Shown one piece after another: positions 1 to 64,000 of a DNA stretch of 64,000 bases. Each line of letters begins with the position of its first letter. Positions within the stretch are counted from its first letter, which is position 1. The notes beneath the pieces were generated by a model, which had not been told where the DNA came from, ran no database searches, and worked only from the letters and a program-made list of their open reading frames with translations. The translations under genes were made by a program, and so were the position numbers. Source of the stretch: Variovorax paradoxus (lineage in GTDB: Bacteria; Pseudomonadota; Gammaproteobacteria; Burkholderiales; Burkholderiaceae_C); the NCBI RefSeq assembly GCF_022009635.1, contig NZ_CP091716.1, forward strand, positions 5,291,501-5,355,500, written 5' to 3'.

Positions 1-425
1 AGGCCGGCCGATTCGGTCTCCAGGCTGATGCGCAGCTCGAGCACCGCAAGCACGTCGACCGATGCGGCAATCTCGCCGGGATCGAGGCGGAACACGCCGC
101 CCGGCCGCGGCTGCAGCACGAAGGTGCCCACGCCGTGCAGTGTCTCGACCAGCCCGCCGGCCTGCAGCTTCGACAGCGCCTCGCGCACCACCGTGCGGCT
201 CACGCCGTAGGCCTGCATGATGGCCGACTCGGTCGGCAGCTTGTCGCCGGGCCGCAGCGACTGGTTGCGGATTTTCTCGCCCAGGTCTTCCACCAGCCCG
301 TGCGCGAGGCCGCGCGCGCGCTGGCGCGGACGCCCCACGAACGCCGCGCCCGCGGGCGACGCGGCAGGCGCCGTTTCTCCAGGCGCTTCTGATATCGAGG
401 GATTACCCGCAGTCGACTGAACCAT
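1..425 (-). CDS. GntR-family (FadR subfamily) transcriptional regulator, partial
   Basis: Only the N-terminal 141 residues are in the window; the gene runs off the left edge. Translating the minus strand from the ATG at 425 gives an unstructured Ala/Pro-rich leader of about 30 residues. A GntR winged helix follows, with the hallmark stretch PGDKLPTES and then YGVSRTVVREALSKLQ, GLVET and GVGTFV. After the wing, LELRISLETESAG is the start of a FadR/FCD all-helical effector domain. Such regulators usually repress adjacent sugar-acid or organic-acid catabolic genes and are released by a pathway metabolite. It is divergent from the ABC transporter and uronate genes, with a palindrome in between, so it is the likely regulator of that locus. 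The family call is firm; the ligand (a uronate or aldarate) is inferred. Confidence 0.88.
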   Translation of the reverse strand, partial: MVQSTAGNPSISEAPGETAPAASPAGAAFVGRPRQRARGLAHGLVEDLGEKIRNQSLRPGDKLPTESAIMQAYGVSRTVVREALSKLQAGGLVETLHGVGTFVLQPRPGGVFRLDPGEIAASVDVLAVLELRISLETESAG

Positions 426-450
426 GGTCACGATGATAATCCCCAAACTA

Positions 451-463
451 GTTGTACGACAAC
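451..463. promoter_or_regulatory. Candidate GntR/FadR operator palindrome
   Basis: GTTGT-acg-ACAAC is a perfect 5-bp inverted repeat with a 3-bp centre. It lies 26 bp upstream of the regulator's ATG and 61 bp upstream of the first permease gene, in the only gap between the divergent transcripts. FadR-subfamily regulators commonly bind short palindromes with TTGT/ACAA half-sites, which this fits. Function is inferred from form and position. Confidence 0.5.
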
Positions 464-524
464 AGATAACTTATCACTCGAGTCTCCTTGGAAGCCGCGC
501 TGGGCACCCTCGCACGGCACTCAC

Positions 525-1274
525 ATGAAGTATTCCCTCGACTTTGCTCCGTTGGCATCGTACTGGCCCGTTTTCATCAACGGCGCCTGGCTGACCCTCA
601 AGATGACCGCGCTGGCCGTGGTCATCGGCGTGGCCGTCGGCACGCTGGTCGCGTTTGCCAAGCGCAGCAAGATCCGGCTGCTTTCGCGCGCCTGCACCAT
701 CTACATCGAGATCGTGCGCAACACGCCGTTCCTGGTGCAGATCTTCCTGCTGTACTTCGGCCTGGCCAGCTTCGGCGTGCGCATGCCGACCTTCGCGGCC
801 GCCGTATTGGCGATGGTCATCAACATCGCGGCCTACGCCGCGGAGATCATCCGCGCCGGCCTGGAGTCGGTGCCGCGCGGGCAGATCGAGGCGGCCGAAT
901 GCCTGGGGCTTTCCAAGTGGCGCATCGGCTGGCACGTGATGCTGCAGCCGTCGATCGAGAAGGTCTACCCCGCCCTCACCAGCCAGTTCCTGCTGATGAT
1001 GCAGGCCTCGGCCATGGCCTCGCAGATCTCGGCCGAGGAGCTCACCGCCATCGCCAACACGGTGCAGTCGGACACCTTCCGATCGCTGGAAACGTACATC
1101 GTGGTCGCGGCGCTGTACCTGGTGCTGTCGCTCTTCATCAAGCTCGTGACCTGGGCGCTGGGCGAGTACCTGTTCCGCCGCCGCCGCGTGGTGCGCCGCG
1201 CCGCAGCGCAGGCCGGCAAGATGCAACCCGCCGCCGCAACGGCCGCGGTAGCGGTGCACGGAGGCGCCGCATGA
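525..1274 (+). CDS. Polar amino acid-type ABC transporter permease (HisM/GlnP family)
   Basis: A 249-residue inner-membrane permease of the His/Glu/Gln/Arg importer class. An N-terminal hydrophobic helix is followed by AWLTLKMTALAVVIGVAVG, the typical first helix of this domain. The sequence EIVRNTPFLVQIFLLYFG is the family signature, and the EAA loop that contacts the ATPase appears as EAAECLGLSKWRIGWHVMLQ. The C-terminal tail is Ala-rich and longer than usual. It opens a four-gene operon (permease, permease, ATPase, binding protein) and its stop overlaps the next start (ATGA). The ATG at 525 has only a weak Shine-Dalgarno. Family membership suggests an amino acid, but the neighbouring uronate genes leave open that the cargo is a sugar acid or related anion. 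Confidence 0.9.
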   Translation: MKYSLDFAPLASYWPVFINGAWLTLKMTALAVVIGVAVGTLVAFAKRSKIRLLSRACTIYIEIVRNTPFLVQIFLLYFGLASFGVRMPTFAAAVLAMVINIAAYAAEIIRAGLESVPRGQIEAAECLGLSKWRIGWHVMLQPSIEKVYPALTSQFLLMMQASAMASQISAEELTAIANTVQSDTFRSLETYIVVAALYLVLSLFIKLVTWALGEYLFRRRRVVRRAAAQAGKMQPAAATAAVAVHGGAA

Positions 1275-1927
1275 GCCTCGGCCACTTCACCTTCACGCAC
1301 CTGATGTATCTGGTGCAGGCCATCGGCTGGACGCTGGTGCTCTCGGCCATCGCCTTCGTGCTCGGAGCCGTCGGCGGCTTCGGCCTGATGCTCGCGCGCA
1401 TTTCGCCGCGGCCGTGGCTGCGCTGGTTCGCGGTGGTCTACATCGAATGCATCCAGGGCATTCCGCTGCTGATCCTGCTGTTCATCGTGTACTTCGGCCT
1501 GTCGGTGTACGGGCTCTCGCTGCCCTCGCTGGTGGCGGCCGGGCTCGCGATGATGATCTACGTGAGCGCCTACCTGGGCGACATCTGGCGCGGCTGCATC
1601 GAGGCCATGCCCAAGCCGCAGTGGGAGGCCTCCGAATGCCTGGCCCTCTCGCGCTGGCAGACGCTTCGCCTCGTGATCATTCCGCAGGCGGTGCGCCTGT
1701 CGCTGCCGCCCACGGTCGGCTTCCTGGTGCAGATCATCAAGATGACCTCGCTGGCCTCGGTGATCGGCTTCGTCGAGCTCACGCGGGCCGGCCAGATCAT
1801 CAACAACACCATCTTCCAGCCCTTCCTGGTTTTCTTCCTGGTCGGCGCCTTCTATTTCGCCCTGTGCTATCCGCTGTCGCGCTGGAGCGAAGCGATGGAG
1901 AAGAAGCTCAATGTCGCCAATCGTTAA
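1271..1927 (+). CDS. Polar amino acid-type ABC transporter permease, second subunit
   Basis: A 218-residue permease paralogous to the gene before it. The chosen ATG at 1271 sits in an ATGA overlap with the previous stop, which implies translational coupling; a longer reading frame upstream is only shadow of the first permease. It carries the family signature YIECIQGIPLLILLFIVYFG and an EAA loop beginning EASECLALSRWQTLRLVIIP. Two different permeases would form the heterodimeric membrane channel, as in HisQM. Its 3' end overlaps the ATPase gene by 17 bp. Confidence 0.9.
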   Translation: MSLGHFTFTHLMYLVQAIGWTLVLSAIAFVLGAVGGFGLMLARISPRPWLRWFAVVYIECIQGIPLLILLFIVYFGLSVYGLSLPSLVAAGLAMMIYVSAYLGDIWRGCIEAMPKPQWEASECLALSRWQTLRLVIIPQAVRLSLPPTVGFLVQIIKMTSLASVIGFVELTRAGQIINNTIFQPFLVFFLVGAFYFALCYPLSRWSEAMEKKLNVANR

Positions 1928-2639
1928 GCTGGACCACGTCTATAAAAGCTTCGGGGCCAACCAGGTCCTGAAGGGCGTGTCTTTCGAAGTCGCCAAGGGC
2001 GAGATGATCGCGATCATCGGCGCCAGCGGCTCGGGCAAGAGCACGGCGCTGCGCTGCATCGACCGGCTCGAAGTGATCGACAAGGGCACCATCGAAGTCT
2101 GCGGCATCCGCGTCGACAGCCCCAGTGTCGACCTCAAGCAGCTGCGGCTCGAAGTGGGCATCGTGTTCCAGAGCTACAACCTGTTCCCCCACCTCACGGT
2201 GCAGGAGAACATCATGCTGGCGCTGCGCCACGTCAAGAAGCAGTCGCGCGGCGAAGCGCACGACGTTGCCCTGCGCGTGCTCGACCAGGTGGGCCTGAAG
2301 GAAAAGGCCGGCGCCTACCCCGAACAGCTCTCCGGCGGCCAGCAGCAGCGCGTGGCCATCGCGCGTTCGCTCGCGATGTCGCCCAAGGTGATGCTGTTCG
2401 ACGAGGTCACCTCCGCGCTCGACCCCCAGCTCACCGGCGAAGTGCTGCGCGTGATGGAAGACCTCGCGGCCGGCGGCATGACCATGCTGCTCGTCACGCA
2501 CGAGATGGCCTTCGCCAAGCGCGTGGCCGACCGGATCATCTACATGCACCAGGGCACCGTCTGGGAGACCGGCCCCGGCGAAATGCTCGACGCGCCCAAG
2601 ACGCAGGAGTTGCGCGCCTTCCTGAACAACGGGCTGTAA
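1911..2639 (+). CDS. ABC transporter ATP-binding protein (HisP/GlnQ type)
   Basis: A 242-residue cytoplasmic ATPase that powers the two permeases. Visible motifs are Walker A GASGSGKST near residues 36-44, the Q-loop VFQSYNLFPHLTV, the ABC signature LSGGQQQRVAIARSLA, Walker B VMLFDEVTSALD and the switch His in LLVTHEMAFA. In most relatives Walker B reads FDEPTSALD; here Val replaces the Pro, a mild oddity. The gene overlaps the upstream permease by 17 bp, consistent with coupled translation. Length and motif spacing are normal for the polar amino acid uptake family. Confidence 0.93.
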   Translation: MSPIVKLDHVYKSFGANQVLKGVSFEVAKGEMIAIIGASGSGKSTALRCIDRLEVIDKGTIEVCGIRVDSPSVDLKQLRLEVGIVFQSYNLFPHLTVQENIMLALRHVKKQSRGEAHDVALRVLDQVGLKEKAGAYPEQLSGGQQQRVAIARSLAMSPKVMLFDEVTSALDPQLTGEVLRVMEDLAAGGMTMLLVTHEMAFAKRVADRIIYMHQGTVWETGPGEMLDAPKTQELRAFLNNGL

Positions 2640-2695
2640 GCAGGCGGCCCGGGTCACTTCATTTACTCCCATACCAAACCATCCAGGAGACCTTC

Positions 2696-3490
2696 ATGAA
2701 ACTCGGCACCACCTTCACCCGCACATGCGTCGCGCTGGCCCTCGTGGCCGGCGTCGCGCAGGCCGCCATGGCCGACCAGCTCGACGACATCAAGAAGGCC
2801 GGCAAGGTGCGCGTGGCCATCGCCATGGGCACGCCGCTCTTCAGCTTTGCCGACGCCAACCTGCAGCCCACCGGCTCCGACGTGGACACCGCCACCGCGC
2901 TCGCAAAGGACCTGGGCGTGAAGCTGGAGATCGTGTCGATCACCAACGCAGCGCGCGTGCCCACGCTGCAGGCGCAGCGCGCCGACCTCGTGATCGCCGA
3001 CCTGTCGATCACGCCCGAGCGCGAGAAGGTCGTCGATTTCTCCGTGCCCTACGCCGTCATCAGCATCATCGTGGGCGGCCCCAAGAGCATCAAGGTCACC
3101 GACTACGCCGACCTGAACGGCAAGCGCATCGGCCTGACGCGCGCCACCGTGAACGACACGCTCACCACGCAGCAGGCCAAGGGCGCGGAGATCGTGCGCT
3201 ACGAAGACGACGCCACGCTCATCACCTCGATGGTCACCGGCCAGATCGACCTGTTCTCCAGCACGCCGTCGAACCTGAGCGAGATGGTCAAGCAGGCGCC
3301 GGCCAAGAACCTGGAGCTGAAGTTCGCGCAGAAGGACTTCGACCTGGGCATCGCGCTGAACAAGGAACAGCCCAAGCTCAAGGAATGGGTCAACAACTGG
3401 GTCGTGACCAACCAGAAGAACGGCAAGCTCAACGCCATCTACAAGAAGTACCACGGCCGCGACCTGCCCGAGCGCATCACGAAACTCTGA
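2696..3490 (+). CDS. Periplasmic solute-binding protein of the ABC importer (SBP family 3)
   Basis: A 264-residue secreted protein. Residues 1-26 form a Sec signal peptide (Lys, hydrophobic core, cleavage near AMA-DQ). The mature part starts LDDIKKAGKVRVAI and contains QPTGSDVDTATALAKDLG and DLVIADLSITPEREKVVDFS, the ligand-facing signatures of SBP_bac_3. AGGAGA lies 7 nt before the ATG. It completes the ABC operon and is the component that sets specificity. The family usually binds amino acids; the position next to udh and garD makes a related carboxylate possible. Confidence 0.9.
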   Translation: MKLGTTFTRTCVALALVAGVAQAAMADQLDDIKKAGKVRVAIAMGTPLFSFADANLQPTGSDVDTATALAKDLGVKLEIVSITNAARVPTLQAQRADLVIADLSITPEREKVVDFSVPYAVISIIVGGPKSIKVTDYADLNGKRIGLTRATVNDTLTTQQAKGAEIVRYEDDATLITSMVTGQIDLFSSTPSNLSEMVKQAPAKNLELKFAQKDFDLGIALNKEQPKLKEWVNNWVVTNQKNGKLNAIYKKYHGRDLPERITKL

Positions 3491-3504
3491 ACGGACGAGC
3501 AACG

Positions 3505-4315
3505 ATGGAAGCGTCGAACAAGAAACTCAACCGCCTGCTGCTGACCGGCGCCGCCGGCGGCCTGGGCAAGGTGCTGCGCGAGCGGCTCAAGCCGTATGCG
3601 AAGGTGCTGCGCCTGTCGGACATCGCGTCGCTGGCCCCGGCCGCCGACGCGAGCGAGGAAGTGGTGCCCTGCGACCTGTCGGACAAGGCCGCGGTGCACG
3701 CGCTGCTGGAAGGCTGCGACGCCATCGTCCACCTGGGCGGCGTGTCGGTCGAGCGGCCGTTCGAGGAGATCCTCGAGGCCAACATCAAGGGCATCTTCAA
3801 CGTGTACGAAGCCGCGCGCCGCCACGGCGTGAAGCGCGTGGTGTTCGCCAGCTCGAACCACGTGATCGGCTTCTACAAGCAGAGCGAGCACATCGACGCG
3901 CACGCAGCGCGCCGGCCCGACGGCTACTACGGCCTGTCGAAGTCCTTCGGCGAGGACATGGCGCAGTTCTACTTCGACCGCTGGGGCATCGAGACGGTGA
4001 GCATCCGCATCGGCTCGTCGTTCCCCGAGCCGCTCAATCGCCGCATGATGAGCACCTGGCTCAGCTACCGCGACCTGACGACGCTGATCGAGAAGTCGCT
4101 GTTCACGCCCGATGTGAAGCACACGATCGTCTACGGCATGTCGAACAACCGCGACGTGTGGTGGGACAACAGCGCCGCCGCGCATCTGGGCTTCGTGCCG
4201 CAGGACAGCTCCGAAGTGTTCCGCGACAAGGTCGAGCAACAGCCGCCCGTGGCCCCCACCGACCCGAACGCCATCTACCAGGGCGGCGCGTTCACCGCAC
4301 AAGGCCCGTTCGGCG

Positions 4316-4326
<11 letters not shown>
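3505..4326 (+). CDS. udh: Uronate dehydrogenase
   Basis: A 273-residue NAD-dependent extended short-chain dehydrogenase/epimerase-fold enzyme. It oxidises D-galacturonate or D-glucuronate at C1 to the aldaro-lactone. The N-terminal LLLTGAAGGLGKVLRERL is the NAD-binding Gly-rich loop. IVHLGGVSVERPFEEIL and NIKGIFNVYEAAR follow, then VVFASSNHVIGFY and the catalytic YYGLSKSFGE (Tyr-x-x-x-Lys). The SSNHVIGFY and RIGSSFPEP stretches are characteristic of bacterial uronate dehydrogenases rather than generic epimerases. It starts 14 bp after the binding-protein gene and overlaps the lactonase gene by 11 bp, matching consecutive pathway steps. Confidence 0.88.
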
Positions 4327-6255
<1,929 letters not shown>

Positions 6256-6263
6256 GGCCCACC

Positions 6264-6386
6264 GTCTTGCTCCCTCCCCTTCCGGGGGAGGGCTGGGGTG
6301 GGGGCACGACGGCCTCGACCGCTGAATGGCGCTCGTTGGGCGCGGCCTCCATCCCAGCCTTCCCCCAGAGGGGGAAGGAGCAAGAC
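6264..6386. repeat. Long imperfect inverted repeat between dctP and dctQ
   Basis: Two 41-nt arms, 6264-6304 and 6346-6386, are reverse complements of each other with 6 mismatches, around a 41-nt spacer. The outer ends (GTCTTGCTCC and GGAGCAAGAC) match perfectly. Each arm also contains a smaller C-run/G-run self-complementary segment. In RNA the whole unit would fold into a cruciform-like hairpin. It occupies nearly all of the gap inside a TRAP operon. Similar GC-rich palindromic units are scattered in Comamonadaceae genomes, as far as I recall, so it is probably a REP- or MITE-like repeat. Confidence 0.75.
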
Positions 6387-6397
6387 AGGAAATCCCT

Positions 6398-6892
6398 ATG
6401 CACTTGTTGACCCACTTGAACGCGCGGCTCTCACGCTGGGCGATGTACATCGCCTGCGTGTGCCTCGTCGGCCTGCTGGCGGTGGTCGTCTACGGCGTGG
6501 TGCTGCGCTATGTCTTCAATGACGCCCCGCCGTATGTCGAGCAGGTCGCGCTGTTGCTGGTGATCTCGGTCGCCATGTTCGGTGCTTCCGCGGGCGTGCG
6601 GGACGCCGGCCACATCGGCCTCGATTCGCTGGTGAAGGCGCTGCCACCCAAGGCGCAGTTCTGGTGCAAGGCGCTCACCTACGTGCTGACCATCGGCTTC
6701 GCCATCGCGCTGTTCGCGGGCGGGGCCGAGATGGCCGTGTCCACGCGCGAATCGACGATTCCCACGCTGGGCCTCTCGGAAGCCGTGCGCTACGTGCCGA
6801 TTCTCTTTGCCGGGGTGCTGATCACCCTCTTTTCCATCGAGCACCTGGCTGCTCAGTTCACCGGCCAGAAGGTCGTTCCATCATGGCATTGA
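6398..6892 (+). CDS. dctQ: TRAP transporter small permease, DctQ family
   Basis: A 164-residue integral membrane protein with four predicted helices, the size and topology of DctQ. The segments MYIACVCLVGLLAVVVYGVV and VLRYVFNDAPPYVEQVALLL carry the conserved Arg-Tyr-x-Phe and Pro-x-x-x-Glu of the family. A helix at about residues 90-110 and a C-terminal helix VPILFAGVLITLFSIEHL complete it. It works with dctM in sodium-driven import of the solute bound by dctP. The start lies 12 nt after the inverted repeat, and the 3' end overlaps dctM by 10 bp. Confidence 0.9.
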   Translation: MHLLTHLNARLSRWAMYIACVCLVGLLAVVVYGVVLRYVFNDAPPYVEQVALLLVISVAMFGASAGVRDAGHIGLDSLVKALPPKAQFWCKALTYVLTIGFAIALFAGGAEMAVSTRESTIPTLGLSEAVRYVPILFAGVLITLFSIEHLAAQFTGQKVVPSWH

Positions 6893-8235
6893 CAGTGCTG
6901 TCGCTGAGCTTCGTGCTCTTCCTGCTGCTCGGCATGCCGGTGGCCTTTGCCATCGGGCTGAGCTGCCTGGCCACCTTCGCCTACGAAGGCCTGCCGTTCG
7001 AGACCGCCATCCAGATGATGGTCTCGGGCATGAACGTGTTCTCGTTCCTCGCCATTCCGTTCTTCATCTTCTCGGGCGAGCTGATGCTGCACGGCGGCAT
7101 CGCCGACAAGATCGTCGCCTTCGCGCGCAGCCTGGTGGGCCACTGGAAGGGTGGCCTGGGGCTGGCCAACGTGGTGGCGTCGACGCTGTTCGGCGGCGTC
7201 TCCGGTTCGCCGGTGGCCGACACCTCGGCCATGGGCGGCGTGATGATCCCGATCATGAAGCGCGAGGGCTACAGCGCGGCTTACGCGGTGAACGTGACGA
7301 CGCACGCCTCGCTCTCGGGCGCGCTGATGCCGACCTCGCACAACATGATCATCTACGCCTTCGCCGCGCAGGCGGCCGTGGGCACGATCGACGGGCACAT
7401 CATCAAGGGCGTGTCCATCGGCGACCTGATGTTCGCGGGGCTGATCCCGGTGTTCTGGATCATGGTGTGCATGCTGGTGGCCGCCTACTGGCAGGCCGCC
7501 AAGCACGGCTACCCCAAGCGCACCGACGGCAGCACCATGCTCGAGCGCTTCCCCGGCTGGGGCATGGTGGGCAAGACCTTCCTGGCGGCCATTCCGGGGC
7601 TGATGGTGATCGTGATCATCCTGGTGTGCGTGATGCAGGGCGTGGCCACGGCCACCGAGGCGGCGGCCATCGCGGTGACGTATTCACTGCTGCTCACCGT
7701 GGTGGCCTACCGCACCATGACGCGCGAGAAGCTCTTCAAGTCGCTGGCCAAGGCCTCGAAGACCACGGGCGTGATCCTGCTGCTGATCGGCGTGTCGAAC
7801 ATGCTGCGCTACCAGATGGCCTACCTGGAGATTCCGGACGCCATCGAGACGGTGCTGCTGGCCGCCACCACCAGCCCCTGGCTGATGCTGCTGTACATCA
7901 ACATCATCCAGATCTTCCTGGGCATCTTCCTGGACATGGCGGCGCACATCCTGATCACCACGCCGCTGTTCCTGCCGCTGGCCATCCAGATGGGCGTGGG
8001 TCCGGTGCAGTTCGGCATGATGCTGCTGCTGAACTGCGCGCTGGGCCTGGTGCATCCGCCGGTGGGCACGGTGCAGTTCATCGGCTGCGCCATAGGCAAG
8101 ATATCCATCGGGGAAGCGACGAAAACCGCCTGGCCCTACTATCTGGCGATCTTCATCGCCATCACCCTGGTGACCTACGTGCCGGCCTTCTCCACTTGGC
8201 TGCCCACGATGCTGACCGGCCACAAGGTGCTGTAA
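6883..8235 (+). CDS. dctM: TRAP transporter large permease, DctM family
   Basis: A 450-residue multi-pass transport subunit with a dozen or so hydrophobic helices. Typical DctM stretches are LLGMPVAFAIGLS at the N terminus, IPFFIFSGELMLHGGIADKI, LFGGVSGSPVADTSAMGGVM and GALMPTSHNMIIYAFAA. The C-terminal half contains LVHPPVGTVQFIGCAIGKIS. The GxxSGSxxAD loop is the conserved substrate/sodium region of the family. It overlaps dctQ by 10 bp and lies 18 bp ahead of garD, so import and dehydration of the sugar acid are likely co-transcribed. Confidence 0.92.
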   Translation: MALTVLSLSFVLFLLLGMPVAFAIGLSCLATFAYEGLPFETAIQMMVSGMNVFSFLAIPFFIFSGELMLHGGIADKIVAFARSLVGHWKGGLGLANVVASTLFGGVSGSPVADTSAMGGVMIPIMKREGYSAAYAVNVTTHASLSGALMPTSHNMIIYAFAAQAAVGTIDGHIIKGVSIGDLMFAGLIPVFWIMVCMLVAAYWQAAKHGYPKRTDGSTMLERFPGWGMVGKTFLAAIPGLMVIVIILVCVMQGVATATEAAAIAVTYSLLLTVVAYRTMTREKLFKSLAKASKTTGVILLLIGVSNMLRYQMAYLEIPDAIETVLLAATTSPWLMLLYINIIQIFLGIFLDMAAHILITTPLFLPLAIQMGVGPVQFGMMLLLNCALGLVHPPVGTVQFIGCAIGKISIGEATKTAWPYYLAIFIAITLVTYVPAFSTWLPTMLTGHKVL

Positions 8236-8253
8236 GCAACAAAGGCCCTCACG

Positions 8254-9834
8254 ATGAGCAATGCCGCAGCCGGAGCCTCGCCGCTCTACATCCGCATCCA
8301 CGCCAACGACAACGTGGCCATCGTCGCGAACGACGGCGGCCTGAAGGCCGGCACCGAGTTCGCCGACGGCCTCCGGCTGGTGGACAACGTGCCGCAGGGC
8401 CACAAGGTGGCGCTGTCGGACCTGGCCGAGGGCGCGGCCATCGTGCGCTACAACGTGGTGATCGGTTATGCGCAGAAGGCGCTGCCGCGCGGCAGCTGGG
8501 TGCACGAGCGGGTCATGCGCATGCCCGTCGCGCCCGAACTCGACGGCCTGCCCATCGCGACCGTCAAGGCCCCTGCCCTGCCGCCGCTGGAGGGCTACAC
8601 CTTCGAGGGCTACCGCAACGCCGACGGCTCGGTGGGTTCGCGCAACATCCTCGCCATTACCGAGACGGTGCAGTGCGTGGCCGGCGTGATCGACTTTGCC
8701 GTGCAGCGCATCAAGGCCGAGCTGCTGCCCAGGTACCCGAACGTCGACGACGTGGTGGCACTCGCGCACGGCTATGGCTGCGGCGTGGCCATCGACGCGC
8801 CCGACGCCATCGTGCCGATCCGCACGCTGCGCAACATCAGCCTGAACCCGAACTTCGGCGGCGAAGTGATGGTGGTGAGCCTGGGCTGCGAGAAGCTGCA
8901 GCCCGAGCGCCTGCTGCCGCCGGGCAGCATCCCCATCGCCGACAAGCGCGGCGAGGCCGAGGGCGACGCCGAACTCGACGTGGTCTGCCTGCAGGACGAC
9001 GCGCACGTCGGCTTCATGTCGATGATCGATTCGGTGATGCGGCAGGCCGAGCAGCACCTCGTGCGCCTGAACGCCCGCAAGCGCGAAACCGTGCCCGCCA
9101 GCGAACTGGTGGTGGGCGTGCAGTGCGGCGGCAGCGATGCCTTCTCGGGTGTCACCGCCAACCCTGCCGTGGGCTTTTGCACCGACCTGCTGGTGCGCGC
9201 GGGCGCGACGGTGATGTTCTCTGAAGTGACCGAGGTGCGCGACGGCATCGACCAGCTCACCTCGCGCGCGTCCTCGCCCGAAGTGGCCGAGGCCATGATC
9301 CGCGAGATGGCCTGGTACGACGCCTATCTGCAGAAGGGCCGCGTCGACCGCAGCGCCAACACCACGCCGGGCAACAAGAAAGGCGGCCTGTCGAACATCG
9401 TCGAGAAGGCGATGGGCTCCATCGTGAAGTCGGGCTCGGCGCCGATCACCGGCGTGCTGGCACCGGGCGAGAAGGTCGCGCAGAAGGGCCTGATCTACGC
9501 GGCCACGCCGGCCAGCGACTTCATCTGCGGCACGCTGCAGCTGGCGGCCGGCATCAACCTGCATGTGTTCACCACCGGCCGCGGCACGCCTTACGGGCTG
9601 GCCGAGGTGCCGGTGATCAAGGTCGCCACGCGCAGCGATCTCGCGCGCCGCTGGCACGACCTGATGGACGTGAACGCGGGCCGCATCGCCGACGGCGAAG
9701 CCAGCATCGAGGACGTAGGCTGGGAGCTGTTCCGCCTGATGCTCGACGTGGCCAGCGGCCGCAAGAAGACCTGGGCCGAGCACTGGAAGCTGCACAACGC
9801 GCTGGTGCTGTTCAACCCGGCCCCTGTCACCTGA
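8254..9834 (+). CDS. garD: Galactarate dehydratase
   Basis: A 526-residue UxaA/GarD-family metal-dependent dehydratase (E. coli GarD is 523). It converts galactarate to 5-dehydro-4-deoxy-D-glucarate. The N-terminal SAF-like domain reads [18 protein letters not shown] and [14 protein letters not shown]. The central domain begins [19 protein letters not shown] and contains [20 protein letters not shown] and [20 protein letters not shown], close to E. coli GarD. Cys and His residues in these stretches are plausible iron ligands. Altronate dehydratase is the main alternative, but the GarD-specific [14 protein letters not shown] block and the udh context favour galactarate. The next enzyme (5-dehydro-4-deoxyglucarate dehydratase or aldolase) is not in the window. 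Confidence 0.9.
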
Positions 9835-9856
9835 ACAACCCATACGGAGCACAGAC

Positions 9857-10618
9857 ATGGAAGACCTCAAGGACAAGACCGCGCTCGTCACCGGCGCCAG
9901 CACGGGCATCGGCGCCGCGGTGGCCGTCGCGTTCGCGGCGCGCGGCATGCGCGTGGCGGTGCACTACAACAGCTCGGCCGCCGAGGCGCATCAGGTGGTC
10001 GAGACCATCCGCGCGGCCGGCGGCGCGGCGGTGGCCGTCAAGGCCGACGTGCGCGACACCGGCGCGATCCGCGACTGCGTGAAGCAGACGGTGGCCGAGT
10101 TCGGCCGCATCGACGTGCTGGTGAACAACGCGGGCAGTCTGGTCAAGCGCGTGCCCATCGCCGAGTTCGACGACGCGCTGTTCGACGAGGTGATGCACAT
10201 CAACGCGCGCTCGGTGCTCGCCTTCTGCCGCGAGGTGGTGCCGCTGATGCGCACGCAGGGCGGCGGCAACATCATCAACGTGACCTCGGTCGCGGCGCGC
10301 ACCGGCGGCGGGCCGGCCGCGTACCTGTACGCGGGCTCGAAGGGCTTCGTGAGCACGGCCACGCACGGCCTGGCAAAGGAGCTGGTGGGCGACCGCATCC
10401 GCGTGAATGCGGTGGCGCCGGGCGTCATTCAAACGCCCTTTCAAGACCGCTTCTCGACGCCCGCGATGCTCGAGAACTTCCGCGCCGGCATTCCCATGGG
10501 CCGCCTCGGCGAGCCCGAGGAATGCGTCGGCGCCTTTCTGTATCTGGCCTCCGAACAGCTCTCGGGCTATGTCACGGGGCAGGTGATCGAAGTGAACGGG
10601 GGGCAGTACATGCCCTGA
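9857..10618 (+). CDS. Short-chain dehydrogenase/reductase (classical SDR)
   Basis: A 253-residue NAD(P)-dependent oxidoreductase. The cofactor loop is TGASTGIGAAVAVAFAARG, the structural motif is VNNAGSL, and the catalytic residues are Ser in NVTSVAART and the Tyr/Lys of YAGSK. The C-terminal GYVTGQVIEVNGGQ is typical of FabG/glucose-dehydrogenase-like SDRs. ACGGAG lies 7 nt before the ATG. It is 22 bp downstream of garD and precedes two Bug binding proteins in the same direction, so it probably acts on a sugar-acid intermediate. The substrate cannot be read from sequence. Confidence 0.85.
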   Translation: MEDLKDKTALVTGASTGIGAAVAVAFAARGMRVAVHYNSSAAEAHQVVETIRAAGGAAVAVKADVRDTGAIRDCVKQTVAEFGRIDVLVNNAGSLVKRVPIAEFDDALFDEVMHINARSVLAFCREVVPLMRTQGGGNIINVTSVAARTGGGPAAYLYAGSKGFVSTATHGLAKELVGDRIRVNAVAPGVIQTPFQDRFSTPAMLENFRAGIPMGRLGEPEECVGAFLYLASEQLSGYVTGQVIEVNGGQYMP

Positions 10619-10668
10619 CCGCGAACGTTTTCTCAGCAACCACAAGACCCATAACGGAGACAAGACAG

Positions 10669-11649
10669 ATGACGACGAAATTCCTGCGCAAGCTCGCGGC
10701 CCTCTCGGGCGCGGTCGGCCTCGCATTCGGCCTGGCGGCGCCCGCCGCGCAAGCGGCCGGCAACGACTACCCCAACCACACGGTCGAGCTGATCGTGCCC
10801 TACCAGCCCGGCGGCGGCACCGACGCGCTGGCCCGCGCCTTCGCCGACGCGAGCCGCAAGCACATGTCGGAAAGCATCGTGATCGTGAACCGGCCCGGCG
10901 CGGGCGGCGCCATCGGCTGGAACGAGGTGATCCATTCGCGGCCCGACGGCTACAAGCTGGCGGTGCTCACGGTCGAGCTGCTGACGCTGCCGCACCTGGG
11001 CCTGGCCAAGTTCAACTACGACGACTTCCAGCCGATCGCACAGCTCAACGCCGACCCGGCGGCCGTCACGGTGAAGGCCGACTCGCCCTACAACACCATC
11101 GAAGAGTTCCTGGCCGCGGCCAAGAAGAAGCCGGGCGAAATGGGCGTGGGCAACTCGGGTACCGGCTCGATCTGGCACCTGGCCGCCTCGGCGCTGGAAG
11201 ACAAGACTGGCGCCAAGTTCAACCACATCCCGTTCCAGGGCGCGGGCCCGGCGGTGCTGGCGCTGCTCGGCGGCCACGTCGACGCGGTGGCCGTGAGCCC
11301 GGCCGAGGTGTCGACCTACGTGCAGGCCGGCAAGCTCAAGATGCTGATGGTGATGGCCGACAAGCGCCTGGCCGCCTTCGACAAGGTGCCGACCGCCAAG
11401 GAACGCGGCATCGACATTTCCATCGGCACCTGGCGCGGCCTCGGCGCGCCGAAGAACACGCCGCCCGAAGTGATGGCCAAGCTGCGCGACATCGCCGCCA
11501 AGACCGCGAAGGAACCGCTGCTGCGCGAGGTGATGGACAAGCAGAACCTGGGCTACGTCTACACCGACGGCGCCGCCTTCAAGGAAACGCTGGCCAAGGA
11601 CAACGCCTACTTCAAGGCGCTGATCACCAAGCTGGACATCAAGCCCTGA
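10669..11649 (+). CDS. Bug-family (TctC-like) tripartite tricarboxylate transporter binding protein
   Basis: A 326-residue periplasmic protein. The signal peptide ends in PAAQAAG near residue 30. The mature start YPNHTVELIVPYQPGGGTDALARAFADA is the Bug signature; the PGGGTD loop binds the carboxylate of the ligand. NRPGAGGAIGWNEV and SRPDGYKLAVLTVE follow in the usual order. No TctA or TctB membrane partner is adjacent, as is common for Bug proteins in beta-proteobacteria, which may share membrane components or act in sensing. Its position suggests a sugar-acid or organic-acid ligand. Confidence 0.88.
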   Translation: MTTKFLRKLAALSGAVGLAFGLAAPAAQAAGNDYPNHTVELIVPYQPGGGTDALARAFADASRKHMSESIVIVNRPGAGGAIGWNEVIHSRPDGYKLAVLTVELLTLPHLGLAKFNYDDFQPIAQLNADPAAVTVKADSPYNTIEEFLAAAKKKPGEMGVGNSGTGSIWHLAASALEDKTGAKFNHIPFQGAGPAVLALLGGHVDAVAVSPAEVSTYVQAGKLKMLMVMADKRLAAFDKVPTAKERGIDISIGTWRGLGAPKNTPPEVMAKLRDIAAKTAKEPLLREVMDKQNLGYVYTDGAAFKETLAKDNAYFKALITKLDIKP

Positions 11650-11674
11650 GCGCGCACGGCAAGGAGACACCCTC

Positions 11675-12667
11675 ATGCACCGCCGCACACTCATTCGCAC
11701 CGCGCTCGCCTCTTCGCTGGCCGCGGGCCTGCCGGCCTTCGCGCAGAGCAGCAACAACTGGCCGACGGGCAAGGCCATCACCTACCTCGTGCCCTTCCCC
11801 GCGGGCGGCACGACCGACGTGCTGGGCCGGCTGATCGCACAGAAGCTCGGCCCGGTGCTGGGCACGAGCGTGATCATCGACAACAAGGGCGGCGCCGGCG
11901 GCAGCGTGGGCTCGGAGGTCGGCGCGCGCGCCGCGCCCGATGGCTTCACGCTGGTGGGCGGCACCATCAGCTCGCATGCCATCAACGTGAGCCTGTATCC
12001 CAAGATCGGCTACGACCCGATCAAGTCCTTCGCGCCGGTGACGCTGATCGGCACCAATCCGGTGGTGCTGGTGGTGAGCCAGAACAGCCCGTACAAGACG
12101 CTGAAGGACATCCTCGATGCGAGCAAGGCCAAGTCGGGCGGGCTGTCGTCGGCCTCGGCGGGCACGGGCACGTCGCAGCACCTGGCGCTGGAACTGCTGG
12201 CCTACAAGTCGGGCGTGAAGTTCACGCACATTCCGTACAAGGGCAGCGGCCCGGCGATCCAGGACGCGATCGGCGGACAGGTCGACATGATGTTCGACAC
12301 CACGGTGGTGGCCGGTCCGCACATCCAGAGCGGCAAGCTGCGCGCCATTGCGGTGACGTCGGCCAAGCGGCTGGCCTCGCTGCCCGACGTGCCGACCATC
12401 GCCGAATCGGGCCTGCCGGGCCTGAAGGACTTCGAAGTGGTGTCGTGGCAGGCGATCTTCGTGCCGGCCGGCACGCCGGCGCCGGTGATCGACCGGCTGC
12501 ACACCGAAATCCGCAAGATCCTGGCGACGCCCGAGATGCAGGACAAGCTCAAGGGCTTCGGCATGGAGCCGACCGACATGACGACGACGCAGATCGCGGC
12601 CTTCCAGAAGGCCGAGGTCGAAAAGTGGGCGCAGGTGATCAAGGCCGCGGGCATCAAGGCCGACTAG
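11675..12667 (+). CDS. Second Bug-family (TctC-like) binding protein
   Basis: A 330-residue periplasmic binding protein with AAGGAGA 8 nt before its ATG. The N terminus MHRRTLIRTALASSLAAGLPAF has paired Arg and could be exported by Sec or Tat; cleavage is likely after AFA. The Bug core is VPFPAGGTTDVLGRLIAQKL, NKGGAGGSVGSEVGARAAPDG and HIPYKGSGPAIQDAIGGQVD. It is paralogous to, but clearly diverged from, the gene before it (a different pocket loop, AGGTTD instead of GGGTDA), so the two probably bind different ligands. A stem-loop follows the stop. Confidence 0.88.
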   Translation: MHRRTLIRTALASSLAAGLPAFAQSSNNWPTGKAITYLVPFPAGGTTDVLGRLIAQKLGPVLGTSVIIDNKGGAGGSVGSEVGARAAPDGFTLVGGTISSHAINVSLYPKIGYDPIKSFAPVTLIGTNPVVLVVSQNSPYKTLKDILDASKAKSGGLSSASAGTGTSQHLALELLAYKSGVKFTHIPYKGSGPAIQDAIGGQVDMMFDTTVVAGPHIQSGKLRAIAVTSAKRLASLPDVPTIAESGLPGLKDFEVVSWQAIFVPAGTPAPVIDRLHTEIRKILATPEMQDKLKGFGMEPTDMTTTQIAAFQKAEVEKWAQVIKAAGIKAD

Positions 12668-12689
12668 CACCCCGGCCGAACCGAGGGAA

Positions 12690-12720
12690 GCTTCCTACGC
12701 CCCGCGTGGGAAGCCCTTTA
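12690..12720 (+). terminator. Stem-loop after the sugar-acid operon, possible terminator
   Basis: GCTTCC-T-ACGC at 12690-12700 pairs with GCGT-G-GGAAGC at 12704-12714 around a CCC loop, an 11-bp stem with one T-G pair. A short pyrimidine run CCCTTTAT follows. It lies 23 bp after the last Bug gene and 46 bp before psd. The U-tract is weak, so termination may be partial. TATAGAAT at 12719-12726 just after it could serve as a -10 element for psd. Confidence 0.5.
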
Positions 12721-12759
12721 TAGAATGCCCCTCCAATTCGCATTCCAGGCCCCCACCAC

Positions 12760-13611
12760 GTGTCCGACCGCTCCGCCGTACTGCCCCAATACCTGTTCCC
12801 CAAGCAGGCCCTGACCAATTTCGCCGGCTGGGTCGCGGGCAAGGAGCGGGGGGCGGTCACGACGTGGATCATCCGGCGCTTCGTGGCCAAGTACAGCGTC
12901 AACATGGGCGAGGCGCTCGAGTCGGACATCACTTACTACAAGAGCTTCAACCAGTTCTTCACGCGCGAACTCAAGCCCGGCGTGCGCCCGCTCGCGCAGG
13001 CCGACCTGATCTGCCCGGTGGACGGCGCGATCAGCCAGTTCGGCCCGATCCGGGGCGACCAGATCTTCCAGGCCAAGGGCCATGACTACACGACCACCGC
13101 GCTGGTCGGCGGCGACGCCACGCTGGCCGCCAAGTTCGCGCACGGCAGCTTCGCCACGCTCTACCTGAGCCCGAAGGACTACCACCGCATCCACATGCCC
13201 TGCGACGGGCGGCTTGTGCGCATGATCCACGTGCCGGGCGACCTGTTCTCGGTGAACCCGACCACGGCGCGCGGCGTGCCCGGCCTCTTCGCGCGCAACG
13301 AGCGCGTGGTGTGCGTGTTCGAGTCGGCGCGCGGGCCTTTCGTGCTGGTGCTGGTGGGCGCCACCATCGTCGGCAGCATGGCCACGGTGTGGCACGGGGT
13401 GGTCAATCCGCCGCGCGTGGGCGAACTGCGCGAGTGGAGCTACAACGACCAGCAGATCGACATCCGCAAGGGCGACGAGATGGGCCGTTTCTTGCTCGGC
13501 TCGACGGTCGTCATGCTGTTCCCGGCGCCTGCGTTGGCGTTCAACCCGGACTGGTCGCCAGGGCGCGCGATCCGGCTGGGTGAAGCCATGGCCAACTATT
13601 CCAATTTGTGA
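12760..13611 (+). CDS. psd: Phosphatidylserine decarboxylase proenzyme
   Basis: A 283-residue membrane-associated enzyme that makes phosphatidylethanolamine from phosphatidylserine. The self-cleavage motif LGST is present, with Gly247-Ser248; Ser248 would become the pyruvoyl group of the small alpha chain. Other conserved blocks are YKSFNQFFTRELKPGVRPL, PVDGAISQFG, SPKDYHRIHMPCDGRL and NERVVCVFES. Length matches the E. coli-type enzyme. The start is GTG at 12760, where VSDRSAVLPQYLFPKQAL aligns with the usual N terminus; no in-frame ATG lies nearby. It appears monocistronic. Confidence 0.95.
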   Translation: MSDRSAVLPQYLFPKQALTNFAGWVAGKERGAVTTWIIRRFVAKYSVNMGEALESDITYYKSFNQFFTRELKPGVRPLAQADLICPVDGAISQFGPIRGDQIFQAKGHDYTTTALVGGDATLAAKFAHGSFATLYLSPKDYHRIHMPCDGRLVRMIHVPGDLFSVNPTTARGVPGLFARNERVVCVFESARGPFVLVLVGATIVGSMATVWHGVVNPPRVGELREWSYNDQQIDIRKGDEMGRFLLGSTVVMLFPAPALAFNPDWSPGRAIRLGEAMANYSNL

Positions 13612-13626
13612 GGCTTTGTCTCACAA
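13606..13626 (+). terminator. Hairpin spanning the psd stop codon
   Basis: TTGTGAG at 13606-13612 and CTCACAA at 13620-13626 form a perfect 7-bp stem around a 7-nt loop. The psd stop codon lies in the left arm. There is no U-tract, so it may protect the 3' end or act as a weak terminator rather than a classic one. Confidence 0.35.
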
Positions 13627-13644
13627 CCCGCATGCCGCATGCCT

Positions 13645-13670
13645 GCATAGCTATAAAACTAGTAGCATCA
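13645..13670. repeat. Short Comamonadaceae-type intergenic repeat (possible)
   Basis: The stretch around GCTATAAAACTAGTAGC, with GCTA and TAGC ends able to pair, resembles a short AT-rich inverted motif that I recall as very frequent between genes in Comamonadaceae. It stands out as AT-rich inside GC-rich DNA. Only one copy is in this window, so repeat status rests on memory. Confidence 0.35.
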
Positions 13671-13790
13671 CGATCCTTTGCGCTATAGTCGTCCGCCAAC
13701 GAGACGGTTCATAACCACACACAAAAGAACGCGCGCCCTCGCCCCTGCCCACAGGTCGGCGGCCCGCCCAGCTTCGAGGAGATGATGTCG

Positions 13791-14234
13791 ATGAGTACCA
13801 AGGAAAACGCAGCCGTCAGCCAGCTGCTCGCCCTGCTCGAAGCCCGCTATGCACTGCGCGTGCTCTGGGCGCTGCGCGACGGTCATGCCCAAACCTTCAG
13901 GCTGCTGCAGGACAGCGTGGGCGGCATCACTCCCAACACGCTCAACACCCGCATCAAGGAACTGCGCGAGGCCGGCATCGTCGGCCACGGCAGCGACGGC
14001 TACAGCCTCACGCTCAGCGGCCAGGACCTGCTCAAGCGGCTGTCCGACCTGCAGGCCTTTGCCGGCAAGTGGCAGCTGGGGCAGATCAAGAAGGCGGCGG
14101 CGCCGGTTGCCCCGGCCGCCTCGGCACCTGCACCGACACCCGCTACTGGCGCCCCAGTGCCCGCAGCGCAGACCCCGGCCGCGGCGCCCGTTCCCACACC
14201 CGCGCGGCCCGACGACGACACCAGCCACGGCTGA
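13791..14234 (+). CDS. HxlR-like winged-helix transcriptional regulator with Ala/Pro-rich tail
   Basis: About 147 residues. Residues 5-95 form a winged helix of the HxlR type: LLEARYALRVLWALRDG, FRLLQDSVGGITPNTLNTRI, then KELREAGIVGHGSDGYSLTL. The classical HxlR Cys near the N terminus is absent, so redox sensing as in YodB is not supported. The last 50 residues are almost only Ala, Pro and Thr, a flexible tail unusual for the family. Three in-frame ATGs lie at 13782, 13785 and 13791; GAGGAG at 13776-13781 is correctly spaced only for 13791. It precedes the FKBP gene by 85 bp. Targets are unknown. Confidence 0.75.
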   Translation: MSTKENAAVSQLLALLEARYALRVLWALRDGHAQTFRLLQDSVGGITPNTLNTRIKELREAGIVGHGSDGYSLTLSGQDLLKRLSDLQAFAGKWQLGQIKKAAAPVAPAASAPAPTPATGAPVPAAQTPAAAPVPTPARPDDDTSHG

Positions 14235-14319
14235 CAGACGACAGGCCGGGGGCATCCGGCCTCGGTAAACTCCGCGCCTTCGATTCATTCTTCTCACATC
14301 GACGCAAGGAGCGTTTCCC

Positions 14320-14670
14320 ATGCCAACCACCCCCTCCGGCCTGCAATACGAAGACACCGAAGTCGGCACCGGCGCCGAAGCCAAGGCAGGCCAGCACGTG
14401 CACGTGCACTACACCGGCTGGCTCTACAACGACGGCACGCAGGGCGCCAAGTTCGACTCGAGCCGCGACCGCAACGACCCGTTCGCGTTCTCGCTGGGCG
14501 CAGGCCAGGTCATCAAGGGCTGGGACGAAGGCGTGGCCGGCATGAAGATCGGCGGCAAGCGCACGCTGATCATCCCCGCATCGCTGGGCTATGGCGCCCG
14601 CGGCGCCGGCGGCGTGATCCCCCCGAACGCCACGCTCAAGTTCGACGTCGAGCTGCTGGACGCCCACTGA
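14320..14670 (+). CDS. FKBP-type peptidyl-prolyl cis-trans isomerase
   Basis: A 116-residue single-domain FKBP, presumably cytoplasmic because no signal peptide is visible. Canonical pocket residues are present: VHVHYTGWLYNDG, KFDSSRDRNDPFAFSLGAG, VIKGWDEGVAGMKIGGKR and YGARGAGGVIPPNATLKFDV. AAGGAG is well placed before the ATG. It catalyses prolyl isomerisation during folding, which fits its place just upstream of the chaperone genes, although a strong terminator separates the two units. Confidence 0.93.
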   Translation: MPTTPSGLQYEDTEVGTGAEAKAGQHVHVHYTGWLYNDGTQGAKFDSSRDRNDPFAFSLGAGQVIKGWDEGVAGMKIGGKRTLIIPASLGYGARGAGGVIPPNATLKFDVELLDAH

Positions 14671-14690
14671 GCGTCGGCGCCGACGGCCCC

Positions 14691-14713
14691 AAGGCCCGTT
14701 TTCGGGCCTTTTT
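14691..14713 (+). terminator. Rho-independent terminator after the FKBP gene
   Basis: AAGGCCCG (14691-14698), a TTTT loop and CGGGCCTT (14703-14710) form a perfect 8-bp stem running into a run of T. This is a textbook intrinsic terminator 20 bp after the FKBP stop. It insulates the heat-shock operon that follows. Confidence 0.9.
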
Positions 14714-14748
14714 CATGCCCGCAAGGCGCTTTTTGCCTCATTTTTTCG

Positions 14749-14776
14749 CTTGAAATGCCTTTGCCCAGCCCCAAGT
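14749..14776 (+). promoter_or_regulatory. Sigma-32 (RpoH) type heat-shock promoter for grpE
   Basis: CTTGAAA at 14749-14755, a 13-bp spacer and CCCCAAGT at 14769-14776 match the sigma-32 consensus CTTGAAA-N13-17-CCCCATNT closely. The element ends 45 bp before the grpE ATG and lies just after the FKBP terminator, exactly where a grpE-dnaK-dnaJ heat-shock promoter is expected. Confidence 0.85.
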
Positions 14777-14821
14777 GGCTGGCTATCGTTTGTTTTCCGG
14801 CTCACGCCGGTTCTTTGAAAA

Positions 14822-15394
14822 ATGTCTGACCCGCAACAATCCGCACAGAATTCTCAAATGCTGCAAGGCGAGCCAAGCCCCGAAGAACTGGAGGCCGCGC
14901 AAGCCGCCAACGAAGCCGACGCCCTCGCCGCACTGGCACAGGCCCAAGGCGAACTGGCTGCCCTGCAGACCAAGAACACCGAACTGGCCGACCAGTACCT
15001 GCGCGCCCAGGCCGATGTGCAGAACGCCCGCCGCCGCGCCGACGAAGAGATCACCAAGGCCCGCAAGTTCGCTGTCGAAGCCTTTGCCGAGAGCCTGCTG
15101 CCGGTGACCGACAGCCTCGAAGCCGGCCTGGCCATCAAGGACGCGACCCCCGAGCAGATTCGCGAAGGCGCCGAAGCCACGCTGCGCCAGCTCAAGAGCG
15201 CGCTCGAACGCAACAAGGTGATCGAAGTGGCTCCCGCCCCCGGCGCCAAGTTCGACCCGCACCAGCACCAGGCCATCTCGGTGGTGCCCGCCGACCAGGA
15301 GCCGAACACCGTGGTGAGCGTGCTGCAAAAGGGCTACACCATCAACGAGCGCGTGCTGCGCCCGGCGCTGGTCACGGTCAGCGCGCCGAAGTAA
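14822..15394 (+). CDS. grpE: Nucleotide exchange factor GrpE
   Basis: A 190-residue co-chaperone that releases ADP from DnaK. An acidic, Ala-rich N terminus leads into a long coiled coil (about residues 30-95) containing [20 protein letters not shown] and [21 protein letters not shown]. The C-terminal beta domain reads [17 protein letters not shown] and [21 protein letters not shown], the GrpE signature. Translation starts at an ATG with a poor Shine-Dalgarno. It is first in the heat-shock cluster under a sigma-32-like promoter. Confidence 0.96.
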
Positions 15395-15451
15395 GCCGCC
15401 AGCGGCATCCATCGGCACACAAGATTCCCACAGGAAATCCACGCTTCATAC

Positions 15452-15479
15452 CTTGAATCGCGACGGGTTATCCACAAGT
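15452..15479 (+). promoter_or_regulatory. Weak sigma-32-like element upstream of dnaK
   Basis: CTTGAAT at 15452-15458 and CCACAAGT at 15472-15479 are 13 bp apart, an imperfect version of the heat-shock consensus. It could give dnaK an extra internal promoter in addition to the one before grpE. The -10 match is poor, so this is tentative. Confidence 0.35.
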
Positions 15480-15519
15480 TCATAACAACATATTTTTCAG
15501 GCTTTCAGGAGTAAAGAAC

Positions 15520-17457
<1,938 letters not shown>

Positions 17458-17474
17458 TCTTCAGACCCTTGGGC

Positions 17475-17509
17475 AAGGCTGGAACACCTGCAGAGGTGCT
17501 CCAGCCTTT
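17475..17509 (+). terminator. Stem-loop between dnaK and dnaJ (partial terminator or processing site)
   Basis: AAGGCTGGA at 17475-17483 pairs with TCCAGCCTT at 17500-17508, and CACCT with AGGTG inside, giving 14 bp with one A-C mismatch and a GCAG tetraloop. Only TTTCTC follows, so read-through into dnaJ is likely. It would lower dnaJ relative to dnaK, or protect the dnaK message. Confidence 0.65.
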
Positions 17510-17565
17510 CTCGCTTCAAGTTACCCGAGTTCCCGCTGCTTCCCTGATCTGTTGATCGACCTGCC

Positions 17566-18705
17566 ATGGCCACCAAACGCGACTACTACGAAACCCTCGG
17601 CGTCCCCAAGAACGCGAGCGAGGAAGAAATCAAGAAGGCTTATCGCAAGCTCGCGATGAAGCACCACCCCGACCGCAACCACGGCGACACCGCGAAGGAC
17701 GCCGAGGCCAAGTTCAAGGAGGTGAAGGAAGCCTACGAAATGCTGTCCGACGGACAGAAGCGCGCGGCCTACGACCAGTACGGCCATGCCGGCGTCGACC
17801 CCAACATGCGCGGCGGCCCGGGCGCGGAAGGCTTCGGCGGTTTCGCGGAAGCCTTCGGCGACATCTTCGGCGACGTGTTCGGCGGTGGCGGCCGCGGCCG
17901 CACCAGCAGCGGACGCCAGGTGTTCCGCGGCAGCGACCTCAGCTATGCGATGGAGATCACGCTCGAGGAAGCCGCGGAAGGCAAGACGACCGAAATCCGC
18001 ATCCCGACCTGGGACGAGTGCGACACCTGCCACGGTTCCGGCGCGAAGCCCGGCACCAAGCCCATCACCTGCACGACCTGCCACGGCGCGGGCGCGGTGC
18101 AGATGCGCCAGGGCTTCTTCAGCGTGCAGCAGACCTGCCCCACCTGCCACGGCAGCGGCAAGATCATTCCCGAGCCCTGCACCGCGTGCCACGGCCAGGG
18201 CAAGATCAAGCGCAACAAGACGCTCGAAGTGAAGATCCGCGCGGGCATCGACGACGGCCAGCGCATGCGCGTCACCGGCAGCGGCGAACCGGGCGTCAAC
18301 GGCGGCCCGCCGGGTGACCTTTACATCGAGATCCGGCTCAAGAAGCACGACATCTTCGAGCGCGACGGCGACAACCTGCACTGCGTGGTGCCCGTGAGCA
18401 TGACCACGGCGGCGCTGGGCGGCGAGATCAACGTGCCCACGCTCAAGGGCGCGGCGGCCATCGACATTCCCGAAGGCACGCAGAGCGGCAAGCAGTTCCG
18501 CCTGCGCGGCAAGGGCATCAAGGGCGTGAACTCGAGCTACCCCGGCGACCTGTACTGCCACGTGCGCGTCGAGACGCCGGTGAAGCTCACCGAGTTCCAG
18601 CGCAAGCTGCTGAAGGACCTCGACGACTCGCTCAAGAAGGGCGGCGAAAAGCACAGCCCGACCGACAAGGGCTGGTTCGACAAGGCGAAGGAATTCTTCA
18701 GCTGA
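17566..18705 (+). CDS. dnaJ: Chaperone protein DnaJ (Hsp40)
   Basis: A 379-residue type I J-protein that delivers substrates to DnaK and stimulates its ATPase. The J-domain begins [20 protein letters not shown] and has the invariant HPD in MKHHPDRN. A Gly/Phe-rich linker follows (residues 75-110). Four zinc-binding CxxCxGxG repeats are complete: [24 protein letters not shown] and CTACHGQG. The C-terminal substrate domains contain [19 protein letters not shown]. Length is normal. The start lacks a strong Shine-Dalgarno. Confidence 0.97.
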
Positions 18706-18729
18706 GCGCACCAACGGTGTGCAGACCTG

Positions 18730-18781
18730 GTCCGCCGTGCAACGCGGCGGACTACTTCTTTAGGTGAAGGCTTCGCCTTCA
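18730..18781 (+). terminator. Tandem hairpins after dnaJ, probable terminator
   Basis: GTCCGCCG at 18730-18737 and CGGCGGAC at 18745-18752 form a perfect 8-bp stem followed by TACTTCTTT. A second perfect stem, TGAAGGC/GCCTTCA around TTC, follows at 18765-18781. Position 24 bp after the dnaJ stop fits transcription termination of the heat-shock operon. Confidence 0.65.
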
Positions 18782-19041
18782 GCATGGACTGGCTCGTGAC
18801 CGCCCTGGCCACGGCAGTCATCGCATTGGTGCATAGAGGCGACCAGGCCCCCTGATCAGCACCAGAGCAGTGCCCATCGCACCGCTTCGGACCGCGCCGA
18901 CCTCCGTCCGCGCTTCTTTCCCACGTTCATATGCGCTGGCCACTCATCGAGAAGTGGCGCGGGGATTGCTTTTATATTTTTTTTTTGATGTGCAATAAAC
19001 CAAACGACAGGCCACGCGTTATTGAAGGGAGACGCCCGTTT

Positions 19042-19063
19042 TATTGAGCCCCGAGGCTCAATA
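19042..19063. other. Perfect 9-bp hairpin in the pre-prkA region
   Basis: TATTGAGCC at 19042-19050 and GGCTCAATA at 19055-19063 form a perfect stem with a CCGA tetraloop. It is inside the AT-richer gap, about 335 bp upstream of prkA, and is not followed by a T-run on either strand. It may be a regulatory RNA structure or a protein-binding palindrome. Confidence 0.5.
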
Positions 19064-19237
19064 GGCGATGCTTTCCCCGAAAAAACACGGCATAGCCGAT
19101 GGCCATTCGGCATAGGCTTTTCACCCGGAGAGAATTGCAAAAGCGAGCCTTTGAATTTAACTGAAAATTGAATACTAGTTCCGTTTTTTCCAAGGAACTT
19201 TACTCGGCGATGGGGTTCTGAATTAATAAATGATTTG

Positions 19238-19255
19238 CCGGGTTCAATCTTTGCT
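19238..19255 (+). promoter_or_regulatory. Possible sigma-54 promoter for the prkA operon
   Basis: GG at 19241-19242 and GC at 19253-19254 are 10 bp apart with TTGCT at the -12 side, the minimal sigma-54 pattern, about 145 bp before the prkA ATG. The -24 element lacks the usual CAC after GG. The E. coli yeaGH operon has been reported to be under nitrogen (NtrC/sigma-54) control, which makes the site worth noting. Weak evidence. Confidence 0.28.
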
Positions 19256-19397
19256 TTATGCTGATTGTTAGCAGATTGTTGTAAGGGAGTTTTCCGCGGC
19301 ATGCAGCCAAGGGCAGGCACACCTTCAAATGTTGCGCAAAGCCTTTGTTGCACGCCATCGGGCCTAAAGCCCACTGACTCTTGATGGAGGCGTGACC

Positions 19398-21320
19398 ATG
19401 GATGTGATCAGCAACTTTGCCGCCCGCTACGAGCGCACCCGCGAGGAAGTCATCTCGCTGCAGGACTACCTGGACATCTGCAAGCGCGATCCCACCGCGT
19501 ATGCCACCGCCTCCGAGCGAATGCTCAAGGCCATCGGCGAGCCGGAGTTGGTCGACACGCGCAACGACCCCCGTCTTTCGCGCATCTTCGCCAACAAGGT
19601 CATCAAGATCTACCCGGCGTTCAAGGAGTTCTACGGCATGGAAGACGCCATAGAACAGGTGGTGTCCTATTTCCGCCACGCCGCGCAGGGACTGGAAGAA
19701 AAGAAGCAAATCCTTTACCTGCTGGGGCCCGTGGGCGGTGGCAAGAGTTCCATCGCGGAGCGCCTGAAGCAGCTCATGGAGCACGTGCCCTTCTATGCGA
19801 TCCAGGGCTCGCCGGTCAACGAATCCCCGCTCGGCCTCTTCGATACGCTCGAAGACGGCGAGATCCTTGAAAAGGAATACGGTATCCCGCGCCGTTACCT
19901 GAACCGAATTCTCTCGCCCTGGGCCGTCAAGCGGCTCGAGGAGTACGGCGGCGACATCCGCCAGTTCAAGGTCGTCAAGCGCTACCCGTCGGTGCTGCGG
20001 CAGATCGCCGTCGCCAAGACCGAGCCCGGCGACGAGAACAACCAGGACATCTCCTCGCTGGTCGGCAAGGTCGACATCCGCAAGCTCGAGACCTACGCCC
20101 AGGACGACCCGGACGCCTACGCCTACTCCGGCGGCCTGTGCCTGGCCAACCAGGGGCTGCTGGAGTTCGTGGAAATGTTCAAGGCGCCCATCAAGGTGCT
20201 GCATCCGCTGCTCACCGCCACGCAGGAAAGCAACTTCAAGGGCACCGAAGGCTTCGGCGCGATTCCCTTCGACGGCATCGTGCTCGCGCACAGCAACGAG
20301 AGCGAGTGGAAGGCGTTCCGCAACAACAAGAACAACGAGGCTTTCCTCGACCGGATCTACATCGTCAAGGTGCCCTACTGCCTGCGTGCCTCGGAAGAAA
20401 TCAAGATCTACGAGAAGCTGGTGCGCAACTCGTCGCTCGCCAAGGCCCCCTGCGCCCCGGGAACGCTGCGCATGATGGCCCAGCTCTCGGTGCTCACGCG
20501 CCTGAAGGAGCCCGAGAACTCCAGCACCTTCAGCAAGATGCAGGTGTACGACGGCGAGAACCTCAAGGACACCGACCCCAAGGCCAAGTCGATCCAGGAG
20601 TACCGCGACTACGCGGGCGTCGACGAAGGCATGAGCGGCGTCTCCACGCGCTTCGCCTTCAAGATCATCTCGAAGGTCTTCAACTTCGACAGCTCCGAGG
20701 TGGCCGCGAACCCGGTGCACCTGATGTACGTGCTCGAACAGCAGATCGAGCGCGAGCAGTTCGCGCCCGAGGTCGAGCAGAAGTACATCAGCTACATCAA
20801 GGAGCTACTGGCGCCGCGCTACGCCGAGTTCATCGGCAAGGAAATCCAGACCGCCTACCTCGAGAGCTACAGCGAGTACGGCCAGAACATCTTCGACCGC
20901 TACGTGACCTACGCCGACTACTGGATCCAGGACCAGGAGTTCCGCGACGTCGACACCGGCGAAGTCTTCGACCGCGCTTCGCTCAACGCCGAACTCGAGA
21001 AGATCGAGCGGCCGGCCGGCATCGGCAACCCGAAGGACTTCCGCAACGAGATCGTCAACTTCGTGCTGCGCGCGCGGGCCGGCAACGCGGGGCGCAACCC
21101 TGCGTGGACCAGCTACGAGAAGCTGCGCGCGGTGATCGAGAAGAAGATGTTCTCCAACACCGAAGAACTGCTTCCGGTGATCAGTTTCAACACCAAGAGC
21201 AGCGCCGACGAGCAGAAGAAGCACGAGGACTTCGTGACGCGCATGGTCGAGAAGGGCTACACCGCCAAGCAGGTGCGTCTGCTCTGCGAGTGGTATCTGC
21301 GGGTGCGCAAGAGCTCTTGA
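19398..21320 (+). CDS. prkA: PrkA family serine protein kinase (YeaG)
   Basis: A 640-residue cytoplasmic protein, the usual length for PrkA/YeaG. The N-terminal AAA part has the Walker A LLGPVGGGKSSIAERLK. The C-terminal PrkA domain follows from about residue 380 and has distant kinase similarity. GGAGG at 19386-19390 is 7 nt before the ATG at 19398; an in-frame GTG at 19392 is too close to be the start. In E. coli yeaG-yeaH responds to starvation and stationary phase, and some PrkA proteins have also been described as AAA proteases. It is first in prkA-yeaH-spoVR, a conserved trio. Confidence 0.94.
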   Translation: MDVISNFAARYERTREEVISLQDYLDICKRDPTAYATASERMLKAIGEPELVDTRNDPRLSRIFANKVIKIYPAFKEFYGMEDAIEQVVSYFRHAAQGLEEKKQILYLLGPVGGGKSSIAERLKQLMEHVPFYAIQGSPVNESPLGLFDTLEDGEILEKEYGIPRRYLNRILSPWAVKRLEEYGGDIRQFKVVKRYPSVLRQIAVAKTEPGDENNQDISSLVGKVDIRKLETYAQDDPDAYAYSGGLCLANQGLLEFVEMFKAPIKVLHPLLTATQESNFKGTEGFGAIPFDGIVLAHSNESEWKAFRNNKNNEAFLDRIYIVKVPYCLRASEEIKIYEKLVRNSSLAKAPCAPGTLRMMAQLSVLTRLKEPENSSTFSKMQVYDGENLKDTDPKAKSIQEYRDYAGVDEGMSGVSTRFAFKIISKVFNFDSSEVAANPVHLMYVLEQQIEREQFAPEVEQKYISYIKELLAPRYAEFIGKEIQTAYLESYSEYGQNIFDRYVTYADYWIQDQEFRDVDTGEVFDRASLNAELEKIERPAGIGNPKDFRNEIVNFVLRARAGNAGRNPAWTSYEKLRAVIEKKMFSNTEELLPVISFNTKSSADEQKKHEDFVTRMVEKGYTAKQVRLLCEWYLRVRKSS

Positions 21321-21325
21321 TATGG

Positions 21326-21428
21326 CACACCCCCAGGCTTCGCGCACTTCGTGTCGCTTCGCCAACCCCCTTGCAGGGGGCAACGCCAGCGGCCCGGCAA
21401 AGCCGGTTCCACGGCGTTTCACGAAGGA
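21326..21428. repeat. GC-rich stem-loop repeat between prkA and yeaH
   Basis: The 140-bp gap carries several perfect small hairpins in a row, including CCCCC-ttgca-GGGGG at 21366-21380 and CCGGC-aaa-GCCGG at 21394-21406, preceded by a CTTCGCGCACTTCGTG-type self-complementary stretch. I recognise this arrangement as a repeat common in Comamonadaceae intergenic DNA. It is inserted between two genes of one operon and could affect message stability. Confidence 0.55.
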
Positions 21429-21460
21429 ACGCGTGATCCGTCATTAAGGGAGCAGACATC

Positions 21461-22753
21461 GTGGCCATCCTGCAGCAGATCATCGACCGCCGGCTATCGG
21501 GCAAGAACAAGTCCATTGGCAACCGAGAGCGCTTCCTCAGGCGCTACAAGGGGCAGATCCAGGAAGCGGTGAGGCGCGCCGTCAGCGGCCGCAACATCCG
21601 CGAACTGGAGCAAGGCGAAGACGTGACCCTGCCGCGCCACGATGTGTCCGAGCCCGTGTTCGGGCACGCGCGCGGCGGCGACCGCGAGTACGTGCACCCA
21701 GGCAACCAGGAGTACCTGAAGGGCGACCGCATCAAGCGCCCCGAAGGCGGGGGCGGCGGCGGTTCCGGCAGCGGGGAAGCCAGCGACAGCGGCGAGGGCG
21801 AGGACGACTTCGTCTTCCGCCTCACGCGCGAAGAATTCATGCGCGTCTTCTTCGACGACCTGGCGCTGCCGCACCTCATTCGCACGCAGATCGCCGACGT
21901 GCCCGAATGGAAGAGCCACCGCGCCGGCTTCACCAGCGACGGCTCGCCCAACAACCTGCACGTGGTGCGCTCGATGCGCGGTGCCCTCGCCCGCCGCATC
22001 GCGCTGGGCGGCGAGCCGCGCAAGGAGCTCAAGCGCCTGGAAGCGCACCTCGAGCAGCTCAAGCAGCATCCGCAAGCCGCGCAGGCCCTCATACAGAACG
22101 AGATCCGCGAGACCGAGGAGCGCATAGAAGAACTGCGCCGCACCATGCGGCACGTGCCCTACATCGACCCGATCGACCTGCGCTACCGCAACCGCGTGAA
22201 GACGCCCGTGCCCAGCGCCAAGGCGGTGATGTTCTGCCTGATGGACGTGTCGGGCTCGATGGACGAGGCGCGCAAGGACATGGCCAAGCGCTTCTTCATG
22301 CTGCTGTACATGTTCCTCACGCGGCACTACGAGAAGATCGACCTCGTGTTCCTGCGCCACCACACGCAGGCGCAGGAAGTGACCGAGGAAGAGTTCTTCC
22401 ACGCCACCGAGACCGGCGGCACCGTGGTGTCGAGCGCGCTGGTGCTCATGGACGAGATCATCAAGGCGCGCTACCCCAGCGGCGAGTGGAACGTGTACGG
22501 CGCGCAGGCCAGCGACGGCGACAACTGGCACCAGGACAGCGGCCGCTGCCGCGAGCTGCTGGTCGACAACATCCTTCCCGTGGTGCGCTACTACGCCTAC
22601 GTGCAGGTGGCCGAGACCGAGCAGAACCTGTGGCAGGAGTACCAGCAGCTCGAAGGCGTGCAGCCCAACTTCGCGATGCGCAAGGTGTCCGACGCGCAGG
22701 ACATCTATCCGGTTTTCCGCGACCTGTTCAAGAAGGAAGGGGTGACATCATGA
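21461..22753 (+). CDS. yeaH: YeaH/YhbH family protein (DUF444, VWA-like)
   Basis: A 430-residue cytoplasmic protein. The N terminus ILQQIIDRRLSGKNKSIGNRERFLRR is typical. A Gly/Ser-rich, acidic hinge lies near residues 95-115. From about residue 250 there is a von Willebrand A-like fold with a metal-site motif in CLMDVSGSMDEARKDMAKRF (Asp-x-Ser-Gly-Ser) and TGGTVVSSALVLM. Members work with PrkA and SpoVR in stress responses, but the mechanism is unknown. The start is GTG, with AAGGGAG upstream; the stop overlaps the spoVR start as ATGA. Confidence 0.92.
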   Translation: MAILQQIIDRRLSGKNKSIGNRERFLRRYKGQIQEAVRRAVSGRNIRELEQGEDVTLPRHDVSEPVFGHARGGDREYVHPGNQEYLKGDRIKRPEGGGGGGSGSGEASDSGEGEDDFVFRLTREEFMRVFFDDLALPHLIRTQIADVPEWKSHRAGFTSDGSPNNLHVVRSMRGALARRIALGGEPRKELKRLEAHLEQLKQHPQAAQALIQNEIRETEERIEELRRTMRHVPYIDPIDLRYRNRVKTPVPSAKAVMFCLMDVSGSMDEARKDMAKRFFMLLYMFLTRHYEKIDLVFLRHHTQAQEVTEEEFFHATETGGTVVSSALVLMDEIIKARYPSGEWNVYGAQASDGDNWHQDSGRCRELLVDNILPVVRYYAYVQVAETEQNLWQEYQQLEGVQPNFAMRKVSDAQDIYPVFRDLFKKEGVTS

Positions 22754-24273
22754 TCACCGACCGTGTTCTCGAACGCCTGCCCAGCCCCTCCGACTGGACC
22801 TTCGAACTCATCGAGACCTACCACGCCGAGATCGCCAAGACCGCCAAGGGCTACGGCCTCGATGTGTATCCGAACCAGCTCGAGGTCATCACGGCCGAGC
22901 AGATGATGGACGCCTACGCCAGCGTGGGCATGCCCATGATCTACCGCCACTGGTCGTACGGCAAACAGTTCATCTCGACCGAGAAGAACTACAAGCGCGG
23001 CCACATGGGCCTCGCCTACGAGATCGTCATCAACTCCGATCCGTGCATTGCCTACCTGATGGAAGAGAACACCATGGCCATGCAGGCCCTGGTCATCGCG
23101 CATGCGGCCTACGGCCACAACAGCTTCTTCAAGGGCAACTACCTGTTCCGCATGTGGACGGATGCCTCGTCCATCATCGACTACCTGGTCTACGCACGGC
23201 ACTACATCGCCGAATGCGAGGAGCGCCACGGCCTCGATGCGGTCGAGCAACTGCTCGACTCATGCCATGCGCTGATGAACTACGGCGTCGACCGCTACCG
23301 CCGCCCGCAGAAGCGCTCGCTGGCGCAAGAAAGCGCGCAGCGCACCGAGCGCGAGCGCCACATGCAGCAGCAGGTGAACGACCTCTGGCGCACCCTGCCG
23401 CGCAAGAGCGAGCAGGCGGCCGAGGCCGATTCGTCGAAGCGCTTCCCCTCGGAGCCGCAGGAGAACCTGCTCTACTTCATCGAGAAGAACGCCGCCCTGC
23501 TCGAGCCGTGGCAACGCGAAGTGGTGCGCATCGTGCGCAAGATCGCGCAGTACTTCTACCCGCAGCGCCAGACCCAGGTCATGAACGAAGGCTGGGCTAC
23601 CTTCTGGCACTACACGCTGCTCAACACCATGTACGACCGCGGGCAGCTGGCCGACGGCTTCATGATGGAATGGCTCAGCTCGCACACCGGCGTGATCTAC
23701 CAGCCGCCGGTGGGGCACCGTGCCTACAGCGGCATCAACCCGTATGCGCTCGGCTTCAAGATGATGACCGACCTGCGCCGCGTGTGCGAGAAGCCTACCG
23801 ACGAAGACCGCCGCTGGTTCCCCGACTTCGTGGGCACCGACTGGGTCAAGACGCTCGACTACGCCATGCGCAACTTCAAGGACGAGAGCTTCATCGGCCA
23901 GTTCCTGAGCCCGAAGACGATGCGCGACTTCCGCCTGTTCTCGATCCGCGATTTCCAGAGCGAAGCCGAGCTGGAGGTGTCCGCCATCCACGACGACAGC
24001 GGCTACCACGCGCTGCGCGAATCGCTGTCACGGCAGTACGACATCGGCAGCCGCGAGCCCGACATCCAGGTCTGGAACGTGGCCACGCGCGGCGACCGCT
24101 CTCTGACCCTGCGCCACACCCAGCGCAACCACCTGCCGCTGCACGACGGCGCCGAAGAGGTGCTCAAGCACGTCGCGCGGCTCTGGGGTTTCGACGTTCA
24201 TCTGGAAAGCATCGACAACCAGGGCCGCGTGAGCCGCAGCTGGAAGGCTACGGCGCCCAAGCAGCAGTATTAG
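22750..24273 (+). CDS. spoVR: SpoVR family protein
   Basis: A 507-residue cytoplasmic protein homologous to E. coli YcgB and Bacillus SpoVR. Characteristic stretches are YGLDVYPNQLEVITAEQMMD, MPMIYRHWSYGKQFISTEK, AHAAYGHNSFFKGNYLF and QVMNEGWATFWHYTLLN. The conserved His and Glu residues in the last two hint at a metal site, but no activity is established. In Bacillus it is needed for spore cortex formation; here it completes the non-sporulating prkA-yeaH-spoVR trio. The ATG is coupled to yeaH by an ATGA overlap. Its stop abuts that of the convergent aroQ. Confidence 0.94.
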   Translation: MITDRVLERLPSPSDWTFELIETYHAEIAKTAKGYGLDVYPNQLEVITAEQMMDAYASVGMPMIYRHWSYGKQFISTEKNYKRGHMGLAYEIVINSDPCIAYLMEENTMAMQALVIAHAAYGHNSFFKGNYLFRMWTDASSIIDYLVYARHYIAECEERHGLDAVEQLLDSCHALMNYGVDRYRRPQKRSLAQESAQRTERERHMQQQVNDLWRTLPRKSEQAAEADSSKRFPSEPQENLLYFIEKNAALLEPWQREVVRIVRKIAQYFYPQRQTQVMNEGWATFWHYTLLNTMYDRGQLADGFMMEWLSSHTGVIYQPPVGHRAYSGINPYALGFKMMTDLRRVCEKPTDEDRRWFPDFVGTDWVKTLDYAMRNFKDESFIGQFLSPKTMRDFRLFSIRDFQSEAELEVSAIHDDSGYHALRESLSRQYDIGSREPDIQVWNVATRGDRSLTLRHTQRNHLPLHDGAEEVLKHVARLWGFDVHLESIDNQGRVSRSWKATAPKQQY

Positions 24274-24714
24274 TCAGGGAACCAGCGCCGCGATGGCGAG
24301 CGTGTAGCCCTTCACGCCCAGCCCCACGATGATTCCCTTCGCCGCCGGCGAAATGTACGAGTGGTGGCGGAACTGCTCGCGCGCGTGCACGTTCGAGATG
24401 TGCAGCTCGATCAGCGGCACGCTCGCACCCTTGATCGCGTCGTGCAGGGCGATCGAGGTGTGCGTGTAGGCGCCGGGGTTCATCACCACGCCCAGCATGT
24501 TGCCCGCAGCCACTTCGCGGCCGGCTTCCTGGATCCAGTCGATCAGCACGCCTTCATGGTTCGACTGGCGGCATTCGATCTCGACGCCGTGCTTCGCGCC
24601 CGTTTCCTTGCACAGCCGCTCCACGTCGGCCAGCGTGTCGCGTCCGTACTGTTCGGGCTCGCGCGTGCCGAGCAGGTTGAGATTGGGGCCGTTGAGGACA
24701 AGGATTTTCTTCAT
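24274..24714 (-). CDS. aroQ: 3-dehydroquinate dehydratase, type II
   Basis: A 146-residue dodecameric-type shikimate-pathway enzyme that converts 3-dehydroquinate to 3-dehydroshikimate. Type II hallmarks are [21 protein letters not shown] (the catalytic Tyr is in EQYG), [47 protein letters not shown] and GLGVKGY. Length is typical. It is transcribed toward spoVR with no gap between stop codons and looks monocistronic. Confidence 0.96.
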
Positions 24715-24753
24715 GATGGCTGTATGAATGAGGGTCGGTCTGGCAGGCGCCGA

Positions 24754-25722
24754 TTATGGTCTCGCGCCCGCCCTGCGGCGCCGCGCCGCCGATGACCCGA
24801 CGTAGTAGTTGTAAGAGTCGATGTCGACCACGCAGCGCGCCATCAGGTCGACGAAGGCCCGCAGCTTCTGCCCCATGTAGCGCTGGCGCTGGTAGGCGCA
24901 GTAGATGCGGCGCGGCTCGGGCTGCCACTGCGGCAGCACCGGCGCGAGCACGCCCTGCTCCACCTCCGGCCGCACGAAGAAAGCTGGCAGCAGCGCGATG
25001 CCAAGGCCGTCGATGCAAAAGGTCTTCATGACCCAGTGGTCGTTGGTCTCGGAGGCGGGCTCCGGCTCGAAGGCAAAACTCTGCGCGCCCGACACCAGCA
25101 GCACCTGCGAGCGCCCCGAAGGCTCCTTCATCACGATGGACTGGTGCGCCGCCAGCTCCGCCGGCGAAGACGGGGTGCCGTGCCGCGCCAGGTACTGCGG
25201 GCTCGCAAAGAGCCCGTAGTTCAGCCGGCCGAGCAGCTTGGCCACGAGGTTCGGCGCGTCGGGCGGCTCGGAGCACACATAGCAGTCGACGTCGCCGATC
25301 CGCGGCGCGTGGAAGCCGTTGGCCACATCGAGCTGGCAGCGCACCTCGGGGTGCGACTCCAGGAACAGCTTGACCACATGGCAGACGAAGGAAGTGCTGA
25401 ACTGCGTATCCGACAGCAGCGAGAGGCGGCCCGACACGCCCGTGGTCAGCTCGTGGATCTCGGTGCTGGCTGCCTCCAGCCGGCCCGTGACTTCGTCGAG
25501 CAGCCCCTCGCCGCGCAGCAGGAAGGCGCGCCCCGCCTCGGTGAGCGCGATGCGGCGCGGGCTGCGCAGCAGCAGTTGCGCGCCCAGCAGCTCTTCCAGC
25601 CGCGTGAGCTGCCGGCTCAGCGTGGCCTTGGACGTGCCCGAAAGGCTTTCGGCCTTGGTCAGGCTGCCGCTCCTGGCGACCAGCACGAAGGCCTCGACCA
25701 GGGCAAGGTCGATCCGGCTCAT
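24754..25722 (-). CDS. LysR-family transcriptional regulator
   Basis: A 322-residue regulator. The N-terminal helix-turn-helix reads ALVEAFVLVARSGSLTKAES and GTSKATLSRQLTRLEELLGA; the effector domain starts near residue 90 with SGRLSLLSDTQFS. It is divergent from the Rieske/oxygenase operon across a 114-bp gap that has ATGAA/TTCAT inverted repeats, so it is the probable activator of that operon. The C terminus is slightly long and Arg-rich. The effector would be the demethylase substrate or a product of it; this is inference. Confidence 0.9.
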   Translation of the reverse strand: MSRIDLALVEAFVLVARSGSLTKAESLSGTSKATLSRQLTRLEELLGAQLLLRSPRRIALTEAGRAFLLRGEGLLDEVTGRLEAASTEIHELTTGVSGRLSLLSDTQFSTSFVCHVVKLFLESHPEVRCQLDVANGFHAPRIGDVDCYVCSEPPDAPNLVAKLLGRLNYGLFASPQYLARHGTPSSPAELAAHQSIVMKEPSGRSQVLLVSGAQSFAFEPEPASETNDHWVMKTFCIDGLGIALLPAFFVRPEVEQGVLAPVLPQWQPEPRRIYCAYQRQRYMGQKLRAFVDLMARCVVDIDSYNYYVGSSAARRRRAGARP

Positions 25723-25741
25723 GCGGCCCGGCGTTGCAGGA

Positions 25742-25774
25742 ATGAAAAGCAGCGTCTCTTCATGTGACTTTCAT
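25742..25774. promoter_or_regulatory. Candidate LysR-type binding region
   Basis: ATGAA at 25742-25746 and TTCAT at 25759-25763 are inverted around 12 bp, and a further TTCAT follows at 25770-25774. The elements lie between the divergent LysR gene and the Rieske operon, where LysR regulators bind. No biochemical evidence; form and place only. Confidence 0.35.
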
Positions 25775-25836
25775 CGGTGCGTGGGAAGCGGTACGGTATC
25801 ACCGGCGCAAGCCTTGTTGCACCTTCCCCACGATCC

Positions 25837-26508
25837 ATGAACACACAGAACTCCGCCGCCTGGCACCCCGTCGCGCGCTCGGCCGACCTGCGCCCGGGCG
25901 ACAACATCGTCGCCGGCTTCGCCGAAGGCCAGGAACTCGCGCTCTGGCGAGCCGCCGACGGCACCGCCCAAGCCTGGGAAAACCGCTGCCCGCACCGCAG
26001 CGTGCGCTTCACGCTGGGGCAGGTGGTCGACAACCATCTGGCCTGCGCGTATCACGGCTGGCAGTACGAAGCCGGCAGCGGCCAGTGCACCCGCATTCCC
26101 GCGCACCCGGCCATGCCGGCACCGCGCAACGTGTGCGCCAGGACCTTCGCCGCGGCGGAGGCGGCAGGGATGCTGTGGGTCCATTTGTCGCCACAAGCGC
26201 CCGCCGCGCCGCCGGCACTGGCCGATGCCGTGCCCGCCGGCTGGCACTTCTGCCGCACGCTGACCGTGAACGCGCCCGCCGACGCGGTGAGAGAAGCATT
26301 GGCGCAACGCGGCCTGGTCGCCGGCACGGCTTCGGGCGCCTGGCGTGGCCGGCTCGGCGAGGCGGCTGTCGCCGCGCTCGTCCTCGACGCCCAGCCCCGG
26401 CTCGCCTTCATCCACCTCTGGACGGACGCGCCCCAGGGCTCCGCCGCCATGCAGGCCCTGCACACCGCCGCGCGCAACCTGCGCGGCGACATCGAAGCCC
26501 TCGGCTGA
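25837..26508 (+). CDS. Stand-alone Rieske [2Fe-2S] protein with C-terminal oxygenase-like remnant
   Basis: A 223-residue protein. Residues 10-105 are a complete oxygenase-type Rieske domain: NRCPHRSVRF supplies Cys51 and His53, LACAYHGWQYE supplies Cys70 and His73. The spacing (16 residues between His53 and Cys70) is that of ring-hydroxylating oxygenase alpha subunits, not of small ferredoxins. Residues 115-223 resemble a degenerate or shortened START-like part and lack the 2-His-1-Asp iron site. The ATG at 25837 is preferred; an in-frame ATG at 25777 has no support. It is followed 8 bp later by an oxygenase that lacks a Rieske domain, so it presumably supplies that enzyme's electron-transfer cluster. 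Confidence 0.82.
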   Translation: MNTQNSAAWHPVARSADLRPGDNIVAGFAEGQELALWRAADGTAQAWENRCPHRSVRFTLGQVVDNHLACAYHGWQYEAGSGQCTRIPAHPAMPAPRNVCARTFAAAEAAGMLWVHLSPQAPAAPPALADAVPAGWHFCRTLTVNAPADAVREALAQRGLVAGTASGAWRGRLGEAAVAALVLDAQPRLAFIHLWTDAPQGSAAMQALHTAARNLRGDIEALG

Positions 26509-26516
26509 AAGACACC

Positions 26517-27362
26517 ATGCCCTTCGTCTCCGACGACCCCAACATGCTCGACGACTGGCTCGTCATCGGCCCCGCCGCGCCCGCGCCGCGCACCACCCGC
26601 CTGCTCGGCGAAACCGTGCAACTGTGGATCGACCCGGAAGGCACGCCCCAGTGCCGCCTCGCCGACCGGCCGCTGACCGTGCAGTCGCGCTACGGCTATC
26701 TCTGGGCCTGCCCCAGCGGCAACCCGGCGCGCCCGCTGTTCGACTTTCCCGAATACAGCGAGCCCGGCCGCCGCACCATCGACTGCGGCGGCATCGGCGT
26801 GGCGGTGTCTGGCCTGCGCGTGATCGAGAACTTCCTGGACATGGCGCACTTTCCCTTCGTGCATGCCGACTATCTCGGCAAGGTGCCGCACACCGAGGTG
26901 GCGCAATACCAAGTGCAGGTCGAACCCGCCACCGGCGAGATCTGGGCGACCGACTGCCGCTTCTGGCAGCCGCGGGCCTCGGCCGCGCACGATTCGTCGG
27001 GCAGCGAGGTGCTCTACAAGTACCGCGTGATGCAGCCCTTCTCGGCCATGCTCTACAAGTCGAGCTTCCGCGCGGGCGAACTCGACGCCATCGGCCTCTT
27101 CCTGCAGCCCGTCGACGACGAGCACGTCATCGCCCACACCATGCTCGCCTGCTTCGACGACGACTCCACCGACGCAGAACTCATTGCCTTCCAGCACACC
27201 ATCTTCGGGCAGGACAAGCCCATCCTGGAGAACCATGCCTTCAAGCGCATGCCGCTCGAAGGCCGCGCCGAAACGCCGACGCGCGGCGACACGTCCTCCG
27301 TCACCTACCGGCGCTGGCTGCGCGAGCGCGGCATGCGCTTCGGCGTGAGGGCGGCGGCATGA
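26517..27362 (+). CDS. Rieske-less non-haem iron oxygenase, NdmC-like putative demethylase
   Basis: A 281-residue protein containing the catalytic domain of Rieske oxygenases without the Rieske cluster. The N terminus DDWLVIGPAAPAPRTTRLLG and VQLW match the usual lead-in, but the CxH/CxxH cluster region is missing and the sequence jumps to VQSRYGYLWACP. The mononuclear iron site is intact: Asp108, His111 and His116 in ENFLDMAHFPFVH, and Asp233 in IFGQDKPILE. Such truncation is known in NdmC of caffeine-degrading Pseudomonas, which borrows a Rieske cluster from a partner. Neighbours are a separate Rieske protein, a GST-like protein (ATGA overlap) and formaldehyde-oxidation genes, which point to N- or O-demethylation. 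The substrate is unknown. Confidence 0.82.
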   Translation: MPFVSDDPNMLDDWLVIGPAAPAPRTTRLLGETVQLWIDPEGTPQCRLADRPLTVQSRYGYLWACPSGNPARPLFDFPEYSEPGRRTIDCGGIGVAVSGLRVIENFLDMAHFPFVHADYLGKVPHTEVAQYQVQVEPATGEIWATDCRFWQPRASAAHDSSGSEVLYKYRVMQPFSAMLYKSSFRAGELDAIGLFLQPVDDEHVIAHTMLACFDDDSTDAELIAFQHTIFGQDKPILENHAFKRMPLEGRAETPTRGDTSSVTYRRWLRERGMRFGVRAAA

Positions 27363-28003
27363 CGGTGAAGCTGTACGACTACCCGCTGTCGGGCAACTGC
27401 TTCAAGGTGCGGCAGATGCTGGCGTGGCTCGGCGTCGAATACCAGACTGTGCCGGTCGATTTCTTTCCCGGCCGCGAACACAAGTCGGCCGCGTTCCTGG
27501 CCCACGTGAACCCGCTCGGCCAGTTGCCGGTGCTCGACGACGACGGCTTCGTGCTGCGCGACGCGCAGGCCATCCTGGTCTACCTCGCGAGCCGCTACGA
27601 CCCGCATGGCCGCTGGTATCCGCAAGACCCGAAGTTGCGCGGCCAGATCGCGATGTGGCTCGCGACCGCCGACGAGATCACCCGAACCGCGTCGGCCGCG
27701 CGGCTGCACGACGCCCTCGGCTACCACCACCTGGACATCGAGGCCTGCCGCGACGGCGCGCGTGCCGTGTTCCGCGTGCTCGACGACCACCTCGCCGAGC
27801 AGGCCGGCGCCGGCCTGCGCTGGCTCGCGTCGGCGCCCGAGCCGACCATTGCCGACATCGCCTGCTTTCCCTATGTGGCGCTGGCGGGCGAAGGCGGCGT
27901 TTCGCTCGACGAATTTCCCGCACTGCGAAACTGGGTCTGGAATGTCCGGCACGTGCACGGGTTCATCGGCATGTCGGGTATCTTCCCCGCTGGCCCCGCC
28001 TGA
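27359..28003 (+). CDS. Glutathione S-transferase-like protein (possible NdmE-like subunit)
   Basis: A 214-residue GST-fold protein. The N-terminal thioredoxin-like domain begins VKLYDYPLSGNCFKVRQML, with Ser11 where many bacterial GSTs have their catalytic Ser or Cys. FLAHVNPLGQLPVLDDDGF and DAQAILVYLA give the glutathione-binding Pro and the Asp-Ala-Gln motif. An all-helical C-terminal domain holds PTIADIACFPYVA. It overlaps the oxygenase stop by ATGA, tighter than needed for an unrelated enzyme. In the caffeine pathway a GST-like protein (NdmE) is a structural partner of the Rieske-less NdmC, so a structural role is plausible; ordinary glutathione transfer is the alternative. Confidence 0.86.
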   Translation: MTVKLYDYPLSGNCFKVRQMLAWLGVEYQTVPVDFFPGREHKSAAFLAHVNPLGQLPVLDDDGFVLRDAQAILVYLASRYDPHGRWYPQDPKLRGQIAMWLATADEITRTASAARLHDALGYHHLDIEACRDGARAVFRVLDDHLAEQAGAGLRWLASAPEPTIADIACFPYVALAGEGGVSLDEFPALRNWVWNVRHVHGFIGMSGIFPAGPA

Positions 28004-28042
28004 GTATCCTCACACCTTTCGCCTTCTGAAGAACCGAACACC

Positions 28043-29149
<1,107 letters not shown>

Positions 29150-29170
29150 AAAACCAGGAAGGCACCGGCC

Positions 29171-30091
29171 ATGAACCGCATGGAGCCCTTGCGCAAGATC
29201 GCGGCCGGTGTCCTCGAAGTCGCGTACTTCGAGACCGGCCCCGCCGACGGCCCGCCGGTGCTGCTGATGCACGGATTTCCGTACGACATCCACACCTATG
29301 CGGAAGTCGCGCCCATGCTGGCCGATCAGGGCTGCCGCGTGATCGTGCCGTACCTGCGCGGCTACGGCGCCACGCGCTTCCTGAGCGACGCCACGCCGCG
29401 TTCTGGCGAGCAGGCCGCGCTCGGCGCCGACCTCCTCGCGCTGCTCGATGCGCTGAAGATCGAACGCGCGGTGCTGGCCGGCTACGACTGGGGCGGCCGC
29501 GCCGCCTGCGTGGTCGCGGCACTGTGGCCGGAGCGCGTGGCGGGGCTGGTGTCCTTCAACAGCTACAACATCCAGAACATCGCGAAGGCGATGGAGCCCG
29601 ACACGCCGGCCAACGAGCACAGCCTCTGGTATCAGTACTACTTTCACAGCGAGCGCGGCCGCGCGGGCCTCGAGAAAGACCGCAAGGCTTTCACGAAGCT
29701 GCTGTGGAAGCTGTGGTCGCCCACCTGGCAATTCGACGATGCGACCTTCGAGCGCAGCGCCGCCGCTTTCGACCACCCCGACTTCGTGGACGTGGTGATC
29801 CAGTCGTACCGCCACCGCTTCGGCCTGGTGCCTGGCGATCCGGCCTACGCCGACATCGAGCGCCGCCTGGCGGCCCAGCCCACCATCACCGTGCCGACCA
29901 TCACCTTCGACGGCATCGACGACGGCGTGCGTCCACCCGCGCAGGCGTCGGCCCATGCGCACCGCTTCGGCGGCCAGCGCTCGCACCGTCTCGTGCCCGG
30001 CGTGGGCCACAACATGCCGCAGGAAGCGCCGCGCACATTCGCCGACGCCGTGCTCGAGCTGGCCCCCGCGCTGCGCAAGAACCCGACATGA
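29171..30091 (+). CDS. Alpha/beta hydrolase with Asp nucleophile (epoxide hydrolase/dehalogenase-like)
   Basis: A 306-residue cytoplasmic hydrolase. The oxyanion segment is LMHGFPYDIHTYAEVAP and the nucleophile elbow is AGYDWGGRAA, with Asp instead of Ser. Asp nucleophiles are typical of epoxide hydrolases and haloalkane or haloacetate dehalogenases. The catalytic His lies in VPGVGHNMPQEAP. AGGAAG precedes the ATG, and the stop overlaps fghA by ATGA. It sits between the two glutathione-dependent formaldehyde genes, which is not a standard arrangement; a role on the demethylated product is possible but unproven. Confidence 0.82.
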   Translation: MNRMEPLRKIAAGVLEVAYFETGPADGPPVLLMHGFPYDIHTYAEVAPMLADQGCRVIVPYLRGYGATRFLSDATPRSGEQAALGADLLALLDALKIERAVLAGYDWGGRAACVVAALWPERVAGLVSFNSYNIQNIAKAMEPDTPANEHSLWYQYYFHSERGRAGLEKDRKAFTKLLWKLWSPTWQFDDATFERSAAAFDHPDFVDVVIQSYRHRFGLVPGDPAYADIERRLAAQPTITVPTITFDGIDDGVRPPAQASAHAHRFGGQRSHRLVPGVGHNMPQEAPRTFADAVLELAPALRKNPT

Positions 30092-30966
30092 CAGACAACA
30101 CACCCAAGACCCTTTCCGAGCATCACGCCTTCGGCGGCGTGCAGAGCTTCCATGAGCACCGCTCGCATGAAATCGGCCTGCCGATGCGCTTCTCGGTCTA
30201 CCTGCCGCCGCAGGCCGCGAACGGCCCCGTGCCCGCCCTGCTCTACCTCGCGGGCCTGACCTGCAACGAAGAGACCTTCGCGGTGAAAGCCGGCGCGCAG
30301 CGCATGGCCGCGAGCCTGGGGCTGGCGCTGATCGCGCCCGACACCAGCCCGCGCGGCGCCGAGGTCGAGACCCTTCCGGGCGCCAAGGACAACTGGGACT
30401 TCGGCATCGGCGCGGGCTTCTACCTCGACGCGCTCGCCGAGCCCTGGGCCGCGCACTGGCGCATGGAAAGCTGGATCGTGCACGAGCTGCTGCCGCTGGT
30501 GGCCAAGCACTTCGCCGTCGACGACCACCGCATCGGCATCTTCGGCCATTCGATGGGCGGGCACGGCGCGCTCACGCTGGCGCTGCGGCATCCGGGGCGC
30601 TTCAAGTCGCTCTCGGCCTTTGCGCCGATCTGCGCGCCCACGCAGTGCCCGTGGGGCGAGAAGGCCTTCGCCGGCTATCTGGGGGCGCCCGGCGACGACC
30701 GCGCCCAGTGGCTGGCGCACGACGCCAGCGCGCTCATGAAGTCGCAGGTGGCCGCGCCCTATCCGCAGGGCATCCTGATCGACCAGGGCCTGAGCGACAA
30801 ATTCCTCGCGGAGCAACTGCACCCCGAGGTGTTCGAGGCCGCCTGCTTCGCCGCCGGCCAGCCGCTCGTTCTGCGTCGCCACGCGGGCTACGACCACGGC
30901 TACTACTTCATCCAGAGCTTCATGGCCGACCACATCGCGCACCACGCGCAAAGCCTGCACGCCTGA
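30088..30966 (+). CDS. fghA: S-formylglutathione hydrolase
   Basis: A 292-residue serine esterase of the esterase-D family. It hydrolyses S-formylglutathione to formate and glutathione, completing formaldehyde oxidation after FrmA. Family signatures are PALLYLAGLTCNEETFAVKAG, APDTSPRGAEV, the nucleophile elbow IFGHSMGGHGAL, and the His of RHAGYDHGYYFIQSF. WMESWIVHELLPLV-type sequence precedes the nucleophile. The start is coupled to the preceding hydrolase by ATGA. It is the last gene of the predicted demethylase operon. Confidence 0.95.
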   Translation: MTDNTPKTLSEHHAFGGVQSFHEHRSHEIGLPMRFSVYLPPQAANGPVPALLYLAGLTCNEETFAVKAGAQRMAASLGLALIAPDTSPRGAEVETLPGAKDNWDFGIGAGFYLDALAEPWAAHWRMESWIVHELLPLVAKHFAVDDHRIGIFGHSMGGHGALTLALRHPGRFKSLSAFAPICAPTQCPWGEKAFAGYLGAPGDDRAQWLAHDASALMKSQVAAPYPQGILIDQGLSDKFLAEQLHPEVFEAACFAAGQPLVLRRHAGYDHGYYFIQSFMADHIAHHAQSLHA

Positions 30967-31005
30967 GCCGCGCCCAGGTCGACCGCGGCGGGCTCGCGCC
31001 GTATC

Positions 31006-31509
31006 ATGAGCCGCATGTCCGCCGCCCAAATTCCCGCCTTCCAACTGCGGTCGCGCGAAGGCTCCGCCGAAGAGAACATGGTGCTGGCCGGCATCTGGCG
31101 CCGGGCCTGGACCGCGGCCAACCGCGGCGCCGCCGTCATCGAACCCATCGCCCATTGGCTGCACCGCGTGCACACGGAGTTCGGCCCGCCCGCCGACGTG
31201 GTGCTGGCGGAACGCGAAGGCCAGGTGCTGGCGTTCATGGTGCTGCTGGAGCGGCGCGAATACGTGGCCCAGCTCTTCGTCGAACCGCACCTGCGCAGCC
31301 AGGGCCTGGGCAAGGCACTGCTCGACGAGGCCTGCGTGCGCATTCCCACCGGCTGGCGGCTGCACGTGGCAATGACCAACACTTCGGCGCAGCGCTTCTA
31401 CGAGCGCTACGGCCTGGAGCGCGGCACGGTCGACCGCCACCCGAGCAGCGGCCGCGAACGCATCGCCTACCATTGGTCGCCCTCTCGCCCGCCGTGGCGC
31501 GTGGGCTGA
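31006..31509 (+). CDS. GNAT-family N-acetyltransferase
   Basis: A 167-residue acetyltransferase. Motif A, which binds the acetyl-CoA pyrophosphate, is VEPHLRSQGLGKALLDEACV (RxxGxG). MTNTSAQRFYERYGLE is the usual C-terminal GNAT strand-helix. ATGs at 31006 and 31015 are both possible starts. It leads a short run of tightly spaced genes (GNAT, VOC, TfoX-like, exonuclease). The substrate cannot be inferred. Confidence 0.82.
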   Translation: MSRMSAAQIPAFQLRSREGSAEENMVLAGIWRRAWTAANRGAAVIEPIAHWLHRVHTEFGPPADVVLAEREGQVLAFMVLLERREYVAQLFVEPHLRSQGLGKALLDEACVRIPTGWRLHVAMTNTSAQRFYERYGLERGTVDRHPSSGRERIAYHWSPSRPPWRVG

Positions 31510-31532
31510 TTCAGCCCTTCTTCCCGCATCCC

Positions 31533-31922
31533 ATGCGCATCGACCACATCGCACTCTGGACCACCGATCTCGAACGCTGCAAGCGCTTCTATGTCGACTA
31601 CTTCGGCGCCACCGCCGGCGCGGGGTACGTCAACCCGGCCAAGGGCTTCGCCTCGTGCTTCCTGAGCCTGGGCCACGGCGCGCGTATCGAGGCCATGACC
31701 ACCAGCACCCTTTCCCCGGTGACCGCCGAGGCCGGCGCGCAGCGCATGGGCTGGACGCACCTGGCCATCAGCGTGGGCTCCGACGCGGCTGTCGATGCGC
31801 TCACCCAGCGGCTGAAGGCCGACGGCTATCCGCTGCTCGACGGCCCGCGCCGCACCGGCGACGGCTACTACGAGAGCGTGGTGCTGGACCCGGACGGCAA
31901 CCGCATCGAGATCACCGCATGA
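31533..31922 (+). CDS. VOC/glyoxalase superfamily protein
   Basis: A 129-residue single VOC domain: MRIDHIALWTTDLERCKRFY at the N terminus and YYESVVLDPDGNRIEIT at the C terminus are the two beta-alpha-beta-beta-beta halves. Potential metal residues are His5, Glu56-like in RIEAMTT, His in WTHLAIS and the C-terminal Glu. Members include glyoxalase I, extradiol dioxygenases and resistance proteins; the small size and solitary domain prevent a finer call. The stop overlaps the next start by ATGA. Confidence 0.82.
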   Translation: MRIDHIALWTTDLERCKRFYVDYFGATAGAGYVNPAKGFASCFLSLGHGARIEAMTTSTLSPVTAEAGAQRMGWTHLAISVGSDAAVDALTQRLKADGYPLLDGPRRTGDGYYESVVLDPDGNRIEITA

Positions 31923-32329
31923 GCGAGTTCGTCGACAGCCTGCACGAGGTGTTCGAGCGGCTTGGGCGCATTCGCACGCGCCGCATGTTCGGCGGCCACG
32001 GCATCTGGCACGAGGACCGCATGATCGCGCTCGTGGCCAACGACACGCTCTACCTCAAGGCCGACGCCGAGAGCGCGCCCTACTTCGACGCACTGGACCT
32101 TCCGCCCTTCACCTACGAGCGCCAGGGCCAGTCGATGCCGATGTCTTACCGGCTGGCCCCTGCCGACCTGTTCGAGGACCGGCACGAGGCAGCCCTCTGG
32201 GGCCGCCGCGCCTACGAAGCCGCGTTGCGCTCGGGCCAGCCGTCCAAGCCGAAGAAACCGCCCGCAAAGAAAATCGCAGCAAAGAAAGCCGCAGTGAAGA
32301 AAAAGACAACGAAAGCAGCCTCCCGGTGA
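31919..32329 (+). CDS. TfoX/Sxy N-terminal domain protein with Lys/Ala-rich tail
   Basis: A 136-residue protein. Residues 1-105 form a TfoX N-terminal domain: RIRTRRMFGGHGIWHEDRMIAL, LYLKADAESAPYF and MPMSYRLAPADLFED. The last 30 residues are a basic tail of repeated Lys-Ala-Lys blocks (KKIAAKKAAVKKK), resembling histone H1-like proteins and suggesting nucleic-acid binding. The TfoX C-terminal domain found in Haemophilus Sxy is absent. Its start overlaps the VOC gene (ATGA), and its stop overlaps the exonuclease gene (GTGA). Confidence 0.84.
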   Translation: MSEFVDSLHEVFERLGRIRTRRMFGGHGIWHEDRMIALVANDTLYLKADAESAPYFDALDLPPFTYERQGQSMPMSYRLAPADLFEDRHEAALWGRRAYEAALRSGQPSKPKKPPAKKIAAKKAAVKKKTTKAASR

Positions 32330-32940
32330 GCGAACAGCAAAGACCGGCGCTCCCGCCCCTGCCCGAGCGCGAACAGATCGCGCTGCTCGAACCCTTCGAA
32401 GGCCTCGGCCTGAAAGAGATCGTGGTCGTCGCCACGCTGCAGGACGCCGAGCATGCCGCCGCCGCGCTGCTGGCCGCCGGCATTGCCGGCTTCGACACCG
32501 AATCGAAACCCACCTTCGCGAAGAACGAAGTGTCGGGCGGCCCGCACGTGGTGCAGTTCTCCACCCGCGACACGGCCTGGCTGTTCCAGCTGCACCGCAC
32601 CGACTGCAACTCGGTGGTGGCCGCGCTCATCGCCTCGACCGAACTGCGCAAGGTCGGCTTCGGGCTTTCGGGCGACCTCACGCTGATACGCAACCGGCTG
32701 GGCATCGAGCCGAAGGCGGTGTTCGACATCGACAACGAATTCCGCAAGCGCGGCTACCGCAAGTCGGTCGGCGTGAAGGCGGCGGTGGCGCTGGTGTTCA
32801 ACCGCCGCTTCATCAAGTCGCGCAAGGCGACCACCTCGAACTGGGCCAACAGGCAGCTCACCGAAGCGCAGATCCGCTACGCCGCGAACGACGCCTATGC
32901 GTCGATCCGCGTGTACGACGCACTCTTCGACGGCAGCTGA
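32326..32940 (+). CDS. 3'-5' exonuclease, DEDDy family (RNase D/WRN-like)
   Basis: A 204-residue nuclease domain. Exo I is FDTESKPTF with Asp57 and Glu59; Exo II is the Asp of GFGLSGDLTLI; Exo III is YAANDAYASI (Tyr-x-x-x-Asp), so all DEDDy catalytic residues are present. There is no HRDC domain, so it is smaller than RNase D. The start is a GTG in a GTGA overlap with the TfoX-like gene, which puts a nuclease and a basic-tail DNA-binding candidate in one coupled unit. It converges on the esterase gene downstream. Confidence 0.86.
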   Translation: MSEQQRPALPPLPEREQIALLEPFEGLGLKEIVVVATLQDAEHAAAALLAAGIAGFDTESKPTFAKNEVSGGPHVVQFSTRDTAWLFQLHRTDCNSVVAALIASTELRKVGFGLSGDLTLIRNRLGIEPKAVFDIDNEFRKRGYRKSVGVKAAVALVFNRRFIKSRKATTSNWANRQLTEAQIRYAANDAYASIRVYDALFDGS

Positions 32941-32950
32941 CCCTGGGCGC

Positions 32951-33679
32951 TCAGTCGCGCCCCGCCTCGATGATGGCCTGCGCCAGCCGCGCGGGATTCG
33001 AGAAGAACATCTCGTGGCTGCCGGGGCACTCCACCAGCCTGAACAGCCCCAGCCGCTCCGACAGGCGCGGGTGCCACGGCAGGCCGTGCGGCATCGCCGT
33101 GTCCTGCAGGCAGTTGACGTACGACTTGCCCAGCGCCAGCGCCGCCAGCGGCTGCTTCAGCCGGATCTTGTCGGTGAAGGTGCGGTACGGATGCGGGTTG
33201 AGCTTGGCGTAGGCGGAGGTGGCCGTCGCGAAGTCGGCGTCGTTGATGAAGGCTTCGCGCCAGATCTCGAACGGCAGGGTCACTGCATTGCCGTTGGCCT
33301 CGGCGACGGCATCGAACAGCGTCACGTAGTGCGGCGGCACCATGTCGTTGAGCGACTCGCCGTCCAGCGGCACGAAGGCATTGATGTAGACCAGCCGCTT
33401 CAGGCGCGGCGCGATGCGGTCCGCCACGCCCGAGATCACCATCCCGCCGTAGCTGTGGCCCACCAGCCGCACCTGTGTGAGGTTCTTTTCCTCGATGTAG
33501 CGCACGGCAGATTCGATGGCGTCTTCCAGGCCGATCCTGCTGCGGTCGTCGCCGGGGTTGTTGCCCGCCAGCGTGGGGCAATGCACGGTGTGGCCGGCCG
33601 CGCGCAGGCCGTCGGCCACGGCTTCGATCTCGGCGCCGGTGTGCCATGCGCCGTGGACCAGGACATAGGTATCTGACAT
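32951..33679 (-). CDS. Alpha/beta hydrolase (methylesterase/hydroxynitrile lyase-like)
   Basis: A 242-residue hydrolase of the small plant-esterase-like group. It starts MSDTYVLVHGAWHTG; a longer frame upstream to 33799 is not supported because homologues begin just before VLVHGAWH. The nucleophile elbow is LVGHSYGGMVI with Ser, and the catalytic His is in CPGSHEMFFSNP. No signal peptide is visible. It is divergent from arsR and not obviously part of arsenic resistance. The substrate is unknown, likely a small ester. Confidence 0.84.
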   Translation of the reverse strand: MSDTYVLVHGAWHTGAEIEAVADGLRAAGHTVHCPTLAGNNPGDDRSRIGLEDAIESAVRYIEEKNLTQVRLVGHSYGGMVISGVADRIAPRLKRLVYINAFVPLDGESLNDMVPPHYVTLFDAVAEANGNAVTLPFEIWREAFINDADFATATSAYAKLNPHPYRTFTDKIRLKQPLAALALGKSYVNCLQDTAMPHGLPWHPRLSERLGLFRLVECPGSHEMFFSNPARLAQAIIEAGRD

Positions 33680-33802
33680 GGATGTCTCTTTCGTTGTTGC
33701 GACGGATGAGGACTTTAGGAACAGCGGCCGGCTTTGAATAGCCCATTCGTGCCAGCCGGCTGGCCGATTCGTGCCAGCGGCCTCGGCGATTGCATCCATT
33801 CA

Positions 33803-33826
33803 ATATTTCAACGATACTTGAAATAT
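33803..33826. promoter_or_regulatory. ArsR operator palindrome overlapping the arsR start codon
   Basis: ATATTTCAA at 33803-33811 and TTGAAATAT at 33818-33826 form a perfect 9-bp inverted repeat with a 6-bp centre. The right arm includes the first two bases of the arsR ATG (33825-33827). SmtB/ArsR-family repressors bind such AT-rich 9-6-9-like palindromes, so autoregulation is strongly suggested. No Shine-Dalgarno fits in front of the ATG, so arsR may be translated from a very short or absent leader. Confidence 0.8.
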
Positions 33827-34151
33827 GGAAGAAAACGACGTTGTCCGCTCCTTGGCCGCCCTGGCACAGCCCGTTCGCCTGCGCGTTTTCCGCGCGCTGG
33901 TGGTCGCGGGCCCCGCCGGCCTGACGCCCGGCGCACTGGCCGAATCGCTCGAAGTGTCAGGCACCGGCCTGTCGTTCCACCTCAAGGAACTGATGCATTC
34001 AGGGCTGGTGTCGCAGGAACGGCAGGGGCGCAACCTCGTCTACCGCGCCGCCTTCGAGCAGATGAACGCCCTGCTCGGCTACCTGACCGAGAACTGCTGC
34101 CAGGGCGAGCCCTGCGCCGCCGACGCGGCTTCGTCGGCATGCGGCTGCTGA
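33825..34151 (+). CDS. arsR: Arsenic-responsive ArsR-family repressor
   Basis: A 108-residue winged-helix metalloregulator: [36 protein letters not shown] and [12 protein letters not shown]. It lacks the CVC motif in the DNA-recognition helix of E. coli ArsR. Instead it has C-terminal Cys91, Cys92 and Cys97 (ENCCQGEPC), plus Cys106 and Cys108, like the Acidithiobacillus-type ArsR that binds As(III) through a C-terminal Cys cluster. It leads arsR-arsB-arsC-arsH and has a palindrome over its start codon. Confidence 0.93.
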
Positions 34152-34158
34152 GGCCGCG

Positions 34159-35451
34159 ATGCCAATCGCGGTCCTGATCTTCGTCGTCACGCTGGTGCTG
34201 GTCATCTGGCAGCCGCGCGGCCTTGGCATCGGCTGGAGCGCATCGCTGGGCGCGGCGGTTGCGCTGCTGCTCGGCGTGGTCCAGCCGGCGGATATTCCGG
34301 TGGTCTGGGGCATCGTGTGGAACGCGACCGCCACCTTCGTCGCCGTGATCGTCATCAGCCTGCTGCTCGACGAAGCGGGCTTCTTCGAATGGGCCGCGCT
34401 GCACGTGGCGCGCTGGGGCGGCGGGCGCGGCAGGCGGCTGTTCGCGCTGGTCGTGCTGCTGGGCGCGGCGGTGTCGGCGCTGTTCGCCAACGACGGCGCG
34501 GCACTGATCCTCACCCCCATCGTGATGGCGATGCTGGCGGCCCTGGGCTTCACGCCCGCGGCCACGCTGGCCTTCGTCATGGCGGCGGGCTTCATCGCCG
34601 ACACCGCGAGCCTGCCGCTGATCGTGTCCAACCTGGTGAACATCGTCTCGGCCGATTTCTTCAGGATCGGCTTCGGCGCGTACGCCTCGGTCATGGTGCC
34701 GGTGAACATCGCTGCGGTGCTCGCGAGCCTCGCGGTGCTGATGCTGTATTTCCGCCGCGGCATTCCGGCGCGCTACGACGCGGCCCGGCTCAAGGCACCG
34801 GCGGATGCGATCCGCGACCCGGCCACCTTCCGCGCCGGCTGGGTGGTGCTGGCGCTGCTGCTGCTCGGCTTCTTCGGACTCGAGCCGCTGGGCGTGCCGG
34901 TCAGCGCGGTGGCCGCCTTCGGCGCCGTGGTGCTGCTGGCGGTGGCGGGGCGCGGCCCGGTGATCGGCATCCGCGGCGTGCTGCGCGGCGCGCCCTGGCA
35001 GATCGTGGTCTTCTCGCTCGGCATGTACCTCGTGGTCTACGGGCTGCGCAACGCCGGGCTCACCGGGCAACTGGCCGCGCTGCTCGACGTGTTCGCGCAA
35101 GGCGGCATCTGGGGCGCGGCAATGGGCACGGGCTTTCTCGCGGCGGTGCTGTCGTCGGTCATGAACAACATGCCCACGGTGCTGGTCGGGGCGCTTTCCA
35201 TCGACGCCTCGGCCGCTAGCGGCGCGGTGAAGGAAGCGATGGTCTACGCCAACGTGATCGGCTGCGACCTCGGCCCGAAGATCACGCCGATCGGCAGCCT
35301 CGCCACGCTGCTCTGGCTGCACGTGCTCGCGAAGAAGGGCACCGTGATCGGCTGGGGCGGCTATTTCCGGGTCGGCATCGTGCTGACCCTGCCGGTGCTG
35401 TTCGTCACCCTGGCGGCACTGGCGTTTCGACTGAGCATTCCACTGCCATGA
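34159..35451 (+). CDS. arsB: Arsenite efflux pump ArsB
   Basis: A 430-residue inner-membrane antiporter that expels arsenite or antimonite. About a dozen hydrophobic helices are evident. ArsB-type blocks are [60 protein letters not shown] and [16 protein letters not shown] near the C terminus, followed by [20 protein letters not shown]. It is the ArsB (not ACR3) class. It starts 7 bp after arsR, and its stop overlaps arsC by ATGA. Confidence 0.94.
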
Positions 35452-35882
35452 ACAACGACATCACGATCTATCACAACCCCGCCTGCGGCACGTCGCGCAA
35501 CGTGCTCGGGCTGATCCGCAACACCGGCGACGAGCCCGTCGTCATCGAGTACCTGAAGAACCCGCCCGACCGCGACACGCTGCGGCGTCTCGTTGCACAG
35601 ATGGGCATGCCGGTGCGCGACCTGCTGCGCCGCAAGGGCACGCCCTACGACGACCTGGGCCTGGACGATCCGAAGTGGAGCGACGAACAGCTGATCGACT
35701 TCATGCTGGCGAACCCGATCCTCATCAACCGGCCGGTGGTGGTGACGCCGCTGGGCACACGCCTTTGCCGGCCTTCGGAAGCGGTGCTCGACATCCTGCC
35801 GCGCCCGCAGCAAGGCGCGTTTTCCAAGGAGGATGGCGAGCCCGTCATCGATGCGAAAGGCCAGCGTGTCGCACGCCCCTGA
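35448..35882 (+). CDS. arsC: Arsenate reductase, glutaredoxin-coupled type
   Basis: A 144-residue enzyme that reduces arsenate to arsenite with glutathione and glutaredoxin. The catalytic Cys13 is in [12 protein letters not shown], as in the plasmid R773 ArsC. Conserved Arg residues follow in [37 protein letters not shown]. The enzyme feeds ArsB with its substrate. It overlaps arsB by ATGA and also overlaps the upstream start of arsH. Confidence 0.94.
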
Positions 35883-36585
35883 CCTTCCCAACCTCGACCC
35901 GGAGGCCTTCCGCCTGCCCGGCCTGCACTCGCTGTTGCCCGCGCAGCGCGCCACGCATGCGCCGCGCATCCTGCTGCTCTACGGCTCGCTGCGTGAACGG
36001 TCCTACAGCCGGCTGCTGACCGAGGAAGCCGCGCGCCTGCTGCGGGCCATGGGCGCCGAGCCCCGCATCTACGACCCGCACGGCCTGCCGCCGCCCGACG
36101 GCGCGCCCGAAGACCACCCCAAGGTCAGCGAACTGCGCGGCCTCGCGCAATGGGCCGAAGGCATGGTGTGGACCTCGCCCGAACGGCATGGCGCCATGAC
36201 CGGCGTCATGAAATCGCAGATCGACTGGATCCCGCTGTCCACCGGCTCGGTGCGCCCCACGCAGGGCAAGACGCTGGCGGTGATGGAGGTGTCGGGCGGC
36301 TCGCAGTCGTTCAACGCGGTGAACCAGCTGCGCGTGCTCGGCCGCTGGATGCGCATGCTCACGATCCCCAACCAGTCTTCGGTGGCCAAGGCCTTCATGG
36401 AGTTCGACGAGGCGGGCCGCATGAAGCCGTCGCCGTACTACGAGCGCGTGGTCGACGTGATGGAGGAGCTGGTCAAGTTCACGCTGCTCACGCGCGACTG
36501 CGCCGGCTACCTGGTCGACCGCTACAGCGAGCGACGCGAAAGCGCGGAGGCCCTTTCAAAGCGAGTGAACCTGCGCGCCATCTGA
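35833..36585 (+). CDS. arsH: ArsH, NADPH-dependent FMN reductase
   Basis: Up to 250 residues. The flavodoxin-like FMN-binding loop is [35 protein letters not shown] and [21 protein letters not shown] are diagnostic of ArsH. The enzyme reduces flavin and can oxidise trivalent organoarsenicals. The start is uncertain: ATG 35833, ATG 35851 and GTG 35866 are all in frame; AAGGAGG directly touches 35833, and AAAGG sits 5 nt before 35866. All options overlap the end of arsC. It closes the ars operon and converges on the AraC-type gene. Confidence 0.93.
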
Positions 36586-36605
36586 GCGCGCGGGCGGTTG
36601 CCGGC

Positions 36606-37571
36606 TCAGCGCCGGCGCCGCAGTTCCCCCGGCGTGGCGCCCAGGTGCGCACGGCACTGGCGCACGAAGTGCGAGGCATCCGTCAGCCCCACCCGAAAGC
36701 CGATTTCCGCGATGCCCAGCCGGTCGAAGCGCGCATCGCCCAGCATGCGCCGCGCCACCGCCATCCGGAAGCCCGCGAGCGCGCTGGCGAAGGTGGTCGC
36801 ACCCTCGCCGCCGCTTGCGCCGCCGGCCAGGCAGCGGTGCAGGCTGCGCTCCGAAATGCCCAGCCCGCGCGCCACGCTCGCGGCCGTGAGCCCGGGCTCG
36901 GCATGCCGCTCGCGCGTGGCGTCGAGCACGCGGCGGCGCAGTGCCGCGCGGCTGGTGCCGGGCTCGCTCGCCAGGCCCTGCCCGGTCGCCAGCGCCAGCA
37001 GGCCGCCGAGTTGGTCGCTCAACAAACCGGCGGACAGCGGCGGCTGAACCGCGACTTCCGGTGACAGCTGCCGCAGGAAGCCGCACAGCACGCCGCCCCA
37101 GCCGGACTGGCCGTCGATGCGCCGCGCCACCTGGTCGCCGGCATCGGGAATCCACTGCTCGACCCAGGCGGTCGGCAGCTCGAGAGAAAGGGTGTCGGCC
37201 GATTGCAGCAGATGAAATTCATAGCGCCGCCGCGAATCGACCAGCACCGCGTCGCCGGGCAGCAGCCGCGCCGAGCGCCCGTCCTGCACCGCCACCCAGG
37301 CAGAGTCGGTCTTGCACAGCAGGTAGAAGTAGTTGTGGCGGCTCTGGGCGATGGCGCGGCGGGTGCGAAAGACATCCTGCGCGCTGCCGCGCACCCGGTT
37401 CACGACGATGGGCCCGAGCGGCGCCGACTCCAGCGTGGCGCCGAAGCGCCCGGCCTCGGGGCTGGTCACGTCCATCTCGAGGAAGCCCTCGCACACAGCG
37501 CCCACCCAGTAGTCCAGCCGCTGGGCGGGCGGCACGGCGTCGGTCGACCAGCGGTGAATGGCAGTGCTCAT
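36606..37571 (-). CDS. AraC-family transcriptional regulator
   Basis: A 321-residue regulator. The N-terminal AraC-binding-like domain (RLDYWVGAVCEGFLEMDV, then FRTRRAIAQSRHNYFYLLCK and LLPGDAVLVDSRRRYEF) is of the type found in FeaR/XylS relatives. The C-terminal double helix-turn-helix contains LTAASVARGLGISERSLHRCL and IAEIGFRVGLTDASHFVRQC. ATG 37571 (MSTAIHRWST) fits homologue starts; a longer frame reaching 38027 would run across gnd and is rejected. It is divergent from gnd, which it need not regulate. The effector is unknown. Confidence 0.88.
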   Translation of the reverse strand: MSTAIHRWSTDAVPPAQRLDYWVGAVCEGFLEMDVTSPEAGRFGATLESAPLGPIVVNRVRGSAQDVFRTRRAIAQSRHNYFYLLCKTDSAWVAVQDGRSARLLPGDAVLVDSRRRYEFHLLQSADTLSLELPTAWVEQWIPDAGDQVARRIDGQSGWGGVLCGFLRQLSPEVAVQPPLSAGLLSDQLGGLLALATGQGLASEPGTSRAALRRRVLDATRERHAEPGLTAASVARGLGISERSLHRCLAGGASGGEGATTFASALAGFRMAVARRMLGDARFDRLGIAEIGFRVGLTDASHFVRQCRAHLGATPGELRRRR

Positions 37572-37719
37572 GCGCGCCAACATACCCAAGCCGCGCCCGC
37601 TTGCCAAGCGGGTATAGACCGCCTCCGACGGCGGCCCTTTCCCGACCCCGGCAAAATGGTTCTCGAACCAAACCCGTGCGCCGAGCGTTCCACGCCCGCA
37701 CATGAATGAAAGAAGGGCC

Positions 37720-39141
37720 ATGAGCAACCCAAGCGATTTCGGATTGATCGGCCTGGCCGTGATGGGCCAGAACCTCGTGCTGAACGTGGAAAGCCGCGGC
37801 TTCCAGGTCAGCGTGTACAACCGCACCGAGGCCACCACCGAGGCCTTCATCGCCGCCAACCCCGGCAAGAAACTGGTCGGCGCCAAGACGCTCGAGGAAT
37901 TCGTGCAGAGCCTGGCCAAACCCCGCAAGATCCAGATCATGGTCAAGGCCGGCGCGCCGGTCGACCAGGTGATCGAGCAGCTCATTCCGCTGCTGGACAA
38001 GGACGACATCGTCATCGACGGCGGCAACAGCCTCTACACCGACACCGAACGCCGCGACGCCTACCTGAGCAGCAAAGGCCTGCGCTTCATCGGCGCCGGC
38101 GTGTCGGGCGGCGAGGAAGGCGCGCGCAAGGGCCCGTCGATCATGCCGGGCGGCCCGCTTTCCACCTGGGAAGTGATGAAGCCGATCTTCGAGAGCATCG
38201 CGGCCAAGGTGGACGGCGATCCCTGCGTCATTCACATCGGCCCCGGCGGCGCGGGCCACTACGTGAAGATGGTGCACAACGGCATCGAGTACGGCGACAT
38301 GCAGCTCATCTGCGAGGCCTACAGCCTGTTCAAGGCGGCCGGCTTCACCACCGACGAGATGGCCGCCATCTTCAACGAATGGAACGACGGCGAGCTGCAG
38401 AGCTACCTGATCCAGATCACCGCCAAGGCGCTCGAGCAGAAGGACCCGGAAACCGGCAAGCCGATCGTCGACGTGATCCTCGACAAGGCCGGCCAGAAGG
38501 GCACGGGCCAGTGGACGCTGATCAACGCGGCCGAGAACGCGGTGGTCATCAGCACCATCAACGCGGCCGTCGAGGCGCGCGTGCTGTCGTCGCAGAAGAA
38601 GGCGCGCGTGGCGGCCAGCAAGCTGCTGCAGGGGCCGAAGATCGAGCTGTCGCTCGAGAAGAAGGCGCTGGTGGCCAAGGTGCACGACGCGCTGTATGCG
38701 TCGAAGGTCATCAGCTACACCCAGGGCTTCGACCTCATCAAGACGATGGGCGACAAGAAGGACTGGAAGCTCGACCTGGGCGGCATCGCATCGATCTGGC
38801 GCGGCGGCTGCATCATCCGCGCGCGCTTCCTGAATCGCATCACCGACGCCTTCCGCACCGACCCGGCGCTGGGCAACCTGATGCTCGACCCGTTCTTCAA
38901 GGACCTGCTCAACCGCACCCAGCAAAGCTGGCGCGAAGTGGTGGCGCTGGCGGTGAGCAACGGCATTCCGGTGCCGGCCTTCAGCGCGTCGCTGGCCTAC
39001 TACGACAGCTATCGCACCGAGCGACTGCCGGCCAACCTGCTGCAGGCGCAGCGCGACTTCTTCGGCGCCCACACCTATGAGCGCACCGACAAGCCCGAAG
39101 GCCAGTTCTTCCACACCGACTGGCCCGAAGTGATCGGCTGA
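37720..39141 (+). CDS. gnd: 6-phosphogluconate dehydrogenase (decarboxylating)
   Basis: A 473-residue enzyme of the oxidative pentose phosphate pathway that makes ribulose-5-phosphate, CO2 and NADPH. The cofactor loop is FGLIGLAVMGQNLVLNVESRG. The family signature is FIGAGVSGGEEGARKGPSIMPGG, with the catalytic region GPGGAGHYVKMVHNGIEYGD containing the key Lys. The C-terminal FFGAHTYERTD is typical of the long homodimeric form. ATG 37720 is chosen over 37702 because AGAAGGG lies just before it. Confidence 0.96.
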   Translation: MSNPSDFGLIGLAVMGQNLVLNVESRGFQVSVYNRTEATTEAFIAANPGKKLVGAKTLEEFVQSLAKPRKIQIMVKAGAPVDQVIEQLIPLLDKDDIVIDGGNSLYTDTERRDAYLSSKGLRFIGAGVSGGEEGARKGPSIMPGGPLSTWEVMKPIFESIAAKVDGDPCVIHIGPGGAGHYVKMVHNGIEYGDMQLICEAYSLFKAAGFTTDEMAAIFNEWNDGELQSYLIQITAKALEQKDPETGKPIVDVILDKAGQKGTGQWTLINAAENAVVISTINAAVEARVLSSQKKARVAASKLLQGPKIELSLEKKALVAKVHDALYASKVISYTQGFDLIKTMGDKKDWKLDLGGIASIWRGGCIIRARFLNRITDAFRTDPALGNLMLDPFFKDLLNRTQQSWREVVALAVSNGIPVPAFSASLAYYDSYRTERLPANLLQAQRDFFGAHTYERTDKPEGQFFHTDWPEVIG

Positions 39142-39284
39142 ACGCGCGCCACTTCGCGCGCCATTTGCCGCGGCGGAGTCGCTTCACGGCGACTTCACCC
39201 GGACTTCATGGGACGCCCCATGGACCTGCCAGAATCAAAGCCGTGCTGCCGTGAGCAGCGCTGCTTTCATGCCGGGAGGGACTC

Positions 39285-40982
39285 ATGGACCGAAGAAGAA
39301 AATGGTTTGCAGCGGGCGCGGCGGCGATCGTGCTGCTGGCTGCTGGCGTGGTCGTCGTCAAGATGCGGCGGCCGCATTTCGACGGCGACATCAACGCCCT
39401 GGGCGTCGACCTTTCCAGGCCTTTCGCCTACGTCTCCACTCCCGCGCTCTCGCGCCTGCCGCGCGACATCGTGCAGGCGCCGGTGGTGCGCGACGTTCTC
39501 ACCGAAGACTTCGCCTTCTACTACGAAGACCAGGAAGACCGGCTGAGCCTGCGCGGCGCGATCAAGCGCATTGCGTACGAGCGCGAGACCACCTGGACCG
39601 ACCAGCTCCTGGCCACCGCCCTCGACGAACCCGCCGAAATGGCCTGGTGGCCCGATGCCAAGGGCGCGCCGCGCTACTGGGCCGTGACCATGACGCGCGG
39701 CGCGGTCGCCACCGCGCTGCAGGGCTTGGCGAGCATCGCCGCCAAAGACTCGCAACTGAGCATCCTCGGCACGCTGCGCGTCAACGGCGGCGACGTCAAT
39801 GCCTATGCGCTGGTGCTGTCGCCGCGCCGCACGCTGGTGCTGCTGTCGCAGGGCAACCGCGTCGTGGTGCTGAGTGATCCTGGCCTGCTGTTCAACGGCG
39901 AGGGCCAGGCCAGCGCGCCGGCTCAGGAGGTGGTCGAGGGCCTGCTGTCGGGTGATGCCCGCGCGCAGTCGGCCTGGCGCCGCGGCTTCGGCCTGGCAGA
40001 GCAGGACGGTGCCGGCAACTCTTCGATCGTTGCCGATGCGCGGCTGCTGTCCTTCGGCTACCAGCACTTCTTTCCGGGCGTGCAGGCCGTGCGCTTCGAC
40101 GTGGCGCAGAACGGCGCCACGCTGCGCACCGCCGTGCGTGTGAAAGCCGCCGGCACCCTGCCCGCCGCACCGGGCGACCGCGAACTGTGGTCCGCGTTGC
40201 CGGCCAACCCGGCGGCCTGCACGATGCTGCCGGTCGAATGGACGCAGATGGAGCAGCTGATGGCGGACGCCCCGCCGTCGCCATCGGCCGCCGACAGCGA
40301 CAAGGCAGCCGCGCCGCCTGACGCCGCCGCGCTGAAGGCCCTGGTCGCGCAGTTCGAAGGCCCCGCCGCCGTCTGCTGGTATGCCCGCTCGCAATTGCAC
40401 ACGCCGCTCTTCGTCGCGCAGATGAAGGCCGGTGCCGACCCCAAGACCGACGAGGCCCTTGCCAGCCTCGCGCGCTGGGTGATCTCCAGCAATGCCGCCG
40501 ACACCGACGATTCCGCGGCGAAGCCCGGCGTCGGCAAGTGGCAAAGCCAGGTGAAGGCGCCGTGGGGTCCGTATGCCGACGGCGACGCCAAGGCCTACAA
40601 GCCAACCCTTGCACGCCAAGGCCGCTGGATCGCCTTCTCGCCCGACGACAAGCTGGTGGACTTGGCGCTGAACACGCAGGCCAGGCGATACCCCGGCGTG
40701 GCCGACACGCTGCCCCCGGCGGGCGGCACGACGCTGGTGGTCGGCGCACCCGCGCAGATTGCCGACCTGCTGCAGCGCGAAGCCATGGCCGTGCTGCCCG
40801 CCGAGCAGGAAATCCTGCGCCAGGCTGCGCGCCAGCACCTGGTGCCGCGCCTCGATGCGCTGCGCAAGCTGCCGCCGGCGCGGGCCGTGACGCAAGGCGC
40901 GGGCGACGGCAACGGCTGGGTGCCCGTCGAGTGGCAGGCAATGTCGGCGTCGCCTGCGTCGTCAACGCAGCAACCCAAGTGA
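39285..40982 (+). CDS. yfaA: YfaA-like protein (DUF2138)
   Basis: A 565-residue protein of unknown function. The N terminus (RRRKWFAAGAAAIVLLAAGVVVV) is a single membrane anchor or uncleaved signal, so most of the protein is likely periplasmic. Following segments such as INALGVDLSRPFAYVSTPALSRLP and RDVLTEDFAFYYEDQEDRLSLRGAI, plus total size, match the DUF2138 family typified by E. coli YfaA. It is the first gene of a five-gene set in the same order as E. coli yfaA-yfaT-yfaS-yfaQ-yfaP. The stop overlaps the next start by GTGA. Confidence 0.85.
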   Translation: MDRRRKWFAAGAAAIVLLAAGVVVVKMRRPHFDGDINALGVDLSRPFAYVSTPALSRLPRDIVQAPVVRDVLTEDFAFYYEDQEDRLSLRGAIKRIAYERETTWTDQLLATALDEPAEMAWWPDAKGAPRYWAVTMTRGAVATALQGLASIAAKDSQLSILGTLRVNGGDVNAYALVLSPRRTLVLLSQGNRVVVLSDPGLLFNGEGQASAPAQEVVEGLLSGDARAQSAWRRGFGLAEQDGAGNSSIVADARLLSFGYQHFFPGVQAVRFDVAQNGATLRTAVRVKAAGTLPAAPGDRELWSALPANPAACTMLPVEWTQMEQLMADAPPSPSAADSDKAAAPPDAAALKALVAQFEGPAAVCWYARSQLHTPLFVAQMKAGADPKTDEALASLARWVISSNAADTDDSAAKPGVGKWQSQVKAPWGPYADGDAKAYKPTLARQGRWIAFSPDDKLVDLALNTQARRYPGVADTLPPAGGTTLVVGAPAQIADLLQREAMAVLPAEQEILRQAARQHLVPRLDALRKLPPARAVTQGAGDGNGWVPVEWQAMSASPASSTQQPK

Positions 40983-41665
40983 ACCCCGCCTCCATCACGG
41001 CCGGCATCAGCCGCCGGACGGCGCTCGGCCGCGGCGCGGCGCTTGCCGCCGCCTGCGCCATGCCCGCGCTGCCGGCCATCGCGGCAGCCGCCACCGAGAC
41101 GCCGACACTCGACCGCGAACAGTCCTCGCGCCTGCGCGACTGGATGACCCTGCTGATCCACGAGCAGATCGAGCGCGGCCCCACGCCGCGCTGGACCCAC
41201 CGCGACTGCGCGGGGCTGGTGCGCTTCTCGGTGGCCGAGTCGCTGCGCGAGCACGACGTGGCCTGGCGCCGCGCCAATGGCCTGCTCGCGCGCCGCCTGC
41301 CGCCCGACATCGACCCCGCCGCTGCGGCCCCGCTGCGCAACACCTGGCGGCGCGTCGACGGCACGCGCGACGCCTATGTCGGCGCGCTCGAGCTGGTGCA
41401 GGAAAACACGCGCTTCGTCTCGCGCCAGCTGCAGCAGGCCTTGCTCGGCGACATGCTGTTCTACGACCAGGGCGACGAGCAGCACCTGATGGTGTGGATG
41501 GGCAACTACATCGCCTATCACACCGGCCGCGTGCTGCCGGGCGACAACGGCTTGCGCGCCGTGCGCGCCACACAACTGCTCGGCTGGAGCGACACGCGCT
41601 GGCGCCCCGCCGACGACAACCCCAATTTCGCCGGTGTGTACCGGCTGGCTTTTCTCGCACGATGA
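40979..41665 (+). CDS. yfaT: YfaT-like protein (DUF1175)
   Basis: A 228-residue exported protein of unknown function. The GTG start at 40979 overlaps the yfaA stop; the longer upstream frame is shadow. The N terminus has a twin-Arg RRTALGRGAALAAACAMPAL and AIAAA cleavage region, so Tat or Sec export is expected. The DUF1175 core includes CAGLVRFSVAESLREHD, GDMLFYDQGDEQHLMVWMG and YIAYHTGR, with conserved Cys and His residues reminiscent of an NlpC/P60-like or related hydrolase fold, although I cannot confirm a fold. It is coupled to yfaS by ATGA. Confidence 0.84.
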   Translation: MNPASITAGISRRTALGRGAALAAACAMPALPAIAAAATETPTLDREQSSRLRDWMTLLIHEQIERGPTPRWTHRDCAGLVRFSVAESLREHDVAWRRANGLLARRLPPDIDPAAAAPLRNTWRRVDGTRDAYVGALELVQENTRFVSRQLQQALLGDMLFYDQGDEQHLMVWMGNYIAYHTGRVLPGDNGLRAVRATQLLGWSDTRWRPADDNPNFAGVYRLAFLAR

Positions 41666-44600
41666 CCATGCACACACCACTCCAGTCCCTGTGGCGGCGT
41701 CTTTTTCCGCTGGCGCTCGCGGTTGCCACCGCATGCGCGTCGATGCAGCCGCCTGCGGCGCTTGCGGCGCCCGAGCCGCAACCCCAGCCGCTCGAGAACA
41801 GCCGCACGCCCTACACCGGCGAGCCCTTCTTCCTGCTTTCCGACGCCACCTTCGCCAGCGACCAGACCGCCCTGGTGCGACTCGAAGTGAACCAGCCCTC
41901 GGCGCTGGAGCAGGTGGGCGGCGTCGATGTGCTGGTCTACCGCATTCCCGACGCCCTGCCCTTCCTGCAGAAACAGAAGAACCTGCACCGCGTGCAGGTG
42001 GGCGCGCGCGCCGCCGACGAGGGCCTGGCCAACACGCTGACCCACCTGTGGGACAGCTGGGTGGTCAAGTCGCGCCTGGCTTGGCAGCAGATGTTCTCGT
42101 CCAGCGCGCGCCGCGCCGTCACGCAGCAGGCGCCCGAGCTCAAGACGCCGGCCAAGCTCACGCAGCCCTCGGTCTTCGAGGAGCCCCGGCAGTTCCGTCC
42201 GATCCCCGGCCTGCCGGTGGTGGAGCGCTTTCGCTATCCGGTGCACAAGGCCAAGGCCATCGGCCTGCCCAAGGGCGTGAAGCTCGAAGGCTCCAGCAGC
42301 GAGTTCATCAATGCCTCCGAGGGCAACGTGTTCGTGCCGGTGGGCAAGCGCGCGCCCGGTCTCTATCTGGTGGAAGCCATCAGCGGCCAGTTCCGCGCGA
42401 CCACGCTGCTGTTCGTGTCGGACACCGTGGCCATCACCAAGGTCTCTGGCGACCAGATGCTGGTGTGGGCGGCGCAGCGCGCGGCGGGCGCGCCGGTGCC
42501 CGGCACCAAGGTGGTGTGGACCGACGGCGTCGGCGTGCTCAAGAGCGGCGAGGCCGACGGCCAGGGCCTGGTGAAGCTGGACCGCAAGTCGCCCGAGCAG
42601 ACCTACGTGTTCGGCCAGGACCCCGCGGGCGGCGTCTTCATTTCCGAAAATTTCTACTACGACAGCGAGATCTACAACGCCAAGGTCTACACCGTGACCG
42701 ACCGCCCGCTGTACCGCCCGGGCGACTGGGTGAACGTGAAGGTGAGCGGGCGCGAGTTCCGCAGCGCGCGCGAGTCCGTGGCGCTGAAAGACGCCGACCT
42801 GGCGCTCGCGGTGCTCGACCCGGCCGGCCAGCTGGTGCATGCGCAGAAACTGGCCTTCTCCGGCGCCAAGGGTGCTGACGCGCGCTTTCCCCTGCCCGAC
42901 AACGCCGTGGCCGGCGGCTACGAACTGCGCCTGGCCATGGGCGGCGACACCTACACCGCGGCCTTCCGCGTGGCCGACTACCAGAAGCCTCACTTCGACA
43001 TCGTGCTGCTGCCCGAGAAAACCGACTTCAAGACCGGCGAGCCGGTCGGCGGCAAGCTGCAGCTGAACTACCCCGACGGCAAGCCGGTGACGCATGCGCG
43101 CGTCAGCCTCACGGCGCGCTCGCAGAAGCTCGCCATGGTGAACGGCGAACTCGACTACGCCGGCCAGTTTCCGGTCAAGCTGCAGCAGGCCGAGCTGGAG
43201 ACCGACGGCGACGGCATCGCGAAGTTCTCGCTGCCCGCCGCCACCGAGCCCAGCCGCTACCTGCTGACCGCCTTGGCCACCGATGGCGCGGCCTACCGCG
43301 TGCGCACCTCCCGCGAAATCCTGGTGGAGCGCGGCGCGGCTTCGTTCCGCCTCGCGGCCGACCGGCAGTTCTCGCAGCCGGGCCAGGCCGTGGCTTTCAA
43401 GTTCGCGGCCAGCCAGCGCGCCGGTACCACGACGGCGGCAACGGCGCCCGACACGCCCGCCGCACAGGCGCGCCCCGCCACATGGCAATGGGTTCGGCTG
43501 GAAGACCGCTCCAAACAATCCGGCGCCATGCCTTCGGGCGACACGCTCTCGATCAACTTTCCGCAGCCCGGCAGCTACACCGTCTCCCTGCTGGACGACA
43601 AGGGCCGCATCGTCGGCGGGGCCAGCCATTGGGTCAGCGGCGACGGCGTGAAGGCACCGGCCGGCAGCGTCGGCATGGTGCTCGACCGCGCGAGCTACCG
43701 CGCCGGCGACACGGCGCAGGTGCTGGTGAGCTTTCCGGAGCCGGTGGACAACGCCCTGCTCACGCTGGAGCGCGACCGCGTCGAAGCCACCGCGCTGATG
43801 GGCCGGGGCGCCGACTGGATCAAGAGCGAGCGCGTGGCGCCCACGCAGTGGAAGTTCACGCTGCCCGTGCGCGACGTCATGAGCCCCAACATGACGCTGT
43901 CGGTGGCCTACGTGAAGAACGGCGACTACGTCTTCCAGAACCAGGGGATCATGGTCGAGCAGGAGCGCATCGTGCTGGCCTTCACGCCCGACAAGGCGGT
44001 GTACGAACCCGGCGACACGGTCACCATCGACGTCAGCGCCACGCTGGCCGGCAAGCCGGTGGCCACCGACCTCGCGGTCGGCGTGGTCGACGAAATGATC
44101 TACGTGCTGCAGCCCGAGATCGCCCCGGCCATCAGCGACTTCTTCTACCACCCGCGCCGCAACAACGTGCGCACCAGCGCGAGCCTGTCCTTCATCGGCT
44201 ACGACCTCGCCACCAGCAAGCTGGGCACGCTGCCCGGCGCGCGCCAGGTGAATGACCGCGCGGTGAAGGTGCTGGAGCGGCCGCGCCGCGACAACATCGA
44301 CACCGCCGCCTGGGAGCCGCGCCTGGCGACCGACGCCTCCGGCCACACCCGCTTCAGCTTCACCATGCCCGATTCGCTCACGCGCTGGCGCATCACCGGC
44401 CGCGCCATGAACGCGGCCGGCGCTGTGGGCCAGCAGGTGAGCTGGGTGCGCTCCGACAAGGCCTTCTACGCCAAGTGGACCAGCCCCGACTGGCAGCGCC
44501 AGGGCGACAAGGCACAGGCCTCGCTCGCCCTCTTCAACCAGACCGGGCGCGAAGCCAAGGTCGAGTGGACCGCCAGCGGCGCGGGCGTGGAGCGCAAGGA

Positions 44601-46374
44601 CACGGTCACCGTGCGCCCGGGCGTGAACTTCATCGCGCTGCCAATCGCCGCCGGCGAGGCCGACAAGTCCGGCGCGGTCAGCGTCACGCTGCGCCAGGAC
44701 GCCCGCGTGGTCGACAAGCTCGACGTGCCGGTGCGCCGCGTCCCGGTGGCCTGGCGCGCGCCGCGCGGCAAGTCGATCGACCTGGCCTCGGGCAGCGCGG
44801 CGCTGGCCCTGCCGGCCGATGCATCGCGCGTGCGCGTTTCGCTGGCGCAGGACGCCGCGGCCGGCGCCTTCAGCCAGCAACTGGATGCGCTGATCGCCAA
44901 CCCCTACGGCGGCGTCGAGCAGACCGCCAGCCGCATGCTGCCGCTGTCGATCGCGCTGCAGTCGCTTTCGCCCGCGCAGCAGGCGCTGGCACCGGCGCTG
45001 ACGCAGCGCCTGGCCACCGCGCGGCTGTCGCTGGCGCAGATGGCCGGCCCGCAGGCGCAGTTCGGCTGGTGGGGACGCATCATGCCGGCCGATGCCTTCC
45101 TCACCACCTATGCCTACTACGCCGACTGGCGCGCCACCCAGGCGCTGCGCGTGACGCTGCCGGCCTCCAACTGGCAGCGCCTGCTCGACGTCTACGCCAA
45201 GGACGGCCAGAAGCTGCCAGCGCTGCAACGTGCGCTGGCGCTCTCCTGGATGCAGGAGATGGGCCTGCCCGTGGGCTCGATGGCCGGCGGCCTGGCGGAC
45301 CAGCTGGCCGCGCAGCCGGCCGGCGACGCGCAGCGCGCGCAACGCCGAGGCAGCCTCGTCATGGTGGACAGCGCCGTGCCCGACACCCGCGACATGGCGC
45401 TGGTGCTGGCGGTGCAGACCGCCGGTCCGGCGGTTGCCAGCGCCAAAGCCCGCGCCGCCGCCGACGAAGCCGCCGCGCGACTGGCCGGCGTCGACACGCC
45501 GCTGGTGCAGGCGCTGCTGATGGCCACGCAACGCGCCGGCGCCGACAAGGCGGCCGCCGTGCTTGCCGAAGTGCGCGCCGATGCGCCTTCCATCGACCGC
45601 GCGCAGACGCTGCTGTGGCTGCAGCGCGCCATGGGCGGCGGCAAGCTCGCGGCCAGCGACGACGTGCCCACCCTGGCCGCGCCCTGGGTCCGCGCCACCG
45701 ATGGCGGCGGCACCAGTTGGCGCCTGCCGTCGGGCACCGCCGTGCCCTCGACGCTCGAGCTGCCTGCCGGACAGAAGGCGGCCTGGGCCTTCGTGAGCTA
45801 CGAGAGCAGCGAAACGCAGGCACCCGCCCTCGATGCCAAGGTCGAACGCACGCTGTGGCGCGTGGTCACCGAACCGCGTCCCGCGCCGCAAGCACCGGCC
45901 GCACCCGCGCCGGGCCAGCCCGCCGCGGCGCCGAGCGCGTCCGTCTCCACGGTCGACGACGGCCGCATCACGGTGAAACTCGAAGCCGTGAAGCCCGGCA
46001 CGCCGCTGGACACCAATGCGCTCTACCTCGACCAGCTCACGGTGACGGCACCGAAGGCCATGCGCTGGAGCCTCGTCGAAGCCGCGCTGCCGCCGGGCGC
46101 GGCCGTGGAAGAAAGCACCTGGGGCATCGACATGGCCGACAGCGCCGGCAAGCTGCAGCCGATGGAGCGCGCGCAGAGCCAGGGCACCGCGCAGGGCTAC
46201 GCCGTGCCGGTGGACTCTCTGGTGGCCGGCACGCCGCTGACCGTGCGCCATCTGGTTCGCTTCTCGCAGCGCGGCACCTTCAAGCTGCCGCCCGCACGGC
46301 TGTTCCGCATGTACGAGCCCGAGGCCAAGGCCTTCGAGGACGGCGGCCGCTGGGCCAGCGTCGAGGTGCGCTGA
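41662..46374 (+). CDS. yfaS: YfaS-like bacterial alpha-2-macroglobulin (type II, thioester-less)
   Basis: A 1570-residue exported protein (E. coli YfaS is 1534). The signal peptide runs to about residue 36; TACAS inside it is a poor lipobox. Many macroglobulin-like beta domains follow, with typical GDTVTIDVSATLAGKPV and VTDRPLYRPGDWVNVKVSGR segments. The bait-like and alpha-helical TED regions follow. At the position where thioester macroglobulins have CxEQ, this one reads GGVEQT (44907-44924), so there is no reactive Cys. This places it with YfaS rather than YfhM. Such proteins are thought to trap host or rival proteases in the periplasm. It ends 4 bp before yfaQ. Confidence 0.9.
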   Translation: MTMHTPLQSLWRRLFPLALAVATACASMQPPAALAAPEPQPQPLENSRTPYTGEPFFLLSDATFASDQTALVRLEVNQPSALEQVGGVDVLVYRIPDALPFLQKQKNLHRVQVGARAADEGLANTLTHLWDSWVVKSRLAWQQMFSSSARRAVTQQAPELKTPAKLTQPSVFEEPRQFRPIPGLPVVERFRYPVHKAKAIGLPKGVKLEGSSSEFINASEGNVFVPVGKRAPGLYLVEAISGQFRATTLLFVSDTVAITKVSGDQMLVWAAQRAAGAPVPGTKVVWTDGVGVLKSGEADGQGLVKLDRKSPEQTYVFGQDPAGGVFISENFYYDSEIYNAKVYTVTDRPLYRPGDWVNVKVSGREFRSARESVALKDADLALAVLDPAGQLVHAQKLAFSGAKGADARFPLPDNAVAGGYELRLAMGGDTYTAAFRVADYQKPHFDIVLLPEKTDFKTGEPVGGKLQLNYPDGKPVTHARVSLTARSQKLAMVNGELDYAGQFPVKLQQAELETDGDGIAKFSLPAATEPSRYLLTALATDGAAYRVRTSREILVERGAASFRLAADRQFSQPGQAVAFKFAASQRAGTTTAATAPDTPAAQARPATWQWVRLEDRSKQSGAMPSGDTLSINFPQPGSYTVSLLDDKGRIVGGASHWVSGDGVKAPAGSVGMVLDRASYRAGDTAQVLVSFPEPVDNALLTLERDRVEATALMGRGADWIKSERVAPTQWKFTLPVRDVMSPNMTLSVAYVKNGDYVFQNQGIMVEQERIVLAFTPDKAVYEPGDTVTIDVSATLAGKPVATDLAVGVVDEMIYVLQPEIAPAISDFFYHPRRNNVRTSASLSFIGYDLATSKLGTLPGARQVNDRAVKVLERPRRDNIDTAAWEPRLATDASGHTRFSFTMPDSLTRWRITGRAMNAAGAVGQQVSWVRSDKAFYAKWTSPDWQRQGDKAQASLALFNQTGREAKVEWTASGAGVERKDTVTVRPGVNFIALPIAAGEADKSGAVSVTLRQDARVVDKLDVPVRRVPVAWRAPRGKSIDLASGSAALALPADASRVRVSLAQDAAAGAFSQQLDALIANPYGGVEQTASRMLPLSIALQSLSPAQQALAPALTQRLATARLSLAQMAGPQAQFGWWGRIMPADAFLTTYAYYADWRATQALRVTLPASNWQRLLDVYAKDGQKLPALQRALALSWMQEMGLPVGSMAGGLADQLAAQPAGDAQRAQRRGSLVMVDSAVPDTRDMALVLAVQTAGPAVASAKARAAADEAAARLAGVDTPLVQALLMATQRAGADKAAAVLAEVRADAPSIDRAQTLLWLQRAMGGGKLAASDDVPTLAAPWVRATDGGGTSWRLPSGTAVPSTLELPAGQKAAWAFVSYESSETQAPALDAKVERTLWRVVTEPRPAPQAPAAPAPGQPAAAPSASVSTVDDGRITVKLEAVKPGTPLDTNALYLDQLTVTAPKAMRWSLVEAALPPGAAVEESTWGIDMADSAGKLQPMERAQSQGTAQGYAVPVDSLVAGTPLTVRHLVRFSQRGTFKLPPARLFRMYEPEAKAFEDGGRWASVEVR

Positions 46375-46378
46375 CATC

Positions 46379-48115
46379 ATGAAAGCCGAAGCGGCCCGGG
46401 TGCTTGCGCGACTGAAGGCGTTCGGCGCCGGCGCGTTCGCGTGCGCGGCCGCGCTGGCGCTGCCGGCTTTCCCGTCATCGGCGGCTTCGCCTGCGACGGC
46501 GTCGCCGCGCCTGGCCTGGCTCACCGACGAAGGCATGGTCGCGGTCGAACGCACGCCGCGCGGCACCGCGCCCCTGCCGCAAGAGGGCGACGCGCTGCAG
46601 ACGCCGCTGGGCAGCGTATGGAAGCTCTTCGTCTACAGCTACCTGAGCGTCAACGCCACGCAGGAGCCCGTCTACCGCTGCGCCAGCATGCAGCGCCGCA
46701 CCGACGACGAATACTGCTGCGACCCGGGCGGCAGCATCGGGCGTGAACAGGCGCTGGCCCAGTCCTGCGGACCCTATTTCGACCCGTCGCGCGTCGGCGT
46801 CAACGCCGCCGACTGGACCCGCTTCTGGCGCGACAGCGACGCCCCCGCCTGGCTGCGGCGCCTGGACGCCATGAAGCCCGAGACGCGCGTGCCCGTGTCC
46901 GAGCTGCTGTCCGCGCTGCGCCAGATTCCCGCTCCCGCCCGCACCGCCGCGCGCCAGGCCCTGCAGCCCGTCACGGTGCGCGACGACGAGGTGCTTGCCG
47001 CCCTGGGTGGCGGCCCGCGCTTCAAGACCTGGTCATGGCGGGAAGGTACGCAACCGGTGGGCGGCGCCGCCGGCTGGCTGGCAGACGGCACGCCGTTCTG
47101 GTTCGGCGACACCGGCACCAGTCGCAGCGCGCTGCGCGCCCAGGCGAAATGGATGGCCGGGCAATGGGCCGCGCACGGCCTGGCGTCGCCGGCGCCGGAT
47201 GCGGCGGCGCTCGGCGCGCAGCCCTGCATCGCCGTCGATTTCTTCCAGCGCTATCCCATCGCCACCGTGCAGCGCGCGCTGCCGGGCAACACCGCCGCCG
47301 CGCCGGCCGGCCCGTTGCGCGGGCGCTACCGCATCGCCTTCCAGAACGGCTCGCAGTTGGTGATGGAAGGCGTGCCCGCCCAGGTGCTGCGCTACGGCTC
47401 GGACGGCCCGCGCATCGCCGCGCGCCTGCCGCTGGAGGACTACGTGGCGCGCGTGGTCGACCGCGAAGGCGACGCGCGCGAAACCGAAGCCGCCCGCGCG
47501 CTCGCGGTGGCGGCGCGCAGCTACGTGCTGCAGAACGCGAGCGAAATCGAAGGCTGCCGCCAGATTGCCGACGACAGCCGCACGCAGCGCGTCGGCCCCA
47601 ATCCGCCGACCGCAGCGGCGCGCGCCGCTGCGGCCTTCACCGAAGGCCTGGTGATCGACGGCCAGGCCGTCAACTACCACAGCGACCGGGCCTCGCCCGG
47701 CGTCATGTCGTGGCAAGGCGCGGTCGCCGCAAGCCGCGAGGGCCAGCCCTTCGGCGCCATCCTGCGCACCGCGTACCCGCGCGGCACGCTGGCACCGTTC
47801 CGGGCAGAAGCCGACTGCACGCCCCTGCCCGAAGCCCAGCGGTGGCTGGCCGACCGCCAGCGGCGCTGGCGCCAGGTGCTGCGCGCCCAGGCGGGCTTCC
47901 AGCCGGTCGACGACACGCTGCGCGTGTGCCTGCTCGCCATGGGCGTTCCGCATTCCGATCAACGCCGCCTGGTGATCCGGGTGCGCGAGTGGCACAGCCG
48001 CGAGGGCCGCGTGACGCTCATCCACGAATACCTGCACCTGGCGTTTCGCGACCATCCCCACGGGCAGGACGAAATCTTCATCGAACGGCTTGCGCAGCAA
48101 CTGGCAGACTCATGA
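46379..48115 (+). CDS. yfaQ: YfaQ-like protein (DUF2300) with SxxK, SpoIID-like and HExxH features
   Basis: A 578-residue exported protein; a signal-like hydrophobic stretch covers residues 14-36. An SxxK tetrad Ser79-Val-Trp-Lys82 (TPLGSVWKLFVYSYL) resembles the nucleophile motif of penicillin-binding proteins. Residues 330-450 contain PLEDYVARVVDREGDARETE and ARALAVAARSYVLQ, the signature of SpoIID/LytB-type lytic transglycosylase domains, followed by the catalytic-like NYHSDRASPGVMSW. The C terminus has His549-Glu-Tyr-Leu-His553, a HExxH zinc motif. E. coli YfaQ belongs to the same family. Cell-wall processing beside a macroglobulin is plausible. Spacing to yfaS is 4 bp; the stop overlaps yfaP. 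Confidence 0.85.
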   Translation: MKAEAARVLARLKAFGAGAFACAAALALPAFPSSAASPATASPRLAWLTDEGMVAVERTPRGTAPLPQEGDALQTPLGSVWKLFVYSYLSVNATQEPVYRCASMQRRTDDEYCCDPGGSIGREQALAQSCGPYFDPSRVGVNAADWTRFWRDSDAPAWLRRLDAMKPETRVPVSELLSALRQIPAPARTAARQALQPVTVRDDEVLAALGGGPRFKTWSWREGTQPVGGAAGWLADGTPFWFGDTGTSRSALRAQAKWMAGQWAAHGLASPAPDAAALGAQPCIAVDFFQRYPIATVQRALPGNTAAAPAGPLRGRYRIAFQNGSQLVMEGVPAQVLRYGSDGPRIAARLPLEDYVARVVDREGDARETEAARALAVAARSYVLQNASEIEGCRQIADDSRTQRVGPNPPTAAARAAAAFTEGLVIDGQAVNYHSDRASPGVMSWQGAVAASREGQPFGAILRTAYPRGTLAPFRAEADCTPLPEAQRWLADRQRRWRQVLRAQAGFQPVDDTLRVCLLAMGVPHSDQRRLVIRVREWHSREGRVTLIHEYLHLAFRDHPHGQDEIFIERLAQQLADS

Positions 48116-48927
48116 AAACATCTTCACTGGCGCGTCGCGCCGCCTCCGCCGCATTTACCGCTCTCGGCCTTATCTCGGCGCTCGCCGGCCTCTCGGCGCA
48201 GGCCCAGACCGTGCTCGACACGCCGCGCGGCGGCTGGCGCAACGCGCCCGCACAGCAGCAGGACTTCGTGCAGGAAGTGCACTACCCGGCCAGCAGCGTC
48301 AACGCCAACGGCCGCTCCGAGGCTTCGTTGATCCGCGGCCGCATCGCCGCCGCGCCCAAGACGAACGACCCGAAGGGCACGGCCCCGCGCACGCCCGCGC
48401 GCCTCATCGTGGACGGCATCGCCATTCCGCTGCTGACCGACGAGAAGGGCAACTTCGCGCGGCCCTGGTCCTTCGGCTCCGGCAGCCACGGCGTGGAAGT
48501 GCGCTCGCCCAACGGCGAAGTCGCGCGCTCGCAGTTCTACGAGACGCAGGCCAACCGCGTGCCGGTCAAGCTGCGCGTCGTGCTGAGCTGGGACAGCGAC
48601 AACACCGACCTCGACCTGCACGTGGTGTCGCCCGACGGCCAGCATGTGTTCTACGGCGCGCGCGTGGCGCCCAACGGCGGCTCGCTGGACGTGGACGTGA
48701 CCACCGGCTTCGGCCCCGAGATCTTCGCCACGCCCAGCCCGGTGCAGGGCGCATATCACGTGTTCGTGAACTACTTCGGCGCCGGCGAGCAGCGCGACGC
48801 GGTGATCACCGCGCAGGTGACCATCCTGCAGGACGAAGGCACGCCCAAGGAGAAGCAGCAGGTCTTCCGGGTGCCGATGCGCAAGCCGGGCGAACTGACG
48901 CTGGTGCATTCGTTCCTGGTGCCCTGA
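48112..48927 (+). CDS. yfaP: YfaP-like protein (DUF2135)
   Basis: A 271-residue secreted protein. The signal peptide ends at LSAQAQ near residue 32. The DUF2135 domain holds LRVVLSWDSDNTDLDLHVVSPDGQHVFYG, an Asp-rich, probably calcium- or metal-binding beta structure, then GAYHVFVNYFGAGEQRDA. It is the last member of the yfa-type set and overlaps yfaQ by ATGA. Function is unknown; secretion with the macroglobulin suggests a shared periplasmic complex. Confidence 0.87.
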   Translation: MKTSSLARRAASAAFTALGLISALAGLSAQAQTVLDTPRGGWRNAPAQQQDFVQEVHYPASSVNANGRSEASLIRGRIAAAPKTNDPKGTAPRTPARLIVDGIAIPLLTDEKGNFARPWSFGSGSHGVEVRSPNGEVARSQFYETQANRVPVKLRVVLSWDSDNTDLDLHVVSPDGQHVFYGARVAPNGGSLDVDVTTGFGPEIFATPSPVQGAYHVFVNYFGAGEQRDAVITAQVTILQDEGTPKEKQQVFRVPMRKPGELTLVHSFLVP

Positions 48928-48991
48928 GGCGCGCCCAAGAGACAGGGGATCTCTCGTTGACCTGGCACCGGGCGCGTGGCAAAACCTGCCC

Positions 48992-49555
48992 ATGGCAACG
49001 CAGGCGCCCCACGGCTACCCCGGCCACCTGGCCGAAGACTGGCAGCTCGCCGACGGCACGCCGGTGCGCATCCGCCCGATCCGCGCCGAAGACCTCGCCA
49101 TGCATTCGGCCTTCGTGGCGGGCCTGTCGAACGAAACCGGCTACCGCCGCCTGCTGTCGCCGCGCAAGCCCCAGCCGGACGAGCTCTGGCGCATGACCCA
49201 CATCGACTACGACCGCGAGCTGGCGCTCATCGCGACCACGGTGATCGAAGGCGCCGAGCAGCAGATGGGCGTGGTTCGCTATGTGCGCGGCGACACGCCC
49301 GGGACGGCGCAGGTCGCCGAATTCGCCGTGGTGATCGCCGACGCCTGGCAGCACCGCGGCGTGGCCCACAAGCTCATGCGCAAGCTGATCGAGGCCGCCG
49401 CCGGGGCCGGCGTGAGGCAGCTTTCGGACATCACGCTCTACGACAACACCGGCATGCTGGCGCTGGCGCGCAAGCTGGGCTTCAGACTGCAGCGCGATGC
49501 GGCCAACCCGAACGTCACGCGCCTGCGGCTGGCGCTCCCGACGCCGGCAACGTAG
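48992..49555 (+). CDS. GNAT-family N-acetyltransferase
   Basis: A 187-residue acetyltransferase. RIRPIRAEDLAMHSAFV is the usual N-terminal strand, VAEFAVVIADAWQHRGVAHKLMRKL is motif A with the RGVA pyrophosphate loop, and LYDNTGMLALARKLGF is the C-terminal GNAT part. Related domains occur fused to acyl-CoA synthetases as protein acetyltransferases (Pat), so lysine acetylation is possible. It stands alone between the yfa-type genes and the RND operon. Confidence 0.82.
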   Translation: MATQAPHGYPGHLAEDWQLADGTPVRIRPIRAEDLAMHSAFVAGLSNETGYRRLLSPRKPQPDELWRMTHIDYDRELALIATTVIEGAEQQMGVVRYVRGDTPGTAQVAEFAVVIADAWQHRGVAHKLMRKLIEAAAGAGVRQLSDITLYDNTGMLALARKLGFRLQRDAANPNVTRLRLALPTPAT

Positions 49556-49658
49556 CCATTTGGTAAAGCGCGACAGCCGGCTCGAGCGGGCCAGCAAACT
49601 TAAATCTACTTCCTTATGATGCGAAACCTTTTTCCGTCGGAAGCAGAGAGCCCCCTCC

Positions 49659-52600
49659 ATGGTCCAGCTTGCGTTGCGTCGTCCGTACACCTTCATCGTC
49701 ATGGCGATGCTGATCGTGCTGGCCACGCCTTTTGTCCTGGCGCGCATGGCCACCGACATCTTCCCGGAAATCAACATTCCGGTCGTGAGCGTCATCTGGA
49801 ACTACACCGGCCTGCCGGCGCAGGAAATGGGGCAGCGCATCTCGGGCCAGGTGGAGCGCGGGCTGACCACCACGGTGAGCGACATCGAGCACATCGAGTC
49901 GCAGTCGCTGGCGGGCGTGTCGATCATCAAGGTGTTCTTCCAGCCCACGGCCAACATCGAAATGGCCATCTCGCAGGTGGTGGCCTCCATGCAGGCGCAG
50001 GTGCGGCAGCTGCCGCCGGGCATCACGCCGCCGCTGGTCATCAAGTATTCGGCTTCCAGCGTGCCGGTGATCCAGCTGGCGCTTTCCAGCCCCACGCGCT
50101 CTGAAAACTCTCTCTTCGACGCCACCGTCAACCAGTTGCGCCCGCAGCTCATCACGGTGCCGGGCGCGGCCATTCCGTTTCCGTACGGCGGCAAGAACCG
50201 GCTGATCTCGGTCGACCTCGACACCCAGGCGCTGCAGGCGCGCGGCCTGTCGCCGGCCGACGTGGTGAACGCGGTGAACACGCAGAACCTGATCCTGCCC
50301 TCGGGCACGGCCAAGTTCGGCGCCACCGAATACAACGTGAAGATGAATGGCTCGCCCGACGCCATCGCGGGCCTGAACGACCTGCCGATCCGCACGGTGA
50401 ACGGCGCCACCACCTATCTGCGCGACGTGGCCTATGTGCGCGACGGCTTCTCGCCGCAGACCAACGTGGTGCGCCAGGACGGCGTGCGCGGCGTGCTGCT
50501 GTCGGTGCTCAAGAACGGCGGCGCCTCCACGCTGGACATCGTCTCGAACATCCGCGCCATGCTGCCCATCGCCGCCCAGACGATGCCGGAAGACATCAAG
50601 ATCACGCCGCTGTTCGACCAGTCGGTGTTCGTGAAGGCGGCCGTGAAGGGCGTGGTGTTTGAAGCCATCCTGGCGGCCGCGCTCACGGCCGCGATGGTGC
50701 TGCTGTTCCTGGGCAACTGGCGCAGCACGCTGATCATCGGGCTGACGATTCCGCTGTCCATCCTGGCGTCCATCCTGGTGCTGTATTCGCTGGGCGAAAC
50801 GCTCAACCTCATGACGCTGGGCGGGCTGGCGCTCTCGGTGGGCATTCTGGTGGACCAGGCGATCGTGACCATCGAGAACATCGAGCGGCACCTGCACATG
50901 GGCACGCCGCTGAAGGATGCCATCGAGGTCGGCGCGGGCGAGATCGGCTCGGCCGCCTTCGTTTCCACGCTGTGCATCTGCATCGTGTTCGTCCCGATGT
51001 TCTTTCTCTCGGGCGTGGCGCGCTTCCTGTTCGTACCGCTGGCCGAGGCCGTGGTGTTCGCCATGATCGCGTCCTACCTGCTGTCGCGCACGCTGGTGCC
51101 GACGCTGGTGATGCTGCTGATGGGCGGCTCGCACGGCCCGCAGCAGCAACAGCCCGCGGAAGGCACCAGGCAGAGCGCGCTGCAGCGCCTGTACCGCGCC
51201 TTCGACCGCCGCTTCGAGCGCGTGCGCCGCGCCTACACGCTGGTGCTGTCGGCAGTGCTCTCCAGGCGGGCGGGCTTCATCGGCCTGTTCCTGGGCTTCT
51301 GCCTGCTGTCGTGCCTGCTTTATCCGGTGCTGGGCCGCGACTTCTTCCCCACGGTGGATGCCGGCCAGATCCGCCTGCACCTGCGCGCCCCCACCGGCAC
51401 CCGCATCGAGGAAACCGCGCGCCTGACCGACCAGGTGGAAGCCGCCATCCGCGAGCTGGTGCCGCCCGACCAGCTCGAGACCATCCTGGACAACCTGGGC
51501 GTGCCCAACAGCGGCATCAACCTGTCGTACAGCAACGCCGGCACCATCGGCACCTTCGACGGCGAGCTGCTGCTGTCGCTGAAAGAGGGCCACAAGCCGA
51601 CCGAGCAGCATGTGTCGCTCCTGCGCGCGGAGCTGCCCAAGCGCTTTCCGGGCATCGAGTTCTTCTTCCAGCCGGCGGACATCGTCACGCAGATCCTGAA
51701 CTTCGGCCTGCCGGCGGCCATCGACGTGCAGTTCAGCGGCAACGACATGGCCGGCAACGCCGCGCGCGCGGCCGAACTCACCAAGGCGATCCGGCAGATT
51801 CCAGGCGCGGTCGACGCGCACGTGCACCAGCGCCTGGACGGCCCCGCGCTGAGCCTGCAGATGGACCGCACACGGCTGCAGCAGTACGGCCTCACGGCCT
51901 CCAACGTGGGGCAGAACGTGCTCATCGCGCTGTCGGGCAGCTCGCAGACGGCGCCCGCCTTCTGGCTGAATCCGGCCAACGGCGTGGTCTACAGCATCGC
52001 GGTGCAGACGCCGCAATACACGGTCGATTCGCTCGATTCGCTGCTCAACATTCCGGTGGGCGCCAGCGGGGGCCAGGGCGGCACCGGCGCGCAGCAGCTG
52101 CTGGGCAACCTGGTGAGCACCCAGGCCGACCGGCAGCCGGCCGTGATGTCGCGCTACAACATCGCGCCGGTGATCGACGTCTACGTGAGCGTGCAGGGCA
52201 CCGACCTGGCCAGCGTGGCCTCGAAGGTGCAGAAGCTGGTCGACGAGATGCGGCCCAAGCTCTCGCGCGGCAGCCGGGTGGACATCCGCGGGCAGGTGCA
52301 GACCATGCAGTCGTCGTTCATCGGCCTGGGCGTGGGGCTGGCGATGGCCATCGTGCTGGTGTACCTGCTGATCGTGGTCACCTTCCAGTCGTGGCTGGAC
52401 GCGGCCATCATCATCACCGCCCTGCCGGCCGCGCTGGCGGGCATCGCGTGGATGCTCTTCATCACCGGCACCACGCTGAGCGTGCCCGCGCTCACGGGCG
52501 CGATCATGACCATGGGCGTGGCCACGGCCAATTCCATTCTGCTGGTGTCGTTCGCGCGCGAGCGGCTGCAGGCGGGCATTCCGCCGCTGTCGGCCGCGCT

Positions 52601-52880
52601 GGAAGCCGGCGCCACCCGCATCCGCCCGGTGCTGATGACCGCGCTGGCGATGATCATCGGCATGATCCCGATGGCGCTGGGCCTGGGCGAAGGCGCCGAG
52701 CAGAACGCGCCGCTGGGCCGCGCCGTCATCGGCGGGCTGGTCTTTGCCACGGTGTCGACATTGTTTTTCGTACCCGCCGTGTTCGCGGGGGTGCACAGTC
52801 GGCTTGCCCGCCGCCGGGCGGCGCGCGAAGCCTCCCAGCAGCATCAACCGCCAGAGGGCGCAACGCCCCAGGAGAATTGA
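49659..52880 (+). CDS. RND-family multidrug efflux pump, inner-membrane permease
   Basis: A 1073-residue transporter of the AcrB superfamily with two six-helix halves and two large periplasmic loops. The N terminus VQLALRRPYTFIVMAMLIVL and ARMATDIFPEINIPVVSV are typical. TM4 reads LALSVGILVDQAIVTIENIERHL with Asp399-Gln400 where AcrB has two Asp; TM10 reads MGVATANSILLVSFARE, with Ala at the AcrB Lys940 position. The proton path therefore differs from AcrB. It is first in an operon with a membrane-fusion protein 4 bp later and an outer-membrane channel, the reverse of the usual acrAB order. Confidence 0.94.
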   Translation: MVQLALRRPYTFIVMAMLIVLATPFVLARMATDIFPEINIPVVSVIWNYTGLPAQEMGQRISGQVERGLTTTVSDIEHIESQSLAGVSIIKVFFQPTANIEMAISQVVASMQAQVRQLPPGITPPLVIKYSASSVPVIQLALSSPTRSENSLFDATVNQLRPQLITVPGAAIPFPYGGKNRLISVDLDTQALQARGLSPADVVNAVNTQNLILPSGTAKFGATEYNVKMNGSPDAIAGLNDLPIRTVNGATTYLRDVAYVRDGFSPQTNVVRQDGVRGVLLSVLKNGGASTLDIVSNIRAMLPIAAQTMPEDIKITPLFDQSVFVKAAVKGVVFEAILAAALTAAMVLLFLGNWRSTLIIGLTIPLSILASILVLYSLGETLNLMTLGGLALSVGILVDQAIVTIENIERHLHMGTPLKDAIEVGAGEIGSAAFVSTLCICIVFVPMFFLSGVARFLFVPLAEAVVFAMIASYLLSRTLVPTLVMLLMGGSHGPQQQQPAEGTRQSALQRLYRAFDRRFERVRRAYTLVLSAVLSRRAGFIGLFLGFCLLSCLLYPVLGRDFFPTVDAGQIRLHLRAPTGTRIEETARLTDQVEAAIRELVPPDQLETILDNLGVPNSGINLSYSNAGTIGTFDGELLLSLKEGHKPTEQHVSLLRAELPKRFPGIEFFFQPADIVTQILNFGLPAAIDVQFSGNDMAGNAARAAELTKAIRQIPGAVDAHVHQRLDGPALSLQMDRTRLQQYGLTASNVGQNVLIALSGSSQTAPAFWLNPANGVVYSIAVQTPQYTVDSLDSLLNIPVGASGGQGGTGAQQLLGNLVSTQADRQPAVMSRYNIAPVIDVYVSVQGTDLASVASKVQKLVDEMRPKLSRGSRVDIRGQVQTMQSSFIGLGVGLAMAIVLVYLLIVVTFQSWLDAAIIITALPAALAGIAWMLFITGTTLSVPALTGAIMTMGVATANSILLVSFARERLQAGIPPLSAALEAGATRIRPVLMTALAMIIGMIPMALGLGEGAEQNAPLGRAVIGGLVFATVSTLFFVPAVFAGVHSRLARRRAAREASQQHQPPEGATPQEN

Positions 52881-52884
52881 TTTC

Positions 52885-54132
52885 ATGACGGAGCAACGCC
52901 ATTCGGCACTGGCCATCCACCCCATCGCCGTGGAAGAAGGCGACGGCGAGTTGCTGCGCCGCCGGCAGATCGTGCGGCGCACGCGCTGGCTGGTGCTGAT
53001 CGTTCTCGTGCTGCTGGGGCTGGGCGCGGCGCGCACGGTGTTCGTGCGCATCGCCAACGCCCGCGCGCTCGAGGCGGGCACGACGGAGCGCGCGAAGCAG
53101 TACGTGCAGACCGCCCTGCCCCGCACGCCCACCGCCGGCCAGACGCTGTCGCTGCCGGGCACGCTGCAGGGCTTCGTGCAGTCGCCCATTTCGGCGCGCG
53201 CCAGCGGCTACCTCAAGCGCTGGACCAAGGACATCGGCAGCCGCGTCGAAAAGGGCGAACTGCTCGCCGAGATCGAGACGCCCGAGATCGACCAGCAGCT
53301 GTCGCAGGCCGTGGCCGCGCGTGCGCAGGCGGCCTCCGGCCTGGAGCTGGCACGCAGCACCGCCGACCGCTGGGAAGCGCTGCGCAAGAAGGACGTGGTC
53401 TCGCAGCAGGAGCTGGACGAACGCCGCAGCGCGGTGGCGCAAGCCACCTCCAACGTGGCGGCGGCCGACGCCAACGTGCAGCGGCTGAAACAGACCGAAG
53501 GCTTCAAGCGCGTGGTGGCGCCGTTCGCGGGCGTGATCACGCGGCGCAACGTCGACGTGGGCGACCTGATCGACGCGGGCAGCGGCGGCGGCGCCGGGCG
53601 CGCGTTGTTCCTGCTGGCGCAGACCGATCCGCTGCGCGTGTACATCAACGTGCCGCAGGCCTACGCCCAGCTCGTGAAGGCGGGGCAACCGGTAGTGGTG
53701 ACCCAGGCCGAGCTGCGTGGCCAGACCTTCAAGGGCCAGGTGGCACGCACCGCCGGCTCCATCGACACGACCACGCGGATGATGCAGGTCGAGGTGTCGC
53801 TGCCCAACAGCGACGGCGCGCTGCTGCCGGGTGCCTATGTGCAGGTGTCGCTGCCGCTGGCCGCCAGCCGCACGCTGTCGGTGCCGTCGAACGCGCTGCT
53901 GTTCCGCGCCGAGGGCACGCGGATTGCCGTGGTCGACCCGCAGGGCCGCGTCAACCTGCGCGCGGTGACGCTGGGCCGCAACTACGGCGAGAACGTCGAA
54001 GTGATCGACGGCCTCGAGCACACCGACCGCATGGTGCTGAACCCGTCCGATTCGCTGGCCGAAGGCGACGTGGTGGCAGTGGCGCCCGAGACGCCGCCCG
54101 CCAAGGCCCCCACGCCGAAGGCCCCGGCGTGA
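52885..54132 (+). CDS. RND efflux periplasmic adaptor (membrane-fusion protein)
   Basis: A 415-residue HlyD/AcrA-type adaptor. A single N-terminal membrane anchor (WLVLIVLVLLGLGAARTVFV) replaces a lipid anchor. Lipoyl-like halves are PISARASGYLKRWTKDIGSRV and VVAPFAGVITRRNVDVGDLI, flanking an alpha-helical hairpin (LSQAVAARAQAASGLELARS and later AQATSNVAAADANVQRL). The beta-barrel and membrane-proximal domains follow. AGGAG lies 10 nt before the ATG. A Pro/Ala-rich end overlaps the next gene by GTGA. Confidence 0.93.
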   Translation: MTEQRHSALAIHPIAVEEGDGELLRRRQIVRRTRWLVLIVLVLLGLGAARTVFVRIANARALEAGTTERAKQYVQTALPRTPTAGQTLSLPGTLQGFVQSPISARASGYLKRWTKDIGSRVEKGELLAEIETPEIDQQLSQAVAARAQAASGLELARSTADRWEALRKKDVVSQQELDERRSAVAQATSNVAAADANVQRLKQTEGFKRVVAPFAGVITRRNVDVGDLIDAGSGGGAGRALFLLAQTDPLRVYINVPQAYAQLVKAGQPVVVTQAELRGQTFKGQVARTAGSIDTTTRMMQVEVSLPNSDGALLPGAYVQVSLPLAASRTLSVPSNALLFRAEGTRIAVVDPQGRVNLRAVTLGRNYGENVEVIDGLEHTDRMVLNPSDSLAEGDVVAVAPETPPAKAPTPKAPA

Positions 54133-55613
54133 CGCCGCCGCGCCTGGCCGCTCCGCTCGCCCTGCTGGCCGCCATGCTGGTGGCGGGCTGCGCGGTCGGC
54201 CCCGACTACAAGACGCCGGACACGCCCCTGCCCGTCAGCTGGAAGCTCGAGGAGCCCTGGCGCGTGAGCGCACCCAACGACGCCGCCGACAAGGGCCCCT
54301 GGTGGCGCCGCTTCGGCGACCCGCAGCTCGACGCGCTGCAGCAGCAGGCGCTTGCCGGCAGCCCCACGCTGGCCATCGCCAATGCGCGGCTGGCGCAGGC
54401 GCGCGCCACGCTCGCGGCCAACGCGGCCGGCCAGTATCCGCAGGTCGGCCTCGGCACCCGCGCCTCGCGCCTGCGGATTTCGGCCAACCGCCCGCTCACC
54501 AACTACGCGACGCCCAATTCGACGACGGTGCAGAACGACTTCGCGCTGTCGCTCAACGCAAGCTACGAAGTCGACCTGGCCGGCCGCGTGCAGCGCACGG
54601 TCGAAGGCGCCAAGGCCTCGGCCGAACAATCGGCCGCCGACCTGCAGAACACCCGGCTGCTGCTGAGCGCCGACGTGGCCAGCAGCTACTTCAACCTGCG
54701 CTCCACCGACATCGAGCTCGACGTGGTCACGCGCTCCATCGCCCTGCAGCGCCGCGCGCTCGAACTGGTGACGGCGCGCCACGACCTGGGCGCCGTGTCG
54801 GGCCTCGACGTGGCGCAGCAGCAGTCGCTGCTCGAGACCACGCTGACGCAGGTCGACGTGCTGAGGAAGCAGCGCTCGCAGTACGAGCACGCGCTGGCCA
54901 CGCTCACCGGCACGCCCGCGCCCAGCTTCTCGCTGCCGGTGGACCTGCGCGAGATCAGGCCGCCGGCCGTGCCGCTGGGCGTGCCCTCCGAGATACTGCA
55001 GCGCCGCCCCGACGTGGCCTCGGCCGAACGCGCGATGGCCGCCGCCAATGCGCAGATCGGCGTCGCCACCGCGGCCTTCTACCCGAGCATCTTCATCTCG
55101 CCCACCGTGGGCGTGGACAGCCGCACGATCGAGACGCTGTTCAACGGCCCGAGCCTGCTGTGGTCGGTGGGCGTGTCGGCCACGCAGGTGTTGTTCGACG
55201 GTGGGCGCATCCGCGCCAACGTCGACTTCGCGAAGGCCGGCTACGACGTCACCGTCGGCAACTACCGCCGCACCGTGCTGACCGCGATGCAGGAGGTGGA
55301 AGACGGCATCACCGGCCTTTCCGCGCTAGACAGCGCGACGGCGCAGGCACAGGCCGCCGTGACCGCCGCGCGCCGCGTGCTCGACATGGCCACCAGCCGC
55401 TACGAGGGCGGTGCGTCGACCTACCTGGACGTGATCACCGCGCAGCAGTCGCTGCTGACGGTGGAGCGCCAGGCCGCGCAACTGCGTGGGCAGCGGCTGC
55501 TGACGGCGGTGTTCCTGGTGAAGGCGCTGGGTGGGGATTGGTGCGGCGATGATGCCGCGGGCGGAGCAGGCTGCCCCACCGCGGCTGCGCGGCAAGTCGT
55601 CGGCACGCGCTGA
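54129..55613 (+). CDS. RND efflux outer-membrane lipoprotein (NodT/OprM family)
   Basis: A 494-residue outer-membrane channel. It starts at GTG 54129 in a GTGA overlap with the adaptor. The lipobox MLVAGC places the lipidated Cys at residue 21, and VGPDYKTPDTPLP after it is the family signature. Two OEP repeats are visible, with YEVDLAGRVQRTVEGAKASA in the first and VGVSATQVLFDGGRIRANVD in the second, and YPSIFISPTVGV between. It completes the tripartite pump and converges on the CoA-transferase gene. Confidence 0.93.
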   Translation: MTPPRLAAPLALLAAMLVAGCAVGPDYKTPDTPLPVSWKLEEPWRVSAPNDAADKGPWWRRFGDPQLDALQQQALAGSPTLAIANARLAQARATLAANAAGQYPQVGLGTRASRLRISANRPLTNYATPNSTTVQNDFALSLNASYEVDLAGRVQRTVEGAKASAEQSAADLQNTRLLLSADVASSYFNLRSTDIELDVVTRSIALQRRALELVTARHDLGAVSGLDVAQQQSLLETTLTQVDVLRKQRSQYEHALATLTGTPAPSFSLPVDLREIRPPAVPLGVPSEILQRRPDVASAERAMAAANAQIGVATAAFYPSIFISPTVGVDSRTIETLFNGPSLLWSVGVSATQVLFDGGRIRANVDFAKAGYDVTVGNYRRTVLTAMQEVEDGITGLSALDSATAQAQAAVTAARRVLDMATSRYEGGASTYLDVITAQQSLLTVERQAAQLRGQRLLTAVFLVKALGGDWCGDDAAGGAGCPTAAARQVVGTR

Positions 55614-55635
55614 TGACGTCCGTCCCGCGGAGCGT

Positions 55636-56898
55636 CTACTCGGAGGCTGCAGCCACCACCGTCGGATCGCGCTGCGGCCCGGCTACGACGCCCTCGTCGT
55701 GCAGCCGCCCGATGGCCGCGCCGCTCAGGCCCAGCACCTCATGCAGCACCTCGTCGGTATGGGTGCCGAGCAGCGCGGCCGGCGACGTGGCTTCGCGTTC
55801 CATGCCCGGTGCACGCACCGCCGCGCCCGCCGCCAGGTGAGCGCCGATGCCAGGAGTGTCGATGCGCTCGAACACCGGATTGGCCAGGCTCGCGCGCGCG
55901 TCACCCGCCAACGCCTCCCCCACGGTGCTGTAGCGGCCCCAACAGACCTTGTACTGCTCCAGCGCCACCTGTGCCTCTTGCTGCGTGCGAGCAGAGAACC
56001 ACGGCTCGACCAGCGCCGCAATGGCATCGCGCGCCTCGAAGCGCTGCGCCTCGTCGGCAAAGTCGAGGTCCAGCCGTTGCTGCAGCGCGCCGATGGGTTC
56101 CGCGATGCCGCAGCACGCCACCAGCGCCTTCCATTGGCCGGCGGAGATCGCCGCCACCATGAGACGGCCACCGTCGGCAGTTCCGAAGTCGCGCCCGAAG
56201 GCGCCGTAGAGATGGTTGCCGATGGAGGGGCGCTCCTGTCCCAGCAGTTCGGCTTCGGCCAGCACGCCCAGGTGCGACAGCATGCCGAAGGCCATGTCCG
56301 ACAATGCCAGCTTGAGTTCCGCGCCCTGCCCGCCGCGGCGCCGATGATCGACCGCGGCAAGGATCGCAAGGGCCGCCTGGTACGCACACGCGATGTCCCA
56401 GGCGGGCAGCACATGATTGACTGGCTGCGCGCGCGAGCCGCCGCCCGTGACGGCCGGATAGCCGGTGGCGCAGTTCACGGTGTAGTCGACCGCCGTGCTG
56501 CCGTCGCCGTTGCCCTGGATGGTGCAGCTGATCAGGTCTTCGCGCCGCGCGGCCAGCACCTCGTGGGCCAGCCACGGCGTGCCGATGTTGGTGAGCAGCA
56601 CGCCGGCATCCGGCCCCGGCGCGGTGGTCAGCGCCTGTATCAGCTCACGGCCTTCGGGGCGGCGCAGGTCGACAGCCACCGAGCGCTTGCCCTTGTTGAG
56701 CCCGGTCCAGTAGAGACTGCGGCCGTGGCCTTGCGGGTGCGGCATGCGGGGCATGCGCGCGTAATCGATACCGCCGCCGATCATATCGATACGGATCACA
56801 TCGGCGCCGAACTGCGCGAGCGTCAGGCCCGCCAGCGGCGCCGCGATGAAGGCCGAACTTTCGATGACCCGAAGCCGGCCGAGAAAGGGATAGGTCAT
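55636..56898 (-). CDS. CaiB/BaiF family III CoA transferase, 2-methylfumaryl-CoA isomerase (Mct)-like
   Basis: A 420-residue enzyme. It begins LGRLRVIESSAFIAAPLAGL and contains TLAQFGADVIRIDMIGGGID, LYWTGLNKGKRSVAVDLRR and DGSTAVDYTVNCATGYP. The catalytic Asp is expected to be Asp168 in HVLPAWDIACAYQ. NHLYGAFGRDFGTADGGRLMV and HTDEVLHEVLGLSGAAIGRLHDEGIV-like ends closely resemble mesaconyl-CoA C1-C4 CoA transferase of the 3-hydroxypropionate bicycle, as I remember that sequence. Intramolecular CoA shift on an unsaturated C5 diacid is therefore the best guess; another CoA donor-acceptor pair is possible. It is the last gene of the minus-strand CoA operon. Confidence 0.83.
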   Translation of the reverse strand: MTYPFLGRLRVIESSAFIAAPLAGLTLAQFGADVIRIDMIGGGIDYARMPRMPHPQGHGRSLYWTGLNKGKRSVAVDLRRPEGRELIQALTTAPGPDAGVLLTNIGTPWLAHEVLAARREDLISCTIQGNGDGSTAVDYTVNCATGYPAVTGGGSRAQPVNHVLPAWDIACAYQAALAILAAVDHRRRGGQGAELKLALSDMAFGMLSHLGVLAEAELLGQERPSIGNHLYGAFGRDFGTADGGRLMVAAISAGQWKALVACCGIAEPIGALQQRLDLDFADEAQRFEARDAIAALVEPWFSARTQQEAQVALEQYKVCWGRYSTVGEALAGDARASLANPVFERIDTPGIGAHLAAGAAVRAPGMEREATSPAALLGTHTDEVLHEVLGLSGAAIGRLHDEGVVAGPQRDPTVVAAASE

Positions 56899-56913
56899 GC
56901 GCGCGGCTCCGGC

Positions 56914-58110
56914 TCAGGCACGCTCGAACACCGCGGCCAGGCCCTGGCCGCCGCCGATGCACATGGTCTCCAGGCCATAGCGCGCGCCGCGCCGTTGCAT
57001 CTCGTGCAGCAGCGAGGTCATGATGCGCACGCCGGTCGCGCCCACCGGATGACCGAGCGAAATGCCCGAGCCGTTGACGTTGAAGCGCTCCGGGTCGTTC
57101 CAGTCCCAGCCCTTTGCGCAGGCCAGTGCCTGGCAGGCGAAGGCCTCGTTCAGCTCGACCAGGCCCATGTCGTCGAAACCCAGGCCGTTGCGGCCGAACA
57201 GCTTCTTCACGGCGGGCACCGGCCCGATGCCCATGTGCGAAGGCTCGCAGCCCGCGGCGGCCCAGCTGTGCAGGTAGCCGATCGGCGTGAGCCCGAGTTC
57301 TTCGAGCCGGTCCTCGGCCACGATCAGGCAGGCGGCGGCGGCGTCGTTCTGCTGGCAGGCGTTGCCGGCGGTGACGATGCCGTCCTCGACCAGCGGCTTG
57401 AGCCCGGCCAGTTGCTCCAGCGTCAGGTCGGCGCGGATGCCCTCGTCGCGATCGATCACCAGCGCCTCGCCCTTGCGCTGCGGCACGCTCACGGGCACCA
57501 CCTCTTCGGCGAACTTCCCCGAGGCCCAGGCCGCCGCCGCGCGCCGATGGCTGCGCAGCGCAAAGGCATCGGCCTCCTCGCGCGTGATGGCGTAGTCGCG
57601 CGCCAGGTTCTCGGCGGTCTCGATCATTCCGGAGATGCGGCCGAAGCGCGACTCGGGCTGCGAGCGTTCGCGCCCGCGTTCGAGCCGGTCGTGGAACTTG
57701 ACCGTGCCCGCGCGCTTGCCCCAGCGCATGTCGGTGGTGTAGTACTCGACGTTGCTCATGCTCTCGACGCCGCCAGCCATCACCACGTCGGCGGCGCCGG
57801 TCTGCACCATCATCGCGGCGGTGGCGATGGCCTGCAGGCCGCTGCCGCAGCGGCGGTCGAGCTGCATGCCGGCCACCTCGACGGGAAAGCCCGCCTGCAG
57901 CGCCACCCAGCGGCCGGTGCAGGGCACCTCGCCGTTGGCATAGGAATGGGCGAAGACCACGTCTTCGATGCGTGCGGGGTCGAGCCCGGTGCGGGCGATC
58001 ACGGCGCGCGCGACGGTGGCGCCGAGTTCTTCCACGGGCACACCGCGCAGTGAACCGCCGAAGGCGCCGATGGGGGTGCGGAGGGGGGAGACGATGGCAG
58101 CGCGTTTCAT
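56914..58110 (-). CDS. Acetyl-CoA acetyltransferase (thiolase)
   Basis: A 398-residue degradative-type thiolase. It begins MKRAAIVSPLRTPIGAFGGS. The nucleophile is Cys88 in MQLDRRCGSGLQAIATAA; the catalytic His is in GISLGHPVGATGVRI and the second Cys in TMCIGGGQGLAAVF. NVNGSGISLGHP is canonical. The start at 58110 is supported by the motif distance; the frame extends upstream only as a shadow of the hydratase gene. It would cleave a beta-ketoacyl-CoA produced by the hydratase and SDR genes beside it. Confidence 0.93.
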   Translation of the reverse strand: MKRAAIVSPLRTPIGAFGGSLRGVPVEELGATVARAVIARTGLDPARIEDVVFAHSYANGEVPCTGRWVALQAGFPVEVAGMQLDRRCGSGLQAIATAAMMVQTGAADVVMAGGVESMSNVEYYTTDMRWGKRAGTVKFHDRLERGRERSQPESRFGRISGMIETAENLARDYAITREEADAFALRSHRRAAAAWASGKFAEEVVPVSVPQRKGEALVIDRDEGIRADLTLEQLAGLKPLVEDGIVTAGNACQQNDAAAACLIVAEDRLEELGLTPIGYLHSWAAAGCEPSHMGIGPVPAVKKLFGRNGLGFDDMGLVELNEAFACQALACAKGWDWNDPERFNVNGSGISLGHPVGATGVRIMTSLLHEMQRRGARYGLETMCIGGGQGLAAVFERA

Positions 58111-58114
58111 GGTG

Positions 58115-58927
58115 TCAATCTTTCTCGGGATGCAATGCGTTGGGAAAATCCGGCGTCTCCCCGGCGAGGAAGGCACGCACGCCTTCCCGCGATTCGGCCG
58201 AGGTGAAGACACGTTCGGACAGCGGCAGCGCGGCGGCAATCGCGGCATCCCGCGGCATGTCGAAGCTGAAGCCGATGGCCTGCTTGCACAGCGCCAGTGC
58301 AAGCGGCGGCCGGCGGGCGAGCGTGGCGGCGAGCGCTAGCGCGGCCTCGAGCGCCGCGCCCTGCGGCACCACGCGATTGACGAGGCCCCAGGCCAGCGCC
58401 GTGGCGGCATCGATGGGCTCGCCAAGGAGCATCATTTCCCTGGCCCGACCCTGGCCCACTCGGCGCGTGACGCGCACCGGCCCGCCGCTACCGGGAAAAA
58501 CGCCCAGCTTGATCTCGGGCAGCGCGAAGCGGGCGCTCTCGTCGCTCACGATGAGGTCGCAGCACACCGCGATCTCCAGCCCGCCGCCGAAGGCAAGGCC
58601 ATTGACGGCCGCCACCGTGGGCTTGGGAAAGTCGTCGAACCGGGCGAACACCGCATGCTGCAACGCGAGCTTTTCCGGACCGATGCGCCCGGGTTGCATC
58701 AGCGGCTGGAACTCGGCAATGTCCGACCCGGCGCAGAAGGCGCGCGTGCCGGCACCGACCACGACCACGGCGCGCACGTCCGCGTCGCGCGCCAGCGCGT
58801 CGAGAGCACCGCCCAGTGCTTCGGTGAGGCCGCGGAACACGACGTTGAGCGGCGGGTTGTCCAGCGTGAGGACGGCAACGCCGCCCTGCGTGCGGCAGCG
58901 CACCGGCCCGGCGCCGATCTCAACCAT
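58115..58927 (-). CDS. Enoyl-CoA hydratase/isomerase (crotonase family)
   Basis: A 270-residue crotonase. TLDNPPLNVVFRGLTEALGG, AFCAGSDIAEFQ (oxyanion hole) and NGLAFGGGLEIAVCCDLIVS are typical, followed by FALPEIKLGVFPGSGGPVRV. The residue pair of catalytic Glu is not fully clear, so isomerase or hydrolase variants remain possible. ATG 58927 is preferred (GGTGGG 4 nt upstream); GTG 58936 is the alternative. Start and SDR stop overlap, and thiolase follows 4 bp after the stop. Confidence 0.9.
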   Translation of the reverse strand: MVEIGAGPVRCRTQGGVAVLTLDNPPLNVVFRGLTEALGGALDALARDADVRAVVVVGAGTRAFCAGSDIAEFQPLMQPGRIGPEKLALQHAVFARFDDFPKPTVAAVNGLAFGGGLEIAVCCDLIVSDESARFALPEIKLGVFPGSGGPVRVTRRVGQGRAREMMLLGEPIDAATALAWGLVNRVVPQGAALEAALALAATLARRPPLALALCKQAIGFSFDMPRDAAIAAALPLSERVFTSAESREGVRAFLAGETPDFPNALHPEKD

Positions 58928-59669
58928 AGCGCCCACCCGTCACGTGCAGCACCTCGCCGGTGATGAAACTGGCGCGCTCCGAGGCAAGAAAAGCCACCGC
59001 GTCCGCGATGTCGGCGGGCTTGCCCACGCGCTTGATCGGCTGCATGGCCACCGCGCGCTCCTTGATGGTTTCGTAGGTGGCCAGCGCCTGCACCATCTCG
59101 GTTTCCATGAAGCCCGGCGCCACGCAATTCACCGTGATGCCGTAGCGCCCTTCCTCGATGGCCAGCGCCTTGGCCATGCCGATCAGGCCGGCTTTCGCGG
59201 CCGAATAGTTGGCCTGCGTCGGATTGCCGAAATGCGCGCGCGAGCTGATGTTGATGACGCGGCCCCAGCCCTGCTCAATGAAGCGCGGCATGACGGCCTT
59301 GCTGGCGAGGAATGCGCCCTTGAGCATCACCTCCATCACCAGGTCCCAGTCGTCCTCGCTCATCTTCACCAGGTAGCGGTCGCGCGGGAAGCCGGCGTTG
59401 TTGACCAGGATATGCACGCCGCCGAAGTGCGCAACGGCCTCGTCCACCAGCCGCTGCACCTCGGCGCCCTTGGTGATGTCGGCGACGATGCAATGCGCCT
59501 GAAGCCCGTCGTCGCGCAGCGAGGCGGCGGTGGCTTCGGCCTGCTCGCGCAGGATGTCGGTAACGACGACCTTCGCGCCCTCCTCGGCCAAGCGGCGCGC
59601 GGTGGCGGCGCCCAGGCCCCGTGCCGAGCCGGTGACGATGGCGACTTTGTCCTTGATCTGCAGGTCCAT
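58920..59669 (-). CDS. FabG-like 3-oxoacyl/3-hydroxyacyl-CoA reductase (SDR)
   Basis: A 249-residue classical SDR. The cofactor loop is VTGSARGLGAATARRLAEEG, the structural motif is LVNNAGFPRDR, and the catalytic residues are Ser in NISSRAHFG and Tyr/Lys in ANYSAAKAGLIG. FITGEVLHVTGGRYG closes the protein. In this operon it most likely oxidises a 3-hydroxyacyl-CoA to the 3-keto form for the thiolase. It overlaps the hydratase start by 8 bp. Confidence 0.9.
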   Translation of the reverse strand: MDLQIKDKVAIVTGSARGLGAATARRLAEEGAKVVVTDILREQAEATAASLRDDGLQAHCIVADITKGAEVQRLVDEAVAHFGGVHILVNNAGFPRDRYLVKMSEDDWDLVMEVMLKGAFLASKAVMPRFIEQGWGRVINISSRAHFGNPTQANYSAAKAGLIGMAKALAIEEGRYGITVNCVAPGFMETEMVQALATYETIKERAVAMQPIKRVGKPADIADAVAFLASERASFITGEVLHVTGGRYG

Positions 59670-59705
59670 GCTGCTTCTTTCCTTCGATGCTTGTGGGTGT
59701 TTGGT

Positions 59706-60575
59706 TCAGGCCAGGTCCACGCGGCCAGCGTTCAGCACCAGGGTGCCGCGCTCCAGCGCCGTGGTGCGCAGCGACACCACCGAGCCGTCGCGCCAGAGTT
59801 CGGTGCGCAGCGTCTCGCCCGGCAGCACCGGTGCGGTGAAGCGCACACGCATGCCGCGCACGCCCGAGGCGTCGTAGTCCAGCAGCGTGGCGAGCACCGC
59901 GTGCAGCGCGACGCCCATCGTGGCAAGGCCGTGCAGGATCGGCCTTGAAAAGCCGGCTGCGCGCGCCACGCCGGGGTCGGCATGCAGCGGGTTGAAGTCG
60001 CCGCTCAGGCGGTAGAGCAGCGCGGCCTGAGGCAGCGTCGGCAAATCGCAGACGGCATCGGGCGCGCGCGCGGGCATCGCGTGCGGCTGGGCCAACGGCG
60101 CGCCGTGCGCCGCGCCAAAGCCGCCGTCGGCGCGCAGCATGCTGGTCTGGGTGACGCAGGCCAGCAGCTCGCCGCTGGTCGCATCCGTGACGCGGCGCTC
60201 CTGCAGCATCAGCGCGCCCTTGCCGGCGCCCTTGTCGTGCAGAGCGACGACGCGGTTCGCACCGATCACACGGCCTTCGGCCGGCAGCGGACGCTGCAAC
60301 ACGAAGGCCTGCTCGGCATGCACGAGCTGACGCCAGTCGATGCCGGTGTCGGGCTGGTCGGCCCAGAAACCGCCGTAGCCGAGCACATTGACCAACGTGG
60401 GCAGCGCCTGCAACCCGCCTTCGGCACGCTCGTAGACATAGCGCAGTTGCCCGGCATCGAGCGGATCGGCGCCCAGGCCGACGCCGAGCGCATAGAGCTG
60501 CGTGTCGCGCGTGCCATAGGTGTGCTCGACCGGCGCGAATTCCCGCGCGAGCAGGCGCTGAACATCGATAGCCAT
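59706..60575 (-). CDS. MaoC-like (R)-specific enoyl-CoA hydratase (hydratase 2 type)
   Basis: A 289-residue double-hot-dog hydratase. The N-terminal half, with YGTRDTQLYALGVGLGADPL and HAEQAFVLQRPLPAEG, is the substrate-binding half of hydratase 2 proteins. The C-terminal half has the hydratase 2 motif LSGDFNPLHADPGVARAAGF (catalytic Asp, Asn and His) and PILHGLATMGVALHAV. Coexistence with a crotonase in one operon gives hydratases of both stereochemistries, unless one acts on a branched or unsaturated diacid. It starts just before the acyl-CoA synthetase end. Confidence 0.9.
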   Translation of the reverse strand: MAIDVQRLLAREFAPVEHTYGTRDTQLYALGVGLGADPLDAGQLRYVYERAEGGLQALPTLVNVLGYGGFWADQPDTGIDWRQLVHAEQAFVLQRPLPAEGRVIGANRVVALHDKGAGKGALMLQERRVTDATSGELLACVTQTSMLRADGGFGAAHGAPLAQPHAMPARAPDAVCDLPTLPQAALLYRLSGDFNPLHADPGVARAAGFSRPILHGLATMGVALHAVLATLLDYDASGVRGMRVRFTAPVLPGETLRTELWRDGSVVSLRTTALERGTLVLNAGRVDLA

Positions 60576-60586
60576 GCGACGCCCTG

Positions 60587-62743
60587 TCAGCCCTGCGCCG
60601 AGTCGGGCACGGGCGCAAGCACGACCACGGCGTCGGCGGCGAAGGCGCCCTGCCCTTGCGGCAAGGCCAGCACGGGATTCAGGTCGATGGACTGCAGGCG
60701 CGGGCCGCACTGGTGCGCGAACACCGAAAGACGCGAGAGCATCGCGGCCAGCGCCTTCACGTCCGCCACCGGCTTGCCGCGCGCGCCCAGCAGCAGCGGC
60801 GCGCCCTGAATGCCGCGAATCATCTGTTCGGCCACGTCCTCGCCGAAGGGGCAGCGGCGCAGCACCACGTCTTTCATCACCTCGACGAAGATGCCGCCAA
60901 GGCCGAACATGGCCACCGGGCCGAACACCGGGTCGCGCTGGATGCCCAGGATGCATTCGACACCGCCGCTCAACTGCTTCGCAACCAGCACGCCTTCGAT
61001 ACGCGCATCGGGCGCGGCCAGGGCGGCGCGTTCCATCAGCATGGCAAAGCCCTCCCGCACGGCGCCTGCGTTCGCAACGTTCAGCAGCACGCCGCCGATC
61101 TCCGACTTGTGCACGATGTCGGGCGACAGGATCTTCAGTACGACCGGAAAGCCGAGCGCCTCGGCCGCGGCCACTGCGTCCCGTGCGTTCGCGCAGGCCC
61201 GCTCCGGCGCCACGGCAATGCCGGCTTCGGCCAGCACGCGCTTGGCCTCGGCTTCGCTGGGGTTGGCAGCCGGCAAGGCCACCGCCGGCACCCGAGGGGG
61301 CTCCTGCGCGGGCTGGCGCGCGAAGGCCCGGCCGAAACGGCCCATGGCCTCGATGGCGACCACGGCGCGCGCCGGGTCCTCGAACACGGTGAAGCCGTCG
61401 GCCTCGTATTGCTGCACCCGCTCCCTGGACGCCAGGATCGAGAGCACGAAAAGCCGGTCGGGGTGCTTGTCGCGCACGGCCTTGAGTTGCGCGCGCAGGC
61501 CGTCGGCGATGGACTCGGCACCCACCGTGTAGGTGAAGAAACCCAGCACCGACCGGTATCCGCCCTCGGCCACCACCGCCTCGGCAAAGCGCCCGGCAAT
61601 GCTCAGGTCGTTCATGAACTGCGCGGTGCAGTCGACCGGGTTGCGCGGCGCGGCGAAGGGGATCAGCGCCTTCAGGTGCTGCTGCGCGGCAGCGGGCATC
61701 TCGGGCATCGGCAAGCCCGCAAGCTCGGCTGCGTCGGACACGATCACGCCCGCGCCGCCGCTCACGGTGATCACACCCAGCGAGTTGTCGGCCGGGTAGA
61801 TGCGGCGCGTGGCCAGGCGAGCCACGTCGAGCATGTGCTCGGTGGAGCGCGCCCGCACCACGCCGAACTCGGCCAGCACGGCATCGGTCACAGCGTCGTT
61901 GCCCGCGATGGACGCGGTGTGCGACTGCGCCGCGGCGCTGCCCACGGCGCTGGTTCCGACCTTCATCATCACCACCGGCTTGCGGGCCCGCCGCGCCGCC
62001 TCGAGCGCATCCAGCAAACGCGCGCCGTCGCGAATGCCTTCCGAGTACACCGCGATCACGTCGGTGTCGCCGTCGTCCACGAAGGCCCGCACGAGATCGC
62101 CCAGGCTGATGTCGCATTCGTTGCCGCTCATGACGCAGGACGACACGCCGATGCCGAACTCCCGCGCAATGCCCAGGATGTGGCTGCCGTAGGCGCCCGA
62201 CTGGCTGGCGATGCCCACGCGCCCCGGCTTCGGAAAACCCATTTCGACGACCGAGGTGAAGCTGCCGTAGAAGCCGATGCGCGGGTTGAGCACGCCCAGC
62301 GAATTGGGGCCGAGCAGCCGCACGCCGTGGGCACGCGCCGCCTCCACCATGCGCTGCTGCAGCCGCTCGCCGTCTTCGCCCATCTCGGCGAAGCCGGCCG
62401 AGAACACGATGGCTGCGGACGTGCCGCGCGCGCCCAGGTCGGCGACCACCTGCGGCGCGAGGTGGGCGGCCACGGCCACGATGGCCACGTCGGGCGTCTC
62501 GGGCAGTGCGGCCACGCTCGCGAAGGCAGGCAGGCCCTGAATCTGCGCGCGGTTCGGGTTCACCGGCATCAGCCGGCCCGAGAAGCCCTGCGAGCGCATG
62601 TAGGCGATGGGCCGCCCCCCGATGCGCAGCGCATCGTCGGAGGCGCCGATCACGGCCACGGAGCGCGGGTTCAGCAGGCGATCGAGCGTGTGGTTGGCGA
62701 GCATGTTCGGGAAAGCTCCGGGCATCGTGTCGGCTGTGCTCAT
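60587..62743 (-). CDS. Acyl-CoA synthetase of the ADP-forming (acetate-CoA ligase/Pat-like) family
   Basis: A 718-residue fused alpha-beta protein. A CoA-binding Rossmann domain begins NPRSVAVIGASDDALRIGGR. Two succinyl-CoA-ligase-like flavodoxin domains follow, with GIASQSGAYGSHILGIAREF and the phospho-His motif AAAQSHTASIAGNDAV. The C-terminal ATP-grasp part has LGFPVVLKILSPDIVHKSEIG and GGIFVEVMKDVVLRRCP. There is no GNAT extension, so a synthetase is likelier than a protein acetyltransferase. It should activate the acid imported via the upstream Bug protein, to which it is coupled by ATGA. Confidence 0.9.
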   Translation of the reverse strand: MSTADTMPGAFPNMLANHTLDRLLNPRSVAVIGASDDALRIGGRPIAYMRSQGFSGRLMPVNPNRAQIQGLPAFASVAALPETPDVAIVAVAAHLAPQVVADLGARGTSAAIVFSAGFAEMGEDGERLQQRMVEAARAHGVRLLGPNSLGVLNPRIGFYGSFTSVVEMGFPKPGRVGIASQSGAYGSHILGIAREFGIGVSSCVMSGNECDISLGDLVRAFVDDGDTDVIAVYSEGIRDGARLLDALEAARRARKPVVMMKVGTSAVGSAAAQSHTASIAGNDAVTDAVLAEFGVVRARSTEHMLDVARLATRRIYPADNSLGVITVSGGAGVIVSDAAELAGLPMPEMPAAAQQHLKALIPFAAPRNPVDCTAQFMNDLSIAGRFAEAVVAEGGYRSVLGFFTYTVGAESIADGLRAQLKAVRDKHPDRLFVLSILASRERVQQYEADGFTVFEDPARAVVAIEAMGRFGRAFARQPAQEPPRVPAVALPAANPSEAEAKRVLAEAGIAVAPERACANARDAVAAAEALGFPVVLKILSPDIVHKSEIGGVLLNVANAGAVREGFAMLMERAALAAPDARIEGVLVAKQLSGGVECILGIQRDPVFGPVAMFGLGGIFVEVMKDVVLRRCPFGEDVAEQMIRGIQGAPLLLGARGKPVADVKALAAMLSRLSVFAHQCGPRLQSIDLNPVLALPQGQGAFAADAVVVLAPVPDSAQG

Positions 62744-63726
62744 TCGACCTTGGCGCCCGAGGTCTTGACCACCTTCGACCACCGCTCGATATCGGCCGCG
62801 ATGAGCTTGCCGAACTGCTCTGGCGTGTTGCCCGCGGGTTCGTAGCCCTGCGCGGCCAGGCGCTCCTTGAAGTCGGCGCTGTCGAGCTCGTGGCGGATCT
62901 CGGTGTTAAGTTTGGCGATCACGTCCTTCGGCGTGCCGGCTGGTGCCATCAGGCCGTTCCACACGGTCACTTCGAAGCCCGGCAAGCCGGCCTCGGCCAC
63001 CGTAGGCACATCCGGCAAGGCCGGCGAGCGCTTCGCGCCGGTCTGCGCGATCGCCTTGAGCTTGCCGCCCTTCACCTGGGACATGGCCGAATACATCATG
63101 TCCATCACAACCTGCGAATTGCCGGCGATCACGTCCATCATGGCCGGCGCGCTGCCGTTGAACGGGATGTGCGTCATCTTGATGCCGGCCTGCGAGTCGA
63201 AGTACTCGGTCGCAAGATGGGTCGAGGAGCCGTTGCCGGCCGACGTGAAGTTCAGCTCCCCAGGCTTGGCCTTGGCGCGCGCGATCAGGTCTTTCACGCT
63301 GTTGATGCCGAGGGCGGGATTCACCATCAGCAGCGCCGGGCCGCTGGTGAGTTCGGTGATGGGTACCAGGTCGGTGCGGATGTCGTAGCGCAGGTTCTTG
63401 TAGAGCGATGGGTGGATGGTGTGCCCCATGGTCACGAGGATCAGCGTGTAGCCGTCGGCCGGCGAGCGGGCCACCAGCTCGGCGCCCAGGTTGCCCGAGG
63501 CGCCGGGCTTGTTCTCGACGATGAAGGGCTGGCCCATGCGCTCGCCCAGGCGCTGCGCAAGCAGGCGCGCCACGCTGTCGTTGGTGCCGCCCGGCGGGTA
63601 GGGCACGACGATCTTGACGGACTTGTTGGGGTACGAGCCCTGCGCCATCACGGCGGGAGAAATGCCGGCGAGGGCCAGCCAGGCGATGCAGCAGCCCACG
63701 GCGGCGCGGCGTGTGGTGGTTTTCAT
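62740..63726 (-). CDS. Bug-family (TctC-like) periplasmic binding protein
   Basis: A 328-residue binding protein at the head of the CoA operon. The signal peptide MKTTTRRAAVGCCIAWLAL ends near PAVMAQG; AGGAGAC precedes ATG 63726, which rules out the longer frame. The Bug loop is VVPYPPGGTNDSVARLLAQRL, then NKPGASGNLGAELVARSPADG and HIPFNGSAPAMMDVIAGNSQ. Ligand identity (a carboxylic acid) likely matches the catabolic substrate. The gene is divergent from a LysR regulator. Confidence 0.9.
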   Translation of the reverse strand: MKTTTRRAAVGCCIAWLALAGISPAVMAQGSYPNKSVKIVVPYPPGGTNDSVARLLAQRLGERMGQPFIVENKPGASGNLGAELVARSPADGYTLILVTMGHTIHPSLYKNLRYDIRTDLVPITELTSGPALLMVNPALGINSVKDLIARAKAKPGELNFTSAGNGSSTHLATEYFDSQAGIKMTHIPFNGSAPAMMDVIAGNSQVVMDMMYSAMSQVKGGKLKAIAQTGAKRSPALPDVPTVAEAGLPGFEVTVWNGLMAPAGTPKDVIAKLNTEIRHELDSADFKERLAAQGYEPAGNTPEQFGKLIAADIERWSKVVKTSGAKVE

Positions 63727-63807
63727 TTGTCTTGTCTCCTGATGGCCGGTGTGCCGCTGACCACTCAGCGCCACCGTGATGGAGCCCGAATCGTAGGGAC
63801 CACGCTA

Positions 63808-63821
63808 TATTCAATCCAATA
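63808..63821. promoter_or_regulatory. Candidate LysR operator between Bug gene and LysR gene
   Basis: TATT-caatcc-AATA is a perfect 4-bp inverted repeat with T and A ends, in an AT-rich patch of the 130-bp divergent intergenic region. This is the form and place expected for a LysR-type T-N11-A-like box, though the spacing is one base off. Tentative. Confidence 0.35.
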
Positions 63822-63856
63822 CTTTTGGTGGACTCTCCTATATACGAGGTGTATGG

Positions 63857-64000
63857 ATGGATCTGAGACAACTGCGCCAATTCCTGGCACTCGCGGAAAC
63901 CGGCAGCTTCAGCGTTGCGGCCGAGCGGCTGCATATGGCGCAGCCGCCGCTGTCGGTGGCCATCCGCAAGCTGGAAGAAGAACTGGGCACGATGCTCTTC
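63857..64000 (+). CDS. LysR-family transcriptional regulator, partial
   Basis: Only the first 48 residues are in the window. [20 protein letters not shown] and [20 protein letters not shown] form the LysR helix-turn-helix. GAGGTG lies 5 nt before ATG 63857; a second ATG at 63853 is out of frame. It is divergent from the Bug/CoA operon, so it is its probable regulator. The effector domain is beyond the right edge. Confidence 0.92.

What the first reader, a model, noticed from the sequence alone, without database searches (positions are those of the whole stretch)
25837..28003. Split Rieske oxygenase with GST partner: an NdmC/NdmE-like demethylase with the Rieske cluster on its own protein
Seen: one gene has a full Rieske domain (Cys51/His53, Cys70/His73) but no mononuclear iron site. 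The next has a full iron site (Asp108, His111, His116, Asp233) but no Rieske cluster. The third is a GST-like protein overlapping the oxygenase by ATGA. Known: in caffeine-degrading Pseudomonas, NdmC lacks a Rieske cluster, uses the one in NdmD, and needs the GST-like NdmE. Inference: this is a related system in which the electron cluster is carried by a small separate protein instead of being fused to the reductase. No reductase is in the window, so it must be shared or distant. The substrate is probably a methylated N- or O-compound.
Basis: partly seen in the sequence, partly recalled or inferred. Interest (0 to 1): 0.82.

Follow-up and report, generated by a model that had tools for sequence, protein, structure and literature searches.

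The report
Oxygenase split into two complementary subunits
A soil bacterium carries an iron enzyme, probably one that removes methyl groups, whose two metal centres sit on two separate, complementary half-broken subunits with a glutathione-transferase-like helper; it is a new layout of a caffeine-demethylase type of enzyme.

Summary
Window 25837-28003 encodes a 223-aa Rieske protein, a 281-aa oxygenase with an iron site but no Rieske cluster, and a GST-like protein, just ahead of frmA-hydrolase-fghA (formaldehyde detoxification). The triplet recurs in 17 of 37 same-genus genomes. The loss is reciprocal: among the 120 best-listed homologues of each, no oxygenase keeps a Rieske motif and no Rieske protein keeps the iron motif.

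The Rieske protein is not a ferredoxin. Its predicted fold (pLDDT 94) aligns along its whole length with a complete Rieske-oxygenase alpha subunit, and so does the oxygenase's. So this is an oxygenase split into two complementary degenerate alpha subunits.

Relatives show four layouts of the kit: NdmCDE-like (Rieske fused to reductase); separate genes; oxygenase fused to reductase; and the window's, with no reductase nearby. In Azohydromonas the separate-gene form sits beside NdmA- and NdmB-like genes.

The system works like NdmCDE but lies outside the NdmC clade. Complex, reductase, activity and substrate are untested; an N-methylated purine-like compound is my best guess. New variant of a known kind.

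The parts
25837..26508 (+). Rieske partner (alpha-prime): intact Rieske domain (C51, H53, C70, H73) followed by ~100 residues that fold like a catalytic domain without the iron site
26517..27362 (+). Rieske-less oxygenase (alpha): H111, H116, D233 and bridging D108; N-terminus is a Rieske-domain scaffold without the cluster-binding loops
27359..28003 (+). GST-like NdmE-type protein, overlaps the oxygenase by ATGA
   Evidence: GST_N and GST_C_2 hits; best conserved of the three: mean identity 58.5% against 48.0% (Rieske domain) and 54.3% (oxygenase), over the compared loci other than L056-L069
28043..29149 (+). frmA, S-(hydroxymethyl)glutathione dehydrogenase, 39 bp downstream
   Evidence: TIGR02818 620.5 bits, cut-off 543.95
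29171..30091 (+). alpha/beta hydrolase, function unclear
   Evidence: PF00561; no listed NCBIfam model above its cut-off
30088..30966 (+). fghA, S-formylglutathione hydrolase, overlaps the hydrolase gene by 4 bp
   Evidence: TIGR02821 412.2 bits, cut-off 281.7; start
24754..25722 (-). divergent LysR-type regulator, possibly of the cassette; beside only part of the clade's copies
   Evidence: PF03466, PF00126; seen in 8 of 17 same-genus loci within the stretch held

Best explanation
It is a split Rieske N-demethylase of the NdmCDE type. Two paralogous alpha subunits have each lost what the other keeps: alpha (26517-27362) keeps the mononuclear iron site, alpha-prime (25837-26508) keeps the Rieske cluster. 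Both keep the remaining alpha-subunit scaffold, so they probably assemble together (an alpha3alpha'3 or similar C3 ring, as NdmA/NdmB do), with alpha-prime's Rieske cluster next to alpha's bridging Asp108. Electrons would run NADH -> an FMN/[2Fe-2S] reductase encoded elsewhere -> alpha-prime Rieske -> Asp108 -> iron of alpha -> O2, hydroxylating an N-methyl group that leaves as formaldehyde. The GST-like protein would hold or help assemble the complex. Formaldehyde would go via glutathione, FrmA and FghA to formate. Shown here: genes, conservation, reciprocal loss, predicted folds, gene neighbourhoods. Inferred: complex, electron route, demethylation, substrate.
For: Reciprocal motif loss in 120 of 120 listed homologues of each protein, while 11 of 11 full-length relatives keep both motifs. 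Both chains have near-full-length alpha-subunit folds and the strands that differ are those around the missing metal site (compare). Profile matches beat all 100 shuffles each. The Rieske-less oxygenases are one side of a tree branch against 12 full-length ones, 95/92. Fusions link the parts: Rieske-reductase in 28 of 80 surveyed loci; oxygenase-reductase in Variovorax L041 and L042/L050. In 9 of 80 loci the reductase is a separate gene in the same cluster. Rieske and oxygenase distances correlate, r 0.91, 0 of 1000 shuffles. NdmA-like (E 1e-161) and NdmB-like (E 1.4e-140) proteins are encoded beside separate-gene sets. frmA: 13 of 14 Variovorax loci and 11 of 66 others with clear scores; the published NdmA-E cluster of P. 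putida CBB5 also has frmA and frmB (PMC4408171, passages). BMP/PnrA-type transporter gene near 49 of 66 non-Variovorax loci.
Against: No complex was modelled and no activity is known. frmA is a housekeeping neighbour: 36 of 37 genus genomes have such a gene with or without the triplet, so its adjacency here is weaker than it looks. Only 1 of 14 Variovorax loci has the transporter gene nearby. No NdmA/NdmB orthologue: best match in the window's genome 34%, and in 19 genomes bearing the triplet or its relatives at most 37% over the full length, one partial match 42%, none in G029; so a caffeine pathway is not indicated. The reductase is unidentified. The C-terminal profile match alone is modest (probability 45%). 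r 0.91 does not correct for shared species history. One of the 16 window-type oxygenase copies (G029, a draft genome) changes frame near its end.
Confidence: 0.78

Rival explanations
1. Three-component oxygenase: the Rieske protein is merely a Rieske ferredoxin shuttling electrons to the oxygenase, not a structural subunit.
For: It carries a Rieske motif and no iron motif; separate Rieske ferredoxins are common in other Rieske oxygenase systems (recalled).
Confidence: 0.1
2. The split oxygenase acts on something other than an N-methyl group (O-demethylation, hydroxylation); frmA is next door by accident.
For: The closest solved structures, SxtT/GxtA, are hydroxylases; frmA stays in place without the triplet: the aroQ-frmA gap is 63-158 bp in 8 of 14 triplet-less genomes measured.
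Against: frmA with clear scores also lies near 11 of 66 non-Variovorax loci, L077/L078 and L073/L075 being near-copies; separate-gene sets sit with NdmA/NdmB-like proteins; a purine-receptor-type transporter gene is near most relatives.
Confidence: 0.3
3. A decaying remnant: the clade has lost its reductase and transporter, and the enzyme no longer works in Variovorax.
For: No adjacent reductase in the window's clade, while Piscinibacter L070 has one; transporter gene in 1 of 14 loci; one of 16 oxygenase copies (G029) changes frame near its end.
Against: Both metal motifs are intact in every one of the 120 listed homologues of each protein; 15 of 16 window-type oxygenase copies read through whole without inner stops; spacing and ATGA overlap are kept in the window. 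Reductases can serve non-native oxygenases (PMC12445004, passages).
Confidence: 0.08

Closest known systems
NdmCDE, methylxanthine N7-demethylase complex of Pseudomonas putida CBB5
   Same: Rieske-less oxygenase plus a GST-like protein plus a Rieske centre on another protein; frmA/frmB in the same cluster (PMC4408171, abstract and passages seen). The protein that UniRef names methylxanthine N7-demethylase of P. putida (P0250) is 42% identical to the window oxygenase and shares D108, H111, H116 and D233.
   Different: In NdmD the Rieske domain is fused to the reductase; here it is a separate protein and no reductase is nearby. The window oxygenase falls outside the group holding P0250. No NdmA/NdmB orthologue in the genome.
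NdmA/NdmB alpha3alpha'3 heterohexamer
   Different: NdmA and NdmB are full-length with both metal sites; here each subunit has only one.
SxtT/GxtA single-chain alpha3 Rieske hydroxylases
   Same: Best sequence matches and structure matches for both window proteins.
   Different: One chain holds both metal sites; no GST partner known to me (recalled).
Three-component Rieske oxygenases with a Rieske ferredoxin (naphthalene dioxygenase type)
   Same: A separate Rieske protein.
   Different: The ferredoxin is 103 residues (2qpz) and the oxygenase keeps its own Rieske cluster (recalled); here the oxygenase has none.

Membership tests
Rieske non-heme iron oxygenases (superfamily) | Rieske C-x-H ... 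C-x2-H motif | tested here: met
   Met by the Rieske partner (41 of 41 in A3), not by the oxygenase (0 of 52 in A4)
Rieske non-heme iron oxygenases (superfamily) | D-x2-H-x4-H plus distal Asp iron site | tested here: met
   Met by the oxygenase: motif in 52 of 52, D233 invariant in the same 52; not by the Rieske partner (0 of 41)
NdmCDE complex | Oxygenase without Rieske cluster | tested here: met
NdmCDE complex | GST-like NdmE partner encoded alongside | tested here: met
   GST overlaps the oxygenase gene; 54% identical to the GST of the Pseudomonas NdmCDE-like cluster L048
NdmCDE complex | Extra Rieske domain fused to the reductase (NdmD) | tested here: not met
   Rieske protein is 223 aa with no reductase domain; no such reductase in the window
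NdmCDE complex | Oxygenase inside the clade of characterised NdmC | tested here: not met
   P0250 and close kin form one set (100/98 for 6 rows, 88/94 for 9); the window lies in another (100/98 for 11 rows, 91/82 for 14) of 46 rows; likewise. How these sets branch from each other is unresolved
NdmCDE complex | 7-methylxanthine N7-demethylation | not testable with these tools
   Needs enzyme assay
Rieske ferredoxins | ~100-residue protein with the Rieske domain alone | tested here: not met
   223 residues, alpha-subunit fold over the full length
Glutathione S-transferases with GSH catalysis | GSH-dependent activity | not testable with these tools
   GST domains present; the N-terminal L-S-G-N-C and N-P-x-G-Q-x-P stretches are kept in the window; catalytic use unknown

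The most novel reading that the evidence does not exclude
Two duplicated alpha subunits have eroded reciprocally into an obligate pair: one only supplies the Rieske electron, the other only activates oxygen, so electrons pass one way across every active subunit interface of a mixed ring. The same eroded subunit became the N-terminal half of NdmD-type reductases by fusion, which would make NdmD a fused pseudo-oxygenase rather than a reductase that picked up a Rieske domain. The GST-like protein is the assembly factor that makes this possible.
Probability: 0.5. Interest if true: 0.8.

Novelty: new variant of a known kind. Interest (0 to 1): 0.7.

Why it matters
[quoted passage not shown] A natural enzyme with one site per chain makes that transfer directly testable: each site can be changed or dosed without touching the other. 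The family also shows four gene layouts of one machine, which would explain the odd NdmCDE complex of caffeine-eating Pseudomonas as one member of a wider, mostly unstudied group in soil and plant-associated bacteria.

Tried and rejected
Simple gene fission of one oxygenase: rejected, because both chains keep matching parts of both domains, so two diverged copies are needed.

Rieske ferredoxin: rejected on length and fold.

Finding the reductase: 13 matches in the genome at E <= 0.001. One with no oxygenase beside it (G000:C1:6909976-6910923) has orthologues of 86% or more in the other 15 window-type triplet genomes (in two pieces in G007). Counting matches of 73% or more as present and weaker ones (44-50%) as absent, it is present in 17 of 17 triplet genomes and 8 of 19 others, Fisher p 1.5e-4; G012 (62% complete) was left out, and G005 and G015, which carry the fused or undetermined form, were counted among the others. 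This is weak evidence: relatedness is uncorrected, and the reductase belongs to a block (creatininase-family, transport, FAD-enzyme and RutR-like TetR genes) whose FAD-enzyme is missing from the same 11 genomes (matches of at most 41% in 7 of 11, none in 4). A second orphan (L179) has transposase-type genes nearby and no orthologue above 64% in the 37 genomes.

GST as a formaldehyde-to-glutathione catalyst: considered. The Nocardioides copy L090 differs at the usual glutathione-site stretches while keeping the rest, which favours a structural role; that actinobacteria use mycothiol is recalled. Passages of PMC8055839 also give NdmE no known catalytic role.

frmA count corrected: one search gave 12 of 66 non-Variovorax loci, but one (L092) scores only 32 bits and is not frmA; the other 11 score 533-804 bits.

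Rows dropped: the 99-row tree left out 21 loci as near-copies or cut, and rows under 250 residues; L040 is labelled B there only because undetermined bases split its frame. The distance comparison used 65 sets: loci lacking one of the three genes and nine near-copies or uncertain loci were left out. One search used 9 of the 10 nearest full-length loci L020-L029 (L021 gave no frame with both motifs by the script).

Papers: nine searches of the held open-licence library listed no report of a separate Rieske protein for an NdmC-type oxygenase that I could see; only listings were seen except passages of PMC4408171, PMC12445004 and PMC8055839. The 2013 NdmCDE paper itself was not seen.

Foldseek 'pdb' searches never ran. 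The lists show Rieske oxygenases and, one ferredoxin; absence of others there is not evidence.

Full report
What is there. Window 25837-28003 (G000:C1; a Variovorax-group genome judging by its named relatives) holds three tightly packed genes: a 223-aa Rieske protein, 8 bp later a 281-aa oxygenase, and a 214-aa GST-like protein whose start overlaps the oxygenase stop as ATGA. Pfam gives Rieske for the first, VanA_C (and a weaker KshA_C) for the second with no Rieske hit, GST domains for the third. Downstream on the same strand follow frmA (39 bp later), an alpha/beta hydrolase and fghA, the latter two overlapping by 4 bp. A LysR regulator is divergent upstream.

Conservation. Of 61 genomes searched, 37 are of the genus, own one included; 16 of these have a window-type oxygenase (82-100% identical) and G036 has one at 67%. 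All 17 loci also have the Rieske partner and GST in order (one GST cut by a contig end), and frmA follows in 15 of 17; one of the other two is at a contig end. One oxygenase copy (G029) changes frame near its end. Of 31 genomes in which aroQ and frmA could be measured, 15 have the triplet between them (gap 2286-4504 bp), 2 have the fused or undetermined form (5321 and 7956 bp), and 14 have neither: gap 63-158 bp in 8 and 1053-3083 bp in 6 (from; 6 of 37 genomes not measured). So it is a cassette at a site that is often empty. In the family it is patchy: an oxygenase match at E <= 1e-60 in 7 of 250 genomes and 4 of 141 genera. The protein database gives 846 oxygenase hits and 250 Rieske-partner hits, the latter from a capped candidate set; the best 120 of each are listed.

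Layouts. Eighty loci from titled genome records were classed by domain searches: 14 Variovorax of the window type; 10 others with Rieske, oxygenase and GST but no reductase found (in two of them, L088 and L120, the oxygenase is on the other strand); 9 with a separate reductase gene; 28 with the Rieske domain fused to the reductase as in NdmD; 19 in which a complete set was not seen in the stretch held (some cut by contig ends, some with a Rieske gene at a distance). Some of the 80 are near-copies (L077/L078, L073/L075). Outside the 80, Variovorax L041 and L042/L050 have the oxygenase fused to the reductase and the Rieske protein separate; L041 lies at the same aroQ-frmA site. The Pseudomonas plasmid locus L048 shows the NdmC-D-E order near hpxO and a nucleobase transporter. 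Piscinibacter L070 has Rieske-oxygenase-reductase-GST-frmA-fghA. In a tree of 99 rows window-type and separate-reductase loci are interleaved, so the reductase was probably lost from the cassette in the window's lineage; the exact branch is weakly supported (92/30, 92/72, and not recovered).

One origin. With nine of the ten nearest full-length loci added, 25 Rieske-less oxygenases lie on one side of a branch against 12 full-length ones, support 95/92. In the two earlier trees with fewer or more distant full-length rows that split had 86/87 and 59/91.

Relation to NdmC. P0250, which UniRef names methylxanthine N7-demethylase of P. putida, is 42% identical to the window oxygenase. In a 46-row tree it groups with other NdmC-like proteins (88/94) apart from the window's group (91/82); the deep order is unresolved. 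[quoted passage not shown] The remnant of a catalytic domain in NdmD-type proteins rests on their alignment with the window's partner; the CBB5 NdmD itself was not in hand and no NdmD-type model was made.

Function. Electrons must come from outside the cassette. The bridging Asp108 is kept in all 52 aligned oxygenases although the chain has no cluster of its own, which fits electron entry from alpha-prime. That Rieske and iron sites of neighbouring subunits lie about 12 A apart is in PMC12445004 (passages). Demethylation is inferred from NdmA-like (E 1e-161, L072) and NdmB-like (E 1.4e-140, L077) proteins encoded beside separate-gene sets, from frmA/fghA, and from BMP/PnrA-type transporter genes near 49 of 66 non-Variovorax loci. 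Against: an frmA-type gene is in 36 of 37 genus genomes regardless, in three of them only at 63% identity; only 1 of 14 Variovorax loci has the transporter gene; no NdmA/NdmB orthologue is in 19 genomes bearing the triplet or its relatives (at most 37% over the full length, one partial at 42%). So the window enzyme is not part of a caffeine pathway of the known kind; a mono-N-methyl purine or similar heterocycle is a guess.

GST. Of the three proteins it is the best conserved: 58.5% mean identity to the window outside L056-L069, against 48.0 and 54.3. A Nocardioides copy differs at the usual glutathione-site stretches, which favours a structural role. Rieske and oxygenase distances correlate at r 0.91, Rieske-GST 0.76, oxygenase-GST 0.80, each above 1000 shuffles but not corrected for species history.

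Reductase. One orphan reductase co-occurs with the triplet (17 of 17 against 8 of 19), but the evidence is weak for the reasons in Tried and rejected.

Verdict. A real, conserved, natural separation of the two metal centres of a Rieske oxygenase onto two complementary alpha-type subunits with a GST-like partner. It works like NdmCDE by anatomy; it is not NdmCDE by two tested features. Activity, complex and substrate remain to be shown.

Noticed in passing
L072:5324-11670 (Azohydromonas australica): Separate Rieske, NdmC-like, reductase and GST genes followed by two full-length oxygenases; the second matches NdmA (E 1e-161), the first groups with the L077 protein that matches NdmB best. It looks like a whole caffeine-type demethylation set with NdmD split into two genes.
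   Followed up: partly
L041:8524-11820 (G005) and L050:5307-8451 (Variovorax paradoxus VAI-C plasmid): Oxygenase fused to its reductase with the Rieske protein separate, the reverse of NdmD; in L041 at the same aroQ-frmA site as the window's cassette.
   Followed up: yes
L052, L087, L096, L133 and other rhizobial loci: Two tandem Rieske-less oxygenase genes ahead of one NdmD-type fusion and one GST; the two form separate branches.
   Followed up: partly
G000:C1:6909976-6910923 (L180:6959-7924): Conserved reductase with no oxygenase beside it, in a block with creatininase-family, transporter, FAD-enzyme and RutR-like TetR genes; co-occurs with the triplet.
   Followed up: partly
L090:8616-9266 (Nocardioides immobilis): NdmE-like GST differing at the usual glutathione-site stretches but otherwise 51% identical to the window's.
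   Followed up: no
G007 genome (L046, L056): The orphan reductase and fghA each appear in two reading frames in this one genome; either sequencing error or decay.
   Followed up: no
window 24754-25722: LysR regulator lies between the triplet and aroQ in part of the clade; in seven loci aroQ lies directly upstream without it.
   Followed up: partly
G176 (unnamed family member): Three matches to the split-type oxygenase in one genome, at 61, 61 and 50%.
   Followed up: no
window 19392-22753: PrkA kinase and DUF444 genes in a row upstream, unrelated to the finding.
   Followed up: no
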